In this document: piece after piece, positions 1-64,000 of the stretch | Layout of the letters: each line of letters opens with the position of its first letter | Position numbering within the stretch: position 1 is the first letter of the stretch | NCBI GenBank assembly: GCA_937864175.1 | Contig: CALMJH010000041.1 | Location: 124,001 to 188,000 of the forward strand | Direction: 5' to 3' | DNA: 64,000 nucleotides | Source: an uncultured Burkholderiales bacterium | GTDB taxonomy: Bacteria; Pseudomonadota; Gammaproteobacteria; Burkholderiales; Burkholderiaceae_A | Notes under the pieces: generated by a model | The model's input: only the letters and a program-made list of their open reading frames with translations | Databases searched by the model: none | What the model was told of the DNA's origin: nothing | Made by a program: the position numbers and the translations under genes

Positions 1-142
1 AAAAGCCAGCCGCATGGGCATGGGGATGAGCAGGCGTTCCGTAGGCTTTGAGGCACTCGTCGACGAAACTCATCCGGACGCCCTTCGGGAGCACATGGGA
101 AATAAATCGATCATAGGACTGCTTCAGCAAATGGCATGCCAT
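1..142 (-). CDS. Partial ORF of unknown function, running off the window
   Basis: An open frame starts at an ATG at 142 on the minus strand and stays open to the window edge (47 codons seen). The translation begins MACHLLKQSYDRF and contains a His-rich stretch, AHPHAHAAG. A stop lies seven codons upstream of the ATG, and a GGAG sits about 10 nt before it. I do not recognise the family. The overlapping plus-strand ORF at 14-310 has no better support. Nothing else convincing is seen in the first 319 bases apart from inverted repeats. Seen: an open frame with a plausible composition. Inference: it may be the start of a real gene that continues beyond the window. Confidence 0.3.
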   Translation of the reverse strand, partial: MACHLLKQSYDRFISHVLPKGVRMSFVDECLKAYGTPAHPHAHAAGF

Positions 143-204
143 AGCACCATCGCTCCGGGACTAGCCATTTCGCTTGGCTTTAGAGCAGATGGGCACCTCG
201 GTCA

Positions 205-251
205 GCACCACTCTGGTGCGACAGCCGAGATCCGCCGGACAAGTCGCACCA
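205..251. repeat. Competing inverted repeats upstream of rlmJ
   Basis: GCACCA (205-210) pairs with TGGTGC (214-219) across a 3-nt loop. TGGTGCGAC (214-222) pairs perfectly with GTCGCACCA (243-251). The two stems share the middle arm, so they exclude each other. This could be a terminator-like or attenuator-like element before rlmJ. There is no T-tract, so the function is unknown. Confidence 0.3.
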
Positions 252-319
252 GCATAGGTCAAGCAGTTCCGATCTCTTGCAGAACCTGGAGCAGATCAAA
301 AAGCCGCTAGAGTAGACAG

Positions 320-1258
320 ATGCTCGCCTATCGACATGCCTTCCATGCCGGCAACCATGCCGATGTCCTCAAACACGCCGTCGCTCTCTACTGCCTGGAT
401 TACCTGCAACAAAAGCCTGTGGCCCTGACAGTGGTCGACACCCATGCCGGTGCTGGCCGCTATGCAGTTGACGCCAGGCTGGTACGTGACAAGGCAGAAT
501 TCCAGACGGGCGTTGGACGGCTCTGGCCCATGAAATCAACCGGAATGCCCGACCTTCTTCGCCGGTACCTGGATGCTGTTCGAGAAGTCCAGCAGGAGAT
601 GCGGGAAGACGCCCCAACACCAGACGCGACCCTGCAATGGATTCCTGGGTCACCCCTGCTGCTGGCCAGGGCGCTGCGGCCACTCGACAGCCTAAGAGCC
701 TACGAACTGCACCCGACCGACCACCCCATTCTGGAGGACACCCTGCGCCCCTTTGGCCGCAAAGTGAAGGCCTTCAAGGCCGACGGCTTCGAGGCCCTCA
801 AGTCGGCGCTCCCGCCAATCTCCAGACGTGGATTGGTCCTGATGGACCCCTCGTTTGAACTCAAGACTGACTACGACAAGGCCATCGCCTGCCTTCGAGA
901 TGCCCTGGCGCGGTTTTCCTCGGGCTGTTACGTCATCTGGCTGCCCATGGTTCAGAGATTCGAGGTGGATCGCTTTGTCCGTCAGGCCATGGTTTTGCCG
1001 GTACAGAATCGACTTCACCTAGCCCTCCGGGTCCGAGACCCACTCAAGGATGGGCTGGGGCTGATGGGCAGCCACCTTATCGTCTTAAATCCCCCCTTTG
1101 GCCTGCAAGAGGCCTGCCAGCAGGCCCTGCCCTGGCTGGTCAAGCAACTCGGTCAAGATGCCTCCGCAGGCTTTGAACTCCTGACAGAGGCCAAGCCTTT
1201 CGTGCCCGCAGCCGGTCGCGAAAAGTCTAGGGCTAGCCCGACCCGTCGGTCCAAATAA
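320..1258 (+). CDS. rlmJ: 23S rRNA (adenine-2030-N6)-methyltransferase RlmJ
   Basis: This SAM-dependent enzyme methylates N6 of A2030 in 23S rRNA. The N-terminus MLAYRHAFHAGNHADVLKH is the family signature, followed by the SAM-binding region DTHAGAGRY near residue 41. The catalytic N6-adenine MTase motif appears as DPSFE near residue 176, where DPPY/DPSY-type motifs are usual. At 312 aa it is somewhat longer than the roughly 280 aa of the E. coli protein, through a basic C-terminal tail. It stands alone, transcribed away from the partial gene on its left, and is followed by a good intrinsic terminator. The RBS is weak (AGTAGACAG before the ATG). Confidence 0.93.
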   Translation: MLAYRHAFHAGNHADVLKHAVALYCLDYLQQKPVALTVVDTHAGAGRYAVDARLVRDKAEFQTGVGRLWPMKSTGMPDLLRRYLDAVREVQQEMREDAPTPDATLQWIPGSPLLLARALRPLDSLRAYELHPTDHPILEDTLRPFGRKVKAFKADGFEALKSALPPISRRGLVLMDPSFELKTDYDKAIACLRDALARFSSGCYVIWLPMVQRFEVDRFVRQAMVLPVQNRLHLALRVRDPLKDGLGLMGSHLIVLNPPFGLQEACQQALPWLVKQLGQDASAGFELLTEAKPFVPAAGREKSRASPTRRSK

Positions 1259-1261
1259 AAA

Positions 1262-1290
1262 GGGAGGTGTGGTGCACCTCCCTTTGTTTT
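1262..1290 (+). terminator. Intrinsic terminator of rlmJ
   Basis: GGGAGGTG (1262-1269) pairs perfectly with CACCTCCC (1275-1282) around a 5-nt loop, and is followed by TTTGTTTT. It starts 4 nt after the rlmJ stop codon. Confidence 0.9.
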
Positions 1291-1337
1291 TCATGCGGAC
1301 GGATGGATCACACCCGTCGCCTCCCCCTTTGTTGTCG

Positions 1338-1365
1338 CCAGTCCCTGGGGGTTGCCAGGGACTGG
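1338..1365 (-). terminator. Hairpin downstream of aceA, probable terminator
   Basis: CCAGTCCCTGG (1338-1348) and CCAGGGACTGG (1355-1365) form a perfect 11-bp stem with a 6-nt loop, 44 bp past the aceA stop. It lies between two converging genes. No long T-run follows on the minus strand, so it may act as an mRNA 3' stabiliser or a weak terminator. Confidence 0.6.
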
Positions 1366-1408
1366 GGTCTCCTCCTCAGAAGTCTTGAATCGAGTCTGGC
1401 TTCGGGGC

Positions 1409-2731
1409 TTAGGCCACCTTTTTAGAACCAGCCTTGTTGTCGAAGAACTGCTCGTCCTCGGTTGATCCGTGCAGGGCCGCGGTGGACGCATCCCGCTCGA
1501 TGGTGGTGGTCACGGCATCGAAGTAACCCGTGCCAACCTCGCGCTGGTGCTTCACTGCGGTGAAGCCTTTTTCGGCCGCAGCAAACTCGGCCTGTTGCAG
1601 CTCGACGAAGGCGGTCATGTTGTTGCGGGCATAGCCGTGGGCCAGATTGAACATGGAGTAGTTCAGGCTATGGAAGCCGGCCAGGGTGATGAACTGGAAC
1701 TTGTAGCCCATGGCGCCGAGTTCGCGTTGGAACTTGGCAATGGTGGCGTCATCAAGGTTCTTCTTCCAGTTAAACGAGGGCGAGCAGTTGTAGGCCAGCA
1801 GCTTGCCGGGGAACTGCTTGTGGATGGCCTCGGCGAATGCACGGGCATAGGCCAGGTCTGGAGTGCCGGTCTCGCACCAGATCATGTCGGCATAGGGCGC
1901 ATAGGCCAGGCCACGGGAGATGGCCTGCTCGAGGCCATTCTTGGTGCGATAGAAGCCCTCGATGGTCCGCTCACCCGTCAGGAAGGGCTGGTCGTTGTCA
2001 TCGACATCGGAGGTGACCAGGTCGGCTGCCTCGGCATCGGTACGGGCCAGCAGGACTGTGGGCACACCCATGACATCTGCGGCGAGTCGGGCAGCGACGA
2101 GCTTAGCCACCGCCTCACGTGTCGGCACCAAGACCTTGCCGCCCATGTGTCCACACTTCTTCACAGAGGCCAGCTGGTCTTCAAAGTGCACGCCCGATGC
2201 GCCGGCATCGATCATGGACTTCATGAGTTCGAAGGCATTGAGTACGCCGCCAAAGCCTGCCTCGGCGTCGGCCACGATGGGCAGGAAGTAGTCGATGTAA
2301 TCGGCGTCGGATGGGTTCTTGCCCTCCATCCACTGAATCTGGTCGCAACGGGTCAGCGTGCTGTTGATGCGACGGACCACTGAGGGAACGGAGTTGGCGG
2401 GGTAAAGCGACTGGTCGGGGTACATCTCGCCAGCCAGGTTGGCGTCACCAGCGACCTGCCAGCCTGAGAGGTAGACGGCCTTCAGGCCAGCTTTGGCCTG
2501 CTGCATGGCCTGGTTACCCGTGAGGGCGCCCAGGGAGTTGATGAAGGGCTCGTTGTTGACGAGGTTCCAGAGCTTCTCGGCGCCGCGCTTGGCCAGGGTG
2601 TGCTCGGGCTGAAGAGACCCACGCAGACGGACCACATCCTCAGCGGTGTAGCCGCGCTTGATGCCGCGCCAGCGTGGGTTTTCGGACCAGTCTTTTTGAA
2701 GTTTTTGGGCTTCTTGTTCACGAGACATCAT
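1409..2731 (-). CDS. aceA: Isocitrate lyase (glyoxylate shunt)
   Basis: Cleaves isocitrate to glyoxylate and succinate, letting the cell grow on acetate or fatty acids and bypass the CO2-losing TCA steps. At 440 aa it has the length of the standard bacterial enzyme. The catalytic loop motif [17 protein letters not shown] is visible near residue 190, and the conserved [11 protein letters not shown] segment lies near residue 315. The first ATG is chosen because AGGAG lies 7 nt upstream. The upstream region is AT-rich and carries short GTGAAAT/ATTTCAC repeats that may be regulator sites. Malate synthase is not in the window. Confidence 0.95.
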
Positions 2732-2964
2732 GAGAGAACTCCTTTAAAGAGAATTTGGTGCTCTTATCCTAGGGGTTCTGCTGCCTCGCATCAGCAACTT
2801 TTGTGAAATATTTAAAAAAAATTACTTCGTAAAAACATATATTTATGTCCATATTTCACGATACAAAAAGCTACTTTGCACAATGAGAAAACCCAAGACC
2901 GTCTTGCAGCATTCTTATTTCACATCATGAAAACATGGTTTTGCAGTGTGAAAGATTGCGAGGG
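2732..2964. promoter_or_regulatory. AT-rich aceA upstream region with inverted 7-mers
   Basis: This intergenic stretch separates the aceA start from the 3' end of the ABC operon. It is strikingly AT-rich (2805-2900) compared with its surroundings. It contains GTGAAAT at 2803-2809 and its inverse ATTTCAC at 2853-2859 and again at 2917-2923. These are candidate operator half-sites for an acetate or carbon-source regulator; which regulator cannot be told. The aceA promoter must lie here. Confidence 0.45.
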
Positions 2965-5514
2965 TTAACCCGTGGCCTGGCGCAGGACATTCATCGAGGG
3001 TGTCGAGCTGACCTCCCGCAGAACCAGCCATCCCCCCAGCCAGGCCAGGCCCATGCCCGCCAACATCAGCTGCCCCATCCGGGCCGGATTCAGACCCACC
3101 TGAAGGTCAAAGGCCATCTGGGCCACGGCCCAGCCCATGGCCTGGGACCAGAGGGCGGCAGCCAGGCCCGCCACTGCCCCCAAGACCAGGAGTTCGAGTT
3201 GCTGCGCCTGTCGCAACTGTTGACGAGAGGCCCCCAGAGCTCGCAGCAGCCCCACCTCCCTCAGCCGTGAGGCCTTGCTGACCGACAAGGCCGTCACCAG
3301 AATGAGGCCGCCGGCCAGGAGACTAAAGAGAAACAGCGACTGAATCGCAAAGCCCGTCTGGTCGAGAATCTGTCGGAGCTGGGCCAAAAGGCTCTCCAGG
3401 TTGACCACGGTCAGAGACGGAAACTCCCCAGACAGACGGTCGATGGCCGCCGAGGCCTCCGGCGAAACGTAGAAAGACGTGATCAGGGTCTGGGCCTGGT
3501 CTTGAATGAGGCTTGGACTCAAGACCATAAAAAAGTTGACGGCCATGGAATCCCACCGCAGGAACCGAATGCTCGTGACGGTGGCCACCACCGACTCCCC
3601 CGCCACATCAAAACCAAGTCGATCCCCAAGGGCCAGACCCAGCGATCGGGCGAGACTCTGCTCAACGGAGACCTCAGCCTGGTCTGGCCTGAGCGCGCGC
3701 CCCTCGACCAGTTGGTTATGACGAGGAATGGACTCGGCATAAGAGAGATTGAGCTCGCGGTCGAGTTGACGCTTGGCCCGTTCATCAGCGAAGTCATCCG
3801 GACCAATGGGCCGATCGTTCAGGCTCACCAGCCGTCCTCGGACCATGGGATAGAGCTCCAGGTCCTTTACGCCCAAGTCCTTCAGACGAGTCTCCACAGC
3901 GGACCGTTCGTCGGGCAGGATGTTAAGGACAAAGCGATTGGGAGCCTGCTGCGGCAGACTACGGCCCCAGGCGTCTAATAGGTCTGCACGCAGAAAGATC
4001 AGCAACCCCAGGGCCCCAAGCGCCAGGGTCAGTCCAAGACCCTGCAAGACCATGGCTCCTCGACGACGACGAAGAGACTGCTCCAAGGCGTAGGTGGTCC
4101 ATGATTTCACCGAGCGACGCCCAAGCAGAAGGGCAAGCCCCGAGAAGAGGCCGTAGAGCAGCAGCGCTGCCAACCCCGCCAAGACCGCGAACCCCAGACC
4201 CACGGCCAGTCCGAGACGTCCATCACCACTGCCCACCCAGAGCAGCGCCGCCAGCCCAGTCAAGAGCAGAAGGCCCTGCCAGGCGACGGGCCAGAGGCGA
4301 GACCAGACAGACCTCCTCGGTCCTGCAGGAGTAGCGCCACTCAGCCCCCCCTGCCGATCGACCTCGGCGGCGCCGCGTAACCCCACCACCGGGCTGACAC
4401 GGATGGCCGTCGAGACCGCAGGCCAGGCCAGCAGAGCCACCATGCCAATGGCCAGACAGAGGGCCTGAAGGCTGGGCTCAAAGACCAAGTTCCAGACAAA
4501 CGGCAGGGGCCGGCCCAGCCATTCCGAAAGCAACGCGGCCAGCCCCGTGCTAAAGCCGAGCCCCAGCAACAGACCCAGAAGGGTTCCCAGCAGAGTGGTG
4601 AGGCCAAGCCGCGTCAGCCAATAGACCTGAAGGGTTCGGGCTGTCGCACCCGTGGCCTTCAGAACGGCCAGTCCCTGCAGGGACTGCTGGGCCATCTGAC
4701 GAGCTGCAAGGGCTAAGGAGACGCTGGACATCAACAGGACCACCATGCCTGAGAGCCCCAGAAAACGCTGGGCCCGAGTGAGGGTCTCTTTGAGTGCCGG
4801 ACGGGCATTGTCCAGCGTCTCAAATCGCTGGCCAGCCTCGATGAGTGGACCCACCTCTGCATCGAAGCGGCTGAGAGCTCCAACCTCTCCAGAGACCCAG
4901 AGTCGGTAACTGATGCGACTACCGGCGGTCTGCAGTCCTGTCTCCTGGAGTGTCTCCAGACGCATCAGGACTCTGGGGGAGAAATTAACAAAGCCCAGGC
5001 CCCGGTCGGGCTCTTGGAGAATCCACCCCGACACACGAAAACTTAGTCGCCCAAGATCGATCTGGTCGCCCAGCCTGACGCCAAGGCGCGGCCCAAGGCT
5101 CTGGTCAAGGTAGACATCCCGCAGGCCCAGGGGGCGGTCCGCCTCCACCTGGAGACGCCCACGCAAGGGATAGGCGGGCTCGACCGCCTTGACGGCCACC
5201 AGCGCGGAATCGGTAGGACCCAGCACCATGGACGGAAACTGGGCACCCCGAGTGGTTTGCAAACCAAGTCGCTGGGCCGAGGCCTGCCAGGACTCAGGCC
5301 AAGGACGGTCTGAGACCAGCAGGCGATCGGCGCCGAGACTGGCCTGTGCATCCGCGAACAAGGCGAACTCAACACGTTTGGCCAGAAAGCCAACCGCCGA
5401 GATGGCGGCGACAGTGACCACCAAGACTGCGACCATGAGCCGAAGCGGCAACGACCGGCGATCGCGCCAGGCCAGCCACCAACCAAAGCGCCAACTCAGA
5501 GGGCTAGGCTGCAC
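2965..5514 (-). CDS. Large FtsX-type ABC transporter permease (YbbP-like)
   Basis: Inner-membrane permease of about 849 aa with several predicted spans and two FtsX-type modules, resembling the YbbP / lipoprotein-release family. One N-terminal span (about residues 20-45) precedes a large periplasmic domain. A first hydrophobic bundle lies around 255-450, a second periplasmic domain follows, and a C-terminal three-span bundle ends the protein. I place the start at the GTG at 5514, because GGAGG sits 6 nt upstream; an in-frame TTG at 5535 is possible. It overlaps the upstream permease by 11 nt and is the last gene of the operon. Substrate unknown: such systems export or extract lipids, lipoproteins or peptides, or act as mechanotransmission machines. 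Confidence 0.8.
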   Translation of the reverse strand: MQPSPLSWRFGWWLAWRDRRSLPLRLMVAVLVVTVAAISAVGFLAKRVEFALFADAQASLGADRLLVSDRPWPESWQASAQRLGLQTTRGAQFPSMVLGPTDSALVAVKAVEPAYPLRGRLQVEADRPLGLRDVYLDQSLGPRLGVRLGDQIDLGRLSFRVSGWILQEPDRGLGFVNFSPRVLMRLETLQETGLQTAGSRISYRLWVSGEVGALSRFDAEVGPLIEAGQRFETLDNARPALKETLTRAQRFLGLSGMVVLLMSSVSLALAARQMAQQSLQGLAVLKATGATARTLQVYWLTRLGLTTLLGTLLGLLLGLGFSTGLAALLSEWLGRPLPFVWNLVFEPSLQALCLAIGMVALLAWPAVSTAIRVSPVVGLRGAAEVDRQGGLSGATPAGPRRSVWSRLWPVAWQGLLLLTGLAALLWVGSGDGRLGLAVGLGFAVLAGLAALLLYGLFSGLALLLGRRSVKSWTTYALEQSLRRRRGAMVLQGLGLTLALGALGLLIFLRADLLDAWGRSLPQQAPNRFVLNILPDERSAVETRLKDLGVKDLELYPMVRGRLVSLNDRPIGPDDFADERAKRQLDRELNLSYAESIPRHNQLVEGRALRPDQAEVSVEQSLARSLGLALGDRLGFDVAGESVVATVTSIRFLRWDSMAVNFFMVLSPSLIQDQAQTLITSFYVSPEASAAIDRLSGEFPSLTVVNLESLLAQLRQILDQTGFAIQSLFLFSLLAGGLILVTALSVSKASRLREVGLLRALGASRQQLRQAQQLELLVLGAVAGLAAALWSQAMGWAVAQMAFDLQVGLNPARMGQLMLAGMGLAWLGGWLVLREVSSTPSMNVLRQATG

Positions 5515-6673
5515 GCAGGGCCTCCACAATGGCAATCCGTGAGGCCCGAATTGCTGGCAGCATCCCGCCCACCGTGCCCATCAAAATCGAGAAGACCAGG
5601 GCCTGAGCGACGATGCCTGGAGTCAGCAGAAATCCAAACGAGAGTTCAGAAAAGCTCTGGAAGTTGGTGGTGGAAAACTCGATGGCCTGCATGAGACTGG
5701 CCAGACCTAGCCCTATGGCCCCTCCGACCAGAGAGAGAGAGATGGCCTCGGCGAGGAAAGCCAGCAAGATGGCCCGTCGTGCAAAGCCAAGGGCTCGAAG
5801 GGTGCCAATCTCGGCGACCCGAGTGGCTACCGCAGCCTGCATGGTGATGGTCGCCCCAATGACCGCTCCGATGGAAAAGATCACCGTCAGTGTGAGCCCA
5901 AGAATCTTAATAAAACGAGACAGCGTCTCGGACTGGTCCTCGTAGAAGGCCCGTTCTGACTTGGCCTGCAGGGGCAGCCGCGGATCGCTCTTGACCCGTT
6001 GGGCAAAGGCCTCTGCACTGGCGGGGTCCATCAGCCGCACAATGACACTGGAGTAACTGGTTCGCCGAAAAGATTGGCGCAGGACATCGGCGTCGGCCCA
6101 TAGCTCGCTGTCAAAGCCGCTTCCGCCCGAATCAAAGACACCCACGACTCGCCAATCACGGCCGGCGAATCGGACGGAGCCACCTAATTCCAGGCCAACG
6201 AACTGGGCTGAGGCGGATCGGCCTGCCATGACCTCGTCTGTCCCAGGACGAGGAGCACGGCCCGCCGTCAAAGCCACCTGACGACGGAGGTCTCGGCCTG
6301 CCTGTGAGAGCCCCCGAATCACGAGGTTAGACGGCCTGCCCGTCTCGCGTTTGTCCAAGTTCACCAAGACCACGGTCTCATAGGAGACAAGGGGCTCAAT
6401 CTGGCTGGCCACCTCGGGAAAGCTCGCCACAATCGAGGCCTGGAGGGGGTCGATAGAACTCTGGACCTCGGTGGCCGTGCCCTGGCGGGTGACCACCATG
6501 TTGTCGGCCTCACCCGTGTTGACCAGAGTATTGCGAAGACCCGCCTCAAGCATGAGGACTGCCGCAAAGACATAGACCACCAGGGCCATGCCCAGGGCCG
6601 TGAGGAGCGTTGTGGTCTTTCGGACCCAGAGATTTCGAAGGCTGTAGGAGAGCGGAACACCACCGAAGGCCAT
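5504..6673 (-). CDS. FtsX-type ABC transporter permease (MacB-like), second of three
   Basis: 389-aa inner-membrane permease of the MacB/LolC type. It has an N-terminal span (about residues 18-42, TTLLTALGMALVVYVF), a periplasmic domain of roughly 210 residues, and three C-terminal spans from about residue 258. It ends with the typical RIAIVEALRA tail of FtsX permeases, which matches the tail of its neighbour (RIRIVEGLRAI); the two probably form a heterodimer. It lies 14 nt downstream of the first permease and shares the ATPase encoded in the operon. RBS weak. Confidence 0.85.
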   Translation of the reverse strand: MAFGGVPLSYSLRNLWVRKTTTLLTALGMALVVYVFAAVLMLEAGLRNTLVNTGEADNMVVTRQGTATEVQSSIDPLQASIVASFPEVASQIEPLVSYETVVLVNLDKRETGRPSNLVIRGLSQAGRDLRRQVALTAGRAPRPGTDEVMAGRSASAQFVGLELGGSVRFAGRDWRVVGVFDSGGSGFDSELWADADVLRQSFRRTSYSSVIVRLMDPASAEAFAQRVKSDPRLPLQAKSERAFYEDQSETLSRFIKILGLTLTVIFSIGAVIGATITMQAAVATRVAEIGTLRALGFARRAILLAFLAEAISLSLVGGAIGLGLASLMQAIEFSTTNFQSFSELSFGFLLTPGIVAQALVFSILMGTVGGMLPAIRASRIAIVEALRAA

Positions 6674-6687
6674 GTTTTTTCCACACG

Positions 6688-7845
6688 CTAGATGGCGCGC
6701 AGTCCCTCCACGATCCGAATGCGATAACTCTTGATGGCCGGCCAGAGAGCTGCAAAGACGCCCGTTACCAAGGCCGCCACCATCTGCATGGCATTGGTCT
6801 CAAGAGAGACGACGAAACTCTTAAAGAGCGTACCGGTGGCTGAGTGAAAGAGGCTGGCCAGGGGATAGGTCACGGCAATGCCGATGAGCCCCCCAATAAC
6901 CGCCAGCAGCATTGACTCTGCAGCAATGAGGCCCGCCACAAAGGCAGGCGAAAAGCCCAGTGCTTTGAGGGTTGCATACTCGCTGGTCCGCTCCCGGGCG
7001 GTCATGCTCATGGTGTTGGCCATGACCGCCATAATGATCAGAATCACCACGTACGAGACGGCACGAATGGCCACCACGATGGCCTCCGTCATGGCGACAA
7101 AACCCAGCTGAAAGGCCTGCTCAGTCTCGGTCAGAGTCTCCTTGGGTGAGTTCTGAAAAAGGCCATCAATGGCCAGACCAACTGCTGCGGCCTGGTCAGC
7201 GCCGGTCACGCTGGTGATAAAGACCCCCACGCTGTCGGCATCTCTGGAGAGGTTGCGGCGCTTGATCTCCTCATTCAGGTAGGCCCAGTTGAAGTACATC
7301 TTGTTGGTGTCGGTTTTTTCTTCAGCCCCCTCGTAGATTCCGGCGATCAGAAACTCCCACTGCCCGGGGAAGAGTTGGCCCTTGAGCGTGATCATGTCTC
7401 CAACCCGGAACCCATAGGTGTCGGCCAGTCGCCGGCCCACCACCGCACTGCGCCGGTCCCGAATAAATTTGGACATCTCCTGGTCGGTCAGACGGTATTC
7501 CGGATAGATGCGAAAGTAAGACTCGGGATCGACCGCGAACTGAGGAAAGAAATTCTTGTTGTCCTTGTAGACCCCACCGAACCATCGGGAGATGCTCATC
7601 GCCTGGACACCATCGACCTGACGAATCCGGTCGCCGTAGGAGAGCGGCAGGGGGAAGATGAGCGAGACCGCACTACGGGTAATGAGCCTGGCCTGACTGG
7701 CAGACTCCGCACCCGAATACCAGGCCCGAACCACCGTAGAGAGCAGTCCAAAGGCCAGGACCGCCACAACCAGGCCGGCCAGCGTAAGCAGCGCCCGACC
7801 ACGGTTGCGCCAGATGTTCAGAAAGACAAGTCTTGCCAGCAGCAT
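6688..7845 (-). CDS. FtsX-type ABC transporter permease (MacB-like), first of three
   Basis: About 385 aa. N-terminal span near residues 15-38, a periplasmic domain, and three C-terminal spans, the FtsX/MacB topology. The ATG at 7845 (MLLARLVFLNIWRNRG) is taken as the start because it follows the ATPase stop by 7 nt and begins right before the usual NIWRNR motif. An in-frame TTG at 7875 inside the ATPase gene is the alternative. Pairs naturally with the downstream 389-aa permease. Confidence 0.85.
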   Translation of the reverse strand: MLLARLVFLNIWRNRGRALLTLAGLVVAVLAFGLLSTVVRAWYSGAESASQARLITRSAVSLIFPLPLSYGDRIRQVDGVQAMSISRWFGGVYKDNKNFFPQFAVDPESYFRIYPEYRLTDQEMSKFIRDRRSAVVGRRLADTYGFRVGDMITLKGQLFPGQWEFLIAGIYEGAEEKTDTNKMYFNWAYLNEEIKRRNLSRDADSVGVFITSVTGADQAAAVGLAIDGLFQNSPKETLTETEQAFQLGFVAMTEAIVVAIRAVSYVVILIIMAVMANTMSMTARERTSEYATLKALGFSPAFVAGLIAAESMLLAVIGGLIGIAVTYPLASLFHSATGTLFKSFVVSLETNAMQMVAALVTGVFAALWPAIKSYRIRIVEGLRAI

Positions 7846-7852
7846 GGGTGGG

Positions 7853-8566
7853 TTAGCCGCCGCCTGCTTGGACAACGGACCCCTTCGAGGTCTCGGTCTC
7901 GTCGGCCATCAGCTGGCCCTTCTCGAGATGCACAATCCGGCTGGCGGCGTCTGCCGCCTTGGGGTCATGGGTCACCATGACGATGGTCTTGCCCCGTTCT
8001 TGGTTAAGCCGCTGGAGCATGGCCAGAATGTCCTGGGCTGACTTCCGATCGAGATCGCCGGTGGGCTCATCGGCCACGATAAGACTGGGATTGGTAATGA
8101 GGGCCCGGGCAATCGCGACCCGCTGCTGCTGGCCACCCGAGAGCTCGCTTGGAATGTGGCCCGCGCGATCCGCAAGGCCCACAGCCGCCAGGGCCTCTGC
8201 CACCTGGGCCGACCGCTGGGCGGCCGGCAGGTCGGAGAGGGTCAGGGGAAGGGCGACGTTTTCTGCGGCGGTCAGCACTGGAATGAGGTTGTAGAACTGG
8301 AAAACAAATCCAACATGCTTTGCGCGCCACCGAGCCAAGGAGGCCTCATCGAGCTGTCCAATGTCGATGCCATCGATGCGAATGGTGCCGGCGGTTGGAC
8401 GATCGATTCCTGCAATGAGGTTAAGCAGGGTGCTTTTGCCCGAGCCCGAGGGCCCCATGAGCGCAACGAACTCGCCATCCTGGACGGTCAGGTCGAGACG
8501 ATCGAGGACCACAATGGACTGGTCTCCCCGTTGATACGACTTGCCCAGTTGTTCAACCTGAATCAC
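7853..8566 (-). CDS. ABC transporter ATP-binding protein (LolD/MacB family)
   Basis: 237-aa cytoplasmic ATPase. Walker [10 protein letters not shown] near residue 38, the Q-loop region [18 protein letters not shown], signature [15 protein letters not shown] near 143, Walker [13 protein letters not shown] near 162, and H-loop VTHD near 195 are all intact. The spacing and the TGDLD motif place it with LolD/MacB/FtsE-type ATPases. It starts with GTG, which overlaps the adaptor gene's stop codon as GTGA. It should energise all three permeases encoded downstream. Confidence 0.93.
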
Positions 8567-9684
8567 GGCTTGGACAACCTCACACGCTGTCCATCGCGAA
8601 GCCCCTTGGCTGGTCGCAAGACCACGCGCTGATTGGCCTTGAGCATCGGGGTGGGGACCAGCTCTCCAAGGGATTTCGACGGGCTGGGAAGAACCACCCG
8701 CTGGAGCCGTCCGGATTCAATGACAAAGACAGCCGACTCCGACCCCTGCTGGACCACCGCCGCCTGATTCACACCCACGATCGGCGCGCGCTGATCGGCC
8801 GCCAGGGCCTGCTCAAGGAAGGAGACCTTGGCCGACATGTCCGGCAAGACCCGTGGATCGATCTGGTTAAAGCGCAGTTTGACGAGCCGGGTGGCCTTGG
8901 CCCGATCGATGGTGGGCACCATCCGGGCGACGACACCGGGGAAGCGCTCGCCGGGCAGCGCATCCAGACCAATCTCAACAGGCTGGCCAATTCGAATCTT
9001 GGCCAGGCTCGACTCGGAGACATCGGCCTCGACCTCCAGGGTCGACATGTCAGCGATGGTGACCACCGCCCCCTTGCTGTCAGCGGCCGAAGAGAAAGGC
9101 GTGATGTTGTCGCCCACGTTGGCATTCTTGGTCAGCACCACCCCGTCAAAGGGGGCCCGAATCTCTGATTGATCGAAGGCCGCCTGAGAGACCGCCTGGG
9201 CCGCTGCGGCAGCCGTCTGCTGAGCCTTGGCCTTCTCGAAACGTGCCTTGACAGAGTCGAAGGCCGCCTGCGAGATGTACTGCTTGGCCAGCAGCGACTT
9301 CGAGCGGTCGAACTCTCGGCCCGCATCGTCTAACTCGGCCTGGGCCAGTCCCACCTGGGCCTTGGCCTGGGCCAACTGGGCCGTCAACTCCTGACGCTCC
9401 AGCCTGGCCAGAAGCTGGCCCTGTTTCACCACAGAGCCCTCGGCGACGCCGAGCCACTCGAGGCGGCCCTGGGCCTTGGTGGAAATGGCGGCCTTGCGTT
9501 GGGCGACCACATAGCCGCTGGCGTTCAGGCTGGCCATTAGGGCTGACGGAAAGGCCGTCACCACTGGGGTGGAGTCGACCTCAACGGGCCGTGTCTGCTG
9601 CCAGCCGAGGCCGGCTAAAAGAACGACCGTGAGGACAAGGAGGAGCTTAACTCTAAGGGAGATTTTTTTGAGCTTTGACCACAT
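8563..9684 (-). CDS. HlyD/MacA-type periplasmic adaptor (membrane fusion protein)
   Basis: 373 aa. N-terminal signal anchor (VKLLLVLTVVLLAGLGW, about residues 13-29), then a lipoyl/barrel-sandwich region split by an Ala/Gln/Lys-rich alpha-helical hairpin (about residues 100-170), then a beta-barrel domain with the typical APFDGVVLTKNANVGDNI segment near residue 175. This is the architecture of adaptors that link an inner-membrane ABC pump to an outer-membrane channel. The gene starts directly after the stop codon of the SUMF1-like gene. No outer-membrane channel gene is in the window. Confidence 0.9.
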   Translation of the reverse strand: MWSKLKKISLRVKLLLVLTVVLLAGLGWQQTRPVEVDSTPVVTAFPSALMASLNASGYVVAQRKAAISTKAQGRLEWLGVAEGSVVKQGQLLARLERQELTAQLAQAKAQVGLAQAELDDAGREFDRSKSLLAKQYISQAAFDSVKARFEKAKAQQTAAAAAQAVSQAAFDQSEIRAPFDGVVLTKNANVGDNITPFSSAADSKGAVVTIADMSTLEVEADVSESSLAKIRIGQPVEIGLDALPGERFPGVVARMVPTIDRAKATRLVKLRFNQIDPRVLPDMSAKVSFLEQALAADQRAPIVGVNQAAVVQQGSESAVFVIESGRLQRVVLPSPSKSLGELVPTPMLKANQRVVLRPAKGLRDGQRVRLSKP

Positions 9685-10521
9685 TTAACGAAGTTCCTGA
9701 ACACATCGAAAACCAATATACGCGACCCGCGTGTCACGAGGCTTGGTGGCTACATCCTCCACCAACTGCCTATCGGGTCCATACCACCAGGAGGCGCCCC
9801 GGGTGACCCGTTCCTGGCCTTGGCCGGTATTGACCCATTCCCAGACATTGCCCCCCATGTCATGCAGGCCATTGACCCCTGGGGGCGTCTGCCCAACTGC
9901 CACCGGCCCCAGGCCACGGTCCAGGACACCGGCGGGCGCAAGGCCCGGATAGTTCCCGCAGCCAGACAGACAGTGGCTAGCCCGGGCCGAAACCCCATTG
10001 GGCCAGCGATAGGTGCGCCCTTTTTCAAAGGGCGCAGGCGGTGCCGTTCTCTGCTCGGTATAGGCCGCCGAAACCCATTCTGCATCAGTTGGGAGCCGTT
10101 TGCCCCAGGCCTGGCAGGCTTGTTGTGCCTCGTCAAAGGTGAGGTGAACCGCCGGCTCCTGGGGCACTGCAGGTCGGCCAAAGGGCGACTGCCAAGTCCA
10201 GCCGGGCTTCTGCGTCCAGCCCGCCTCGTAGACAAACCCGCCGCCCTCCCGCTCTGCCCGACTGACAAATCCCGTGGCCCTGGCGTACCCACGAAACTGC
10301 TCGACGCTGACCTCGTGCCGGTCCCAGAGCAAGCCCCCGATAGCCTGCTGCGGCATGGTGGTGGTGAGCCGGCCCAGCGCGGGCTGGGCGACTGCGGCGG
10401 GGGGCAGGCAACAGAGCAGAGCCGGGCCGCAGACCAGCCCAGCGAGGCCCAGACCCCAGGCCCATCGGGTTTTCCCCTGCCGGCTTGGGCTTTTCGGACT
10501 TTGAAGTTCGGATTGTTCCAT
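9685..10521 (-). CDS. SUMF1/PvdO-like (formylglycine-generating-enzyme family) exported protein
   Basis: 278 aa with an N-terminal signal-type hydrophobic stretch (about residues 21-45, ending near AVAQP) and then a SUMF1-type C-type-lectin-like domain. Family motifs seen are KRLPTDAEW, NVWEWV, RGASWW and the terminal GFRC. The cysteine of the copper site of true formylglycine-generating enzymes is not found in the RGASWWYGPDR region, so sulfatase activation is unlikely. It heads an operon encoding an ABC exporter, which suggests that it modifies or binds the cargo, or serves as a structural periplasmic partner. Function unproven. Confidence 0.75.
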   Translation of the reverse strand: MEQSELQSPKSPSRQGKTRWAWGLGLAGLVCGPALLCCLPPAAVAQPALGRLTTTMPQQAIGGLLWDRHEVSVEQFRGYARATGFVSRAEREGGGFVYEAGWTQKPGWTWQSPFGRPAVPQEPAVHLTFDEAQQACQAWGKRLPTDAEWVSAAYTEQRTAPPAPFEKGRTYRWPNGVSARASHCLSGCGNYPGLAPAGVLDRGLGPVAVGQTPPGVNGLHDMGGNVWEWVNTGQGQERVTRGASWWYGPDRQLVEDVATKPRDTRVAYIGFRCVQELR

Positions 10522-10570
10522 GACAAGATCTCGCTGAGCTTTGAACAGATCGAAGAAAGGGCTCTGAACT

Positions 10571-11269
10571 ATGACCAGCCGTTGGATTTCAGTTCCCAGC
10601 GCCGACGGGCGCCCGTTTGAGGCATACGTCAGTGAGCCGGTTACGGGCCGCGGACCAGGCCTGCTTCTGATTCAAGAAATCTTTGGAGTCAACGAGCACA
10701 TCCGTGCTGTTGCCGACCAGTATGCAGCCGATGGCTTTGTCGTCATCGCGCCGGACGTCTTCTGGCGGGAATCTCCCCGCGTTGACCTGGCCTACGATGC
10801 AGTCGGCTTCGAAAAAGGCTTGGGCCTGCTCTCGCGACTGAACGTTGACCTGGCTGCCTCTGACTTGCAGAGAACCGTCGAGGCGGTCCGTCACCTGGAC
10901 AGCTGCACCGGCCTGGTGGGGTCGGTCGGATTCTGTATGGGCGGCCTGCTCTCTTTCGTGGCCGCAGCCCGCGCGGGCGTGGACACCGCGGTCTGCTACT
11001 ACGGCGGTGGCATTGATCAGCACCTTGAGCTGGTCGAAGACATCACCTGCCCTCTGCTGCTCCATTTCGCGGAAAAAGACGGCTACATCCCTGCCAAAGC
11101 CGTTGCATCGGTTCGCCAGAGTCTGTCGGGTCGGGACAACGTTAGAATCGTGACTCATCCCAGTGTGGACCATGGGTTCAACTGCTGGCGCAGACCAGCC
11201 TGGCACCAACAGACGGCCGCCAGAGCCCGTGGTCAGACACTGGTCCATCTGTCTGAAACCCTTAGTTAA
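10571..11269 (+). CDS. Dienelactone hydrolase family protein
   Basis: 232-aa alpha/beta hydrolase of the carboxymethylenebutenolidase type. The family triad is visible: nucleophile Cys in GFCMGG (about residue 119), Asp in EKDGYIP (about 170) and His in VDHGF (about 197). The QEIFGVN segment near residue 36 contains the conserved Glu. It is transcribed divergently from the SUMF1-like gene with only 49 bp between the starts. In the beta-ketoadipate route such enzymes open dienelactone, but many homologues act on other esters. No aromatic degradation genes are nearby. Confidence 0.88.
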   Translation: MTSRWISVPSADGRPFEAYVSEPVTGRGPGLLLIQEIFGVNEHIRAVADQYAADGFVVIAPDVFWRESPRVDLAYDAVGFEKGLGLLSRLNVDLAASDLQRTVEAVRHLDSCTGLVGSVGFCMGGLLSFVAAARAGVDTAVCYYGGGIDQHLELVEDITCPLLLHFAEKDGYIPAKAVASVRQSLSGRDNVRIVTHPSVDHGFNCWRRPAWHQQTAARARGQTLVHLSETLS

Positions 11270-11351
11270 CAAAGCGACACAGTGATTGAGCTGCCGATGA
11301 TTCTTGCAACTATTGCCGCCGGCGGCGCTATCGCCCAGATCCAGCTCGGCT

Positions 11352-12116
11352 TCAGAGAGGATCTGCGCGGGTCGCCCAGCGCCAGAGTCGTTGAGGCTGG
11401 CAGGGCAGAAACAAGAGCAGGTGTTCGAGCAGGGCCAGAATAACCAGGCCGAGCACCAGTGCGGCGCTGAGGGTCTGAGCCGCCGTCTGACCTGGGCTGC
11501 TAATGGTCTGCCAGAGGCTGACAGCCATCCATCCCCCCATCAGAAGACTCAGGGGCAAAAGCCAGTTGAAATCCCGGCGGCGGAAGTAGGTGACCATGTG
11601 GGAGAGACTGCTGGGCAGAAACTCCTCGTAGAAATTTTTCACGCCCAGCATGAGGTTGAGCTTGGCGGAGAGCCGCATGATCCAGAGGACTGCGAAGGTG
11701 GCCAGTCCAGTCTGATTTGGCGCATCAAGAGCGGGAATAGCCAATGCGGCAAAGAGCAGCAGGAGAGCGATCTCATGGTGAGAGACCGTTAGAAAAGCCC
11801 GCCAGAAGCGTCGCCATCCAGTGAGGTCCGGCGTGGCACGGGACCGGTTGGGCCCCGTCACCAGGCCGATGAGAAACGCAGCCTCCTGCCAGGCCCAGAC
11901 GCCTAATGCGGAGAGAAATCCCAACAGACTGCCCTCGAGAGTAAGCGTCTGGCTGGCCTCTGCGTGGACCGAGAGGCCCACCACCAAGGCAATGGACCAG
12001 ACCGCCATCGCAAGACGTTGGCGTCCCCTCCCCCCTCTGCTGCCCCAGAGCACCAGGCCGGTGAGCAGCCACCAGGCCAGTAAGGCGATCACCAGTCCCG
12101 TTGCGACGATCATCAT
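11352..12116 (-). CDS. puhE: Photosynthetic complex assembly protein PuhE (DUF3623 type)
   Basis: About 254 aa, highly hydrophobic, with roughly seven predicted spans. The segment WIMRLSAKLNLMLGVKNFYEEFLP is split here as RLSAKLNLMLGVKN and EEFLP; it is the hallmark of the PuhE family, needed for normal reaction-centre and LH1 assembly. I take the ATG at 12116 (MMIVATGLVIALLAWW) as the start: it lies 5 nt after the acsF stop and begins right at the first span. It is the last gene of the bchF-to-puhE superoperon. Confidence 0.85.
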   Translation of the reverse strand: MMIVATGLVIALLAWWLLTGLVLWGSRGGRGRQRLAMAVWSIALVVGLSVHAEASQTLTLEGSLLGFLSALGVWAWQEAAFLIGLVTGPNRSRATPDLTGWRRFWRAFLTVSHHEIALLLLFAALAIPALDAPNQTGLATFAVLWIMRLSAKLNLMLGVKNFYEEFLPSSLSHMVTYFRRRDFNWLLPLSLLMGGWMAVSLWQTISSPGQTAAQTLSAALVLGLVILALLEHLLLFLPCQPQRLWRWATRADPL

Positions 12117-12121
12117 CCGAC

Positions 12122-13237
12122 TTACCAGGCCGGTGCCAGACGGGGCGCAGCCGGCAGAGCCGCCCGACGGGTCGGCATGAAATAGAGGCGTGCGAAGGTC
12201 AGCGCGCCGCGGGCGGCCTGCCATCCCAGCGACAGACGCCCGGCGAGTCCCCCCCGGGCCTTGGCCTGGTCGACACGGTTCTGAACATCGCAGAGCACCC
12301 GCAGCAGCCTGAGAAATTCTGGATGGTCAACCTGCAGGGTCACCGGGAAGACCTGCTTGCAGATCTCGGTCGTGATGGCCAGCACCTTCAAGTCATAGTC
12401 GGTTGGGTCGAATCCAAGGGCACGGTGCATGGCCGGACGGGTATGGTCCCGAACAAACATGGTGGCAAAGACCGCCAGTTGGAAGAACCGGATCCAGTAG
12501 AGGTTGTGGCCCCGCAAGAGTCCAGGGTTTGCACGCATCAGCAAGGCAAACGCCTCGCCATGCCGAAACTCGTCGTTACACCACTTCTCGAACCACTGAA
12601 AGATCGGGTGAAAACGAAGGGAGGGATTGGCCTCAATCTGGCGGTAGATGGCGATGTAGCGGGCATAGCCAATCTTCTCGGAGAGATAGGTGGCATAGAA
12701 AATAAACTTCGGCCTGAAGTAGGTGTACTTCTTGATCTTGGTGAGAAGACCGAGGTCAACCCCAATGCCGAAATCTTTGAGCCACTGGTTGATAAAGCCG
12801 GCGTGCCGAGATTCGTCACGGGCCATGTAACCAAAGACGGCCTTCATGTCTGGGTTGTCGACTTTCTTTTTGAGTTCCGCATAGAGCACACAGCCTGAGA
12901 ACTCTGAAGTCACGGAGCTGATCAGGAAGTCGCTGAACTCCTTGTAGAGTTCGGGGTCGAGGTCCTGAGCATAGTTGTGGCCTACCAACTCGGGGGGCCG
13001 CTGAAAGTGGTCATCGTTGTTGTCAGCCTCGAATTCCGCCATCAAGGCATCCCATTCAGGGCGCAGGGCCTCTACCGAGACCTTATTAATGGCGGCTGCA
13101 TCAGTGGTGTAGAACCTGGGCGTCAGCAGAGTGTCTTCCTGGGCCTTACGCGTGGCCTCATTGGAAACACGGTTCTTGGCGTTGATTCGTTCATGGGCAG
13201 CACTGGCTGCCGCAAAGACTTCTGAGTGTTCACTCAT
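12122..13237 (-). CDS. acsF: Aerobic Mg-protoporphyrin IX monomethyl ester cyclase AcsF
   Basis: Diiron oxygenase that forms the isocyclic ring E to give divinyl-protochlorophyllide, using O2. The diiron ligands lie in [21 protein letters not shown] and [10 protein letters not shown], all intact. The start is placed at 13237 (MSEHSEVF) because AGGAG precedes it by 8 nt; it overlaps the puhC stop. No anaerobic cyclase (BchE) is seen in the window, so chlorophyll synthesis coded here depends on oxygen. It sits among puh assembly genes, as in other purple bacteria. Confidence 0.96.
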
Positions 13238-13746
13238 TTTTCTCTCCTGGTACCCCAATGGGCTTCTTTTAAATAGACCGCAAAGACCGCTGCGTTGGTG
13301 GGACCCAGTGCGGTAAGGTCGACCTCATGGCCCGTCAGCGGATCGGACAGGACGAGACCACCGGCCTCGGTGCGACGAAGCTCAAAGGCCTGTTCTGGAC
13401 CAAGGCCCTGCTTGAGTCGGGCCCGAGCAAGGCTGCGTAAAACGCTTCGCGCAAAGCCTGCCTCTCCTTCGATGCTCTGGAGTGGCTGGCCAGTCTGGCC
13501 GTCGACTACCGAGATGCTGGTGTCTGCAGCATCCCGAAAGACCAACTGGCGTGACCGATGGACGCCCGGCGTCTCGCTGCTCGCAAGGCCAGCGGCAGTG
13601 CCGAGAGCCTGTGCCAGTTGTCGTTTTTCGTGGGCAGACCACCCCGCCAAGACCAGACTCGCCAGCAAGAGGCTGGCGATGCTGGCCAAGGGCCACCCCT
13701 CGAGGCGGGGTCTCGAGACCAGTCGGGGGCTCGGAAGTTCATTCAT
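13234..13746 (-). CDS. puhC: Photosynthetic complex assembly protein PuhC
   Basis: 170 aa with one N-terminal span (about residues 20-38) followed by a periplasmic domain, as in PuhC, which helps reorganise LH1 around the reaction centre. It is recognised by size, topology and the motifs [13 protein letters not shown] and [15 protein letters not shown]-type C-terminus. Overlaps puhB upstream by 4 nt and acsF downstream by 4 nt, so all three are translationally coupled. Confidence 0.85.
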
Positions 13747-14426
13747 CCGTGCAGTGCCTCTTGATTCATCGACAACTCACCCAGGGCCTGGTCCATCTGC
13801 GAACGGGATGCCGTCGGACGCAAGAAGCGCCCAGCCCAGTCCTCACAGGCCTTGTGGAGAAGCTCTCCAACCCTGGCGGCAGCTGGCAGACAACGCAGCA
13901 TCGGAACGGGCTGTCGCAAGGACCATGGCTTGGCGTGCGGCCAGAGATGCAGATAGGCAATCTTGTCGCCTGGCACCAGTTGGAGAGCCACGTCGCCCAC
14001 CCCATCACGACCCAGACGGAGGTCAGCGGCCGCAATTCGTGAAAAGGGCAGATTGAAGGTGACACTCAAGACAATTCCCACCCGCATCACTACCCGACGG
14101 CTGGTGATGGTGTAGACGGTGGTCTTGGCCATCAGCCAGGCCAGACCGCCAAACATCAGAATGGCTAGACCCGCTACGGGAATCATCCAGCTCGCCTGGG
14201 CCATTGCACTCAGCCAGCCCTGGTTGGGCTCATAGCCTAGAACGACACGCAAGGCGATGAGTAGGCTGAAATAGGCCACCAGGCCCCGTGCATGGAAGAC
14301 CTGCGCAAAGAGGGCCGTCCAGCTGGGGCTGCCCTGCCAGACAATCTGCTCATGAGCAGGGAGTCGTTCCGGCAGCCCATATTCGGGCTCGAGCTCATGC
14401 TCGTGACCGTGGTGGTGGGCTTTCAC
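13743..14426 (-). CDS. puhB: Photosynthetic complex assembly protein PuhB (PH-domain membrane protein)
   Basis: 227 aa. An N-terminal His-rich stretch (HHHGHEHE), then a GLPERLPAHEQIVWQGSP motif, two or three spans (about residues 50-115), and a bacterial PH-like domain (TVYTITSRRVVMRVGI). PuhB assists assembly of the reaction centre and its dimerisation in Rhodobacter. It overlaps puhA by 4 nt (ATGA). Confidence 0.88.
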   Translation of the reverse strand: MKAHHHGHEHELEPEYGLPERLPAHEQIVWQGSPSWTALFAQVFHARGLVAYFSLLIALRVVLGYEPNQGWLSAMAQASWMIPVAGLAILMFGGLAWLMAKTTVYTITSRRVVMRVGIVLSVTFNLPFSRIAAADLRLGRDGVGDVALQLVPGDKIAYLHLWPHAKPWSLRQPVPMLRCLPAAARVGELLHKACEDWAGRFLRPTASRSQMDQALGELSMNQEALHG

Positions 14427-15208
14427 AGCAGTGGCTCTCGACGTTTGGCCGTTGCAAAGAGGGTTCCGGCTCCAAAGTAGCCCATCACCTTCTCCTCCTC
14501 GAGACGGGAGATTTCACCGGGATTTGCAAGCCCTGGAACCCCCTCGAGCTGGCCAGCCAGGACTGCCTCAACCGTGACGCGGTTGCCCTTGATTCGGTCA
14601 CGGCGAACACGGGCAAAGTTCATGGGGATCAGAATGCTACGGCCCCCATTGGTCTGGACTTCCAGGTAGCGAATAAGGTGCTCTGAACGGTCGACCCAGA
14701 CGTCGGTCACCCGACCACCGACCTGGCTGTCTGCGCCAAGGACTGGCAGTCCACGTGGATCCAAATCTTGGTGGGCCAAGGAGAAGCCTTCGGCCTGGCG
14801 AAGAGGAACAATTCGTGCATGGCCCTCGGCTGTGAGGTCTGGCTTCTGGGACCGCTGGGTGAAGGCCCCAGGGCCGATGCCACTGGTCATGGGGTTGCCC
14901 GTTGGCTCCAGCGGCATGCTAGGAAGGCCCGACAGCGAGCGGCCCTGGACCGGTAGTTCCTCTCGATCGCGTCCATGTGGAGCGACGAAGTCACCGTGGA
15001 ATTGGGTCTTGTAGACCTTTGGGGTTGGCATGCCTGCGATACCATTGTCGTAACGGACGCGGCCATCTGGTCGGTCAGTCTCCAAGGGAAACCCCTCCCG
15101 CTTGCTCTCGACCGTGAGGTAGTAGACCAGGCCAGCAAAGAAAGCCCAGAACAGGTAGAGCACCAGTTGGGCTACATCAACATACTGCGTAATTGCTCCA
15201 GTTCCCAT
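14423..15208 (-). CDS. puhA: Photosynthetic reaction centre H subunit
   Basis: 261 aa, the usual size. One N-terminal membrane span (LVLYLFWAFFAGLVYYLTV, about residues 16-34) is followed by SKREGFPLETD and a cytoplasmic beta-rich PRC-barrel domain. The H subunit caps the L/M heterodimer and governs proton entry to the secondary quinone. A strong RBS (AAGGAG, 6 nt before the ATG) marks the start. It lies downstream of lhaA, as in most purple bacteria, and is separated from it by 27 nt. Confidence 0.96.
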   Translation of the reverse strand: MGTGAITQYVDVAQLVLYLFWAFFAGLVYYLTVESKREGFPLETDRPDGRVRYDNGIAGMPTPKVYKTQFHGDFVAPHGRDREELPVQGRSLSGLPSMPLEPTGNPMTSGIGPGAFTQRSQKPDLTAEGHARIVPLRQAEGFSLAHQDLDPRGLPVLGADSQVGGRVTDVWVDRSEHLIRYLEVQTNGGRSILIPMNFARVRRDRIKGNRVTVEAVLAGQLEGVPGLANPGEISRLEEEKVMGYFGAGTLFATAKRREPLL

Positions 15209-15235
15209 GTCGTTCTCCTTCTCGTCATCGATGGC

Positions 15236-16662
15236 CTAGCCGGGGAATTCGGCGAGGCCAAATCTCTCCTCGGTGGAGGAGCGTTTAAAAGCCTTTACCA
15301 GCGGCCCAATTGCCACCAGCGTCATAAACAGCAACAACAACTCCAGGTGATAGACCGCGCTGTATCCCACAGCGGTCTTGGTCAGCACCTCGCCCAGATT
15401 GCCCTGCAAGGCAAGACCGGAGACCAGGTCACGAAGGCCCCCACCCAGGGCGACGGAGAGCCCGAGGCTAGTGGCCTGAACGGCCCCCCAGGCCCCCAAG
15501 GCCATTCCGGTGAGACCGCCCGTCTCAAGTGCCATCGCAGCCGCGAGGGTGCCAATTGAGAAGAGGCCTCCTCCGAAGCCAATGAGGGAGGTGCCAAGCT
15601 GAAACAGGAGAGGACTGGCGAGAGGCTCTGAGAAGATCACCAGCGAGAAGGCCAGTGTTCCCATGAGTGCCCCCATGGCCGCCAGAAAATGAGGCGTAAA
15701 GCCCAGACGAAGCGCGCGTGCAGATAGACCAAAGGCGGTCAAGGCACCGCCTGCTAGAAGAACCGTCAAGAAGCTGGTCTCGGCAACGGAGAGGCCAAGG
15801 ACCTCGGCGCCGTAGGGCTCCAGAATAATGTCCTGCATCGAGAAGGCGGCAGTCCCCATGAAGACCGCCACCAGGAAGCGGCGGTGTCCAGGAATCGCGA
15901 CGAAGCCTTGCCAGGCCGCCGCAAAGTGGGTCTCTCGTTGCACCGACGGTGACGTAAGGTCCGGCCGTCTGGGTTCCTGTTTCCACATCGCCAGGAGGTT
16001 CATCAGAATGACCGCCGTTGCGGCCCCCTGGACCACCTGTATCAGGCGAAGAGGACTGAAGGCTGTCAGCAGAAAACTAAAGAGCAGCCCACTGCTGACC
16101 ATACCCACCAACAACATGGCGTACATCAGCGCCACCATGCGGGGCCGACTCTTCGGCTCCACCAGATCGGTGGCCAATGCCAAACCCGTTGTCTGGACAG
16201 TCTGGACCCCAAGTCCGACCAGTAGGAAGGCCAGTGCCGCACTGGCTGGTCCAATTGCTGCGGGCCAATGGGTATCACCCGAGAGCAAAATCAAGGCAAA
16301 CGGCATGATGGCCAGACCACCGAAAGTCAGCAGGCTGCCTACCCAGAGGTAGGGCAGTCGCCGCAGTCCCAGGAAGGACCGATGGGTGTCCGACCGGAAA
16401 CCCACCATGGCCCTGAGCGGTGCAACCAAGACCGGCAGCGCCACCATGCTGGCGACAAGCCACGCCGCGACACCCATCTCCACAATCAGGACCCGGTTGA
16501 GGGTTCCAACCAGAAGGGCCATGCAGACGCCGACAGAGACCTGAAAGAGCGACAGTCGAAGCAGTCGCAGAACCGTGAGATCCCCCTGTGCCAGGTCGGC
16601 AAAGGGCAGCCACCGGGGATCGACGCGAGACCATCGGCGGGGAGACAGGAGGTCTAAGAGCA

Positions 16663-16666
<4 letters not shown>
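15236..16666 (-). CDS. lhaA: LH1 assembly protein LhaA (PucC-like MFS, BCD family)
   Basis: About 476 aa with twelve predicted spans of the bacteriochlorophyll-delivery (BCD) branch of the MFS. It is thought to feed pigment to, and protect, LH1 during assembly. Typical BCD motifs are VGTLNRVLIVEMGV near residue 50 and MQDIILEPYGAEVLG-like text near 310. Start at the ATG at 16666, which overlaps the bchM stop as ATGA; a second ATG follows at 16663. Position between bchM and puhA matches lhaA of other purple bacteria. Confidence 0.92.
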
Positions 16667-25592
<8,926 letters not shown>

Positions 25593-25662
25593 TTCCAGCC
25601 CCCGTACTGTGCAATCCGCCATGGGTCCTGGCTCCCCTCGTCTGCAAATCCTGATGAGACCC

Positions 25663-25691
25663 ACTCTAGGAGCCCCCCCAACAAATGTCAA
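25663..25691 (-). promoter_or_regulatory. Sigma-70-like promoter of the bchF superoperon
   Basis: On the minus strand, TTGACA (25691-25686) is followed after 17 nt by TAGAGT (25668-25663). This is a good -35 and a fair -10. The -35 lies inside the better PpsR-type element, so repressor binding would block polymerase. Confidence 0.6.
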
Positions 25692-25729
25692 CTCAAACTG
25701 ACATCTATTTATGTTGACAGATTATTATG
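25686..25729. promoter_or_regulatory. Tandem PpsR/CrtJ-type sites between bchF and aerR
   Basis: Site 1 at 25686-25703 is a perfect TGT-N12-ACA (TGTC...GACA). Exactly 8 bp further, 25712-25729 reads TGT-N12-ATG, a degenerate second site. Paired sites 8 bp apart are the established cooperative arrangement for CrtJ/PpsR. They would control both bchF and the aerR-ppsR operon, so the repressor is probably autoregulated. Confidence 0.75.
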
Positions 25730-25868
25730 TCCTAGACAAAATAAATCGTCGTCAGCGATGGACAGTCCCCGAAAAGAGAGGAAGATGGAGTCATTGAATT
25801 CGCGTGCAAATGCATCGGGCCGATCCCACCAGCGGATCAGTCCACGCACAGCGCACAGGGGGCGACAA

Positions 25869-26753
25869 ATGACACAGTCCAGAGCGGGCGTCCACAGCCC
25901 GACTACTTCTGGATCAGCAGCCGGGCGAGACCTATTTGATGTGGTCGAACACGAACTGATCCCCCGACTCCTCATGCTCGATTCTGGTGCTGCGGGTCTC
26001 TCCGCTCCGCAGACCAGTCGAGGCCTGTTCCAGGGGTCCCCACAAGGCCCTGCCGAGTCGCCAAATCCCGTCGCCCACCAGCTCGCCCTGCTGACGCTTG
26101 AGGCTGAGCTGCCTGACTGTCAGGCATATCTAGAGGGCCTGCGGGACAAGGGGCTGAGCCTCGAAGAGATCTTCCTGGACGTCCTCCAGCCTGCTGCACG
26201 AATCCTGGGCAGCCGCTGGAAGGAGGACAGCTGCAGCTTCGTCGATGTCACCACCGGACTCTGGCAACTCCAGCAAATCTTCCACCAGCTGCTCTACGAC
26301 TTCCAGGCAGAGCGGCCCAGTCGAGGGCAGGTCGAGACCAGCCCCGCCGGTCATCGCCCCACCGCTTTTTTCTGCACCCTGCCGGGCGCTCAACACCGCC
26401 TTGGTGTCCAGATGGTCAGTGCATTTTTCTGCAGAGCCGGCTGGCAGACCAGCCTCTCACCGAGTCAATCTCTTGGACAAATCCTTGAGGACGCCCAGCG
26501 GTTCACGCCTGACTTACTGGGGGTTTCCATAAGCTGCGAACGCGAGATGCACGAGGCCCCTGCGTTTATACTCGCACTCAGAAAAGCAACTAAAAAAAGC
26601 AATCCCATCCTCATGATCGGCGGCCCCGGCCCCTCGTTGTTCCCTGAGTTGGCACAGGCCTGCCAGGCCGACTTCGTGTCGGGCGATGCACCCTCAGCCC
26701 TCACCGCCGCCCACTCGCACCTCCAGAGTCGACGCGGTAAGGCCAGTGCCTAA
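25869..26753 (+). CDS. aerR: PpsR antirepressor AerR/PpaA (cobalamin-binding, SCHIC-type)
   Basis: Cytoplasmic regulator that binds a cobalamin and counteracts PpsR/CrtJ. The vitamin-B12-binding-like domain occupies the C-terminal two thirds. The family motif around GAQHRLGVQMVSAFFCRAGW places the cobalamin-ligand His at about residue 176. The start is uncertain: the ATG at 25869 has AGGGGG 6 nt upstream (294 aa), while in-frame ATGs at 25785 and 25758 have poorer SDs but are possible. It is coupled to ppsR, whose GTG overlaps its stop codon. Confidence 0.88.
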   Translation: MTQSRAGVHSPTTSGSAAGRDLFDVVEHELIPRLLMLDSGAAGLSAPQTSRGLFQGSPQGPAESPNPVAHQLALLTLEAELPDCQAYLEGLRDKGLSLEEIFLDVLQPAARILGSRWKEDSCSFVDVTTGLWQLQQIFHQLLYDFQAERPSRGQVETSPAGHRPTAFFCTLPGAQHRLGVQMVSAFFCRAGWQTSLSPSQSLGQILEDAQRFTPDLLGVSISCEREMHEAPAFILALRKATKKSNPILMIGGPGPSLFPELAQACQADFVSGDAPSALTAAHSHLQSRRGKASA

Positions 26754-28143
26754 AGCCAGCGCTGCCCGCCTCCAGACCGTCCGTCGGCCAGACCCGACCG
26801 AGACGCTCCGAGCCACCTCCGACCTGAGCCTAATACTGGACGACCAGGGCCTGGTGCTCGAGGTCTTTTCAAACCTGCCTGAGTTGCCAAATGCCGGTCA
26901 GGGATGGATCCGAAAGCCCTGGCTCGATACGGTCACCAGCGAGAGCCGCATCAAAATTCAGGAGACCCTCACCGAGGCGATGCAGCGTCCCCTGGAGCCC
27001 AGTCGATGGCGCCACATCAACCAGCTTATGGCCAAGGGGGCCGAGTGCCCTGTTTTGGTCTGTGCCATCTGGGATCCTGAGACTGGTCAGACGCTGGTGC
27101 TGGGCCGTGATCTGAGGTCGATGGCCAGCCTACAGTCTCGGCTGGTCCAGGCCCAGCAGCTGCTTGAGCAGGACTACCTGCGCATGCGGTCCATAGAAAA
27201 CCAATACCGAACCCTTTTTGACCTGGTTCGGGACCCCGTTCTGCTGATCGAGGCCAGGCATGGACGGGTCCTCGAGTCCAACAAGGCGAGCCAGACCTTT
27301 TTCGGTCAGACGGCAGCCCAACTCGCCGACAAGCGGCTCGAGTCGCTGGTCAGTGCGCCTTCTCTGGGCGGCCTGAGCCAGCTGCTCCGAGAGGTGGAAG
27401 GATCTGGACGTCCGGCCCAGGCGAGCCTGAAGTTCGGTCACGCCAAGCAAAAAGTGTCCGTCCACCTCGCCCATCTTCGCCATGAGAATGAGACCGCCTA
27501 TCTCCTGCGAATCGAATTGGCCCCCAACGCAACGGACCAGGCCAACGAAAACCATCTGCTCCAGGAGGCCCTGGCCAAGATGTCGGATGGCCTCGTGGTC
27601 ACTGATCGTCGCGGGGTCATTCTTCATGCCAATCCCGCCTTCGCTCAGATCCTTCAATGTCCTCACCATGCTCAGGTTCTGGGACAGCCCATCAGCCGGT
27701 GGCTTGGTCGGGCCAACACCGACCTTCAGGTCCTGCTCAACAGCCTGCAGACAGCTGGGGGCGTGCGGCTCTTTTCGACCCAACTCATCTCGGATGCAGG
27801 TGCCACCATTCCTGCCGAGATCTCTGGCGTGAGCCTGCCGCAAGACAAAGAGACTTGGTATGCCTTCACCATTCGAGACACAGGACGACGACTCGAGCCC
27901 CACGGCCCGGGAGAGGCTGGCTTTTCTCGGTCCCAGGAAGACCTCTCCAAACTCGTCGGCCGCATGCCCCTGAAAGACATCGTCGGCGAGACAGTGGATC
28001 TGATCGAAAAGCTCTGCATCGAGGCGGCTCTCAAACTCACCAAAAACAACCGGGCCTCCGCAGCAGACATGCTCGGACTCTCTCGTCAGAGCCTCTACGT
28101 CAAGATGAGGCGATTCGGGCTCGATCGGGGCGAGACGTCCTAG
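26746..28143 (+). CDS. ppsR: PpsR/CrtJ redox-responsive repressor of photosynthesis genes
   Basis: 465 aa from a GTG at 26746 that overlaps the aerR stop as GTGCCTAA; this length matches known PpsR (about 464). Domains: an N-terminal PAS-like region (about 20-130), a linker helix, PAS1 (about 150-255), PAS2 (about 275-385), and a C-terminal Fis-type helix-turn-helix (RASAADMLGLSRQSLYVK). Redox Cys424 sits in the HTH domain (KLCIEAALKL). The other redox Cys known near position 250 in R. sphaeroides is not found. TGT-N12-ACA targets are present at four promoters here. Confidence 0.94.
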   Translation: MPKASAARLQTVRRPDPTETLRATSDLSLILDDQGLVLEVFSNLPELPNAGQGWIRKPWLDTVTSESRIKIQETLTEAMQRPLEPSRWRHINQLMAKGAECPVLVCAIWDPETGQTLVLGRDLRSMASLQSRLVQAQQLLEQDYLRMRSIENQYRTLFDLVRDPVLLIEARHGRVLESNKASQTFFGQTAAQLADKRLESLVSAPSLGGLSQLLREVEGSGRPAQASLKFGHAKQKVSVHLAHLRHENETAYLLRIELAPNATDQANENHLLQEALAKMSDGLVVTDRRGVILHANPAFAQILQCPHHAQVLGQPISRWLGRANTDLQVLLNSLQTAGGVRLFSTQLISDAGATIPAEISGVSLPQDKETWYAFTIRDTGRRLEPHGPGEAGFSRSQEDLSKLVGRMPLKDIVGETVDLIEKLCIEAALKLTKNNRASAADMLGLSRQSLYVKMRRFGLDRGETS

Positions 28144-28165
28144 GCCTGGTCTTGCGGCCCCGGTG

Positions 28166-28861
28166 ATGCAGCCCACAGCCGTTGCCCTGCTGGTCCGCTG
28201 GAGACCTGACGCACTCCTCTGGGGATCCCTGCGACTGCCGCTGGGCAGTCTTGGCCAGTGGCTAGGGGCCAGGCGGCCAACTGGGCTTCAATTCCAGAAA
28301 TTTCTCGGCAGCGGCCGCGGTGGCGGCTTTCAGATCTGGCCCAGCCTTGACCATCAAGGCTGGTTTGGTGTCTTTGGGCAGCCCGACCAGGCGGAGGAAT
28401 TTGTCCAGACCAGTGCGCTCGTCCGGAGCTATCGCCAGCACAGTGCTGAGCATCTGGTCCTCCAGTTGCAGGCCTATGCCTCACGGGGCCGGTGGTCCAA
28501 CCAGGCCATTGAGCCCAGCTCGGAGGGACCAGGCGCGGGCCCTATCGTCTCGCTCACCCGCGCAAGTATTCGAGTCTCGCGTGCGCGGGCCTTCTGGGCC
28601 CAGTCTCCTGACGCGGAGAGAGACTTGGCCTTGGCTCCGGGCTGCGAGCTTGCGATCGGTCTGGGAGAGATGCCGCTTCTTAGACAGGCAACGCTTAGCC
28701 TCTGGCGGGACGAGGCCAGCCTCATGGGCTATGCCCGAAGCGGCGCACACCTGCGGGCCATCGAGGCTGCCTATCGCCAAGGCTTTTTTACCGAGTCTCT
28801 CTTCACACGATTCGTCGTGCGCTCGGCGTCAGGCCACTGGAGAGGCCGAGTCTATGGCTAG
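28166..28861 (+). CDS. crtA: Spheroidene monooxygenase CrtA
   Basis: Adds a keto group to spheroidene to make spheroidenone, an O2-dependent step. About 231 aa. The C-terminal YARSGAHLRAIEAAY and FFTESLFTRF motifs are diagnostic. Starts at the ATG at 28166 (a GTG immediately before it is an alternative), 22 nt after ppsR. crtA with crtC, crtD and crtF shows that the organism makes carotenoids of the spheroidene pathway. Confidence 0.92.
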   Translation: MQPTAVALLVRWRPDALLWGSLRLPLGSLGQWLGARRPTGLQFQKFLGSGRGGGFQIWPSLDHQGWFGVFGQPDQAEEFVQTSALVRSYRQHSAEHLVLQLQAYASRGRWSNQAIEPSSEGPGAGPIVSLTRASIRVSRARAFWAQSPDAERDLALAPGCELAIGLGEMPLLRQATLSLWRDEASLMGYARSGAHLRAIEAAYRQGFFTESLFTRFVVRSASGHWRGRVYG

Positions 28862-30431
28862 CCAGCCCTCCTTAGTCAAACGCGTCGGCGTGGTCGGATC
28901 GGGGATTGCCGGTCTGGTGGCGGCGTATGAGCTAGCGGCACTGGGCCACCAGGTGATGCTGTTTGAGCAGCAGCCCAGACCAGGTGGCAAGGTCCACCAG
29001 GAGAGTGTCGCGGGTCAATGGATCGACAGCGGACCGACTGTCATGACCATGCGTTGGGTCTTCGACGACCTGCTGGGCCAGTCCGGTCATCGACTCGACG
29101 ACCTGATGACGCTGCGGCCACTCGACGTTCTGGCAAGGCATCACTGGCCCGACGGCAGTCAGCTGGACCTCTTTACAGACCTCGATCGGAGCCACCAGGC
29201 GGTTGCTGAATTCGCGGGCCCGGCCGAGGCAGCGGCCTTTGATCAGTTGATGGCCCAGGCCCGAGAGGTCTACCACCGACTCGAGCCGATCTACATGCGA
29301 GGACAGCGTCCAGACCTGATCGGCATGACCCAGCAGCTAGGCCTGTCCGGTCTTGCCCTGCTTACCCGACTGGGGCCACTTCAGAGTCTAGCCCGCCACC
29401 TCGACCGACGATTTCGAGACCCACGACTGCGCCAACTCTTTGCCCGATATGCCACCTACTGCGGTGGCTCCCCCTGGCTGGCTCCCGCCACCCTGATGCT
29501 CATTGCCTATGTGGAGTCCCGTGGGGTCTGGGCCATTGAGGGTGGCATGCAGTCGCTGGCCACCGGCCTTGCGAGGGGCTTTGAGGAGATCGGGGGACAG
29601 CTGCTGCTCCAGACCCCAGTGACGCGACTGCGCCATCGTTCTGGCCAGATCATCGGGCTCGAAGCACGGATCAACGGCCAAGACAGTCAATCCTTTGACT
29701 TCGATGCGGTGGTTTTTAATGGTGACCTGCGGGCCCTGTCCCAGGCTGGATTGCTCGATGAACCTCGGCCCACTATTCCAAGGCAGCAGACGGAGCCCAG
29801 TTCACTGTCTGCCATGACCTGGTCAGCAGTCGGCGAGGTACAGGGCTTTGGCCTGCACTATCACAATGTGTTTTTCCAGCCGAACTATGCCGAGGAGTTC
29901 TCCTCTATTTTTGAGCAAGGCAGACTGCCCAGAGAGCCAACGGTCTATCTCTGCGCGCAAGATCGTTACGGCGACCCTGCCGGTCAATCCGATTCACTCG
30001 GCCGACCCGAGCGTCTTTTCTTGCTGATCAATGCTCCCGCAAGCCAACCTGGGCAGACCGCCCCCTCTCTTCAGGAGATAGACCAATGCCAACAACGTGT
30101 CTTTTCCCGGCTCGCGGATGCTGGCCTCAAGATCCAACTTACGGAACCCGCCCGAGTCAAGACACCGGCCGACTTTGGTCGTCTCTTTCCGGGCTCGCGG
30201 GGCGCCCTCTATGGTCGAGCACCCCATGGCTGGATGTCGGTCTTCCACAGGGCCTCCAGTCGGTCGCCCATCCGACATCTCTATCTGGCGGGAGGCAGCG
30301 TACATCCGGGGGCGGGGGTTCCGATGGCGGGCCTCTCCGGTCGATTGGCGGTCGCGAGCCTGATGGAAGACCTCGGTTTGACCAGGAAGTCCCCTCGGGT
30401 GGTTATCTCTGGTGGTATGTCGATGGCCTGA
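28854..30431 (+). CDS. crtD: Hydroxyneurosporene/methoxyneurosporene desaturase CrtD
   Basis: FAD-dependent C3,4-desaturase of the CrtI family. 525 aa from the ATG at 28854, which overlaps the crtA stop (ATGGCTAG). FAD-binding GxGxxG motif VGVVGSGIAGLVAAYELA near residue 10, and the C-terminal signature YLAGGSVHPGAGVPMAGLSG near residue 485. The last ~30 residues (MEDLGLTRKSPRVVISGG) look less conserved and overlap the putative crtC frame. Confidence 0.93.
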   Translation: MASQPSLVKRVGVVGSGIAGLVAAYELAALGHQVMLFEQQPRPGGKVHQESVAGQWIDSGPTVMTMRWVFDDLLGQSGHRLDDLMTLRPLDVLARHHWPDGSQLDLFTDLDRSHQAVAEFAGPAEAAAFDQLMAQAREVYHRLEPIYMRGQRPDLIGMTQQLGLSGLALLTRLGPLQSLARHLDRRFRDPRLRQLFARYATYCGGSPWLAPATLMLIAYVESRGVWAIEGGMQSLATGLARGFEEIGGQLLLQTPVTRLRHRSGQIIGLEARINGQDSQSFDFDAVVFNGDLRALSQAGLLDEPRPTIPRQQTEPSSLSAMTWSAVGEVQGFGLHYHNVFFQPNYAEEFSSIFEQGRLPREPTVYLCAQDRYGDPAGQSDSLGRPERLFLLINAPASQPGQTAPSLQEIDQCQQRVFSRLADAGLKIQLTEPARVKTPADFGRLFPGSRGALYGRAPHGWMSVFHRASSRSPIRHLYLAGGSVHPGAGVPMAGLSGRLAVASLMEDLGLTRKSPRVVISGGMSMA

Positions 30432-31309
30432 GTGACTGCGGTCAACACGGCATCACCATCATCGTCTTTGTCGGCAGTGTCTTCTCACCCTATTACCGGA
30501 CAGCCCTTCGAAGAGCCGCTAGCCAAGGAACTCTCGTCGATGCCCAGAACCACTGCTCGGTGAATGTCGCCCTCTACAGTCCCGGCCAACAACGATGGGC
30601 CATGACCGAGCGAGGCGCCAGGTGGTTGTCTCGGGGAAGAGACTTCTATCAGCTAGGACCCAGCGCCGTTCACTGGCACGCCGACCGCCTGACCATCGAG
30701 GTCGAGGAATGGTCCAACCCCATCCCAAGGCGTCTGCGTGGTCGTGTCACGCTGCATCCCGAGCAGCTCTTCAGCCAGGTCGAACACCTCGACACCAATG
30801 GGCTGCATCGCTGGGGACCCCTTGCGCCGAACAGCCGCATTGAAGTCGATTTCTCGCAGCCTGGTCTACGCTGGCAGGGACGCGGATACCTCGACTCCAA
30901 CGAGGGGGATGAACCGATTGATCGGCCTTTTGTTGACTGGGATTGGTCCCGTTCAGAGCAGTCTGATGGCTCCTGTGCAGTGGTCTACGACGTCCGACAA
31001 CGGGATGGCCAGGAGATTCTGCTGGCCAAGCGCTACTCGGCCTCGGGCCAGATCACTGACTTTGTTCCCCCGGGTCGGCAGCAACTCGGCCGAACGGGCT
31101 GGAGAATCGGGCGCCAGTTGAGGTCTGGCGGGGCGAGCCTTGGAAGCCTTCGGACTCTTGAGGACACTCCGTTCTATGCGCGTTCGATGGTACAGGCCCA
31201 GAGCCTTGGTGAGCAGGTACCGGTCATGCACGAGACCCTTGTCCTCGATCGCCTGGTCTCACCCGTGGTCCAGTGGATGCTGCCTTGGAGAATGCCCCGA
31301 CGCTCGTAA
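30086..31309 (+). CDS. crtC: Carotenoid 1,2-hydratase CrtC (start codon problematic)
   Basis: Adds water across the C1-C2 bond of neurosporene/lycopene. The conserved part begins near base 30378 (FDQEVPSGGYLWWYVDGLSD) and continues with ITIIVFVGSVFSPYYR and later NHCSVNVALY. The only ATG in this frame is at 30086, deep inside crtD; no ATG, GTG or TTG occurs between there and a GTG at about 30559, which is past the conserved N-terminus. The first ~97 encoded residues from 30086 look like an out-of-frame reading of crtD. So the real start is non-standard, or there is a -1 frameshift from crtD, or a sequence error. The 3' end overlaps crtB by 51 nt. Confidence 0.8.
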   Translation: MPTTCLFPARGCWPQDPTYGTRPSQDTGRLWSSLSGLAGRPLWSSTPWLDVGLPQGLQSVAHPTSLSGGRQRTSGGGGSDGGPLRSIGGREPDGRPRFDQEVPSGGYLWWYVDGLSDCGQHGITIIVFVGSVFSPYYRTALRRAASQGTLVDAQNHCSVNVALYSPGQQRWAMTERGARWLSRGRDFYQLGPSAVHWHADRLTIEVEEWSNPIPRRLRGRVTLHPEQLFSQVEHLDTNGLHRWGPLAPNSRIEVDFSQPGLRWQGRGYLDSNEGDEPIDRPFVDWDWSRSEQSDGSCAVVYDVRQRDGQEILLAKRYSASGQITDFVPPGRQQLGRTGWRIGRQLRSGGASLGSLRTLEDTPFYARSMVQAQSLGEQVPVMHETLVLDRLVSPVVQWMLPWRMPRRS

Positions 31310-32356
31310 GACAGCCTGGGGGCGTTCTCGGGCCTGAAGATCTAGAAAGAGATCGATCATCCAGCCCGCCTTGTCGGAGAAGGTCTTGGGGGCAATGCTG
31401 GCCATCGACGGCAGGGCTGCATCGACCAGAAACTGCACAGCCGGCAGTGGGCGGTGGCCGCGACGCCAGGCGGGTGCCATGACAAAAGAGGCCGTGGCCT
31501 GCGCCACTCGTACGAGTTTTCGATGCTTGGAGACGACAGCCCGATGGTCAACGGAGTTGAATCCTCGGCGGGCAATCTCCCGACCGATGTCCGCATAGAT
31601 GGTGCGGGCTGAGACGATGGCTGGGCGGCAGGCCCTTGGCAGGGCTGAAACACCCTGTTCAGCCCGTCCATAGAGTTCGTTGGCATGGTCGAGCAGACGG
31701 CTGACCACGCGACCCAGGGCGGGCGAGAAAGTCGGTCGGGCGAGAAAGTCATCGGGATCAAGACCTTCGGCCTTCAACCAGTCGCGCGGCAGGTAACAAC
31801 GACCCATGGCTGCATCCTCGCCGACATCTCGGGCAATGTTGGTCAACTGCATCGCCACTCCAAGCTCGCAGGCCCGCGCCAACGCCCATGGCTCGCGAAC
31901 GCCCATGATGAGGGCCATCATGGCGCCCACCGTGCCCGCCACCCGAGCCCCGTAATCACAGACCTGGTCGATGGTCTGGTAGTGGCGGCCCTGGGCGTCC
32001 CATTCAAAGCCCTCCAGGAGGGCGGCCGGCAGGGCCAGTGGCAGTTGGTAGTGGTCCACCACTTTGGCGAAGGCCTCGTCGGCAAGAAAGGCCTGAGGGC
32101 GGCCCTGGTAGATGGCCGCAAGTCTGCTGCGCAGGTCCCTCATCACCCCATCCATCTGGTCGGAGCAATCTACCTCGTCATCGGTGACACGGCAGAAGGC
32201 ATAGAGGGCTGTCACGGGCACTCGAACCTCTCGAGGCAGGAGCCGAGAGGCTGCATAAAAAGATTTTGAACCCTGACGCATGAGGCCCTCGCAGCCACCC
32301 AGGGCGAAGGCTCTGAGATGCGCAGCCCGATACTGCTGGGCGCCTGAGGTGGTCAT
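31259..32356 (-). CDS. crtB: Phytoene synthase CrtB
   Basis: Condenses two GGPP to phytoene. 365 aa. Both Asp-rich motifs are present (TDDEVDCSD near residue 57 and RDVGEDAAMGRCYLP near 170), as is the squalene/phytoene-synthase fold signature. Overlaps crtI upstream by 4 nt and converges on crtC with a 51-nt overlap of coding ends, longer than usual for the family's C-terminus. Confidence 0.94.
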   Translation of the reverse strand: MTTSGAQQYRAAHLRAFALGGCEGLMRQGSKSFYAASRLLPREVRVPVTALYAFCRVTDDEVDCSDQMDGVMRDLRSRLAAIYQGRPQAFLADEAFAKVVDHYQLPLALPAALLEGFEWDAQGRHYQTIDQVCDYGARVAGTVGAMMALIMGVREPWALARACELGVAMQLTNIARDVGEDAAMGRCYLPRDWLKAEGLDPDDFLARPTFSPALGRVVSRLLDHANELYGRAEQGVSALPRACRPAIVSARTIYADIGREIARRGFNSVDHRAVVSKHRKLVRVAQATASFVMAPAWRRGHRPLPAVQFLVDAALPSMASIAPKTFSDKAGWMIDLFLDLQARERPQAVLRASGHSPRQHPLDHG

Positions 32357-33930
32357 GGCGAATACCCCGAGGCCTTGGCCAGACCGGCCGATGGGAGACC
32401 CGACCGCCTAAGGGGCGGGGCGCGACGGGTCCAGTCGTTCGCCCTGGGCATCAGGGCATCAAAGGCTTTGGCCGAGGTGAGGACGCCCGGTATGCCTGCC
32501 CCTGGATGGGTACCTGCCCCGACCATAAATAGGCCCTCTACTTCTTCGCTGCGGTTGTGAGGCCGAAACCAGGCACTCTGCAAGAGCCTTGGCTCCATGC
32601 CAAAGGCGGCGCCCTTGTAGGCCATGTAGTCGGTCTCAAAGTCGTTGGGAGTCATCCAGTGGGAGGTCACGATGGACTCGGACAGCCCTGGGCAGATGGT
32701 CTTCTCTAACTCGGCACAGATGGCGGCCTGGTATCGAGGGGCCTGAGCAGCCCAGTCCACCGCAGCATCCAGGTGGGGGACCGGCGAGAGGACGTAGAAG
32801 GCATCGCAGCCCGGCGGTGCAAGGCTCGGGTCGGTTGCAGTCGGACGGTGGAGGTAGAGACTGAAATCCTCGGACAAGACTTTGTTTTGAAAGATGTCAC
32901 GAAGGAGACCTTCGTAGCGGGGGCCCATCAGAATCTGATGGTGGGGCAGGTCGTCATAGCGCCGGCTCGTGCCGAAGTACCAGACGAAAAGCCCCATCGA
33001 ATAGGCGGACTGCGCGAGCTTGCGGTCTGTCCAGGTCTTGCGGGTCACACTGGGGATCAGGCGACGGTAGGTGTTGGCCGCGTCGGCATTGGAGACCACC
33101 AGATCGGCGGCTATCCGCTGTCCACCGGCCAGACGGACGCCCTGGACGTGCCCAGCCTCCACCAGAATTTCCTGAACTTCGGAGTTGAGCTGGACCTCAC
33201 CACCAAGGTCCTCAATCAGGCTCACCATCGCCTGCACAATCGCACCGGTACCGCCCATGGCGGAGTGGACACCAAACCGTCTCTCCAAGGCTGGAATCAG
33301 GCTGTAGACGCAGGTTACGGTCAGTGGATTGCCGCCGATGAGCAGCGGATGAAAACTAAAGACCTGCTGAAGCTTGTGGCTGCGGAAGTGGCGTCTGGCC
33401 ATGCCAAAAATACTCTGCCAGGCCCGCATCTCGACCATGGCCGGAATCGAGGCCAAGAGCTCTCCAACGGTCTCGAAGGGGACCGTGCCCAGTTCCTCGT
33501 AGCCTTTGGTATAGCAACGCTCAGCCTCCTGCATAAATCGCTCGAGGCCCGGAAGGTCTTCGGGGCTCAGGCGGGCCACCTCCTGGCGCATTCGGTCGGG
33601 GTCACCGTGGTAGTCGAAGTGGCTGCCGTCTGAAAAACGAATTCGGTAGAAGGGATTCATGGGAACCAGCTCGACCACGTCAGAGAACTGGCGTCCGGCC
33701 AATTCCCAGAGTTCGTCGAGGAGGAAGGGGGCCGTCACAATGGTGGGACCGGCATCGAAGGTAAAACCATCCTGCCGAAAGACCTGGGCTCGACCCCCCG
33801 GCCGGTCCAGTCGCTCCAAGACCGTTACCCGGTAGCCTTTGACCAGAAGCCTGATGGCTGCGGCCAGGCCGCCAAAACCGCTGCCAATCACCACAACGGT
33901 CGGTCGCTGGTCTTTGGTGTCTCTCACCAT
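32353..33930 (-). CDS. crtI: Phytoene desaturase CrtI
   Basis: FAD-dependent enzyme that converts phytoene to neurosporene/lycopene. 525 aa. FAD motif VVVIGSGFGGLAAAIRLL near residue 11 and C-terminal GAGTHPGAGIPGVLTSAKA near residue 478. The start ATG has no clear SD. It is divergent from bchG and shares a promoter region with two PpsR-type sites. Confidence 0.95.
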   Translation of the reverse strand: MVRDTKDQRPTVVVIGSGFGGLAAAIRLLVKGYRVTVLERLDRPGGRAQVFRQDGFTFDAGPTIVTAPFLLDELWELAGRQFSDVVELVPMNPFYRIRFSDGSHFDYHGDPDRMRQEVARLSPEDLPGLERFMQEAERCYTKGYEELGTVPFETVGELLASIPAMVEMRAWQSIFGMARRHFRSHKLQQVFSFHPLLIGGNPLTVTCVYSLIPALERRFGVHSAMGGTGAIVQAMVSLIEDLGGEVQLNSEVQEILVEAGHVQGVRLAGGQRIAADLVVSNADAANTYRRLIPSVTRKTWTDRKLAQSAYSMGLFVWYFGTSRRYDDLPHHQILMGPRYEGLLRDIFQNKVLSEDFSLYLHRPTATDPSLAPPGCDAFYVLSPVPHLDAAVDWAAQAPRYQAAICAELEKTICPGLSESIVTSHWMTPNDFETDYMAYKGAAFGMEPRLLQSAWFRPHNRSEEVEGLFMVGAGTHPGAGIPGVLTSAKAFDALMPRANDWTRRAPPLRRSGLPSAGLAKASGYSP

Positions 33931-33956
33931 GGGGATGCTTTCTAGTCTGCTAAGAG

Positions 33957-34000
33957 TGTAAATTGCAATTGACGGCCTTATTTGTCAAGTAGAGAATGTC
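33957..34000. promoter_or_regulatory. Tandem PpsR/CrtJ-type sites between crtI and bchG
   Basis: Site 1 at 33957-33974 is TGT-N12-ACG. After exactly 8 bp, 33983-34000 reads TGT-N12-GTC, a degenerate partner. Both are one or more bases off consensus, but the spacing matches the other three pairs in the cluster. Confidence 0.6.
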
Positions 34001-34003
34001 TTC

Positions 34004-34873
34004 ATGGCCATTCCCACCGCGGCCCTCGAGCTCTTCAAGCCCATCACCTGGTTTCCGCCCATGTGGGCGTTTGCCTGTGGAGTGGTCTCGTCCGGACAGT
34101 CCCTTGCCAACCACTGGACGCTGGCCCTGTTAGGCCTGGTCTTGGCCGGCCCAATGGTCTGCGCCAGCAGCCAGGCCGTGAACGACTGGTTTGACCGACA
34201 CGTTGACGCCATCAATGAGCCTCACCGACCGATCCCGTCTGGACGGCTGCCGGGCCGGTGGGGGCTTGGTCTCGCCCTGACCTGGACCCTGCTCTCCGCC
34301 CTCATCGCCAGTCTTCTGGGCCCCTGGGGTTTCGCCGCTGGACTGGTGGGCCTGGGACTCGCCTGGGCCTACAGCATGCCCCCGCTTCGCCTCAAACAAA
34401 ATGGATGGTCCGGCATCCTGGCCTGCGGATTGGCCTACGAGGGGCTGGCCTGGATCACGGGCTACGCCGTGATGACCGATGGTCAGCCACCAGCCCAGGC
34501 GGTCCTCGTTCTGGCCTTGCTCTACAGCATCGGAGCGGCCGGCATCATGGCCCTCAACGACTTCAAGGCCATTGCTGGGGACCAAGCCCACGGCATCCGA
34601 TCCCTGCCCGTGCTCTACGGACCACGCCGTGCCGCTCACCTGGCCATTGGGCTGATGCTGGCGCCCCAAATCCTAGTGATTGGCTTTCTTGCAACCTCGG
34701 GACACTTCCTCGCAGCACTGCTCATCGCGGGCCTGCTGGCGGTCCAGGGAGCCCTGATGGTCTGGTTCCAGCGGGAACCAATTGGCCGCGCCCTTCCCCT
34801 GAGTGGATTCGGAGTGCCGTTTTTTGTGGGCGGAATGATGATCAGCGCATCGGCCATTGGGGCGGTCACATGA
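34004..34873 (+). CDS. bchG: Bacteriochlorophyll a synthase (geranylgeranyl/phytyl transferase) BchG
   Basis: UbiA-family membrane prenyltransferase that esterifies bacteriochlorophyllide a. 289 aa, eight to nine predicted spans. Asp motif NDWFDRHVDAINEPHRPIPSG is present as NDWFDRHVDAINEP near residue 61, and the second motif NDFKAIAGDQAHGIRS-like text near 186. The first ATG (MAIPTAALELFKPITWFPP) fits the family N-terminus. Overlaps the next gene by 4 nt. Confidence 0.95.
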   Translation: MAIPTAALELFKPITWFPPMWAFACGVVSSGQSLANHWTLALLGLVLAGPMVCASSQAVNDWFDRHVDAINEPHRPIPSGRLPGRWGLGLALTWTLLSALIASLLGPWGFAAGLVGLGLAWAYSMPPLRLKQNGWSGILACGLAYEGLAWITGYAVMTDGQPPAQAVLVLALLYSIGAAGIMALNDFKAIAGDQAHGIRSLPVLYGPRRAAHLAIGLMLAPQILVIGFLATSGHFLAALLIAGLLAVQGALMVWFQREPIGRALPLSGFGVPFFVGGMMISASAIGAVT

Positions 34874-36210
34874 GCAGAAGCCAGAACGCCTTCGGCTGGC
34901 AAAAGATTGCCCGCCTGGGTCTGGTCCAGGCCTGCATCGGCGGCGTCGTGGTGCTGGCCACCTCAACGCTTAACCGTGTCATCGTGGTGGAGCTCAGTCT
35001 GGCGGCGGTCATTCCCGGCCTGATGGTGGCGGGCCATTATCTGCTTCAGATCCTTCGGCCTCGAATGGGCTTTGGCACCGACCAGACGGGCCGTTGTACC
35101 CCCTGGATTCGCGGAGGCCTGCTGGTCCTGGCCCTTGGGGGGGTGATCGCCAGCATGGGGACGGGCCTCATGGTGGAGCAATTCTGGCTGGGGCTTTTGG
35201 TCTGCGCGGGTGGCTTTGTCGGAATTGGTATTGGCGTTAGCGCCTGCGGTACCTCCGTCCTCGCCCTCTTGGCCAAGTCGGTCGAAGGACCCCGCCGGGC
35301 TGCCGCGGCGACACTGGTCTGGCTGATGATGATTGCCGGCTTTGCCATCACCGCTGGTCTCTCAGGGCGTTTCCTCGACCCCTTCACCATGGACCGGCTC
35401 TTGATAGTGAGCCTCTGGGTCGCTGGGCTGGCCATTGTCTTGACTCTTCTGGCCACGTGGCGGCTCGAGCCTGCTCGTTGGGCTCCTGCGGCGCGGGCCT
35501 CTGCACCCAGCCCCCTGAGTTTTCGGCAGGCTATGGCAACCGTCCTGACCGAGCCCGCCGTGAGACGCTTTACGGTCTTTGTCTTTGTCAGCATGCTTGC
35601 CTTCAGTGCCCAAGACCTGATTCTTGAGCCCTATGCCGGCTTGGTCTTCGGCTATTCGCCAGGCCAGTCCACCCAACTCTCCGGCCTTCAGCATGCTGGA
35701 GTCTTGGTAGGCATGCTGCTGGTGCCAGCCTCTCAGCGGCTGCCCCGATTCGGCCGGGCACCCGGGCTGCTCCGGTTCTGGACGATTGCAGGCTGCCTGC
35801 TGTCTGGCCTTGCCTTGCTGGCCCTTACAGTCGGTGGCCGTCTGCCCAGTGTCTGGCCGCTGGGGCTGAACGTCTTTCTTCTTGGCGCAGCCAACGGAGC
35901 CTTTTCGATCGCAGCAATCGCCAGCATGATGGCCCTGGCCAATCGGGGTGTAGCCGCCCACGAGGGCACCCGAATGGGTGTCTGGGGCGCCGCCCAGGCC
36001 CTGGCCTTTGCCTGTGGCGGGCTCATCGGAACTGCCCTGGCCGATACCGCGGGCCATCTGGTGGACGACCTGGCCACGGCCTATGGCCTGGTCTTCTTCC
36101 TAGAGGCCTGCGCCTTCGTGGTGGCCGCCGCCCTTGGAGCCAGGCTCGATGCACCCATTGGCCTGCCCCACCCTTCCCCTCAGACCCACCAGGAGACCTG
36201 CCGTGCCTGA
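34870..36210 (+). CDS. PucC-like MFS protein (BCD family, ORF428 type)
   Basis: About 446 aa, twelve predicted spans; a second BCD-family member next to LhaA. Start at the ATG at 34870, overlapping the bchG stop as ATGA. Shares STLNRVIVVELSL and FSAQDLILEPYAGLVFG with LhaA. In Rhodobacter the equivalent gene lies between bchG and bchP, exactly as here, and is called orf428 or bch2. Probably delivers newly made pigment to antenna or reaction-centre proteins. Confidence 0.9.
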   Translation: MSRSQNAFGWQKIARLGLVQACIGGVVVLATSTLNRVIVVELSLAAVIPGLMVAGHYLLQILRPRMGFGTDQTGRCTPWIRGGLLVLALGGVIASMGTGLMVEQFWLGLLVCAGGFVGIGIGVSACGTSVLALLAKSVEGPRRAAAATLVWLMMIAGFAITAGLSGRFLDPFTMDRLLIVSLWVAGLAIVLTLLATWRLEPARWAPAARASAPSPLSFRQAMATVLTEPAVRRFTVFVFVSMLAFSAQDLILEPYAGLVFGYSPGQSTQLSGLQHAGVLVGMLLVPASQRLPRFGRAPGLLRFWTIAGCLLSGLALLALTVGGRLPSVWPLGLNVFLLGAANGAFSIAAIASMMALANRGVAAHEGTRMGVWGAAQALAFACGGLIGTALADTAGHLVDDLATAYGLVFFLEACAFVVAAALGARLDAPIGLPHPSPQTHQETCRA

Positions 36211-37414
36211 CCCTCTCTCATTCGATGTCGTCGTGGTGGGCGGTGGACCCGCTGGTTCAGTGGCCGCAGAACGTTTTGCCAAGGCAGGACACTCTGTCGC
36301 CCTCCTCGACCGAGCCGGCCGGGTCAAGCCCTGCGGTGGCGCAATTCCGCCTCGTCTCATTCAGGACTTCAACATTCCAGACCGTTTGCTGGTGGCAAAA
36401 ATTCGCTGTGCACGCATGATCGCCCCAAGCCGGAAGATGGTCGACATTCCCATCGACAATGGATTTGTCGGCATGGTGAACCGCGGTGAATTTGATGAAT
36501 TTCTTCGGGAGCGAGCCGCTGAAGCTGGTGCACGCCGACTTGTGGGCCAGTTTGTTCGCCTGCAGCCGGCTGACCAGTCCCCCTGGCGATCCCTGGAAAT
36601 ACTGCAGCGAGACCGAGACGGCCAGGAGTATCGCCAGCAGCTCCGGGCCCGCCTCATTATTGGAGCCGACGGCGCCAAGTCGCAGGTCGCCCAGCAGGCC
36701 GTTCCCGGGGCCGACCGCGGCAAGACGGTCTTCGCCTACCACGAGATCTTGCGGCGTCCAGCGGCCGACAACTCCCAGGCCCACGACTACGATCCAGACC
36801 GCTGCGATGTCTACTATCAGGGGGATGTCTCGCCTGACTTCTACGGCTGGATGTTTCCCCATGGGGACTGCCTGAGCATTGGCACCGGCAGCATGGACAA
36901 GGGCTTTTCCCTCCGGGGTGCCACAGCCCTGCTAAAGACTCGGGCGGGGCTCGAGAACTGCGAACTCCTGCGGAAAGAGGGCGCCCCCATTCCGCTCAAG
37001 CCCCTTCCTCGATGGGACGATGGACGTCAGGTCCTTCTCGCGGGTGATGCGGCGGGCGTCGTCGCGCCCGCCTCAGGCGAGGGCATTTATTACGCCATGC
37101 TTGGTGGCGACCTCGCCGCACAGGCGGGCCTGAATTTTCTTCGAACCGGCGATGCCAAGAGCCTCCGCCAGGCCCGAGCGGCCTTTATGAAAGACCACGG
37201 GCGCATCTTTATGATTCTCGGACTCCTGCAGAGGTTTTGGTACAGCTCCGAGAAAAGACGTGAACAATTTGTCAAAATCTGTGAAGACCAAGATGTTCAG
37301 CAACTCACCTTTGATGCCTACATGAACAAGCGACTCGTCCGTCGTCGACCAATGGCCCACCTGCGAATCCTAATGAAAGACCTTGCCCACCTGCTGGGCT
37401 TCGCCCGAGCATGA
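36203..37414 (+). CDS. bchP: Geranylgeranyl reductase BchP
   Basis: Flavoprotein that reduces the geranylgeranyl tail of bacteriochlorophyll to phytyl. 403 aa from a GTG at 36203, which has AGGAG 7 nt upstream and overlaps the preceding stop as GTGCCTGA. FAD motif VVVVGGGPAGSVAAERFA near residue 9; PCGGAIPPRL near 48; LLAGDAAGVVAPASGEGI near 281. It overlaps tspO by 4 nt. Confidence 0.95.
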   Translation: MPDPLSFDVVVVGGGPAGSVAAERFAKAGHSVALLDRAGRVKPCGGAIPPRLIQDFNIPDRLLVAKIRCARMIAPSRKMVDIPIDNGFVGMVNRGEFDEFLRERAAEAGARRLVGQFVRLQPADQSPWRSLEILQRDRDGQEYRQQLRARLIIGADGAKSQVAQQAVPGADRGKTVFAYHEILRRPAADNSQAHDYDPDRCDVYYQGDVSPDFYGWMFPHGDCLSIGTGSMDKGFSLRGATALLKTRAGLENCELLRKEGAPIPLKPLPRWDDGRQVLLAGDAAGVVAPASGEGIYYAMLGGDLAAQAGLNFLRTGDAKSLRQARAAFMKDHGRIFMILGLLQRFWYSSEKRREQFVKICEDQDVQQLTFDAYMNKRLVRRRPMAHLRILMKDLAHLLGFARA

Positions 37415-37887
37415 GCCGCGAGGTCTGGGTCGCGGCCGGCCTGGCTTTCGCAACCGCCAGCATTGGGGGCAGCCTCACCGTTTTAGACAGCTGGTACTAC
37501 AGCCTCGTTCAGCCCAGTTGGAAGCCACCCGACTGGGCCTTCGGACCAGCCTGGACCACTCTCTTTGGGCTGATGGCCTGGTCGGGCGTGGTGGGCTGGC
37601 GAGCAGCCCAGTCCATCGGCGGAAGACTGCCGCTGAAGCTCTTGGGTCTCTGGGCCCTCAATGGCCTCTTGAATATCGGCTGGAGCCTCTTGTTCTTCAA
37701 GCTCCAACGGCCCGACCTGGCTGTCATTGAGGTCGCCTTTCTCTGGCTCTCGATTGCTGGGCTACTGGTCCACCTGCGGTCCTATGCGCCCCGCGCAGCA
37801 CTTCTTCTACTGCCCTATCTGGCCTGGGTGAGTTTTGCCGCTGCGCTCAATGCGGCTGTTGTCTTGTTGAACACCCCCGTTGCCTAG
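37411..37887 (+). CDS. tspO: TspO/MBR tryptophan-rich sensory protein
   Basis: 158 aa, five predicted spans. The family signature WKPPDWAFGPAWTTLF lies near residue 36. TspO binds porphyrins and, in R. sphaeroides, dampens photosynthesis gene expression in oxygen through the PpsR/AppA system. Its ATGA overlap with bchP places it in the chlorophyll-tail operon. It is the last gene of the plus-strand unit and faces the puf operon terminator. Confidence 0.93.
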   Translation: MSREVWVAAGLAFATASIGGSLTVLDSWYYSLVQPSWKPPDWAFGPAWTTLFGLMAWSGVVGWRAAQSIGGRLPLKLLGLWALNGLLNIGWSLLFFKLQRPDLAVIEVAFLWLSIAGLLVHLRSYAPRAALLLLPYLAWVSFAAALNAAVVLLNTPVA

Positions 37888-37892
37888 ACTCT

Positions 37893-37928
37893 AAAAAAAC
37901 GCCAACCAACTTTCGTTGGCTGGCGTTT
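37893..37928 (-). terminator. Intrinsic terminator of the puf operon (also between tspO and pufC)
   Basis: Stem 37897-37910 pairs with 37915-37928 (13 of 14 bp) around a 4-nt loop. On the minus strand the stem is followed by a run of seven T (37899-37893). It lies about 70 bp after pufC and 9 bp after tspO, and could stop transcripts in both directions, but is best oriented for puf. Confidence 0.85.
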
Positions 37929-37997
37929 AACCAAAGCCCCCGGGGAGAGGGCCCTGGATCACACTCCAGGAGAGGAGGTGTTTTTGGTGGTTCTGTT

Positions 37998-39074
37998 CTA
38001 ACGGCGCAAGTGGTCCTTTGGTGGGCTTGCGGGAGCAGCCATGGAGGCCACCTTCTCGACTGGCAGACTCCCTTTTAGCTCAGGGTAGGCCTGCAGCATC
38101 GACTTCCCATAGAGCGGCTTCTGGACACCGTTGTGGCAGGTCGCACAGTTCACCTTGCCGATGTCACCCGTGGGTCCGAGACGATGGGCGGGCTGGATTC
38201 CGGTGAGTGGCACGACAAAGGTGTTGTTAAGGTCACGCACCATTCGAATGCCGACCCAGGCCGTGGTCCTCTGAGGCGTGCTCTGATCCCACTCGGCCAT
38301 TGCACGGGTGTTGTGACAGGTGGTGCAATTGGCACCCAGGCTGTCCGACATGTGGATCATGAGGCCATGAACATACTCCGCCTGCTTGAGTGAGGTCTTG
38401 TTGCCGGTGGGCAAGGCCGTGGTGCCCGCTACCCGAATGTTGGTGTCTTTGAGTAGAAATGGGGTAAAGGGGTCATAGGGGAGCGAGGCATTTTTCACAC
38501 TCTCCTGACCAGCCCGATTCTGCCCAAAATTGTTGCCTAACATTCGACCTGCGGTCTTCACCTCAGGTGCCGTAAACCAGATCTTCTCAGGCAGGTTGTT
38601 GCCCCGGTGGCAGGTGTAGCAGGTCACACCGGTGTTGCCGACGTGGGCCTGCCATTTGCTGTTGATGGTCGTTGTCATCTCGATCATCTTCCGAGCCACC
38701 ACCTTCTGGTAGAGCGAGTCATCAGCGAAATTCTGGGCATTGTGGCAGTAGGTACAGCCTTGCTCCGGAGCCACCCAGGTGGTAATGGCCAGCATGACCC
38801 GGTTAAATTCATTTTCGCTGAGGTCACCAAGAACCTTGACGTTCTTGTAGACCGCCGAGGCCTTTTTCCCACCCTTTTCAGCAGGAGGTAGCGCCTCGGG
38901 GATCTCATTGGCCGCGAGCTTCACGGCCTCGATCCGAGGGTTTACTACCTTCTCCATGCCGGTCCCACGGTAGCCGATCTGCTCGGTCACCTTGGGGGGT
39001 CGCTCGCAGCCGGTCAGGGCCAGGCCAAGGCCGAGGCTCAAGCCAAGCATCCAAGTCCGATAGGTCATTTTCAT
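37998..39074 (-). CDS. pufC: Reaction-centre tetraheme cytochrome c subunit PufC
   Basis: 358 aa, periplasmic, gives electrons to the oxidised special pair. Four heme-binding motifs are seen in order: CTYCH, CYTCH, CTTCH and CATCH. The N-terminus is a lipoprotein signal with lipobox LTGC, so Cys23 should be lipidated and anchor the protein. Last gene of the puf operon, after pufM, as usual in bacteria with a bound cytochrome. Confidence 0.96.
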   Translation of the reverse strand: MKMTYRTWMLGLSLGLGLALTGCERPPKVTEQIGYRGTGMEKVVNPRIEAVKLAANEIPEALPPAEKGGKKASAVYKNVKVLGDLSENEFNRVMLAITTWVAPEQGCTYCHNAQNFADDSLYQKVVARKMIEMTTTINSKWQAHVGNTGVTCYTCHRGNNLPEKIWFTAPEVKTAGRMLGNNFGQNRAGQESVKNASLPYDPFTPFLLKDTNIRVAGTTALPTGNKTSLKQAEYVHGLMIHMSDSLGANCTTCHNTRAMAEWDQSTPQRTTAWVGIRMVRDLNNTFVVPLTGIQPAHRLGPTGDIGKVNCATCHNGVQKPLYGKSMLQAYPELKGSLPVEKVASMAAPASPPKDHLRR

Positions 39075-39090
39075 GATGAGGATCCTTTTT

Positions 39091-40071
39091 TTATTGGGCT
39101 GCTGCAGGCGTCATGGGATCAACCACAGGCCCCCAGATCGCGGGGTAGCCCGGAGCCACGCCGTGTTTAACGGCCCAGAGGTACCAGTTGTCCACCACCG
39201 TGCCGGTCAGCAGAATGCCGATGCCGCCGGTGATACAGGTAAGGACGGCAAACCACCAGGCCCAGCGGTGAATGGACTCCATCGTGGCATTGAAGCCCAT
39301 GGTCCAGCGCCAGAAGAGTGCTGCACGCTCGGAGGCTGATCCACGGTCGACAATCTGCTCAATCTCACGCTCTCCACCGTAGCGGCTGACCGCCAGAATC
39401 GTGGCACCGTGCATCGCGAAGAGCAGAGTCGAGCCATAGAGGAAGGCAATCGAAAGCATGTGGAAGGGGTTGTAGAAGAGGTTGCCGTATCGCAGTGAGA
39501 AGGCGGTGGTCCAATCCAGATGAGAAAAAATGCCCCAGGGCACTGCCTCGGCCCAACTTCCCATGAGGATCGGGCGGAAGAAGCCCAAGACCAGGTAGAG
39601 CCAGATCGCGCCTGCAAAAGCCCAGGCCACATGGGTCCCCATCTTCAAAGCCACTGCGCGACGATAGGTTCGAACCCACCAGAGCAGGATTGAGACGGTG
39701 ATGAAAAAGCCCGAGAAGAGCCACCAGCCACCCTCATTCATCGGCGGAAGCCTGAGACCGTAACTGGCGTTAGGGGGATCGACACTGAGCCAGAAGAGCT
39801 GCCGAACGAACTCAATCGGGCTGTAGTTGACCTGGACCAGATAATTCCATCCAATCGCGGTGAAGCCAATCACGAAGAAGAGGATGGAGGCGATTCCTGT
39901 AAATCCCAGGTAGAGGGGACCGATCTGGGCATTGCCGAGACGGCCGGCGAGATGCCAGTGCCAGGGCTTGCCCACCCGTTCTGCCGTGTCGCGATCCCGA
40001 TCGAGTGGAATTCCCCACTCGACTGGTCCATTGACTTGGACCTGGGTAAAAAGGTTTTGATAATCAGCCAT
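39091..40071 (-). CDS. pufM: Photosynthetic reaction centre M subunit
   Basis: 326 aa, five membrane spans. Binds special-pair and accessory bacteriochlorophyll, bacteriopheophytin and the primary quinone. Conserved segments: [19 protein letters not shown] (special-pair His), [10 protein letters not shown] and the C-terminal [10 protein letters not shown] with the iron-ligand His. A good SD (GGGAG) lies upstream. 21 nt separate it from pufL. Confidence 0.97.
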
Positions 40072-40092
40072 TTTTTTCTCCCATGTCCTGAA

Positions 40093-40917
40093 TTAGGACC
40101 AAATCGGTAGACGCAGCCACCAGCCCCACCATTCGGGCCAGCCCCGGGACCAGAAAGGTCCACTAATCACGATGCAGACGGCGCTGAAAAAGCCTGCCGC
40201 CAGCGCCAGAAAGAGACCAAGCCGGTGGATGCCAAGCGTGCCAACGGAGTAGCCGATGATGTCCCTGAAGAAGGTGTCCTCGTACTCTGGCGACTTCACC
40301 ACCTCACCCTTGCCTGGGTTGGTGGCCGAGAGAATGAGCGAGCCGTGCAGGGCCAGCGCAAAGGTCGTGGTGAAGAAGAGGCTCACCGCAATCATGTGGG
40401 CTGGGTTGTAGTGGAAATGCAGGAACTGGTAGCCCACGTTTGAGACCCAGTCGAGGTGGCTGAGGATTCCATAGGGGAATCCATGGCCCCAAGCCCCCAG
40501 CAGGACTGGCCGAATGACCACCAGGGTCACATAGGCAAAGATGGCCACGCTAAAGGCAAACGGCACGTGGTATCCCATGCCGAGCTTTCGGCAGATCTCG
40601 ACCTCTCGAAGGGCCCAGCTTCCAAAGGCACCAATGGCACAGATCGTAATGACCTGCCAGAGCCCACCCTCCATCAGCGGTGCAAGACCGAGACCGTACT
40701 TCAGGTCAGGAGGTGCGATGTTGATCTGCCACAGATTCCAGGTGGGCCCCTGCGAGGCGCCATAGAGAATCAGGGCAGTGCCCAGGAAGCTAAAAAATAT
40801 GGTCAAGACCCCAAAGAAGCCGACATAGAAAGGGCCCACCCAAAAATCAAAGAGGTCGCCACCCAGCAGGGTGCCGCCCCGAACTCTGTACTTTCTCTCA
40901 AAACTTAGCATGGCCAT
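40093..40917 (-). CDS. pufL: Photosynthetic reaction centre L subunit
   Basis: 274 aa, five membrane spans, partner of PufM. N-terminus [16 protein letters not shown]-like (here [19 protein letters not shown]), [15 protein letters not shown] with the special-pair His, and [15 protein letters not shown] on the quinone side. Strong SD (GAGGAGG) upstream. A stable hairpin precedes it in the intercistronic gap with pufA. Confidence 0.97.
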
Positions 40918-40944
40918 TTTTATGTCCTCCTCGTTCGATGAGCA

Positions 40945-40978
40945 GGCAATCTCAGGTCGCTAGCTCTCTGAGATTGCC
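40945..40978 (-). promoter_or_regulatory. Intercistronic stem-loop between pufA and pufL
   Basis: GGCAATCTCAG (40945-40955) and CTGAGATTGCC (40968-40978) make a perfect 11-bp stem with a 12-nt loop. A hairpin at this position is known in Rhodobacter to protect the pufBA mRNA from 3' decay, so antenna subunits outnumber reaction-centre subunits. Here the protected segment would also include the 74-aa gene. Confidence 0.85.
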
Positions 40979-40990
40979 CGCCTTTTTTAC

Positions 40991-41173
40991 TTACTTCGGT
41001 GCTGCGACCTTGGCGGCCGAGGCTTTGTACTCGGCTTGGCTCAGGCCATCCATCCAGTTGAACCGAACCGTGCTCAGCAGAATGAGATGAATCATTGCTG
41101 CCAGGCCGAACAAGAACACGCCTTGCACAACCATTGCACGCAGTGGATCGTAAAGTTTCCAAACTCGCCACAT
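40991..41173 (-). CDS. pufA: Light-harvesting 1 alpha subunit PufA
   Basis: 60 aa. N-terminus MWRVWKLYDPLRAMVVQGVF is the LH1-alpha signature. One membrane span contains the bacteriochlorophyll-ligand His (AAMIHLILLST), followed by RFNWMDG and a short Ala/Lys C-terminus. SD AGGAG, 8 nt before the ATG. It follows the unknown 74-aa gene by 15 nt. Confidence 0.96.
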   Translation of the reverse strand: MWRVWKLYDPLRAMVVQGVFLFGLAAMIHLILLSTVRFNWMDGLSQAEYKASAAKVAAPK

Positions 41174-41188
41174 GACGTTTTCTCCTTT

Positions 41189-41413
41189 TCAGGTGATATG
41201 CGACATCAGGGTGTAGACAGCTGCCCTAACGCCACTAAAGAGATTCCGACTACTCTCTGCGCCAGGAAACCAGGTGCGCCAGTTCAGCATCAGAATCGTT
41301 GCCAACAACGCGACCACAAAGAACGCGATGTAGACCGAGACAAACACCAACGAGAAAGCCAGTGAATCGGCCTTGACGGTGGACCGTTGAACCAGTGATG
41401 GACTCTGTTGCAT
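41189..41413 (-). CDS. Unknown 74-aa single-span membrane protein between pufB and pufA
   Basis: Starts at the ATG at 41413 with AGGAGG 7 nt upstream, one of the best SDs in the window. N-terminal polar part (about 1-18), one membrane span (about 19-42, LAFSLVFVSVYIAFFVVALL), then NWRTWFPGAES and a 25-residue tail ending VYTLMSHIT. No His lies in the span, so it should not bind bacteriochlorophyll as an LH1 alpha or beta does. It lacks clear PufX motifs. Position in the pufBA segment and strong translation suggest a core-complex component (such as a ring-gap, gamma-like or W-like subunit) or an assembly factor. It is not pufQ, which would precede pufB. Function not recognised. Confidence 0.75.
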   Translation of the reverse strand: MQQSPSLVQRSTVKADSLAFSLVFVSVYIAFFVVALLATILMLNWRTWFPGAESSRNLFSGVRAAVYTLMSHIT

Positions 41414-41437
41414 GGCTAGGCCTCCTGTTTCAGAGAT

Positions 41438-41584
41438 TTAGTGGAACCAAGGACGCCATGCCCAAACCAGAATATGGGCAATGACGGCTACAGCCGTGAA
41501 TCCAACCAAGCCCTGCATGTAATACGTGTGGAACTCTTGGGCTTCTTCGTCGGACAGGCCGGAGATGCTTCTGTTGTCGCTCAT
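41438..41584 (-). CDS. pufB: Light-harvesting 1 beta subunit PufB
   Basis: 48 aa. The translation begins [19 protein letters not shown], typical LH1-beta, with [19 protein letters not shown] in the span (bacteriochlorophyll-ligand His) and RPWFH at the end. SD AAGGAG lies 8 nt before the ATG. First structural gene of the puf operon; its 5' leader carries two hairpins and a palindrome. Confidence 0.95.
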
Positions 41585-41602
41585 GGGAGGTTCTCCTTAG
41601 AG

Positions 41603-41641
41603 TTGATCCGCAAGGATCAAGTCCACGCAGGGCCCGCGTGG
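41603..41641 (-). promoter_or_regulatory. Two hairpins in the pufB 5' leader
   Basis: Hairpin 1: TTGATCC (41603-41609) with GGATCAA (41614-41620), 7 bp, 4-nt loop. Hairpin 2: CCACGC (41623-41628) with GCGTGG (41636-41641), 6 bp, 7-nt loop. They lie 19-57 nt upstream of the pufB start codon and could stabilise the 5' end of processed puf mRNA. Confidence 0.65.
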
Positions 41642-41651
41642 AGAGGGCAGC

Positions 41652-41668
41652 CGTGACACCGTGTCACG
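41652..41668. promoter_or_regulatory. Perfect 17-bp palindrome upstream of pufB
   Basis: CGTGACAC (41652-41659), one C, GTGTCACG (41661-41668): a perfect 8+1+8 palindrome in the gap between bchZ and pufB. It has the size and symmetry of a dimeric repressor or activator site. It contains GACA and TGTC but not in the TGT-N12-ACA order of PpsR. The protein that binds it is unknown. Confidence 0.55.
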
Positions 41669-41757
41669 ACGTTCTGGTGAAGCAACTGCTGCTTCGTGTC
41701 TGGTCATGGATGGGGCTGGACTGGTCCAGTCCATCGTGCTCATGAAGTTCTGGCGGG

Positions 41758-43233
41758 TCATGCGGTGACCCCCGTGTGCAGGGCCTCTTGGGCCTCCTGC
41801 AGATGGCTGGCTTCCACCTGGTCTGCTCCAAGCTCACGCGCCAGGCGCTCGGCCCGATCCCTAAGCCGCTTGGCCACCGAGATCTGGATGAGGACGGGCT
41901 GGGACGAGACCAAGTCGTCGAGGAGTTCCCGGGCCTCAGGCGTCCAGGCGAGGCTCCTGCTTGAGGCCCCCGTTGCCGCAGCCTGCAGGCCGGTGGGTGT
42001 GGCCTCGACCTTGTCGAGATCAGTCCCCAGAGGCAGGATATGGAAGAGCGCATCAAAGAGGCCATTGCAGACCTCCTGTAAGAGATAGACCGCCCCCGCA
42101 TAGCCCATGAAGGGCGTCCCGGTGTGTCGTCGAATGATGGCGCCGGGAAACGAGGCTGGAATGAAGCTCGGACGGGCACCGGCCTCGGCGCAGTACATCC
42201 GCTCGTTGTAGCTGCCGAACAAGACCAACGGGGTCTTTTTCTGACAGAACTCACGGACCATCTCATTGGCCGTCTTTTCCCCGGGCTTTCGGGCCACCGC
42301 AAACTGGCAGGGCAGGCCCAGCTCGTCTTGCAAATAATGTCGAACGCCGCGGCTGTAGGTCTCATTGGCCACGATGCCAAAGCTTGCCGTGCCAAAGAAA
42401 TCCTGGGTCACCGATCGCCAGAGGTCCCAGATGGGTTTAATCGTGGTGTGCTTCTCGCGCTCTATGAAGGGCTCGGGGTCCAGGCCCAAGAGCTCTCCAA
42501 GGCTGCGAAGAAATGCGGTGGTGCTGTGAAGGCCTATGGGTGCCTGGAGATAGGGCCTGTCCAGCTGTTCGCAGAGCTGCCGACCAAATTCGCGGTAGAG
42601 ACAGACGTTGACCTCTGCCTCGGCCAGTCGCGGCACGTCGGTCAGGTGGCTGCCCAGAGGAAAGCTCATGTGGACTTCTGCACCGATGCCCTCGACCAGA
42701 CGACGGACCTCCGCGAGATCGCTGGGCATATTGAACATGCCATAGGCCGGCCCGATGAGGTTGACCTTTGGACGCTCACCCTCCTTACGGGGCTTAAGGG
42801 CTGGAACCTTCTTCATGCCGTACTCTGTCCAGAGCCAGGTCATGGCTCGATTGGCGGCCTGCCACTGGTCTTCGTCGATGGTTCGCGGCAGAAAGCGTGA
42901 AATATTCATGCCCTCGGGTGTGACGCCACCGCCAATCATCTCTGCAATGGAGCCAGTGACAACAACGGCAGGAAGGTCGGGGTCTAAGACTGCATGGGCG
43001 CGCTTCATGGCGCCTTCGGTGCCCTCGCGACCCAGCTGCTCCTCGGCCAAGCCGGTGACCACAATCGGCAGCTCGTGGGGTGGCAAGGCATCGGTGTAGT
43101 GCAGGACCGACGTGACCGGAAGGTTTTCGCAGCCCACAGGGCCATCGATCACCACCTGGAGCCCCTTGATGGCCGTGAAGACATAGACGGCTCCCCAGTA
43201 GCCGCCTGCACGATCGTGGTCGAGGACGAGCAT
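41758..43233 (-). CDS. bchZ: Chlorophyllide a reductase subunit Z
   Basis: NifK-like catalytic subunit of chlorophyllide oxidoreductase (with BchX and BchY), which reduces ring B to give the bacteriochlorin. About 491 aa from the ATG at 43233 ([19 protein letters not shown]), 4 nt after the bchY stop; the longer frame upstream lies inside bch[20 protein letters not shown] holds conserved cluster residues near 37. 173 nt separate it from pufB, enough for a puf promoter. Confidence 0.95.
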
Positions 43234-43237
43234 CGCC

Positions 43238-44752
43238 TTAGGTCCCCATGGCCTCTTGGGCACGCCGAGCCGCCCGTTTTTCTTGTTGGCGCCGAACCTG
43301 GGCCTTGAACTCTGGGTGATGGACAGGCGAGTCCTGCCAGATGCCGGCATTGTCGCCAAGCCCAGTCTCACCAAAGAATGACTTCATGGTGTCAAACCTT
43401 GGCTTGTTGGCCAGGGCCGCATTGACCACCTGGGCCAGTGAGCCTGCCCCTGCGGCTCCCATCAGCGGACGGGCGGAAATGAGATTGGTGAAATAGAGCG
43501 ACGGAATGGTCTGTTCTTTTGCCTTCTGAACCACGGGGGTTGTCCCAATCGCAAGATCAGGCTCAAACTCCTGGACCGCCGCAAGGTCTTGCTCGAGTGA
43601 GGCCCGGTACTGGACATGGACTCCTCTGGCCTGAAGCCAGTCGCGGTCTTCTGTGCTCATGGTGGTCTGCGGACAGGCCGTTCCCACGTAGCGGACGTCT
43701 GCCCCACTCTCCATCAAGAGTCGTGCCACCAGCAACTCTGAGCCCTCGTAGCCACTCACCGTGATCCGTCCACGAATTGGTGAACGCTCCAGCACCGTCT
43801 TGAGACTTGGTAGTACGGCTTGCTTGGCCTGCGCAATGAGGTCCTCCGGGGTATTGGTGGCCCGCCCAATGGCCTCCAACCAGGACGCCGTGCCCTCGTA
43901 GCCGACGGGGGCCGACCCGACGATGGGACGGCCCGCAGAGGAGAAGACACGCATGCTCGAAGTGTAGAAAGGATGGATCGCTGCAACAGCGGCGCAATCC
44001 AGTGCCGAATAGAGCTCCCGCCATTCGCGGGTTGGAACCACCGCTCCTGCGGATAGGTTCATCGGTCGCAGCATCTGGCTAATGACCATGGGGTCGGCCG
44101 GAAACATCTCCCCCAGCAGGGTCACCGCAGGCAGGGCATGCTTGCCTGCTCGTGGCGTTGCGACAGGGCCCGACTGGGCCTCTGTCATGGCGTAACCCAG
44201 CATCGCTCCGGCCAGCACGTCCTTGGCCTCCGCATGGGTGGGGACGCCAAACCCAGGGACATCGATCCCGATAATCCGCACCCCGTTAACCTCCTTGGGG
44301 AGCAGTTGCAGTGGCACACCACTGGCCGTCGGGACACAGAGATTGATGAGGACAAGGGCATCGAGTTTGGCGGGGTCTGCCTGGGCATAGACCACCTCCC
44401 GAATGTCCTCGAAGAGCTTGCCAGTGACCAGCGTTTCAGAGTTAAAGGGCACATAGCCTACTGGCCGTCGGGCTCCGTAGAAGTGCGATGTGAAGGTAAG
44501 GCCGTAGACACAACAGGCGCTGCCCGACAAGATGGTGGCGGTTCGGCGCATCCGAAGGCCCACTCGAAGAGAACCAAAGGCTGGGCACATGCTCTGGGGC
44601 TGGTCATGTGGCCCCTTGGGATAATCCTTGGCGTACTGATTCAGCAACTCAGCCTTGCCAGCTGCATGGGCCGAGGCGAGCAGGCGATCCGATCCCGAGA
44701 CACAGGCTGTCCCCTCTTCGGGAAGTATCGGAATCGGCTGGCGGGCGTTCAT
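43238..44752 (-). CDS. bchY: Chlorophyllide a reductase subunit Y
   Basis: NifD-like partner of BchZ. 504 aa. Conserved cysteines lie in [21 protein letters not shown] (split: [13 protein letters not shown]) near residue 55 and in [19 protein letters not shown] near 78. Starts 4 nt after the bchX stop with no strong SD, so translation is probably coupled. Confidence 0.95.
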
Positions 44753-44756
44753 GGAC

Positions 44757-45776
44757 TTAGGCCTGGTCGTAGACGACTTCGAGCGAGGGCTTAACCATGT
44801 CTTCGCGGCCCATCATGTCAAAGACGGTAGCGGGTTCGAGCACCACATCCCGCCCCACTGCGCTGCCTGAAAAAAGGCCCAGCAGCTCGTCTTGAGACAG
44901 CGGTTTTGGCCGAACCGGAGGTGCTGTGGCGACTCTGCTGGCCAGCTCCGCGAACATGGGGCCCCACTGGCCATTTGGGGTACCGATAATCTCGTAAGAG
45001 GCACTCTTGCGACGAATGTCTTCGTCTGCGGGAATCGCTGAGAGCACCGGAATGCCAGCGGCCTGGGCAAAGGCCGCAGCCTCGCCAGTGCCATCGTCCT
45101 TGTTGATGACCAACCCGGCGACGCCGACGTTGCCACCAAGTTTTCGGAAGTACTCGACGGCAGAGCAGACGTTGTTGGCGACGTAGAGCGACTGCAGGTC
45201 ATTGCTGCCCACCACGATGACCTTCTGGCACATATCCCGGGCAATGGGCAGGCCAAAGCCGCCACAGACGACGTCCCCTAGAAAATCGAGCAGCACGTAG
45301 TCAAAGCCCCAGTCATGGAACCCGAGTTTTTCCAAGGTCTCAAAGCCATGGATGATTCCGCGGCCGCCGCAGCCACGGCCCACCTCAGGGCCGCCAAGCT
45401 CCATTGCATAGACCCCGTCGCGCTTGAAGCAGACATCGCCGATGGCGACGGTCTCGCCCGCAAGCTTTTTCTTGGAGGACGTCTCGATAATGGTGGGACA
45501 GGCCTTGCCACCAAAGAGCAGAGAGGTCGTGTCGCTCTTGGGGTCACAGCCAATGAGCAAGACCTTCTTACCCTGCTGGGCCATCATGTAGGAGAGGTTG
45601 GCCAGCGTAAAACTCTTGCCGATGCCGCCCTTGCCATAGATGGCAATGATCTGGGTGTCCTTCTTGATTGGCCCCGTATGGACTGGATCGGGCTCGATGG
45701 CCGCCTCGGACTTCAGGCGTGTCTTCATCATGAATTGGACCGGTGTGGGACCAATGGCAGACAGATCTTGGCTCAT
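44757..45776 (-). CDS. bchX: Chlorophyllide a reductase iron protein BchX
   Basis: NifH-like ATP-dependent electron donor to BchYZ. 339 aa. P-loop [19 protein letters not shown] near residue 46 (the T following KS is replaced by F, as is usual in BchX), and Cys ligands in LGGPEVGRGCGGRG and [13 protein letters not shown]. Overlaps bchC by 4 nt. Confidence 0.96.
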   Translation of the reverse strand: MSQDLSAIGPTPVQFMMKTRLKSEAAIEPDPVHTGPIKKDTQIIAIYGKGGIGKSFTLANLSYMMAQQGKKVLLIGCDPKSDTTSLLFGGKACPTIIETSSKKKLAGETVAIGDVCFKRDGVYAMELGGPEVGRGCGGRGIIHGFETLEKLGFHDWGFDYVLLDFLGDVVCGGFGLPIARDMCQKVIVVGSNDLQSLYVANNVCSAVEYFRKLGGNVGVAGLVINKDDGTGEAAAFAQAAGIPVLSAIPADEDIRRKSASYEIIGTPNGQWGPMFAELASRVATAPPVRPKPLSQDELLGLFSGSAVGRDVVLEPATVFDMMGREDMVKPSLEVVYDQA

Positions 45777-46723
45777 GCGAGGGACCTCCAGTCCAGTACC
45801 ACCTTGAGAGCAGTGTTGTCGTCAAATGCCTTCTGATAGGCGCCTGCGGGCTCGGCAGCCGGCAGGAGATCGGTCACCAGACCCGAGAGATCAAGCCGGC
45901 CTTCAGCGACCAAGGCGGAGACCGCCTTCAGGTCCTCGGGCTGCCACTGGGCTGCGACCTTGAGTTGGGACTCGCGCAGGAAAGCCGGCACGAACTTAAA
46001 GCTCAGGGGCTGGTTGTAGAAGCCCGCCAGAATGACCTGCCCACCGGGCAGGAGGCTGCTGATCCAGTGGTCCAGCTGATCCCCTGCACCGCTCGCATCC
46101 AAAATGCAGTCGAATTGCTGCCCTTTGCAGTAGTTGGGATCCCGCACCAGATAACCGGCCGCCCCGCCCTGTCGCTCGGCAGCGAGCTCCCAGACCATGG
46201 GGACCCCTCCAAGGGCGACGATGAGTCGGGCCGCCAGGCGTCCCATGACTCCATGGCCCACCACGAGGTCAGGCAGACGCTCACCGGCCATGCGAATCGC
46301 ATGATGGGCGGTAGCGGCTAGTGCGAGTAGCACCATCTCGGGGCCTGGTTCTTGGTCCAGTGCGATCAGCCGCTGGTCACTCGTCAGTAGGCTGGCCGCG
46401 GCCCCACCGAATAGTCCACGGGCCTCTCGATAGCAGTTCGCGCCTGGCGCAAAGACCCACTGGTCAACGCAGAGGCTCGCCTGAGGGCCTGCCTCGACGA
46501 CTCGACCAACGGACTCGTATCCCGGTACCAGTGGATATCCCAGGCCGGGGAAGGAGGGCATCTCGCCCCGATAGAGGAGTCGCTCAGTGCCGGTGGAGAT
46601 GCCGGTGTAGCGAATCTGAACCCTGACTTCATCGGCTGCGAGCTCACGCAGACCCAGCGTCTGCCGGGCTACGTGCCCGGGGGCCTGGAAGACGACTGCC
46701 TCAGTCTTGGTTCCGATAGTCAT
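45773..46723 (-). CDS. bchC: 3-hydroxyethyl bacteriochlorophyllide a dehydrogenase BchC
   Basis: Oxidises the C3 hydroxyethyl to the acetyl group of bacteriochlorophyll a, the step after BchF. 316 aa, zinc-free-type medium-chain dehydrogenase, with GTERLLYRGEMPSFPGLGYP near residue 40 and VVGHGVMGRLAARL near 145. The start ATG at 46723 lacks an SD (AATTAAAA precedes it) and lies inside a PpsR-type element, so its 5' leader must be short. Confidence 0.93.
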   Translation of the reverse strand: MTIGTKTEAVVFQAPGHVARQTLGLRELAADEVRVQIRYTGISTGTERLLYRGEMPSFPGLGYPLVPGYESVGRVVEAGPQASLCVDQWVFAPGANCYREARGLFGGAAASLLTSDQRLIALDQEPGPEMVLLALAATAHHAIRMAGERLPDLVVGHGVMGRLAARLIVALGGVPMVWELAAERQGGAAGYLVRDPNYCKGQQFDCILDASGAGDQLDHWISSLLPGGQVILAGFYNQPLSFKFVPAFLRESQLKVAAQWQPEDLKAVSALVAEGRLDLSGLVTDLLPAAEPAGAYQKAFDDNTALKVVLDWRSLA

Positions 46724-46761
46724 TTTTAATTGACAGGTTGTTGTGTCTATTTATAGTTACA
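46718..46761. promoter_or_regulatory. Tandem PpsR/CrtJ-type sites upstream of bchC
   Basis: 46744-46761 is a perfect TGT-N12-ACA. Exactly 8 bp away, 46718-46735 reads AGT-N12-ACA, and its left half overlaps the bchC start codon. The good site contains TATAAA on the minus strand, a possible -10 of bchC. Two CrtJ sites 8 bp apart at bchC are the classic case in R. capsulatus. Confidence 0.75.
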
Positions 46762-46779
46762 CCCGATTGTCGGCTTATT

Positions 46780-46793
46780 TTGATGAAAGTCAA
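46780..46793. promoter_or_regulatory. FNR/FnrL-like site upstream of bchC
   Basis: TTGATGAAAGTCAA matches the FNR box TTGAT-N4-ATCAA at 9 of 10 fixed bases. It lies 19 bp upstream of the PpsR pair, in the crtF-bchC gap. It would fit oxygen-responsive activation of bchCXYZ-puf. A single short match, so only suggestive. Confidence 0.4.
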
Positions 46794-46817
46794 CAGGCCC
46801 GAGCCCGGCGCCCCTCC

Positions 46818-47924
46818 CTAGAGACGGGCCTCCAAGACGCTGCACTGCACAGGCAGCGGGGTTGGACGGGCCACGACCTGGCGGAAACCCGCCTGCCGAA
46901 GGAGATTCGTCAGTTCCGCTGCGGTGCGGGGACGCCCACCCTGCATCGCCAAGAGATAGAAACCAAAATAGGCAGCTCCCATTCGATCTCTTGGGTCTTG
47001 GCTGGCCATGGGCTCAGCCACAATCAGGCGGCCTTGAAGTGGCCTGAGGTAGTCACAGACCCTGGTCAGGAGTCGGAGCACCCAGTCATCGGGATGGTCA
47101 TACAGCACGCGGACCAGACTGACCATGTCAAAACCGTCTGGGTAGGGGTCCGCAAAGAAATCCCCCGAAAACCACTCCAGCCTTCCAGTCGAACGGTCCT
47201 GGAGGCCCTCTGCCCGGGCCTTGGCACTCGCAACAACCCCCGGGAGGTCAAAGACTGCTCCCCGAAGCCCAGGGTGTTCCGCCAAGAGTTCGCTCACCAA
47301 TCGGCCCTGCCCGCCCCCAAGATCCAAGAGCGCCCGCGTGCCGGTCAACGGCACCGCAGCACGGACCTGGCTGACGACGAGACTCTGGGTCATGGTCATC
47401 AACTCGCTATAACGAGCGGCCCTTGGATCCACCCCATGGTCGCCACCCCGCCCTCTGGTCTCGACGTAACTCCAGAACTCCCGCATCTCGGTCTGTGGAC
47501 TGCTCGCTTGGAGCAGACCCACCGGATCGCTCAGGTCTCGATAAAACATCCGATGGTGACGAACCAGGGCCCTCAGACCAGGCTCATGGGCAATGACCTG
47601 TCCAGTCAGACTCAGCCGCACGAGATCGCCCTGCCGAACCAGAAGGCCCACGGCGACCGCCGCATCCACCAGCAGCCGGGCTCGCTCGTCTGTCAGTGCG
47701 CCGAGGCGCGCCAGTTCAGCCTCGCGCTCTGGTCGGATGGCCAAGGCCTGGAGCCAGTCGAGCTCTTCACAGGCCAACAGGATTTGGCTGTAGACAAAAC
47801 CGGACATCAGGTCCAAGACCTGTCGTGCACGGCGTCGAACCAACCAACCAAGCCAGGGAGACCTTGAGGCCCAGTCTGAAAAGCCCGGGCGGACCATCAG
47901 GGACCGGACCCACTGGTGCAGCAT
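46818..47924 (-). CDS. crtF: Hydroxyneurosporene (demethylspheroidene) O-methyltransferase CrtF
   Basis: SAM-dependent O-methyltransferase giving the 1-methoxy group of spheroidene. About 368 aa from the ATG at 47924; a GTG at 47930 is the alternative. An N-terminal winged-helix dimerisation part is followed by a Rossmann domain with LLDLGGGQGRLVSELLAEHP near residue 190. Lies 15-21 nt after crtE; 94 nt separate it from bchC, with a separate PpsR-controlled promoter in that gap. Confidence 0.93.
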   Translation of the reverse strand: MLHQWVRSLMVRPGFSDWASRSPWLGWLVRRRARQVLDLMSGFVYSQILLACEELDWLQALAIRPEREAELARLGALTDERARLLVDAAVAVGLLVRQGDLVRLSLTGQVIAHEPGLRALVRHHRMFYRDLSDPVGLLQASSPQTEMREFWSYVETRGRGGDHGVDPRAARYSELMTMTQSLVVSQVRAAVPLTGTRALLDLGGGQGRLVSELLAEHPGLRGAVFDLPGVVASAKARAEGLQDRSTGRLEWFSGDFFADPYPDGFDMVSLVRVLYDHPDDWVLRLLTRVCDYLRPLQGRLIVAEPMASQDPRDRMGAAYFGFYLLAMQGGRPRTAAELTNLLRQAGFRQVVARPTPLPVQCSVLEARL

Positions 47925-47945
47925 GCTCACTGGTGCAGCAGCTGG

Positions 47946-48842
47946 TTAAGAGACTGTGAGTGGGAGATCCGTCGCTGCCATGCCAATGGGACGATCGTGA
48001 AAGGGCAGGAGCCGCTGGGCCTCGCGCAGGACCAGGTTTCGGAGACGCACGGCCCCGCGACAGACAGGAATGCCCTCAATGGCTCGGCCAATCAACTCAT
48101 CGAAGTAGACGACCGCCCCCTCAAGACCAAGCTCTCGAGCCGCACTCGGGCGATCGAGGGCGGCATCTTGCTGGCCCGGCTTGCCCAGTTGCTGAGCATC
48201 CATCAGGACATCACGGATGTCGTCGGCGACTTGGTAGGCTTCTCCCAGGGCCTCACCCAGGACCTGCCAGGCCCGAGGATCCCTGCCCGCACAGGCCGCC
48301 CCACCCATGGTGGCTGCTGAGAAGAGTGCACCGGTCTTCAGGCGCTGGTAGACCTGAATCTGGGCTCGGGGCTCACACTCCCAGGCCTGACCGGCCACGA
48401 TGCCCATTGAAGGGCCAACAGCCGATTCCAGAAAGCCGAGGACCTCGGCGAGCCGATGCGGCTGCCTGGCCTTGGACCGAATCACCGCCCGAAATGCCAT
48501 GACAATCAGGGCGTCTCCGGCCAAGACAGCCAGACGTTCCCCGAACTGCTGGTGGACCGAGGGGCGGCCGCGCCGCAGGGCTGCATTGTCAAAACAGGGA
48601 AGGTCGTCGTGGACCAGAGAGGCACAGTGCATTAACTCAAGGGCTGCCGCATAGCCCTCGGAGAGGGCAGGATCGTCGTCGCCGCAGGCCAGGCTCACGG
48701 CCATGGCGAGCTGGGGCCGAATGCGGGCGCCACCCGGCATCACCGCATGGACCAAGGCCTGACCAAGTCTGGGGGGCGTTTCGGGATGGACGGCCTCTTG
48801 CAGACTCGCCTGGAGCACGCGCTCAATTCGCTCGATCAACAT
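47946..48842 (-). CDS. crtE: Geranylgeranyl diphosphate synthase CrtE
   Basis: Supplies GGPP to both the carotenoid and the bacteriochlorophyll tail pathways. About 298 aa from the ATG at 48842 (GGAGG, 4 nt upstream). First Asp-rich motif DDLPCFDN near residue 86, second Asp-rich motif DDIRDVLMD near 220. Divergent from bchO across a PpsR-site pair. Confidence 0.94.
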   Translation of the reverse strand: MLIERIERVLQASLQEAVHPETPPRLGQALVHAVMPGGARIRPQLAMAVSLACGDDDPALSEGYAAALELMHCASLVHDDLPCFDNAALRRGRPSVHQQFGERLAVLAGDALIVMAFRAVIRSKARQPHRLAEVLGFLESAVGPSMGIVAGQAWECEPRAQIQVYQRLKTGALFSAATMGGAACAGRDPRAWQVLGEALGEAYQVADDIRDVLMDAQQLGKPGQQDAALDRPSAARELGLEGAVVYFDELIGRAIEGIPVCRGAVRLRNLVLREAQRLLPFHDRPIGMAATDLPLTVS

Positions 48843-48854
48843 GGCCCCTCCAAT

Positions 48855-48898
48855 TGTCAATTAATATTGACGTTAATAAATGTCTATTAACCTAGACA
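48855..48898. promoter_or_regulatory. Tandem PpsR/CrtJ-type sites between crtE and bchO
   Basis: 48881-48898 is a perfect TGT-N12-ACA. 48855-48872 is TGT-N12-ACG, one base off. The two are separated by exactly 8 bp (48873-48880). The best pair in the window, in an AT-rich gap with starts on both sides. Confidence 0.8.
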
Positions 48899-48937
48899 TT
48901 AGGGGGGACGACAGTCCATGTCAATCCAGGGGTCGAG

Positions 48938-49813
48938 ATGAGCCCGACAGCCGAACACCCGTCACGGGGGCTTGTTCGCAAGACGCTTCGACCACCTGGC
49001 GGGTCGGGCCTGACCCTGCGCCTCGGGGTTCGATCTCCAAGCGCGAACTCCCCCTGTCTGTTGTTGTTGCATGGCACCGGGAGCAGCCACGAATCATTTG
49101 CCCCTCTCTGGGACAGGCTGCCGACAGACTACGGCCTCGTCATTCCCGACCTGCCCGGGCACGGCGAGTCTGCCTTTGACCGCAGTCCCATCCCGGCCTT
49201 TGGACTGAAGGAGGTCGCCGACTGGCTAAGCTGGGCCCTGGAGGCGCTCGACCTGCATCCAACACTGGTGATCGGTCACTCCGCTGGGGCGGCAGCAGGC
49301 CTGGTGCTGACGATTCGTCAGCCCCGTCTGCCGCTGGTGGGCCTGGCCCCCTCCCTGGTGCCACCGCCAGCCCTCTACACCCACCTGCTTGGTCCTTGGA
49401 TGGGCCCGCTGATTCGCAGTCTGCCCAGCCTCGCCCTGGGACATTGGCTGACAGGTCATCCCGCCGTTATTCACCAGTTGCTCGACTCGACTGGAAGTCG
49501 TCTGCCTCAGAGTCAGCAGCTGATTTACGAGAGACTCTTTAAGAGCCGCTCACACCTGGAAGGAACCCTCTCCTTTATGGCTGGGACCGAGCTTGCCGAC
49601 CTCTTGGCCGACGAGAGACTCTCCGAGGTGGAGTGCCTAAGACTGATCGCAGCCCGAGATGACCGCTGGATTGCCGAGGGACCGCTCAGTCGACTGGTGC
49701 AGAGGGCTCTGCCACAGGCCCAAGTCCAATGGCTCCCCTCGGGAGGCCATCTCTTTCACGAGGTCGACCCCACAGCCGTCCTCGCCTGTCTGGCCTCTTT
49801 AATCAGGCCATGA
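48938..49813 (+). CDS. bchO: BchO, alpha/beta hydrolase of the Mg-chelatase gene set
   Basis: 291-aa alpha/beta hydrolase of the BchO family, an accessory protein of Mg-protoporphyrin synthesis with no proven reaction. LLLHGTGSSHESFAPLWDRL near residue 42, nucleophile motif VIGHSAGAAAG near 111, and the C-terminal GGHLFHEVDP with the His. In other purple bacteria it follows bchI-bchD in one operon; here it is on the opposite strand, converging on bchD with a 58-nt overlap. Confidence 0.9.
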   Translation: MSPTAEHPSRGLVRKTLRPPGGSGLTLRLGVRSPSANSPCLLLLHGTGSSHESFAPLWDRLPTDYGLVIPDLPGHGESAFDRSPIPAFGLKEVADWLSWALEALDLHPTLVIGHSAGAAAGLVLTIRQPRLPLVGLAPSLVPPPALYTHLLGPWMGPLIRSLPSLALGHWLTGHPAVIHQLLDSTGSRLPQSQQLIYERLFKSRSHLEGTLSFMAGTELADLLADERLSEVECLRLIAARDDRWIAEGPLSRLVQRALPQAQVQWLPSGGHLFHEVDPTAVLACLASLIRP

Positions 49814-51549
49814 ATCTGCCCCGCACTCGCAAAGGGCAGGGGGTGGTAGTGGGCCGTCATGGCCTGGGCCAGAGCCGCTGCAGCGGGTTCTGACCTTGGA
49901 CTTGCGTCGATCCAGAGACTGCAGACGGCACGCCCGGCCAGTTGCGCTGCGGCCCGCAGCGCCTCCTCGCCCGCCAGCCTTCGGTCCACCTCGCCAGCCA
50001 GGGAGAGATTAGCCCGCCCATCCGACAAGACAACGATAGTCGCATCCTCACCGTCCCGGGTGAGTTGGTCCACCAGCCGTGAGACTGCTCGGAGGCCTGC
50101 AGCAACAGGACTAGCGCCGCCACCGGGTAAGGCAGTTAAGGCCCGCTTTGCGGCTACCAGGGACCGAGTAGGAGACAGGATCACTTGCGCTCCCCGCCCC
50201 CCAAAACTCAGCAGGGCCACCTGATCCCGACGGACATAACAATCTGCCAAGAGTGTCTGAACCGCACCCTTTACCTCAGCCAATCGAGTGGCTGCCATCG
50301 AGCCCGAGGCATCCACCAAAAAGACCGTGGTGACCGGGCGGCGGTGCAATCGGCGCCAGACGCGCAGGTCCGTGGGGTGCAAGACAAGGCATTGATCCTC
50401 GGAGACGCTGCGCCATTTTTGAAGAGGCAGGGCTCGCTCGAGTGTCTTGATCCAGGCCAGCTGGTGGACTCCAAGACCCCGGCGCCAGGGCTGCGTTCGG
50501 ACCCGACGGCCTCGGCTTGGATGCCAGGTGGGCTGGCCGGCCCGGCCGCCCTCTCGACGGGCCGGCTGAGGGTTGCGAAGGGTCTTGCTCAAGGCTCGGT
50601 CTAGAAGCCCCCGCTCAAGCTGGGCCAGGGCTGCTTCAACGGCCTTCTCCAGGGTGTCCAGGTCTGGGTCGGGGAGGCTCTGACTCTGCCGACCCTCCTG
50701 ATGAGAGTCTTGCGAGGGCGACTCTGCCGACGCATCTGCCTGGGCCTGGGACTCCTGGGTCGGTTGCGGCTGAGACTCCCGGGTCGGTTGCTGCTGGGCA
50801 GGCTCTACCGGACGGTGCCTCGCATGTGGAAGGAGTGCCGCCAGTAGGGCCTGTTCAAGCCCACTCGAACTGACCGTCAATGCCTCTGGGTCAGACCAGC
50901 GGGTAAGAATCTGCGCGAGTTTGGCGGTGGCCAAGACAGGCCTCGAGGACTGGATACCCACCGCCTGCGCCAGGGCACAGATCTTCAACAACTGCTCATC
51001 GGAGAGAGGCGGACCTGGCTGCTTCGGGCCAGAGGTCCACCACTGACGGGCGGCGACGGCTGCCGCTGCGAACGATGACGTCAGGGCCTGACCGGATTGT
51101 TGGAACGCCTCTAGGTCAAAGACCATCGTGAGTCGATCCCGAAGACTCGGTGCAACGCCAGCTTCGTGCGGCTCAGACTCATCCAATGCCAGGACGAACA
51201 GCTCATGATGGTCTAGCGCCCGAGCGAGACGATGGGCCAGGCCCACCTCGAGACGCTCGGCCATGCTCACCACCACCAGAGCCCCACGATTTTTCTCAAA
51301 CCAATCCTGGCTATAGACCGGCCGTCCCGCTGCGAGACTCTCCACCATCAAGAGATTCTTGCCAAGACTCTCCGCGGCGGTGGCGTGGGCCAGACGGACC
51401 AGCCGCCGACCGGTCTGCCGGGTGAGTTCCTCAACCAGGGCCAGAAGGGCCTGCCGACCGGGACCGGGTCTTGCCCCCCTGACCAGCAGACCACCCGAGG
51501 ACTCGGGCACACACAAAAAAGAACAGAGGGCTGCGAGCTCAGCCGGCAT
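49756..51549 (-). CDS. bchD: Magnesium chelatase subunit D
   Basis: 597 aa. N-terminal AAA-like domain without a working P-loop, a Pro/Gln/Ser/Glu-rich linker (about residues 245-300), and a C-terminal von Willebrand A domain with MIDAS motif DASGSMAATRL near residue 410. Forms the AAA ring with BchI that drives Mg insertion by BchH. Starts 11 nt after bchI. The linker carries a short in-frame DNA repeat. Confidence 0.94.
   Translation of the reverse strand: MPAELAALCSFLCVPESSGGLLVRGARPGPGRQALLALVEELTRQTGRRLVRLAHATAAESLGKNLLMVESLAAGRPVYSQDWFEKNRGALVVVSMAERLEVGLAHRLARALDHHELFVLALDESEPHEAGVAPSLRDRLTMVFDLEAFQQSGQALTSSFAAAAVAARQWWTSGPKQPGPPLSDEQLLKICALAQAVGIQSSRPVLATAKLAQILTRWSDPEALTVSSSGLEQALLAALLPHARHRPVEPAQQQPTRESQPQPTQESQAQADASAESPSQDSHQEGRQSQSLPDPDLDTLEKAVEAALAQLERGLLDRALSKTLRNPQPARREGGRAGQPTWHPSRGRRVRTQPWRRGLGVHQLAWIKTLERALPLQKWRSVSEDQCLVLHPTDLRVWRRLHRRPVTTVFLVDASGSMAATRLAEVKGAVQTLLADCYVRRDQVALLSFGGRGAQVILSPTRSLVAAKRALTALPGGGASPVAAGLRAVSRLVDQLTRDGEDATIVVLSDGRANLSLAGEVDRRLAGEEALRAAAQLAGRAVCSLWIDASPRSEPAAAALAQAMTAHYHPLPFASAGQIHGLIKEARQARTAVGSTS
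50750..50797 (-). repeat. Imperfect 24-bp tandem repeat in the bchD linker
   Basis: Two copies (50750-50773 and 50774-50797) differ at a few bases and encode two PTRESQPQ/PTQESQAQ-like octapeptides in the flexible linker of BchD. Likely a slippage duplication. Confidence 0.65.
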
Positions 51550-51560
51550 GGCCGCCTTTG

Positions 51561-52580
51561 TCAGTGGAGGTTGGCCAGGGCCCGAGAGACCCGATCGTCC
51601 GCCGTGGTCTCATCAAGAACCTCTCGACGGAGTCGGTGACGAAGCACCAGCGGTGCGACAGCCTTGAGCTGTTCGAGGCCGACCTGACGGCTGCCGTTGA
51701 GGGCCGCCATGGCTCTAGCAGCCCGCATCAGCGCCAGTTCACCGCGCAGACCATCGGTGCCCAGGGCCAGGCAGAGCTCTGCCGCCTTGGTGAGACAGTC
51801 ATCGGGAAGCCTTACCTTCTCGAGGTTCTTCCGGGCCTGCGTGATTTTTCTCTGCATGGCCTGTTGGGCTGGCTCATACGACTCGACAAAGGCCGCCGGC
51901 TGTCGGTCATAGGCCTCACGACGGCGGACCACCTCGATCCGGTCTGCAAGGACCTTGGGCGTGGTGACCTGGACGGCCAGCCCGAAGCGGTCCAGGAGCT
52001 GAGGACGCAATTCGCCCTCTTCGGGGTTACCGCTGCCGACTAAGACGAAAGAGGCCGGATGCACAAGGCTTAGTCCCTCTCGCTCGACTCGGTTCTCCCC
52101 GCTGGCTGCAACATCGATCAGCAGGTCTACCAGGTGGTCCTCAAGAAGATTGATCTCGTCGACATACAAAAACCCCCGGTGGGCCCGCGCCAAGAGACCA
52201 GGCTCAAAGACTCTGCGGCCAGAGGCCATGAGCTGCTCGAGGCTCAAGCCCCCCACAATGCTCTCCTCGCTGGCGCCGAGCGGAAGGTCTACCACCGCGA
52301 CACCGCGTTTGGCCCTTCCCCGCCCCGCGCAGCCGCCCTCACAGAGGCCCGCCTCTGCCTTGGGCAGGCACGAATAGGCACAGCCCGAGACCACCGGTAT
52401 CTCTGGCAAGACGGCCGCCAGGGCCCGAACGGCTGTCGATTTGCCGGTACCCCGCTCTCCAAGAATCAAGACGCCCCCGATGAGCGGATCGACCGCAGCC
52501 ATGAGCAGGCCAAGCTGCATCTCCTCCTGACCGACCAGTGCGGTGAAGGGAAAGGGGGGACGGCCGGACTGAGCTGACAT
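51561..52580 (-). CDS. bchI: Magnesium chelatase subunit I
   Basis: AAA+ ATPase of the Mg chelatase. 339 aa. Walker A GERGTGKSTAVR near residue 37; GCAYSCLPKAEAGLC-like insertion; Walker B FLYVDEINLLEDHLVDLL near residue 143; sensor VLVGSGNPEEGELRPQLLDR near 185. First gene of the bchID unit, next to the tRNA. Confidence 0.96.
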   Translation of the reverse strand: MSAQSGRPPFPFTALVGQEEMQLGLLMAAVDPLIGGVLILGERGTGKSTAVRALAAVLPEIPVVSGCAYSCLPKAEAGLCEGGCAGRGRAKRGVAVVDLPLGASEESIVGGLSLEQLMASGRRVFEPGLLARAHRGFLYVDEINLLEDHLVDLLIDVAASGENRVEREGLSLVHPASFVLVGSGNPEEGELRPQLLDRFGLAVQVTTPKVLADRIEVVRRREAYDRQPAAFVESYEPAQQAMQRKITQARKNLEKVRLPDDCLTKAAELCLALGTDGLRGELALMRAARAMAALNGSRQVGLEQLKAVAPLVLRHRLRREVLDETTADDRVSRALANLH

Positions 52581-52609
52581 CGTGTGACTTTGACGCTTGA
52601 CGCGCCAAG

Positions 52610-52627
52610 AGTCAATTCAGGCTGACA
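52610..52627. promoter_or_regulatory. Possible PpsR-type site upstream of bchI
   Basis: AGTC-N10-GACA (AGT-N12-ACA) is one base from the PpsR consensus and lies 30 bp upstream of bchI. The place 8 bp away (52584-52601) reads GTG-N12-GAC, too degenerate to count alone. Weak evidence. Confidence 0.35.
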
Positions 52628-52697
52628 CAGAGAACGAAGCCTAGACCGCCCTCGGAAGGCTGAAGACAAGAACTCTGGGGGATTGCTGCGAAGGCAT

Positions 52698-52774
<77 letters not shown>

Positions 52775-52795
52775 TCGAAGAACTGGAGAGTATAC

Positions 52796-53335
52796 ATGAA
52801 GTTTTGTTCGAGTTGCGGCCACGGAATCGTTCACCAGGTACCCTCGGACGACAATCGGCCGCGTGCCATCTGTACACACTGCGAAACGATTCACTACGTC
52901 AATCCTCGACTCATTCTGGGAACCCTCAGCACCTGGCAGGACCAGATCCTGCTCTGTCGCCGCGCCATCGAGCCCCGTGCGGGACTCTGGACTCTTCCGG
53001 CCGGTTTTATGGAGCTTGGTGAGTCAACGGAAGCCGGCGCCCTCCGCGAGACCCTTGAGGAGGCGGGAGCAGAGGCCAAGATTCAAGACCTCTTTGCCAT
53101 CTTCGACATTCCTCATGTTGAGCAGGTCCACCTCTTTTTTAGGGCGGACCTGGTCAGCCCGACGCTCGCACCGGGCGTCGAGAGCCTGGAGGCCCGACTC
53201 TTTCGGGCCGAGGAACTGCCGTGGGATGAGTTGGCCTTTGAATCCGTCCGACAGGCGCTGGAGCTCTTTCTGGAAGACCGGGCTGCCGGTCAGCATCGGC
53301 TACACCGTCGCTGCCTAGTCAGGATGGACTGGTAG
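52796..53335 (+). CDS. Nudix hydrolase with N-terminal zinc ribbon
   Basis: 179 aa. Four cysteines in FCSSCG (near residue 3) and ICTHCE (near residue 25) form a zinc ribbon; the Nudix box lies near residues 70-91 with GFMELGES...RETLEEAG intact. NudC-like arrangement but shorter. Substrate (NADH, ADP-ribose or a dinucleotide) cannot be told. Starts 21 nt from the tRNA gene on the opposite strand. Confidence 0.9.
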   Translation: MKFCSSCGHGIVHQVPSDDNRPRAICTHCETIHYVNPRLILGTLSTWQDQILLCRRAIEPRAGLWTLPAGFMELGESTEAGALRETLEEAGAEAKIQDLFAIFDIPHVEQVHLFFRADLVSPTLAPGVESLEARLFRAEELPWDELAFESVRQALELFLEDRAAGQHRLHRRCLVRMDW

Positions 53336-53342
53336 TAGGCCC

Positions 53343-54122
53343 ATGCAAAAGCCTCTTCGCCCTCGGTTGGCCTGGGTGGGCCCCCACGACGACTTCCCCT
53401 GTACCCAAGACGCCTGGACCGCCCAAGACGGCGCCGACGGACTGCTGGCGGTTGGCGAGATGCTGAGCCCGGCCTTGCTGGTCCGTGCCTACCGACGCGG
53501 CATCTTTCCGTGGTCGGGCCCCGGGGAGCCCATTCTCTGGTGGACGCCAGACCCCCGCATGGTCCTTCGTGTCTCCGACTTTCGGCTGCATCGGTCCATC
53601 CGACAGGCGGCACGGCAGTACCAACGCGAGGGCCTGACCCTGCGGTTCAACCAGGACTTTGACGAGATTGTTCAGGCCTGCAGCCAGCCACGAGCGGGCC
53701 AGGCCGGGACCTGGATCACCCCAGACATTCGGGCTGCGTACCTGGGGCTTCACAACCAGGGCCTCGCCCACTGCCTTGGCCTCTACCAAGACCAGACGCT
53801 TTTGGCGGGCCTCTATTTTGTTCAGCTGGGACAGATGGTCTTCGGGGAGAGCATGTTCACCCGACGGACCAATGGCTCCAAGGTCTGTCTGGCCGCTCTG
53901 GTTCTGGGCTGTCAGGCCCGTGGCATTGCCCTACTCGACTGCCAGCAGCAGACTGGCCACCTGGCCAGCCTCGGGGCCCGCCCCATTCATCGACGGGAAT
54001 TTGAGCAGCACCTCGAGCAGGTCATTGGCCAGCCAGCAGCAGACGGACCAGAGGCCGGGCTGGTTCACTCCTGGCCCCGAGAGCCGTTAGACTGGGAACC
54101 TCTCGTGTATCCCTATGGCTGA
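53343..54122 (+). CDS. aat: Leucyl/phenylalanyl-tRNA-protein transferase
   Basis: Adds Leu or Phe to N-terminal Arg/Lys of proteins, marking them for ClpAP (N-degron route). 259 aa. [12 protein letters not shown] near residue 63 and [18 protein letters not shown] near residue 162 are family motifs. Starts 7 nt after the Nudix gene and overlaps bpt by 8 nt. Confidence 0.95.
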
Positions 54123-54858
54123 CCTCAAAGACCTCCCCATCAACCGCCTGCAGTTTTATGTGACGGCGCCCTACCCCTGCAGCTACCTGCCAGGGCGGCG
54201 GGCTCGTTCACAAGTGGCCACACCGAATTACATGATCACCGGCCCGGTCTACGGCGAACTGGTCCAGCTGGGCTTTCGTCGCAGCGGCCATTTTTCGTAT
54301 CGCCCCTACTGCGACCACTGCCGGGCCTGTCGGCCCATCCGACTCCAGGTGACGGCCTTTAAACCGTCTCGAACCCAACGTCGGGTCTATCAGAGGCTGT
54401 CCGCCCAGCTGCATGCAAGGGTCGAGCCCCTTACCTTCAATCAGGCCCACTACGACCTCTATCTGCGCTACCAAGCCAGCCGGCATGCGGGTGGCGGAAT
54501 GGACCAAGACAGCAAGGACCAGTACGCACAGTTTCTGCTTCAGAGCCGCGTAGACACCCAGTTGGTGGCGTTCTACGACGACAAGGACGTCTTGGTCATG
54601 GTCTCCATGATCGATGTCATTCCCCAAGGGCTCTCGGCGGTCTACACCTTCTACGATCCGGAGCGGGCTCGTGACTCATTGGGCACCTATGGAGTGCTCT
54701 GGCAGGTCGAGCAATGCCGCAGGATGGGACTGGACTACGTCTACCTGGGATACTGGATCGAGGACAGTCCCAAAATGGCCTACAAGGCCAACTTTCAACC
54801 CGCAGAAGTCATGATTGAGGGATCCTGGCGTGCCCTGAGGGCGCTGCCCACGACATGA
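54115..54858 (+). CDS. bpt: Aspartate/glutamate leucyltransferase Bpt
   Basis: Adds Leu to N-terminal Asp or Glu; pairs with Aat in the N-degron route. 247 aa. Cys-rich motif [13 protein letters not shown] near residue 63, and [15 protein letters not shown] near residue 218. The order aat-bpt-pyrD is common in Burkholderiales. Overlaps pyrD by 4 nt. Confidence 0.94.
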
Positions 54859-55907
54859 CCAAGCCGCTGCTCTGGTCCGGCTACCCGCTGGCCCGTCGTC
54901 TGCTCTTTCGTCTGGACCCAGAAGTCGCCCATGAGGTCAGCCTTGCGGGACTCGACTTTGCCCACCGCTGGCTTGGCGGACTGATGCCGCCGGCCCAGCC
55001 ATTGCGTCTAGGCCCTGCAGTTGAATTGGCTGGGCTTCGCTTTCCCAATCGGGTGGGACTGGCCGCGGGCCTCGACAAGAACGCGGCCCACCTCGATGGT
55101 CTCGCCCGCTTTGGCTTTGGCTTTCTGGAGGTTGGTACTGTCACGCCCCTGGCCCAGTCGGGCAATCCAAAGCCCAGGCTCTTTCGGCTCCCCAAGGCCA
55201 ATGCCCTCATTAACCGCTTTGGCTTCAACAACCAGGGGCTTGAGGCCTTTCTCGCCAATGTCAGGGCGTCCCGGTGGGCCCAAGAGCACCGGGGCATCCT
55301 GGGACTCAACATTGGAAAAAATGCGGTTACCCCGATTGAGCAGGCCCTCTCCGACTACCTCATCTGCCTCGAGGCCGTGACTCCGTGGGCCGATTACGTC
55401 ACCGTCAACATCTCATCGCCCAACACCAAAAACCTGCGAGACCTGCAGGCCGAGCAGGCGCTGGAGGCGCTGCTTGAGCCACTCCTCGAGCGACAGGCCC
55501 GGCTGGCCCAGCAGCATCAGAAGCAGACTCCCCTCTTTCTGAAAATCTCACCAGACCTGGGGGCCGTTGGGCTTGAGCAGCTGATTGGCGTCGTGAGGAA
55601 TCTGCGCATCGACGGCGTGGTCGCAACCAACACCACCCTCGACCGGAGCCTGGTCCAGGGGCAGCCCCATGCCCAAGAGACAGGGGGACTCTCCGGTCAG
55701 CCCGTTCACCTGCGCAGCCTGCAGACCGTCAGACGCCTGCGCGAGGCGCTTGGACCGACCACTCCAATTATTGGCGTGGGCGGCATCTTTTCGGCAGCCG
55801 ATGGTCTGGCCATGCGGGAGGCCGGTGCCGACCTGGTCCAGGTCTACACAGGCCTCATCTATCGAGGCCCCGCCCTGGTCTACGAGCTTGCGGAGCGCCT
55901 GGCCTGA
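54855..55907 (+). CDS. pyrD: Quinone-dependent dihydroorotate dehydrogenase (class 2)
   Basis: Fourth step of UMP synthesis; membrane-associated flavoprotein that passes electrons to quinone. 350 aa. [13 protein letters not shown] near residue 66, [14 protein letters not shown] near 185 (catalytic Ser in this class), and [11 protein letters not shown] near 306. Its 3' end overlaps the opposing lutB by 28 nt. Confidence 0.96.
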
Positions 55908-57301
55908 TAGGCCGAGTACTGCTGGGAGAAGGTCTTGCCTCGCGGTGTGGGCATGTCCCGATAGCCACTCCAGCCCTTGGCCAGAGGCAGATGTCGCACC
56001 AGGTGTCGACGTCCTCCCATGATCCGCAGAACAAGACTGGCCATGCTGTAGGCGGTGCGATAGAGGGCTGGACGCGCAGCCATAAAAGCCCAGACTGCCA
56101 GAAAGAGTCTTTCGGTCCAGGGACGCAGGTGCCGCTCGACCTGCTTTTCACGGAGTTTTCGTAGCAAGTCGGGGAGTGGGATTTTGACCGGACAGACCAC
56201 ATGGCACTCGCCACAGAGGGTTGCGGCCTGGGGCAGGTCGAGCGAGTTCTCGATACCGGCATAGGCCGGCGTGAGGACCGAACCCATCGGACCTGGATAG
56301 ACCCATCCATAGGCATGGCCGCCAATCTTCTGGTAGACCGGGCAGTGATTCATACAGGCCCCGCAGCGGATACACCGCAACATGTCCTGAAAGGCGCTGC
56401 CGAGTAGGCTGGAGCGTCCGCCATCGACCAAGACGAAGTAGAGGTGATCGGGCCCGTCGGTCTCGCCCTTGGCCCTTGTACCGGTGAGCAGCGAAATGTA
56501 GTTCGAGATGGACTGCCCCGTTGCTGAGCGGGTGAGTAGCCTGGCGATGGTGGCGAAGTCCTCGAGAGTGGGCAAGACCTTCTCAATGCCGGTGACGACC
56601 ACATGGACCTTGGGCATGATGGTGCACATTCCCTCGTTGCCTTCATTGGTCACAAGGGCCACTGATCCGGTCTCCGCGATGACAAAGTTTCCACCCGTTA
56701 CCCCCATGTCAGAGCCGAGGAACTTGGGGCGCAACTGCTCCCGGGCCTCTCGGGTGAGTTGGGGGATGTCAGTCAGCCTGGGCTTGCCGTGGACTTTCGA
56801 GAAGAGGTCGGAGATTTCTTCCTTGTCCTTGTGAATGACCGGCGCAATGATGTGACTCGGGGCCTCGTTGTCATTGATCTGGAGAATGTACTCACCTAGA
56901 TCGGTCTCGACCGGCTCGACACCCGCCGCCCGAAGGGCGTCATTCAGCGCCATCTCCTCAGAGACCATCGACTTCGACTTGGTGACCGTCCTGACTTGAT
57001 GGTCCTTGGCAATCTGGACCACCAGCTCCGAGGCCTGGGCCGCAGACTCCGCATAGAGGACTTTGGCCCCACGGGCAGTGGCCTGCTGCTCAAAGCGCTC
57101 CAGCCAGAGGTCAAGGTTCTCAATCGCCCGATTTCGGCGCTCCACAGCGGCCTCTCGGGTCGCCTCAAAATCGATCTCGGTGATCGTGCTGGCCCGGGCC
57201 GTGACAAATTTTTCGGCTAGTCGCCGAAGATTTTTCTGAAGCCGAACATCTGCCAGTTTCTGGCCCGCACGGGCCTGGAAGTGCATGGATTGAACTTGCA
57301 T
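55880..57301 (-). CDS. lutB: LutB-type iron-sulfur L-lactate utilisation protein
   Basis: 473 aa. N-terminal DUF162-like domain followed by a ferredoxin-type region with two 4Fe-4S motifs ([15 protein letters not shown] near residue 310 and [15 protein letters not shown] near 362). LutABC oxidises L-lactate to pyruvate. Start overlaps the lutA stop as TGATG. No lutC is seen here. The C-terminal end overlaps pyrD. Confidence 0.92.
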
Positions 57302-58083
57302 CAGCGTCTACCCTTTAGTCCATCGGCCTCGAGCTGCCCCGAGAGCACCTCGGCGACATGCAAGACCTGGGTCTTGTCATCCCCCAGACGGCGAAGCCGC
57401 CCCTCGATATTGAGCATACAGCCCAAGTCGCCCAGGACCACGGCCTGGGCCCCCGTCTCCTGAATGTTGGAGATTTTCTCGTCCACGATTGCGGTGGAGA
57501 CATTGCCGTACTTCAGCGAGAAGGTACCCCCAAATCCACAGCAGGCCCGAGCCTGCTTCATCTCCCGAATCTCAAGACCGGGAATCTTCCGAAGCAATTC
57601 ACGCGGCTGCTCGCAGACGCCCAACTCACGGAGTCCGCTGCAGCTGTCGTGATAGGTGACACAGCCCTGGGCGAGTCCGGGGACAGTCTCGAGCCCCGCC
57701 ACATTCTGGAGGAAGTCAGTCAGCTCAAAGACCCGGGGGGCCAGACGGCTCATCCGCTGGTTCAGGTTGGGATCGTCGGCGAAAAGTTCAAGGTAGTGGA
57801 CTCTGATCATCCCGCCGCAGGAGCCAGAGGGGACCACCACATAGTCATAGTCCTCGAGCTGCTCGAGGACCCGCTCGGCTAGTCGGTGGGCGGCCTGACG
57901 GTCACCGCTGTTGTAAGCGGGCTGACCGCAGCAGGTCTGGTCAGGCGGAACCACCACCTCGCAACCCGCGTGTTCGAGCAGGGAGAGCGCAGCAAATCCA
58001 ATCTGCGGACGCATGAGGTCGACCAGACAGGTCACGAAGAGTGCGACCCGGGTTCCTGGCTGGAGCGATCCGACTGAAGACAT
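57301..58083 (-). CDS. lutA: LutA-type Fe-S oxidoreductase
   Basis: About 260 aa, two CCG domains binding iron-sulfur clusters (PDQTCCGQPAYNSG near residue 50 and ARACCGFGGTFSLKYG near 180). Start at the ATG at 58083, 9 nt after GGG in AAGGGATG; upstream ATGs at 58092 and 58110 are alternatives. Divergent from an IclR regulator that probably controls it. Confidence 0.92.
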   Translation of the reverse strand: MSSVGSLQPGTRVALFVTCLVDLMRPQIGFAALSLLEHAGCEVVVPPDQTCCGQPAYNSGDRQAAHRLAERVLEQLEDYDYVVVPSGSCGGMIRVHYLELFADDPNLNQRMSRLAPRVFELTDFLQNVAGLETVPGLAQGCVTYHDSCSGLRELGVCEQPRELLRKIPGLEIREMKQARACCGFGGTFSLKYGNVSTAIVDEKISNIQETGAQAVVLGDLGCMLNIEGRLRRLGDDKTQVLHVAEVLSGQLEADGLKGRR

Positions 58084-58116
58084 TTTTGTCATCCCTTTGT
58101 AAACTGCCATTCTGCC

Positions 58117-58133
58117 ATTTCAAGTTACGAAAT
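58117..58133. promoter_or_regulatory. Candidate operator between lutA and iclR-type gene
   Basis: ATTTC-N7-GAAAT in an AT-rich 68-bp gap between divergent starts. Symmetry and place fit binding by the neighbouring IclR-family protein. No experimental consensus is available for it. Confidence 0.4.
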
Positions 58134-58151
58134 TGAATTCCAATAAACCCC

Positions 58152-58985
58152 ATGCGACCAAGCCCTGACCAGCCAGCCCCCAGAGGGCTTGCCGCGCCCC
58201 CGATTGCCAGCCCCAAGCCGGCCATCCAGGTCATTGAGCGGATGAATGCCCTGCTAGATGCCTTGGCACAGCAGTCCGAGCCTGTAAGCCTGAAGTCCCT
58301 CTCCACCACCACGGGGCTCCATGCCTCGACGGCCCACCGCATTCTGAACGATCTGGTCCTGGCTCGAATGGTTGACCGCACGGAGCCTGGGCTCTATCAA
58401 CTAGGCCTGCGGCTCCTGGAGTTGGGTAACCTGGTGAAGGCCCGCCTCAATGTCCGAGACGCGGCCGCTGTGCCGATGCGAGAACTCCATCGGCTGACTG
58501 GGGAGACCATCAACCTCTCGGTCCGCCAGGGCGATGAGATTGTCTATATCGAACGGGCCGTGAGCGAGCGGTCCGGCATGCAGGTCGTCAGGGCCATCGG
58601 TGGACGGGCCCCTCTGCACCTCACATCCACTGGAAAACTCTTTCTCGCTGCAGACGACACCAAGGCGGTACGTTCGTATGCCATGCGAACAGGGCTCGCA
58701 GGCCAGACCCGAAACAGCATCACCGACCAACACCGACTTGAAAAAGAACTCGAAGAGGTCCGTCAACGGGGTTTTGCAAGAGACAACGAGGAGCTCGAAC
58801 TTGGAGTTCGGTGCATTGCATCGGCCATTCGCGATGATGCTGGGCGACTGGTCGCTGGCCTGTCGATCTCGGCGCCTGCTGACCGGGCCAACGACGGCTG
58901 GCTGATGGCCCTCGAACAGACCGCTAGAGAGATTTCAATAGCGCTGGGCTACGAAATCGACGAGCCTGCGGCCCGCAAAGCCTGA
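58152..58985 (+). CDS. IclR-family transcriptional regulator
   Basis: 277 aa. N-terminal winged helix-turn-helix (about residues 25-85, LKSLSTTTGLHASTAHRILND) and a C-terminal IclR effector domain. Divergent from lutAB, so lactate or a related acid is the likely signal. The 3' end overlaps the opposing peptidase gene by 37 nt. Confidence 0.9.
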   Translation: MRPSPDQPAPRGLAAPPIASPKPAIQVIERMNALLDALAQQSEPVSLKSLSTTTGLHASTAHRILNDLVLARMVDRTEPGLYQLGLRLLELGNLVKARLNVRDAAAVPMRELHRLTGETINLSVRQGDEIVYIERAVSERSGMQVVRAIGGRAPLHLTSTGKLFLAADDTKAVRSYAMRTGLAGQTRNSITDQHRLEKELEEVRQRGFARDNEELELGVRCIASAIRDDAGRLVAGLSISAPADRANDGWLMALEQTAREISIALGYEIDEPAARKA

Positions 58986-60109
58986 GGCGATCGACCAGCA
59001 GGCTGGCCGCTGGGCGACCGAGGGGTCTCAGCCTGCTGAATCAGCCAACGCCGGATGCGCTCCGCATCGTGAATCCTCTGGGTCTTGCCCTGGGCATCGA
59101 GCATGACCATGATGACAGGGCGGTCCTCGACCTCCGCCTGCATGACCAGGCATCGGCCGGCCTCTTTGATGAACCCGGTCTTGGAGAGGCCCAACTCCCA
59201 GCGGTCCCCTCGGGCCAATGCATTGGAATTCATGAAATGCTGGTTGCGTCCCCCAACCCGAACAATAAGATCTTTAGCGGTGGAGTACTGCCTGATCTCT
59301 GGGATCTGGTGGGCCTCTTCCACCAGTCGAACAAGGTCCCGCGGGCTGGAGACATTGCCTGCATTGAGTCCCGTAGGCTCGACGAATCTTGAGTCTTTCA
59401 TGCCAAGCTGCAGTGCTTTGACGTTCATGGCCTCTACAAAGGCCTGCATACCACCAGGGTAGGTCCGTCCAAGCGCGTGGGCGGCGCGGTTCTCTGAGGA
59501 CATGAGTGCCAGGTGCATCACCTGACCACGGCTTAGCGTTGTTCCCACGCGTAGGCGTGATTTAGAAAACTTTTCAAGGTCCGCATCGTCGTCTGTAATC
59601 GTTATCGCCTCGCCCATGGGGAGTTCTGCTTCCGCTACAACCAGGGCGGTCATGAGTTTGGTGATGGAGGCAATCGGCAGGACCGAATTGGGGTTCTTCT
59701 CAACCAAGACCTCACCCGAAATCTGGTCCACAACCAAGACGGCGCTGGAATTGAGCGCCAAGTCGGAGAGTGCAGACCGCAGACCGAGCCTGGTACCAGC
59801 GGACATACGATTGGTCGGGTCTCTGCGGACCAAGGACTGACGGGGCTTGGTCGACTGACGCTTGGAAACCGCCTGCTGCGTTCGAGCTTTGGCCGAGGCC
59901 TGAGGCTGCTTGGCTTTGTCGGTCTTGGTCTGGCCAGCTTTTTTGGATGACGGCTTGGCGGACTGCTGGACTCGGTCCTCAGCAGGCCCTGCCCACGCAA
60001 CACTGGCGCCAGAGAGCCCAACCATGAAAACAAGGGAGAGGCCGAGAATCGATCGACAGACGCGGCCGGTGCGCAGGGGTAGACGTAGTGTGTTGGCAAC
60101 AATCATCAA
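58949..60109 (-). CDS. pbpG: D-alanyl-D-alanine endopeptidase/carboxypeptidase (PBP7 type)
   Basis: 386 aa, serine peptidase of class S11, acting on periplasmic peptidoglycan cross-links. Signal segment about residues 16-40, then a Lys/Ala/Gln-rich low-complexity stretch (about 45-95), then catalytic motifs SITKLM (SxxK), SEN (SxN) and KTG. Located alone between convergent IclR and an AT-rich gap containing its promoter. Confidence 0.88.
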   Translation of the reverse strand: MMIVANTLRLPLRTGRVCRSILGLSLVFMVGLSGASVAWAGPAEDRVQQSAKPSSKKAGQTKTDKAKQPQASAKARTQQAVSKRQSTKPRQSLVRRDPTNRMSAGTRLGLRSALSDLALNSSAVLVVDQISGEVLVEKNPNSVLPIASITKLMTALVVAEAELPMGEAITITDDDADLEKFSKSRLRVGTTLSRGQVMHLALMSSENRAAHALGRTYPGGMQAFVEAMNVKALQLGMKDSRFVEPTGLNAGNVSSPRDLVRLVEEAHQIPEIRQYSTAKDLIVRVGGRNQHFMNSNALARGDRWELGLSKTGFIKEAGRCLVMQAEVEDRPVIMVMLDAQGKTQRIHDAERIRRWLIQQAETPRSPSGQPAGRSPQALRAAGSSIS

Positions 60110-60246
60110 GGTTTAGACGGTCATCTCTTGTAGGTTGTTAAGACAGCACGACGCAGAAGCGTCGAACCCCAAAAAACTCCCTGCATCATACCCACTCGAA
60201 AAATAATTGCAAACAAAAAAATTCTGGATTTTCCGCTAGTTAGGAA

Positions 60247-61152
60247 TCAAATCCGAGAAAGAGTCTGGAGTCCAATGCGAATGGTCTGCAGATGGGCCTC
60301 TACGGTTAAGGAGATGGGACGGCTATAGCCCCCCGCCATGGCGACTGCGGTTGGCAGAGACCGCGCCCTTGCCCACTCAAAAACCGCCCTATCCCGTCGG
60401 CCCAGGCCTTCAAGGCTGAGGGCCAGTTGACCAAGGCGGTCAGAGGCCAGAGGATCCGCTCCTGCAAGGTAGACCAGGAGGTCAAAGGGACCCGCCCGAT
60501 CCGCCACGGCCAAGGCCTGGCCAAGGGCGGCAGCATAGGCCTGGTCATCAGCACCGCTCTGAAGTGCGATGTCCAGATCGGAGGATTCCTTCTGAAATGG
60601 GTAGTTCTGCTCTCCATGGATGGAGACTGTGAAGACCGACTCGTCGCCTTCAAAGATGCAGGCTGTGCCATTGCCCTGATGAACATCGAGGTCAAGAATC
60701 AGGACACGGTGGGCAAGGCCCTGGGCCTGCACCCATCGGGCCGCCACCGCCGCATCATTGAAACAGCAAAAGCCCTCGCCTCGGTCAGCAAATGCATGGT
60801 GGGTTCCGCCCGCCAGGTTGAAAGCCAGCCCCTCTCCAGAGAGGGCAGCGACAGCCGCGGCCATGGTGGCCCCCGTTGATCGACGAGAACGCTCGACCAT
60901 GGCGGGGCTCCAAGGAAATCCTATCTCGGCGACCATAGCGGTCGGCAGGCTGCCCTCAACCATCGCCTTCAGGTAGGCCTGGGTGTGAACAAGACCCAGC
61001 GCTTCGTCCGTCGCGGCTGGTGGTTCAACGACCTCTAGGCCCGGCCAGTCAGAGACCGCCTCCCGCAGCAGGCGGTACTTCTCCATCGGGAATCGATGCC
61101 CCGCAGGCAGGGGCAAGACAAACGCATCTGTGCTGTAGGCCTTCACGCCCAT
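60247..61152 (-). CDS. Histone-deacetylase-like amidohydrolase
   Basis: 301 aa, arginase/deacetylase fold. Zinc and catalytic residues visible: GGTHHA (tandem His) near residue 116, LDLDVHQGNGT near 151, and AGGYS near 275. Bacterial members deacetylate polyamines or other acylated amines; the true substrate is unknown. 21 nt after the CinA-like gene and probably cotranscribed with it. Confidence 0.9.
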   Translation of the reverse strand: MGVKAYSTDAFVLPLPAGHRFPMEKYRLLREAVSDWPGLEVVEPPAATDEALGLVHTQAYLKAMVEGSLPTAMVAEIGFPWSPAMVERSRRSTGATMAAAVAALSGEGLAFNLAGGTHHAFADRGEGFCCFNDAAVAARWVQAQGLAHRVLILDLDVHQGNGTACIFEGDESVFTVSIHGEQNYPFQKESSDLDIALQSGADDQAYAAALGQALAVADRAGPFDLLVYLAGADPLASDRLGQLALSLEGLGRRDRAVFEWARARSLPTAVAMAGGYSRPISLTVEAHLQTIRIGLQTLSRI

Positions 61153-61173
61153 GAGCGCTCCACCAGTCCCCGG

Positions 61174-62013
61174 CTAACGCTGGGCCTGGTTCTCTTGTGC
61201 AATCTCCCCCCCAAGAGCCAGCACGCCCTGACGCAGCGTCTGATAGGCCTGGTCCAATTCGGCCATCAGGCGTGCAGAATCCTCGGCGGCCGAGACATTG
61301 TTGAGTTTGATGCCCAGCTCCAGGTGCCGACGCACACGCTCCTCACCCGACTGAACGGGGGCAGACGGCAGGCTGTAGATCTTCAGGCGAGGATGGGCAG
61401 TGGTCATCTCCTCAAGGAGTGGCGTCACCGTTGCCTCGAAGAGTTCGTGGACAATCATCGACCGGTCCACCTCGGCCACGGACCGAAATAAAGCCTGGTA
61501 GTGGTGGTCTAAGACCCACTCCATCATGGGCCAGGCCATGATGGGGAAGCCCGGCAAGAAATAGTGTGAGCCCACCGAAAAACCAGGAATCCGGTTGTAG
61601 GGATTGGGCACAATCTCCGAGCCCTCTGGGAACTCCCCCATCCGAAGGCGCTCGGCCGTCAGGGGCTGGCCCGACTCTTGGCATCGCAATGCAATGCATT
61701 CGCGGGCCTCGGGGTGGAGGACCAGAGGCCGACCCAGGGCTCTCGCAGCGGCTTGCCGGGTATGGTCGTCGGGTGTTGAGCCGATGCCTCCAAAACTAAA
61801 GACCAGGTCTTTGCTGGCGAAACTTCGACGCAAGGCCTCCTCACAGCGACCGGGATCGTCCCCAAGGATCTGGACCCACGACAGGGCCATTCCTCTTTGG
61901 GCCAGGACGGTCTTGGCCTGCTGGAAGTGTCGATCCTCTCGCTTACCCGACAGAATCTCATCGCCAATAATGATCAGGCCGATGTCAGGAACGGTTTGGT
62001 TAGCGATGGCCAC
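61174..62013 (-). CDS. CinA N-terminal-like molybdopterin-binding domain protein
   Basis: About 279 aa from a GTG at 62013, chosen because AGGAG lies 7 nt upstream. IGLIIIGDEILSGKREDRHF near residue 10, and FSFGGIGSTPDDHTRQA near 75 are the MoaB/MogA-like motifs of the CinA family. It lacks the C-terminal nicotinamide-nucleotide amidase domain of full CinA. Precise role unknown (pyrophosphatase or DNA-uptake-related in relatives). Confidence 0.85.
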   Translation of the reverse strand: MAIANQTVPDIGLIIIGDEILSGKREDRHFQQAKTVLAQRGMALSWVQILGDDPGRCEEALRRSFASKDLVFSFGGIGSTPDDHTRQAAARALGRPLVLHPEARECIALRCQESGQPLTAERLRMGEFPEGSEIVPNPYNRIPGFSVGSHYFLPGFPIMAWPMMEWVLDHHYQALFRSVAEVDRSMIVHELFEATVTPLLEEMTTAHPRLKIYSLPSAPVQSGEERVRRHLELGIKLNNVSAAEDSARLMAELDQAYQTLRQGVLALGGEIAQENQAQR

Positions 62014-62053
62014 AGAGAGGCTCCTTTTTTGAGTCTGCGTCAGAGAGAAGAGT

Positions 62054-64000
62054 CTAACGAAGGCCCGACTGAAGCGCCTGCCAAGCCTTCTGGAGACGTT
62101 TGACGGAGACCGGGCCAGGAGTCCTGAGACTCTGCGCAAAGAGCGCCACCCGGAGCTCCTCCAGCTGCCAACGAAAATCCACTGTGGCCTCTGACCAGGC
62201 CCCGGTCTGCTGACGGGCCCACCGCCAGAAGGGCTGCTCCAGTGACGCCACCTCGGCCTGCAGCTGCTGGTCTCGAGCGGGGTCCAGCCGGGCCTTGTCC
62301 AGACGCATCAGCACCGCCTGGAGGTACCGCACCAGATGCCGTTGGCGCTCTGGCGGTAGTTCGTCGAAGCCGTCCTTCTCCAGCAGCCGTTCCATCTGAG
62401 CCTGAACATCGTCCACGAGTCCCCGCTGGGACCGAAGTCCACCCAACCTCTTTTGTACGGTCGTGACGAGGCCCAGCAACTCGGTTAACCACCTCGTCAC
62501 CTCTTGGGCCTGCAGCAGGACGCGACTCCGACCCTGCGCCAAGACTCTTGCGAAAGACTCCGAATCGCGAGGCCAGTCGCCACTCAAAAATGCCCGGCGC
62601 AGGGCCAGACGAATGACCGCCTCACTGGCCAGCCCGGACCAGCCGCTCGCGGACCAGGCCAAGGCCAGTGCCGGCTGATGGGCCAGGTCCTTCTCCAGAG
62701 TCTTAATCTGGTCTTTCACCTGAAACGAGAAGAGCCGAATGAGTCCAAGACCATGGCTCTTGCGGGCCTGGTCCGGATCCTCAAAATGACCTACCACGAC
62801 CCCGGTCTGATGGTCTTGCAGTGCCGGATAGGTCAGCAGCGTCTGGCCGGCATGCTGAAGGGTCTGTTGAGTCGGGAGGGCACCAAAGGTCCAGCTGGTC
62901 TGCGGCGGCTGCTGGTCAGTCTGAGTCGCAGCGGCCACCAAATCACTGGCCTTGCCGCCCAGCGACTGCTTGAGCACGGCCAGGTCGCGCCCCTGGCCCA
63001 GCTGACGACCATGCTCGTCCAGGACCCGAATCCAAGGGCTCCAGTGGGCCGGGAGTTGGTCCCGTTTGAAGTCGTCCGACATCAGCCGCAGCCCAGTCTG
63101 GCTGGCAATGTCATCGCAAAGCGCCACCAGGAGGCCAAGCTCACCCGCACGGTCTGCCCAGCGCTCGCAGAAGCCTTGGGCATAGGCCTCGAGCGGCACC
63201 AGAGGCCGACGGTGTCGCCCCGGCAGGCTCTTCAGGAGTGCCAAGACCTTCTCTTTGCGCATGCCCGGCACCAGCCAGTCGAGTCCCTGGGCCTGAACCT
63301 GGTTGAGGACCGCCAGCGGAATGGCCACCGTGAGGCCATCGTCCACCGCCCCCGGTTCAAACTTGTAATCCAGCGCAAGGCTCAGGCCCGCCTGAACGAG
63401 CGTCTTTGGAAACTGATCGGTGGTGATGCCAGCCGCGTCATGGCGCATCAGGTCCTGTCGGTCCAGAAAGAGCAGCCGCGGCTGCGTGGGGCTAGCCTTG
63501 CGCCACCAGCGGGTCAGGCTGTCGAGGTCCACCACGTCCTGCGGCAGCTGCGAATCGTAGAAGGCTTCCAGCAGGCTCTCGTCAACCAGCAGGTCCTGCC
63601 GACGAGCCTTGTGCTCCAGACGCTCAATCTCTCGCAGCAGCCGCTGGTTATGCTCAAAAAAAGGCAGTCGACAGTCCATGGCCTGGCCCACTAGGCCCTC
63701 CCGAATGAAAATGGCCCTTGCCTCCCGCCGTTCGGCCTCTCCTCGGGAGGCCCAGGCGACACGGCGCTGCTGATAGACCGTTAGGCCATAGAGCACGCCA
63801 CGCGCTGTGCCGACCACTCTGGCCTGCTTTTTCTCCCAATGAGGTTCCGCCACCGAGACCCTTAGCAGGTGACCGGCAGCCTGTTCGATCCAAGTCGGAT
63901 CCACGCCTGCCAACGTTCTGGCGTAGAGCCGGCTGGTCTCTACTTGCTCGGCGGCCATGACCCATCTCGGCGGCTTCTTGGCCAGGACCGACCCAGGCCA
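62054..64000 (-). CDS. hrpA: ATP-dependent RNA helicase HrpA, C-terminal part (cut by window end)
   Basis: At least 648 codons are inside the window; the frame continues past base 64000 (KKPPRWVMAAEQVETSRLYA at the edge). Only the C-terminal OB-like and DUF3418 regions are visible; the DEAH motor lies outside. EPGAVDDGLTVAIPLAVLNQ is typical of HrpA. HrpA acts on stalled ribosomes and mRNA processing. Confidence 0.92.
   Translation of the reverse strand, partial: WPGSVLAKKPPRWVMAAEQVETSRLYARTLAGVDPTWIEQAAGHLLRVSVAEPHWEKKQARVVGTARGVLYGLTVYQQRRVAWASRGEAERREARAIFIREGLVGQAMDCRLPFFEHNQRLLREIERLEHKARRQDLLVDESLLEAFYDSQLPQDVVDLDSLTRWWRKASPTQPRLLFLDRQDLMRHDAAGITTDQFPKTLVQAGLSLALDYKFEPGAVDDGLTVAIPLAVLNQVQAQGLDWLVPGMRKEKVLALLKSLPGRHRRPLVPLEAYAQGFCERWADRAGELGLLVALCDDIASQTGLRLMSDDFKRDQLPAHWSPWIRVLDEHGRQLGQGRDLAVLKQSLGGKASDLVAAATQTDQQPPQTSWTFGALPTQQTLQHAGQTLLTYPALQDHQTGVVVGHFEDPDQARKSHGLGLIRLFSFQVKDQIKTLEKDLAHQPALALAWSASGWSGLASEAVIRLALRRAFLSGDWPRDSESFARVLAQGRSRVLLQAQEVTRWLTELLGLVTTVQKRLGGLRSQRGLVDDVQAQMERLLEKDGFDELPPERQRHLVRYLQAVLMRLDKARLDPARDQQLQAEVASLEQPFWRWARQQTGAWSEATVDFRWQLEELRVALFAQSLRTPGPVSVKRLQKAWQALQSGLR

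Follow-up and report, generated by a model that had tools for sequence, protein, structure and literature searches.

The window, that is, the whole stretch of 64,000 nucleotides that was analysed, carries on its minus strand an operon with the gene order bchX, bchY, bchZ, pufB, X, pufA, pufL, pufM and pufC (Table 1), the first three genes being what we take to be bchX, bchY and bchZ from the usual operon order and from the look of their translations. X, the subject of this analysis, is a 74-codon ORF located between pufB and pufA, whose translation begins MQQSPSLVQ and ends SHIT, with an AGGAGG lying 7 nt upstream of its ATG. The ORF and its ribosome-binding site had been described in a first-pass annotation of this DNA, which left the strand unstated, and both were found as described, as were the membrane span free of histidine and the motif NWRTWFPG, which are visible in the window sequence. 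The span, as read from the sequence, covers approximately residues 21–44 and is followed by a conserved tail at about residues 49–74. The gaps between pufB and X (24 nt) and between X and pufA (15 nt) showed no significant structure when folded, and the hairpins that had been proposed to bound the antenna segment proved to be real. Since the leader hairpins and the pufA–pufL hairpin flank X, and the gaps between them are unstructured, X is placed inside the antenna segment.

Table 1. Features of the puf region in the window.
Feature	Position	Strand	Remarks
pufC	37998..39074	minus	
pufM	39091..40071	minus	
pufL	40093..40917	minus	
pufA–pufL intergenic hairpin	40920..40990	minus	-25.9 kcal/mol, z -4.1
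pufA	40991..41173	minus	LH1 alpha, 60 aa
X (ORF74-type gene)	41189..41413	minus	His-less LH1-beta paralogue, 74 aa, one span
pufB–X intergenic stretch	41414..41437	minus	holds the AGGAGG ribosome-binding site of X
pufB	41438..41584	minus	short-tailed LH1 beta, 48 aa, His present
Leader ahead of pufB	41586..41700	minus	three successive hairpins, -45 kcal/mol, z -3.0
bchZ	41758..43374	minus	upstream neighbour; presumed name

Elsewhere in the window, a TspO-like membrane protein, named by the look of its sequence only, is encoded at 37411–37887 (plus strand) after a geranylgeranyl-reductase-like gene, and a similar frame was observed beside the same neighbour in the loci L029–L031.

The source of ORF74, a gene of Roseateles depolymerans occupying the same slot, is reportedly Suyama 2002. 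Excerpts of a further paper place ORF74 (RD2015_RS05155) between pufB (RS05150) and pufA (RS05160), report that it is co-transcribed with both in a major 1-kb puf transcript, and count ORF74, pufB and pufA as the three loci most reduced in an SP70 sigma-factor mutant (PMC10037100). As an ORF, X is thus already represented in print. ORF74 and X were matched by position and by name, the name indicating 74 codons, and the same excerpts assign neither a family nor a function to ORF74 (PMC10037100).

The conservation of X between pufB and pufA, which had been suggested as a check, was followed at two scales. A protein search of 61 genomes returned strong matches in the same genus, in the same family and in a few genomes of the same order, and relatives were recovered from 19 loci on named contigs. 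Among cultured bacteria, Hydrogenophaga sp. IBVHS1 (L038) bears X. The order pufB–X–pufA was kept in 39/39 homologue loci from these two sources, a set that takes in the window itself and some near-copies. The possibility that X is a chance ORF was ruled out by this conserved order, together with the 85% identity and the dN/dS of 0.12 between the X of the window and that of its nearest congener. No match was found in the plasmid collection searched for plasmid-borne homologues. In L096, L097 and L098 (genomes G230, G259 and G098), the two antenna genes pufB and pufA differ strongly in type from those elsewhere, with X still between them. As a side observation, two public MAG records titled Bordetella parapertussis hold photosynthesis genes, L021 a bch–puf cluster and L026 puf genes, and this label is almost certainly wrong in both.

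At the scale of the order, 399 genomes were sampled, among which 47 had a pufL match; G001 and G318 were left out because the contig ends before or inside pufL, leaving 45 assessable phototrophs. X is present in 37 of these 45, distributed over 13 of 16 genera, and an intervening gene is the usual state within the order. Five of the 45 (G053, G187, G201, G272 and G301) carry no X and one long-tailed, histidine-bearing PufB, and three (G092, G209 and G239) combine a short PufB with a Q-like gene upstream and no X. PufB is short wherever X occurs. Both states are found in genus g31, where three genomes have the long PufB alone and five have a short PufB with X. The three genomes of g61 have a Q-like gene instead of X. 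In G076, pufB and X lie at a contig end, with part of pufA on another contig. X and long-tailed PufB were told apart by reading the sequences, because the X profile also matches long PufB (E about 1e-18 to 1e-19). A second sample of 398 genomes, drawn from the phylum, contained 27 phototrophs from outside the order. The locus was retrieved for 26 of them (all but G771), and in none of these 26 did anything of the X type match in the interval from pufB to pufA. The X-profile search matched 15 of the 27, and these matches are read as the genomes' own pufB, plus an upstream Q-like frame in G427, G751 and perhaps G771. Hence the earlier statement that puf operons run pufB–pufA directly is correct outside the order (26/26 loci) and fails within it.

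The sequence of X is evidently constrained. Among 12 pairs tested, dN/dS was 0.06–0.18 in ten, with values of 0.35 and 0.41 in the other two; several residues, tail included, are near-invariant across 13 genera. The distance from X to pufA is 9–26 nt in 56/56 cases, similar to the 10–19 nt that separate long PufB and pufA in 16 loci. The amino-acid sequence of X nevertheless changes faster than those of pufA and pufB in several pairs, which, along with the loss of the histidine described below, is what a decaying, functionless duplicate would display. Such decay is scarcely credible for a gene whose frame is open, whose dN/dS is low in most pairs, whose tail is preserved and which most phototrophs of the order have kept. 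X could also be supposed to act as a spacer, translational or stoichiometric, that tunes the beta:alpha ratio and has a product of little importance, as would suit a position within the hairpin-bounded antenna segment. The Shine–Dalgarno strength of X (median -6.6 kcal/mol) is in fact weaker than that of pufB (-8.6 kcal/mol) in 36/55 loci (Wilcoxon p 0.027, the loci being related), but set against pufA the weakness is unclear (29/55, p 0.45), and in the window X has the strongest Shine–Dalgarno sequence of the three genes. Across the 55 loci, this strength was not decisive as a sign of low translation or copy number of X, and the amino-acid constraint and near-invariant residues make the spacer very improbable.

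The profile comparisons point to one family. X against long-tailed PufB gave a profile–profile E of 1.2e-21 with a score of 104, the best of 100 column-shuffled controls scoring 20, and X against short PufB gave E 3.2e-8, with 0/100 shuffles as good. The tail of X alone matched the tail of long PufB with E 3.1e-11 in a comparison made without shuffles. Against PDB sequences, the best matches of the X profile were LH1 beta chains, headed by 8z81_B (E 2e-14), and a histidine is present in all five LH1 beta chains aligned; down to E 0.2, only LH beta-type or antenna chain names were returned. Taken alone, the X of the window had the antenna families as its matches, reaching E 1.9 (9.2 bits, below the 23-bit cut-off) with Pfam LHC (PF00556) and E 0.011 (15.7 bits, below the 61-bit cut-off) with NCBIfam pufB (NF040862). 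A relationship to PufA was considered and rejected (hhalign probability 0.9%, 22/80 shuffles as good). The view of the first-pass annotation that X is not recognisable as an LH1 subunit was consequently not borne out by the similarity to long PufB and to the PDB beta chains.

The position of the bacteriochlorophyll-ligating histidine of LH1 beta is here numbered 0. This histidine is kept in 17/17 long and 42/42 short PufB sequences and occurs in 0/56 distinct X sequences, where position 0 is Gln in 43, Thr in 6 (among them the X of the window), Ser in 4, and Phe, Gly and Leu in one each. LH1 beta has a second histidine at -18, which is absent from 52/56 and present in 4/56, and the N-terminal SGL motif is found in 0/56. 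Conversely, the helix frame is preserved, with Ala-4, Trp+6 and Trp+9 each in 55/56. On the similarity to PufB, the loss of His0 and the kept helix frame and tail, the identity of X is now clear: X is a paralogue of LH1 beta (PufB) that has diverged and lost the pigment ligand. In searches of an open-access library, no histidine-less PufB paralogue was found in print. Glutamine can ligate chlorophylls in some other proteins, and for this reason the loss of pigment binding by X is put forward as probable only. X might then still bind bacteriochlorophyll through Gln0 or another ligand, as a minor LH1 beta isoform, in keeping with the Gln majority, the retained Trp+9 and Ala-4, and the few sequences with a histidine at -18. 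This is improbable, considering that the window has Thr, that position 0 in 13/56 is occupied by Thr, Ser, Phe, Gly or Leu, and that His-18 is mostly, and the SGL motif always, missing.

Concerning the origin of X, the X sequences fell on one side of a tree branch with support 81/90 (99 rows, 75 columns), and, in a tree of 82 rows without the Q family and five long rows, formed a clade with support 100/100. X attaches nearest to PufB proteins from its own order that have the long tail (L066, L051, L053 and L069), and one clade of X with these four long PufB rows was not rejected (p-AU 0.49). Once the Q family is added, it shares one side of a branch with X (93/88), a joining that may be false because both X and Q have long branches. 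The Q family consists of small Q-like proteins, observed between bchZ and pufB in L047, L048, L054, L108, L110, L112, L116, L117, L122, L124, L130 and L131. These proteins are missed by the Pfam PufQ model and are distantly related to long-tailed LH1 beta, whose profile they match with E 3e-7 (0/80 shuffles). Their profile matched that of X with E 2.1e-7 (0/100 and 0/80 shuffles as good) and that of PufQ with E 0.0021 (1/80 shuffles as good), so that "PufQ-like" is a loose name for a family barely tied to PufQ. X itself matched Rhodobacterales-type PufQ with E 4.4e-5 (0/80 shuffles) over the N-terminal half only and on five PufQ rows; long PufB showed no similarity to PufQ in the profile comparison (34/80 shuffles as good); and PF05398 (PufQ) gave a single match among 22 X members (E 0.015), not reaching its cut-off. 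The simplest origin for X would be that a long PufB was duplicated and the copies then divided the labour between them; a histidine-less ancestor shared by X and Q is a possible alternative. The comparisons suggest an antenna beta protein as the source of both small puf proteins, X and Q.

A PufQ-like assembly factor is the main rival to a structural role for X, because the distant Q-like family is related to X and was not found beside it in any of the genomes searched. According to this explanation, X would be a functional stand-in for PufQ, a small membrane factor steering tetrapyrrole flux or handing pigment to nascent LH1 rather than staying in the complex as a subunit. In X-bearing genomes, the Q profile found nothing, or only X or pufB, and PF05398 exceeded the Pfam cut-off in 10/74 phototroph genomes, none of them with X; the shared branch side of X and Q fits as well, and excerpts of PMC5725709 describe haem/BChl flux as governed by PufQ. 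However, the similarity of X to long-tailed PufB far exceeds its similarity to Q or PufQ, and X lies between pufB and pufA rather than upstream of pufB. X and Q are both missing in five genomes of the order, and their mutual exclusion is confounded with phylogeny. PufQ can, moreover, be missing altogether, as in the Halieaceae and Sphingomonadales according to excerpts of PMC12654162. With the long branches of X and Q and the loose tie of Q to PufQ added to these points, the stand-in is a serious but rather unlikely explanation.

The preferred reading, to which a probability of roughly 0.5 was given, makes X an accessory subunit of the core complex that resembles beta, has no pigment and supplies the tail missing from PufB. 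More tentative is the proposal that in most phototrophs of the order the core-antenna beta protein was divided into a short, pigment-binding PufB and a tailed, pigment-less paralogue that is a structural RC-LH1 subunit. X probably helps to build or shape the light-trapping complex rather than to catch light, in agreement with the first-pass annotation, where a membrane protein of the antenna segment with no pigment ligand was considered plausibly an accessory or assembly component, and its conservation and loss of His0 are consistent with this. X would descend from a long-tailed LH1 beta, having lost the histidine and retained the Ala-4/Trp+6/Trp+9 frame and the tail, the adjoining pufB having retained the histidine and being without the tail. 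It would insert at the LH1 ring in one or a few copies and pack against alpha through its beta-type face. Its tail, putatively on the periplasmic side, may take over the job done elsewhere by the PufB tail, the candidates being contact between RC and LH1, closure of the ring or passage of quinones, and ring assembly. The topology, incorporation into the core complex, copy number and role of X are inferred, and the sequence does not choose among the ring-gap, gamma-like and dimer-control roles suggested in the first-pass annotation. An AlphaFold model of X is confident in the helix, with blocks of 75–94 pLDDT in residues 11–40, but the low confidence in the tail (pLDDT 55–62) speaks against the subunit reading. 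So do the two higher dN/dS values, the g61 genomes that manage with a Q-like gene, and the common branch side of X and Q, which would fit assembly-factor ancestry as well.

A function of X as partner of the reaction-centre cytochrome only was considered unlikely, since 5/5 tested genomes of genus g3 have X but no PufC match, these genomes being 76–92% complete. Two further observations concern this cytochrome. In L029, L030 and L031, a cupredoxin-like gene at about 7420–7990 (plus strand) follows pufM, with no pufC match nearby; the L031 protein, the sole one searched, matched Pfam Copper-bind with E 1.6e-15, and these proteins may be electron donors to a cytochrome-less reaction centre. In genus g4 (G026, G075, G119, G158 and G195), 5/5 genomes searched have a second PufC-type gene, which is separated from the puf operon by more than 40 kb or sits on a different contig.

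LH1 beta is regarded as a pigment carrier, and a conserved ligand-less beta paralogue would mean that the phototrophs of one betaproteobacterial order have naturally uncoupled the structural role from that of carrying pigment. If the subunit reading is true, the rings of this order would differ in composition from every solved core complex found. Quinone exchange and ring assembly here may need a part missing from current models, given that all good PDB matches are named as ordinary LH chains.

Among known systems, PufX, protein-W, gamma and gamma-like polypeptides are single-span LH1 partners without bacteriochlorophyll, as X is proposed to be. The X profile had 45 distinct PDB matches with E up to 10, and no chain bearing one of these names was among them. 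PufX itself is ruled out by place, X lying between pufB and pufA and the window having pufC after pufM, and excerpts of PMC9640540 describe the Rhodopila gamma-like polypeptide as running opposite to beta. PufQ (PF05398) and the Q-like proteins resemble X in being small, single-span products of the puf operon with distant profile similarity. X differs in falling below the Pfam cut-off and in its other operon place, and Q is devoid of the WRxW.PG motif. Long-tailed PufB proteins (for example 8z81_B, 9m8m_B and 7xxf_B, and those of L051, L053, L066 and L069) share with X the residues Ala-4, Trp+6, Arg+7 and Trp+9, a Pro-Gly after the helix and a tail of approximately the same length in register. 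Besides the histidines and the SGL motif, X differs from them in lacking Pro+8, with Ser or Thr there in 47/56, and in a more uniform tail, GVxAAVYTxMSxL. The solved complex whose RC-L chain is closest to that of the window, 9m8m, has a tailed beta of 67 residues in 16 chains.
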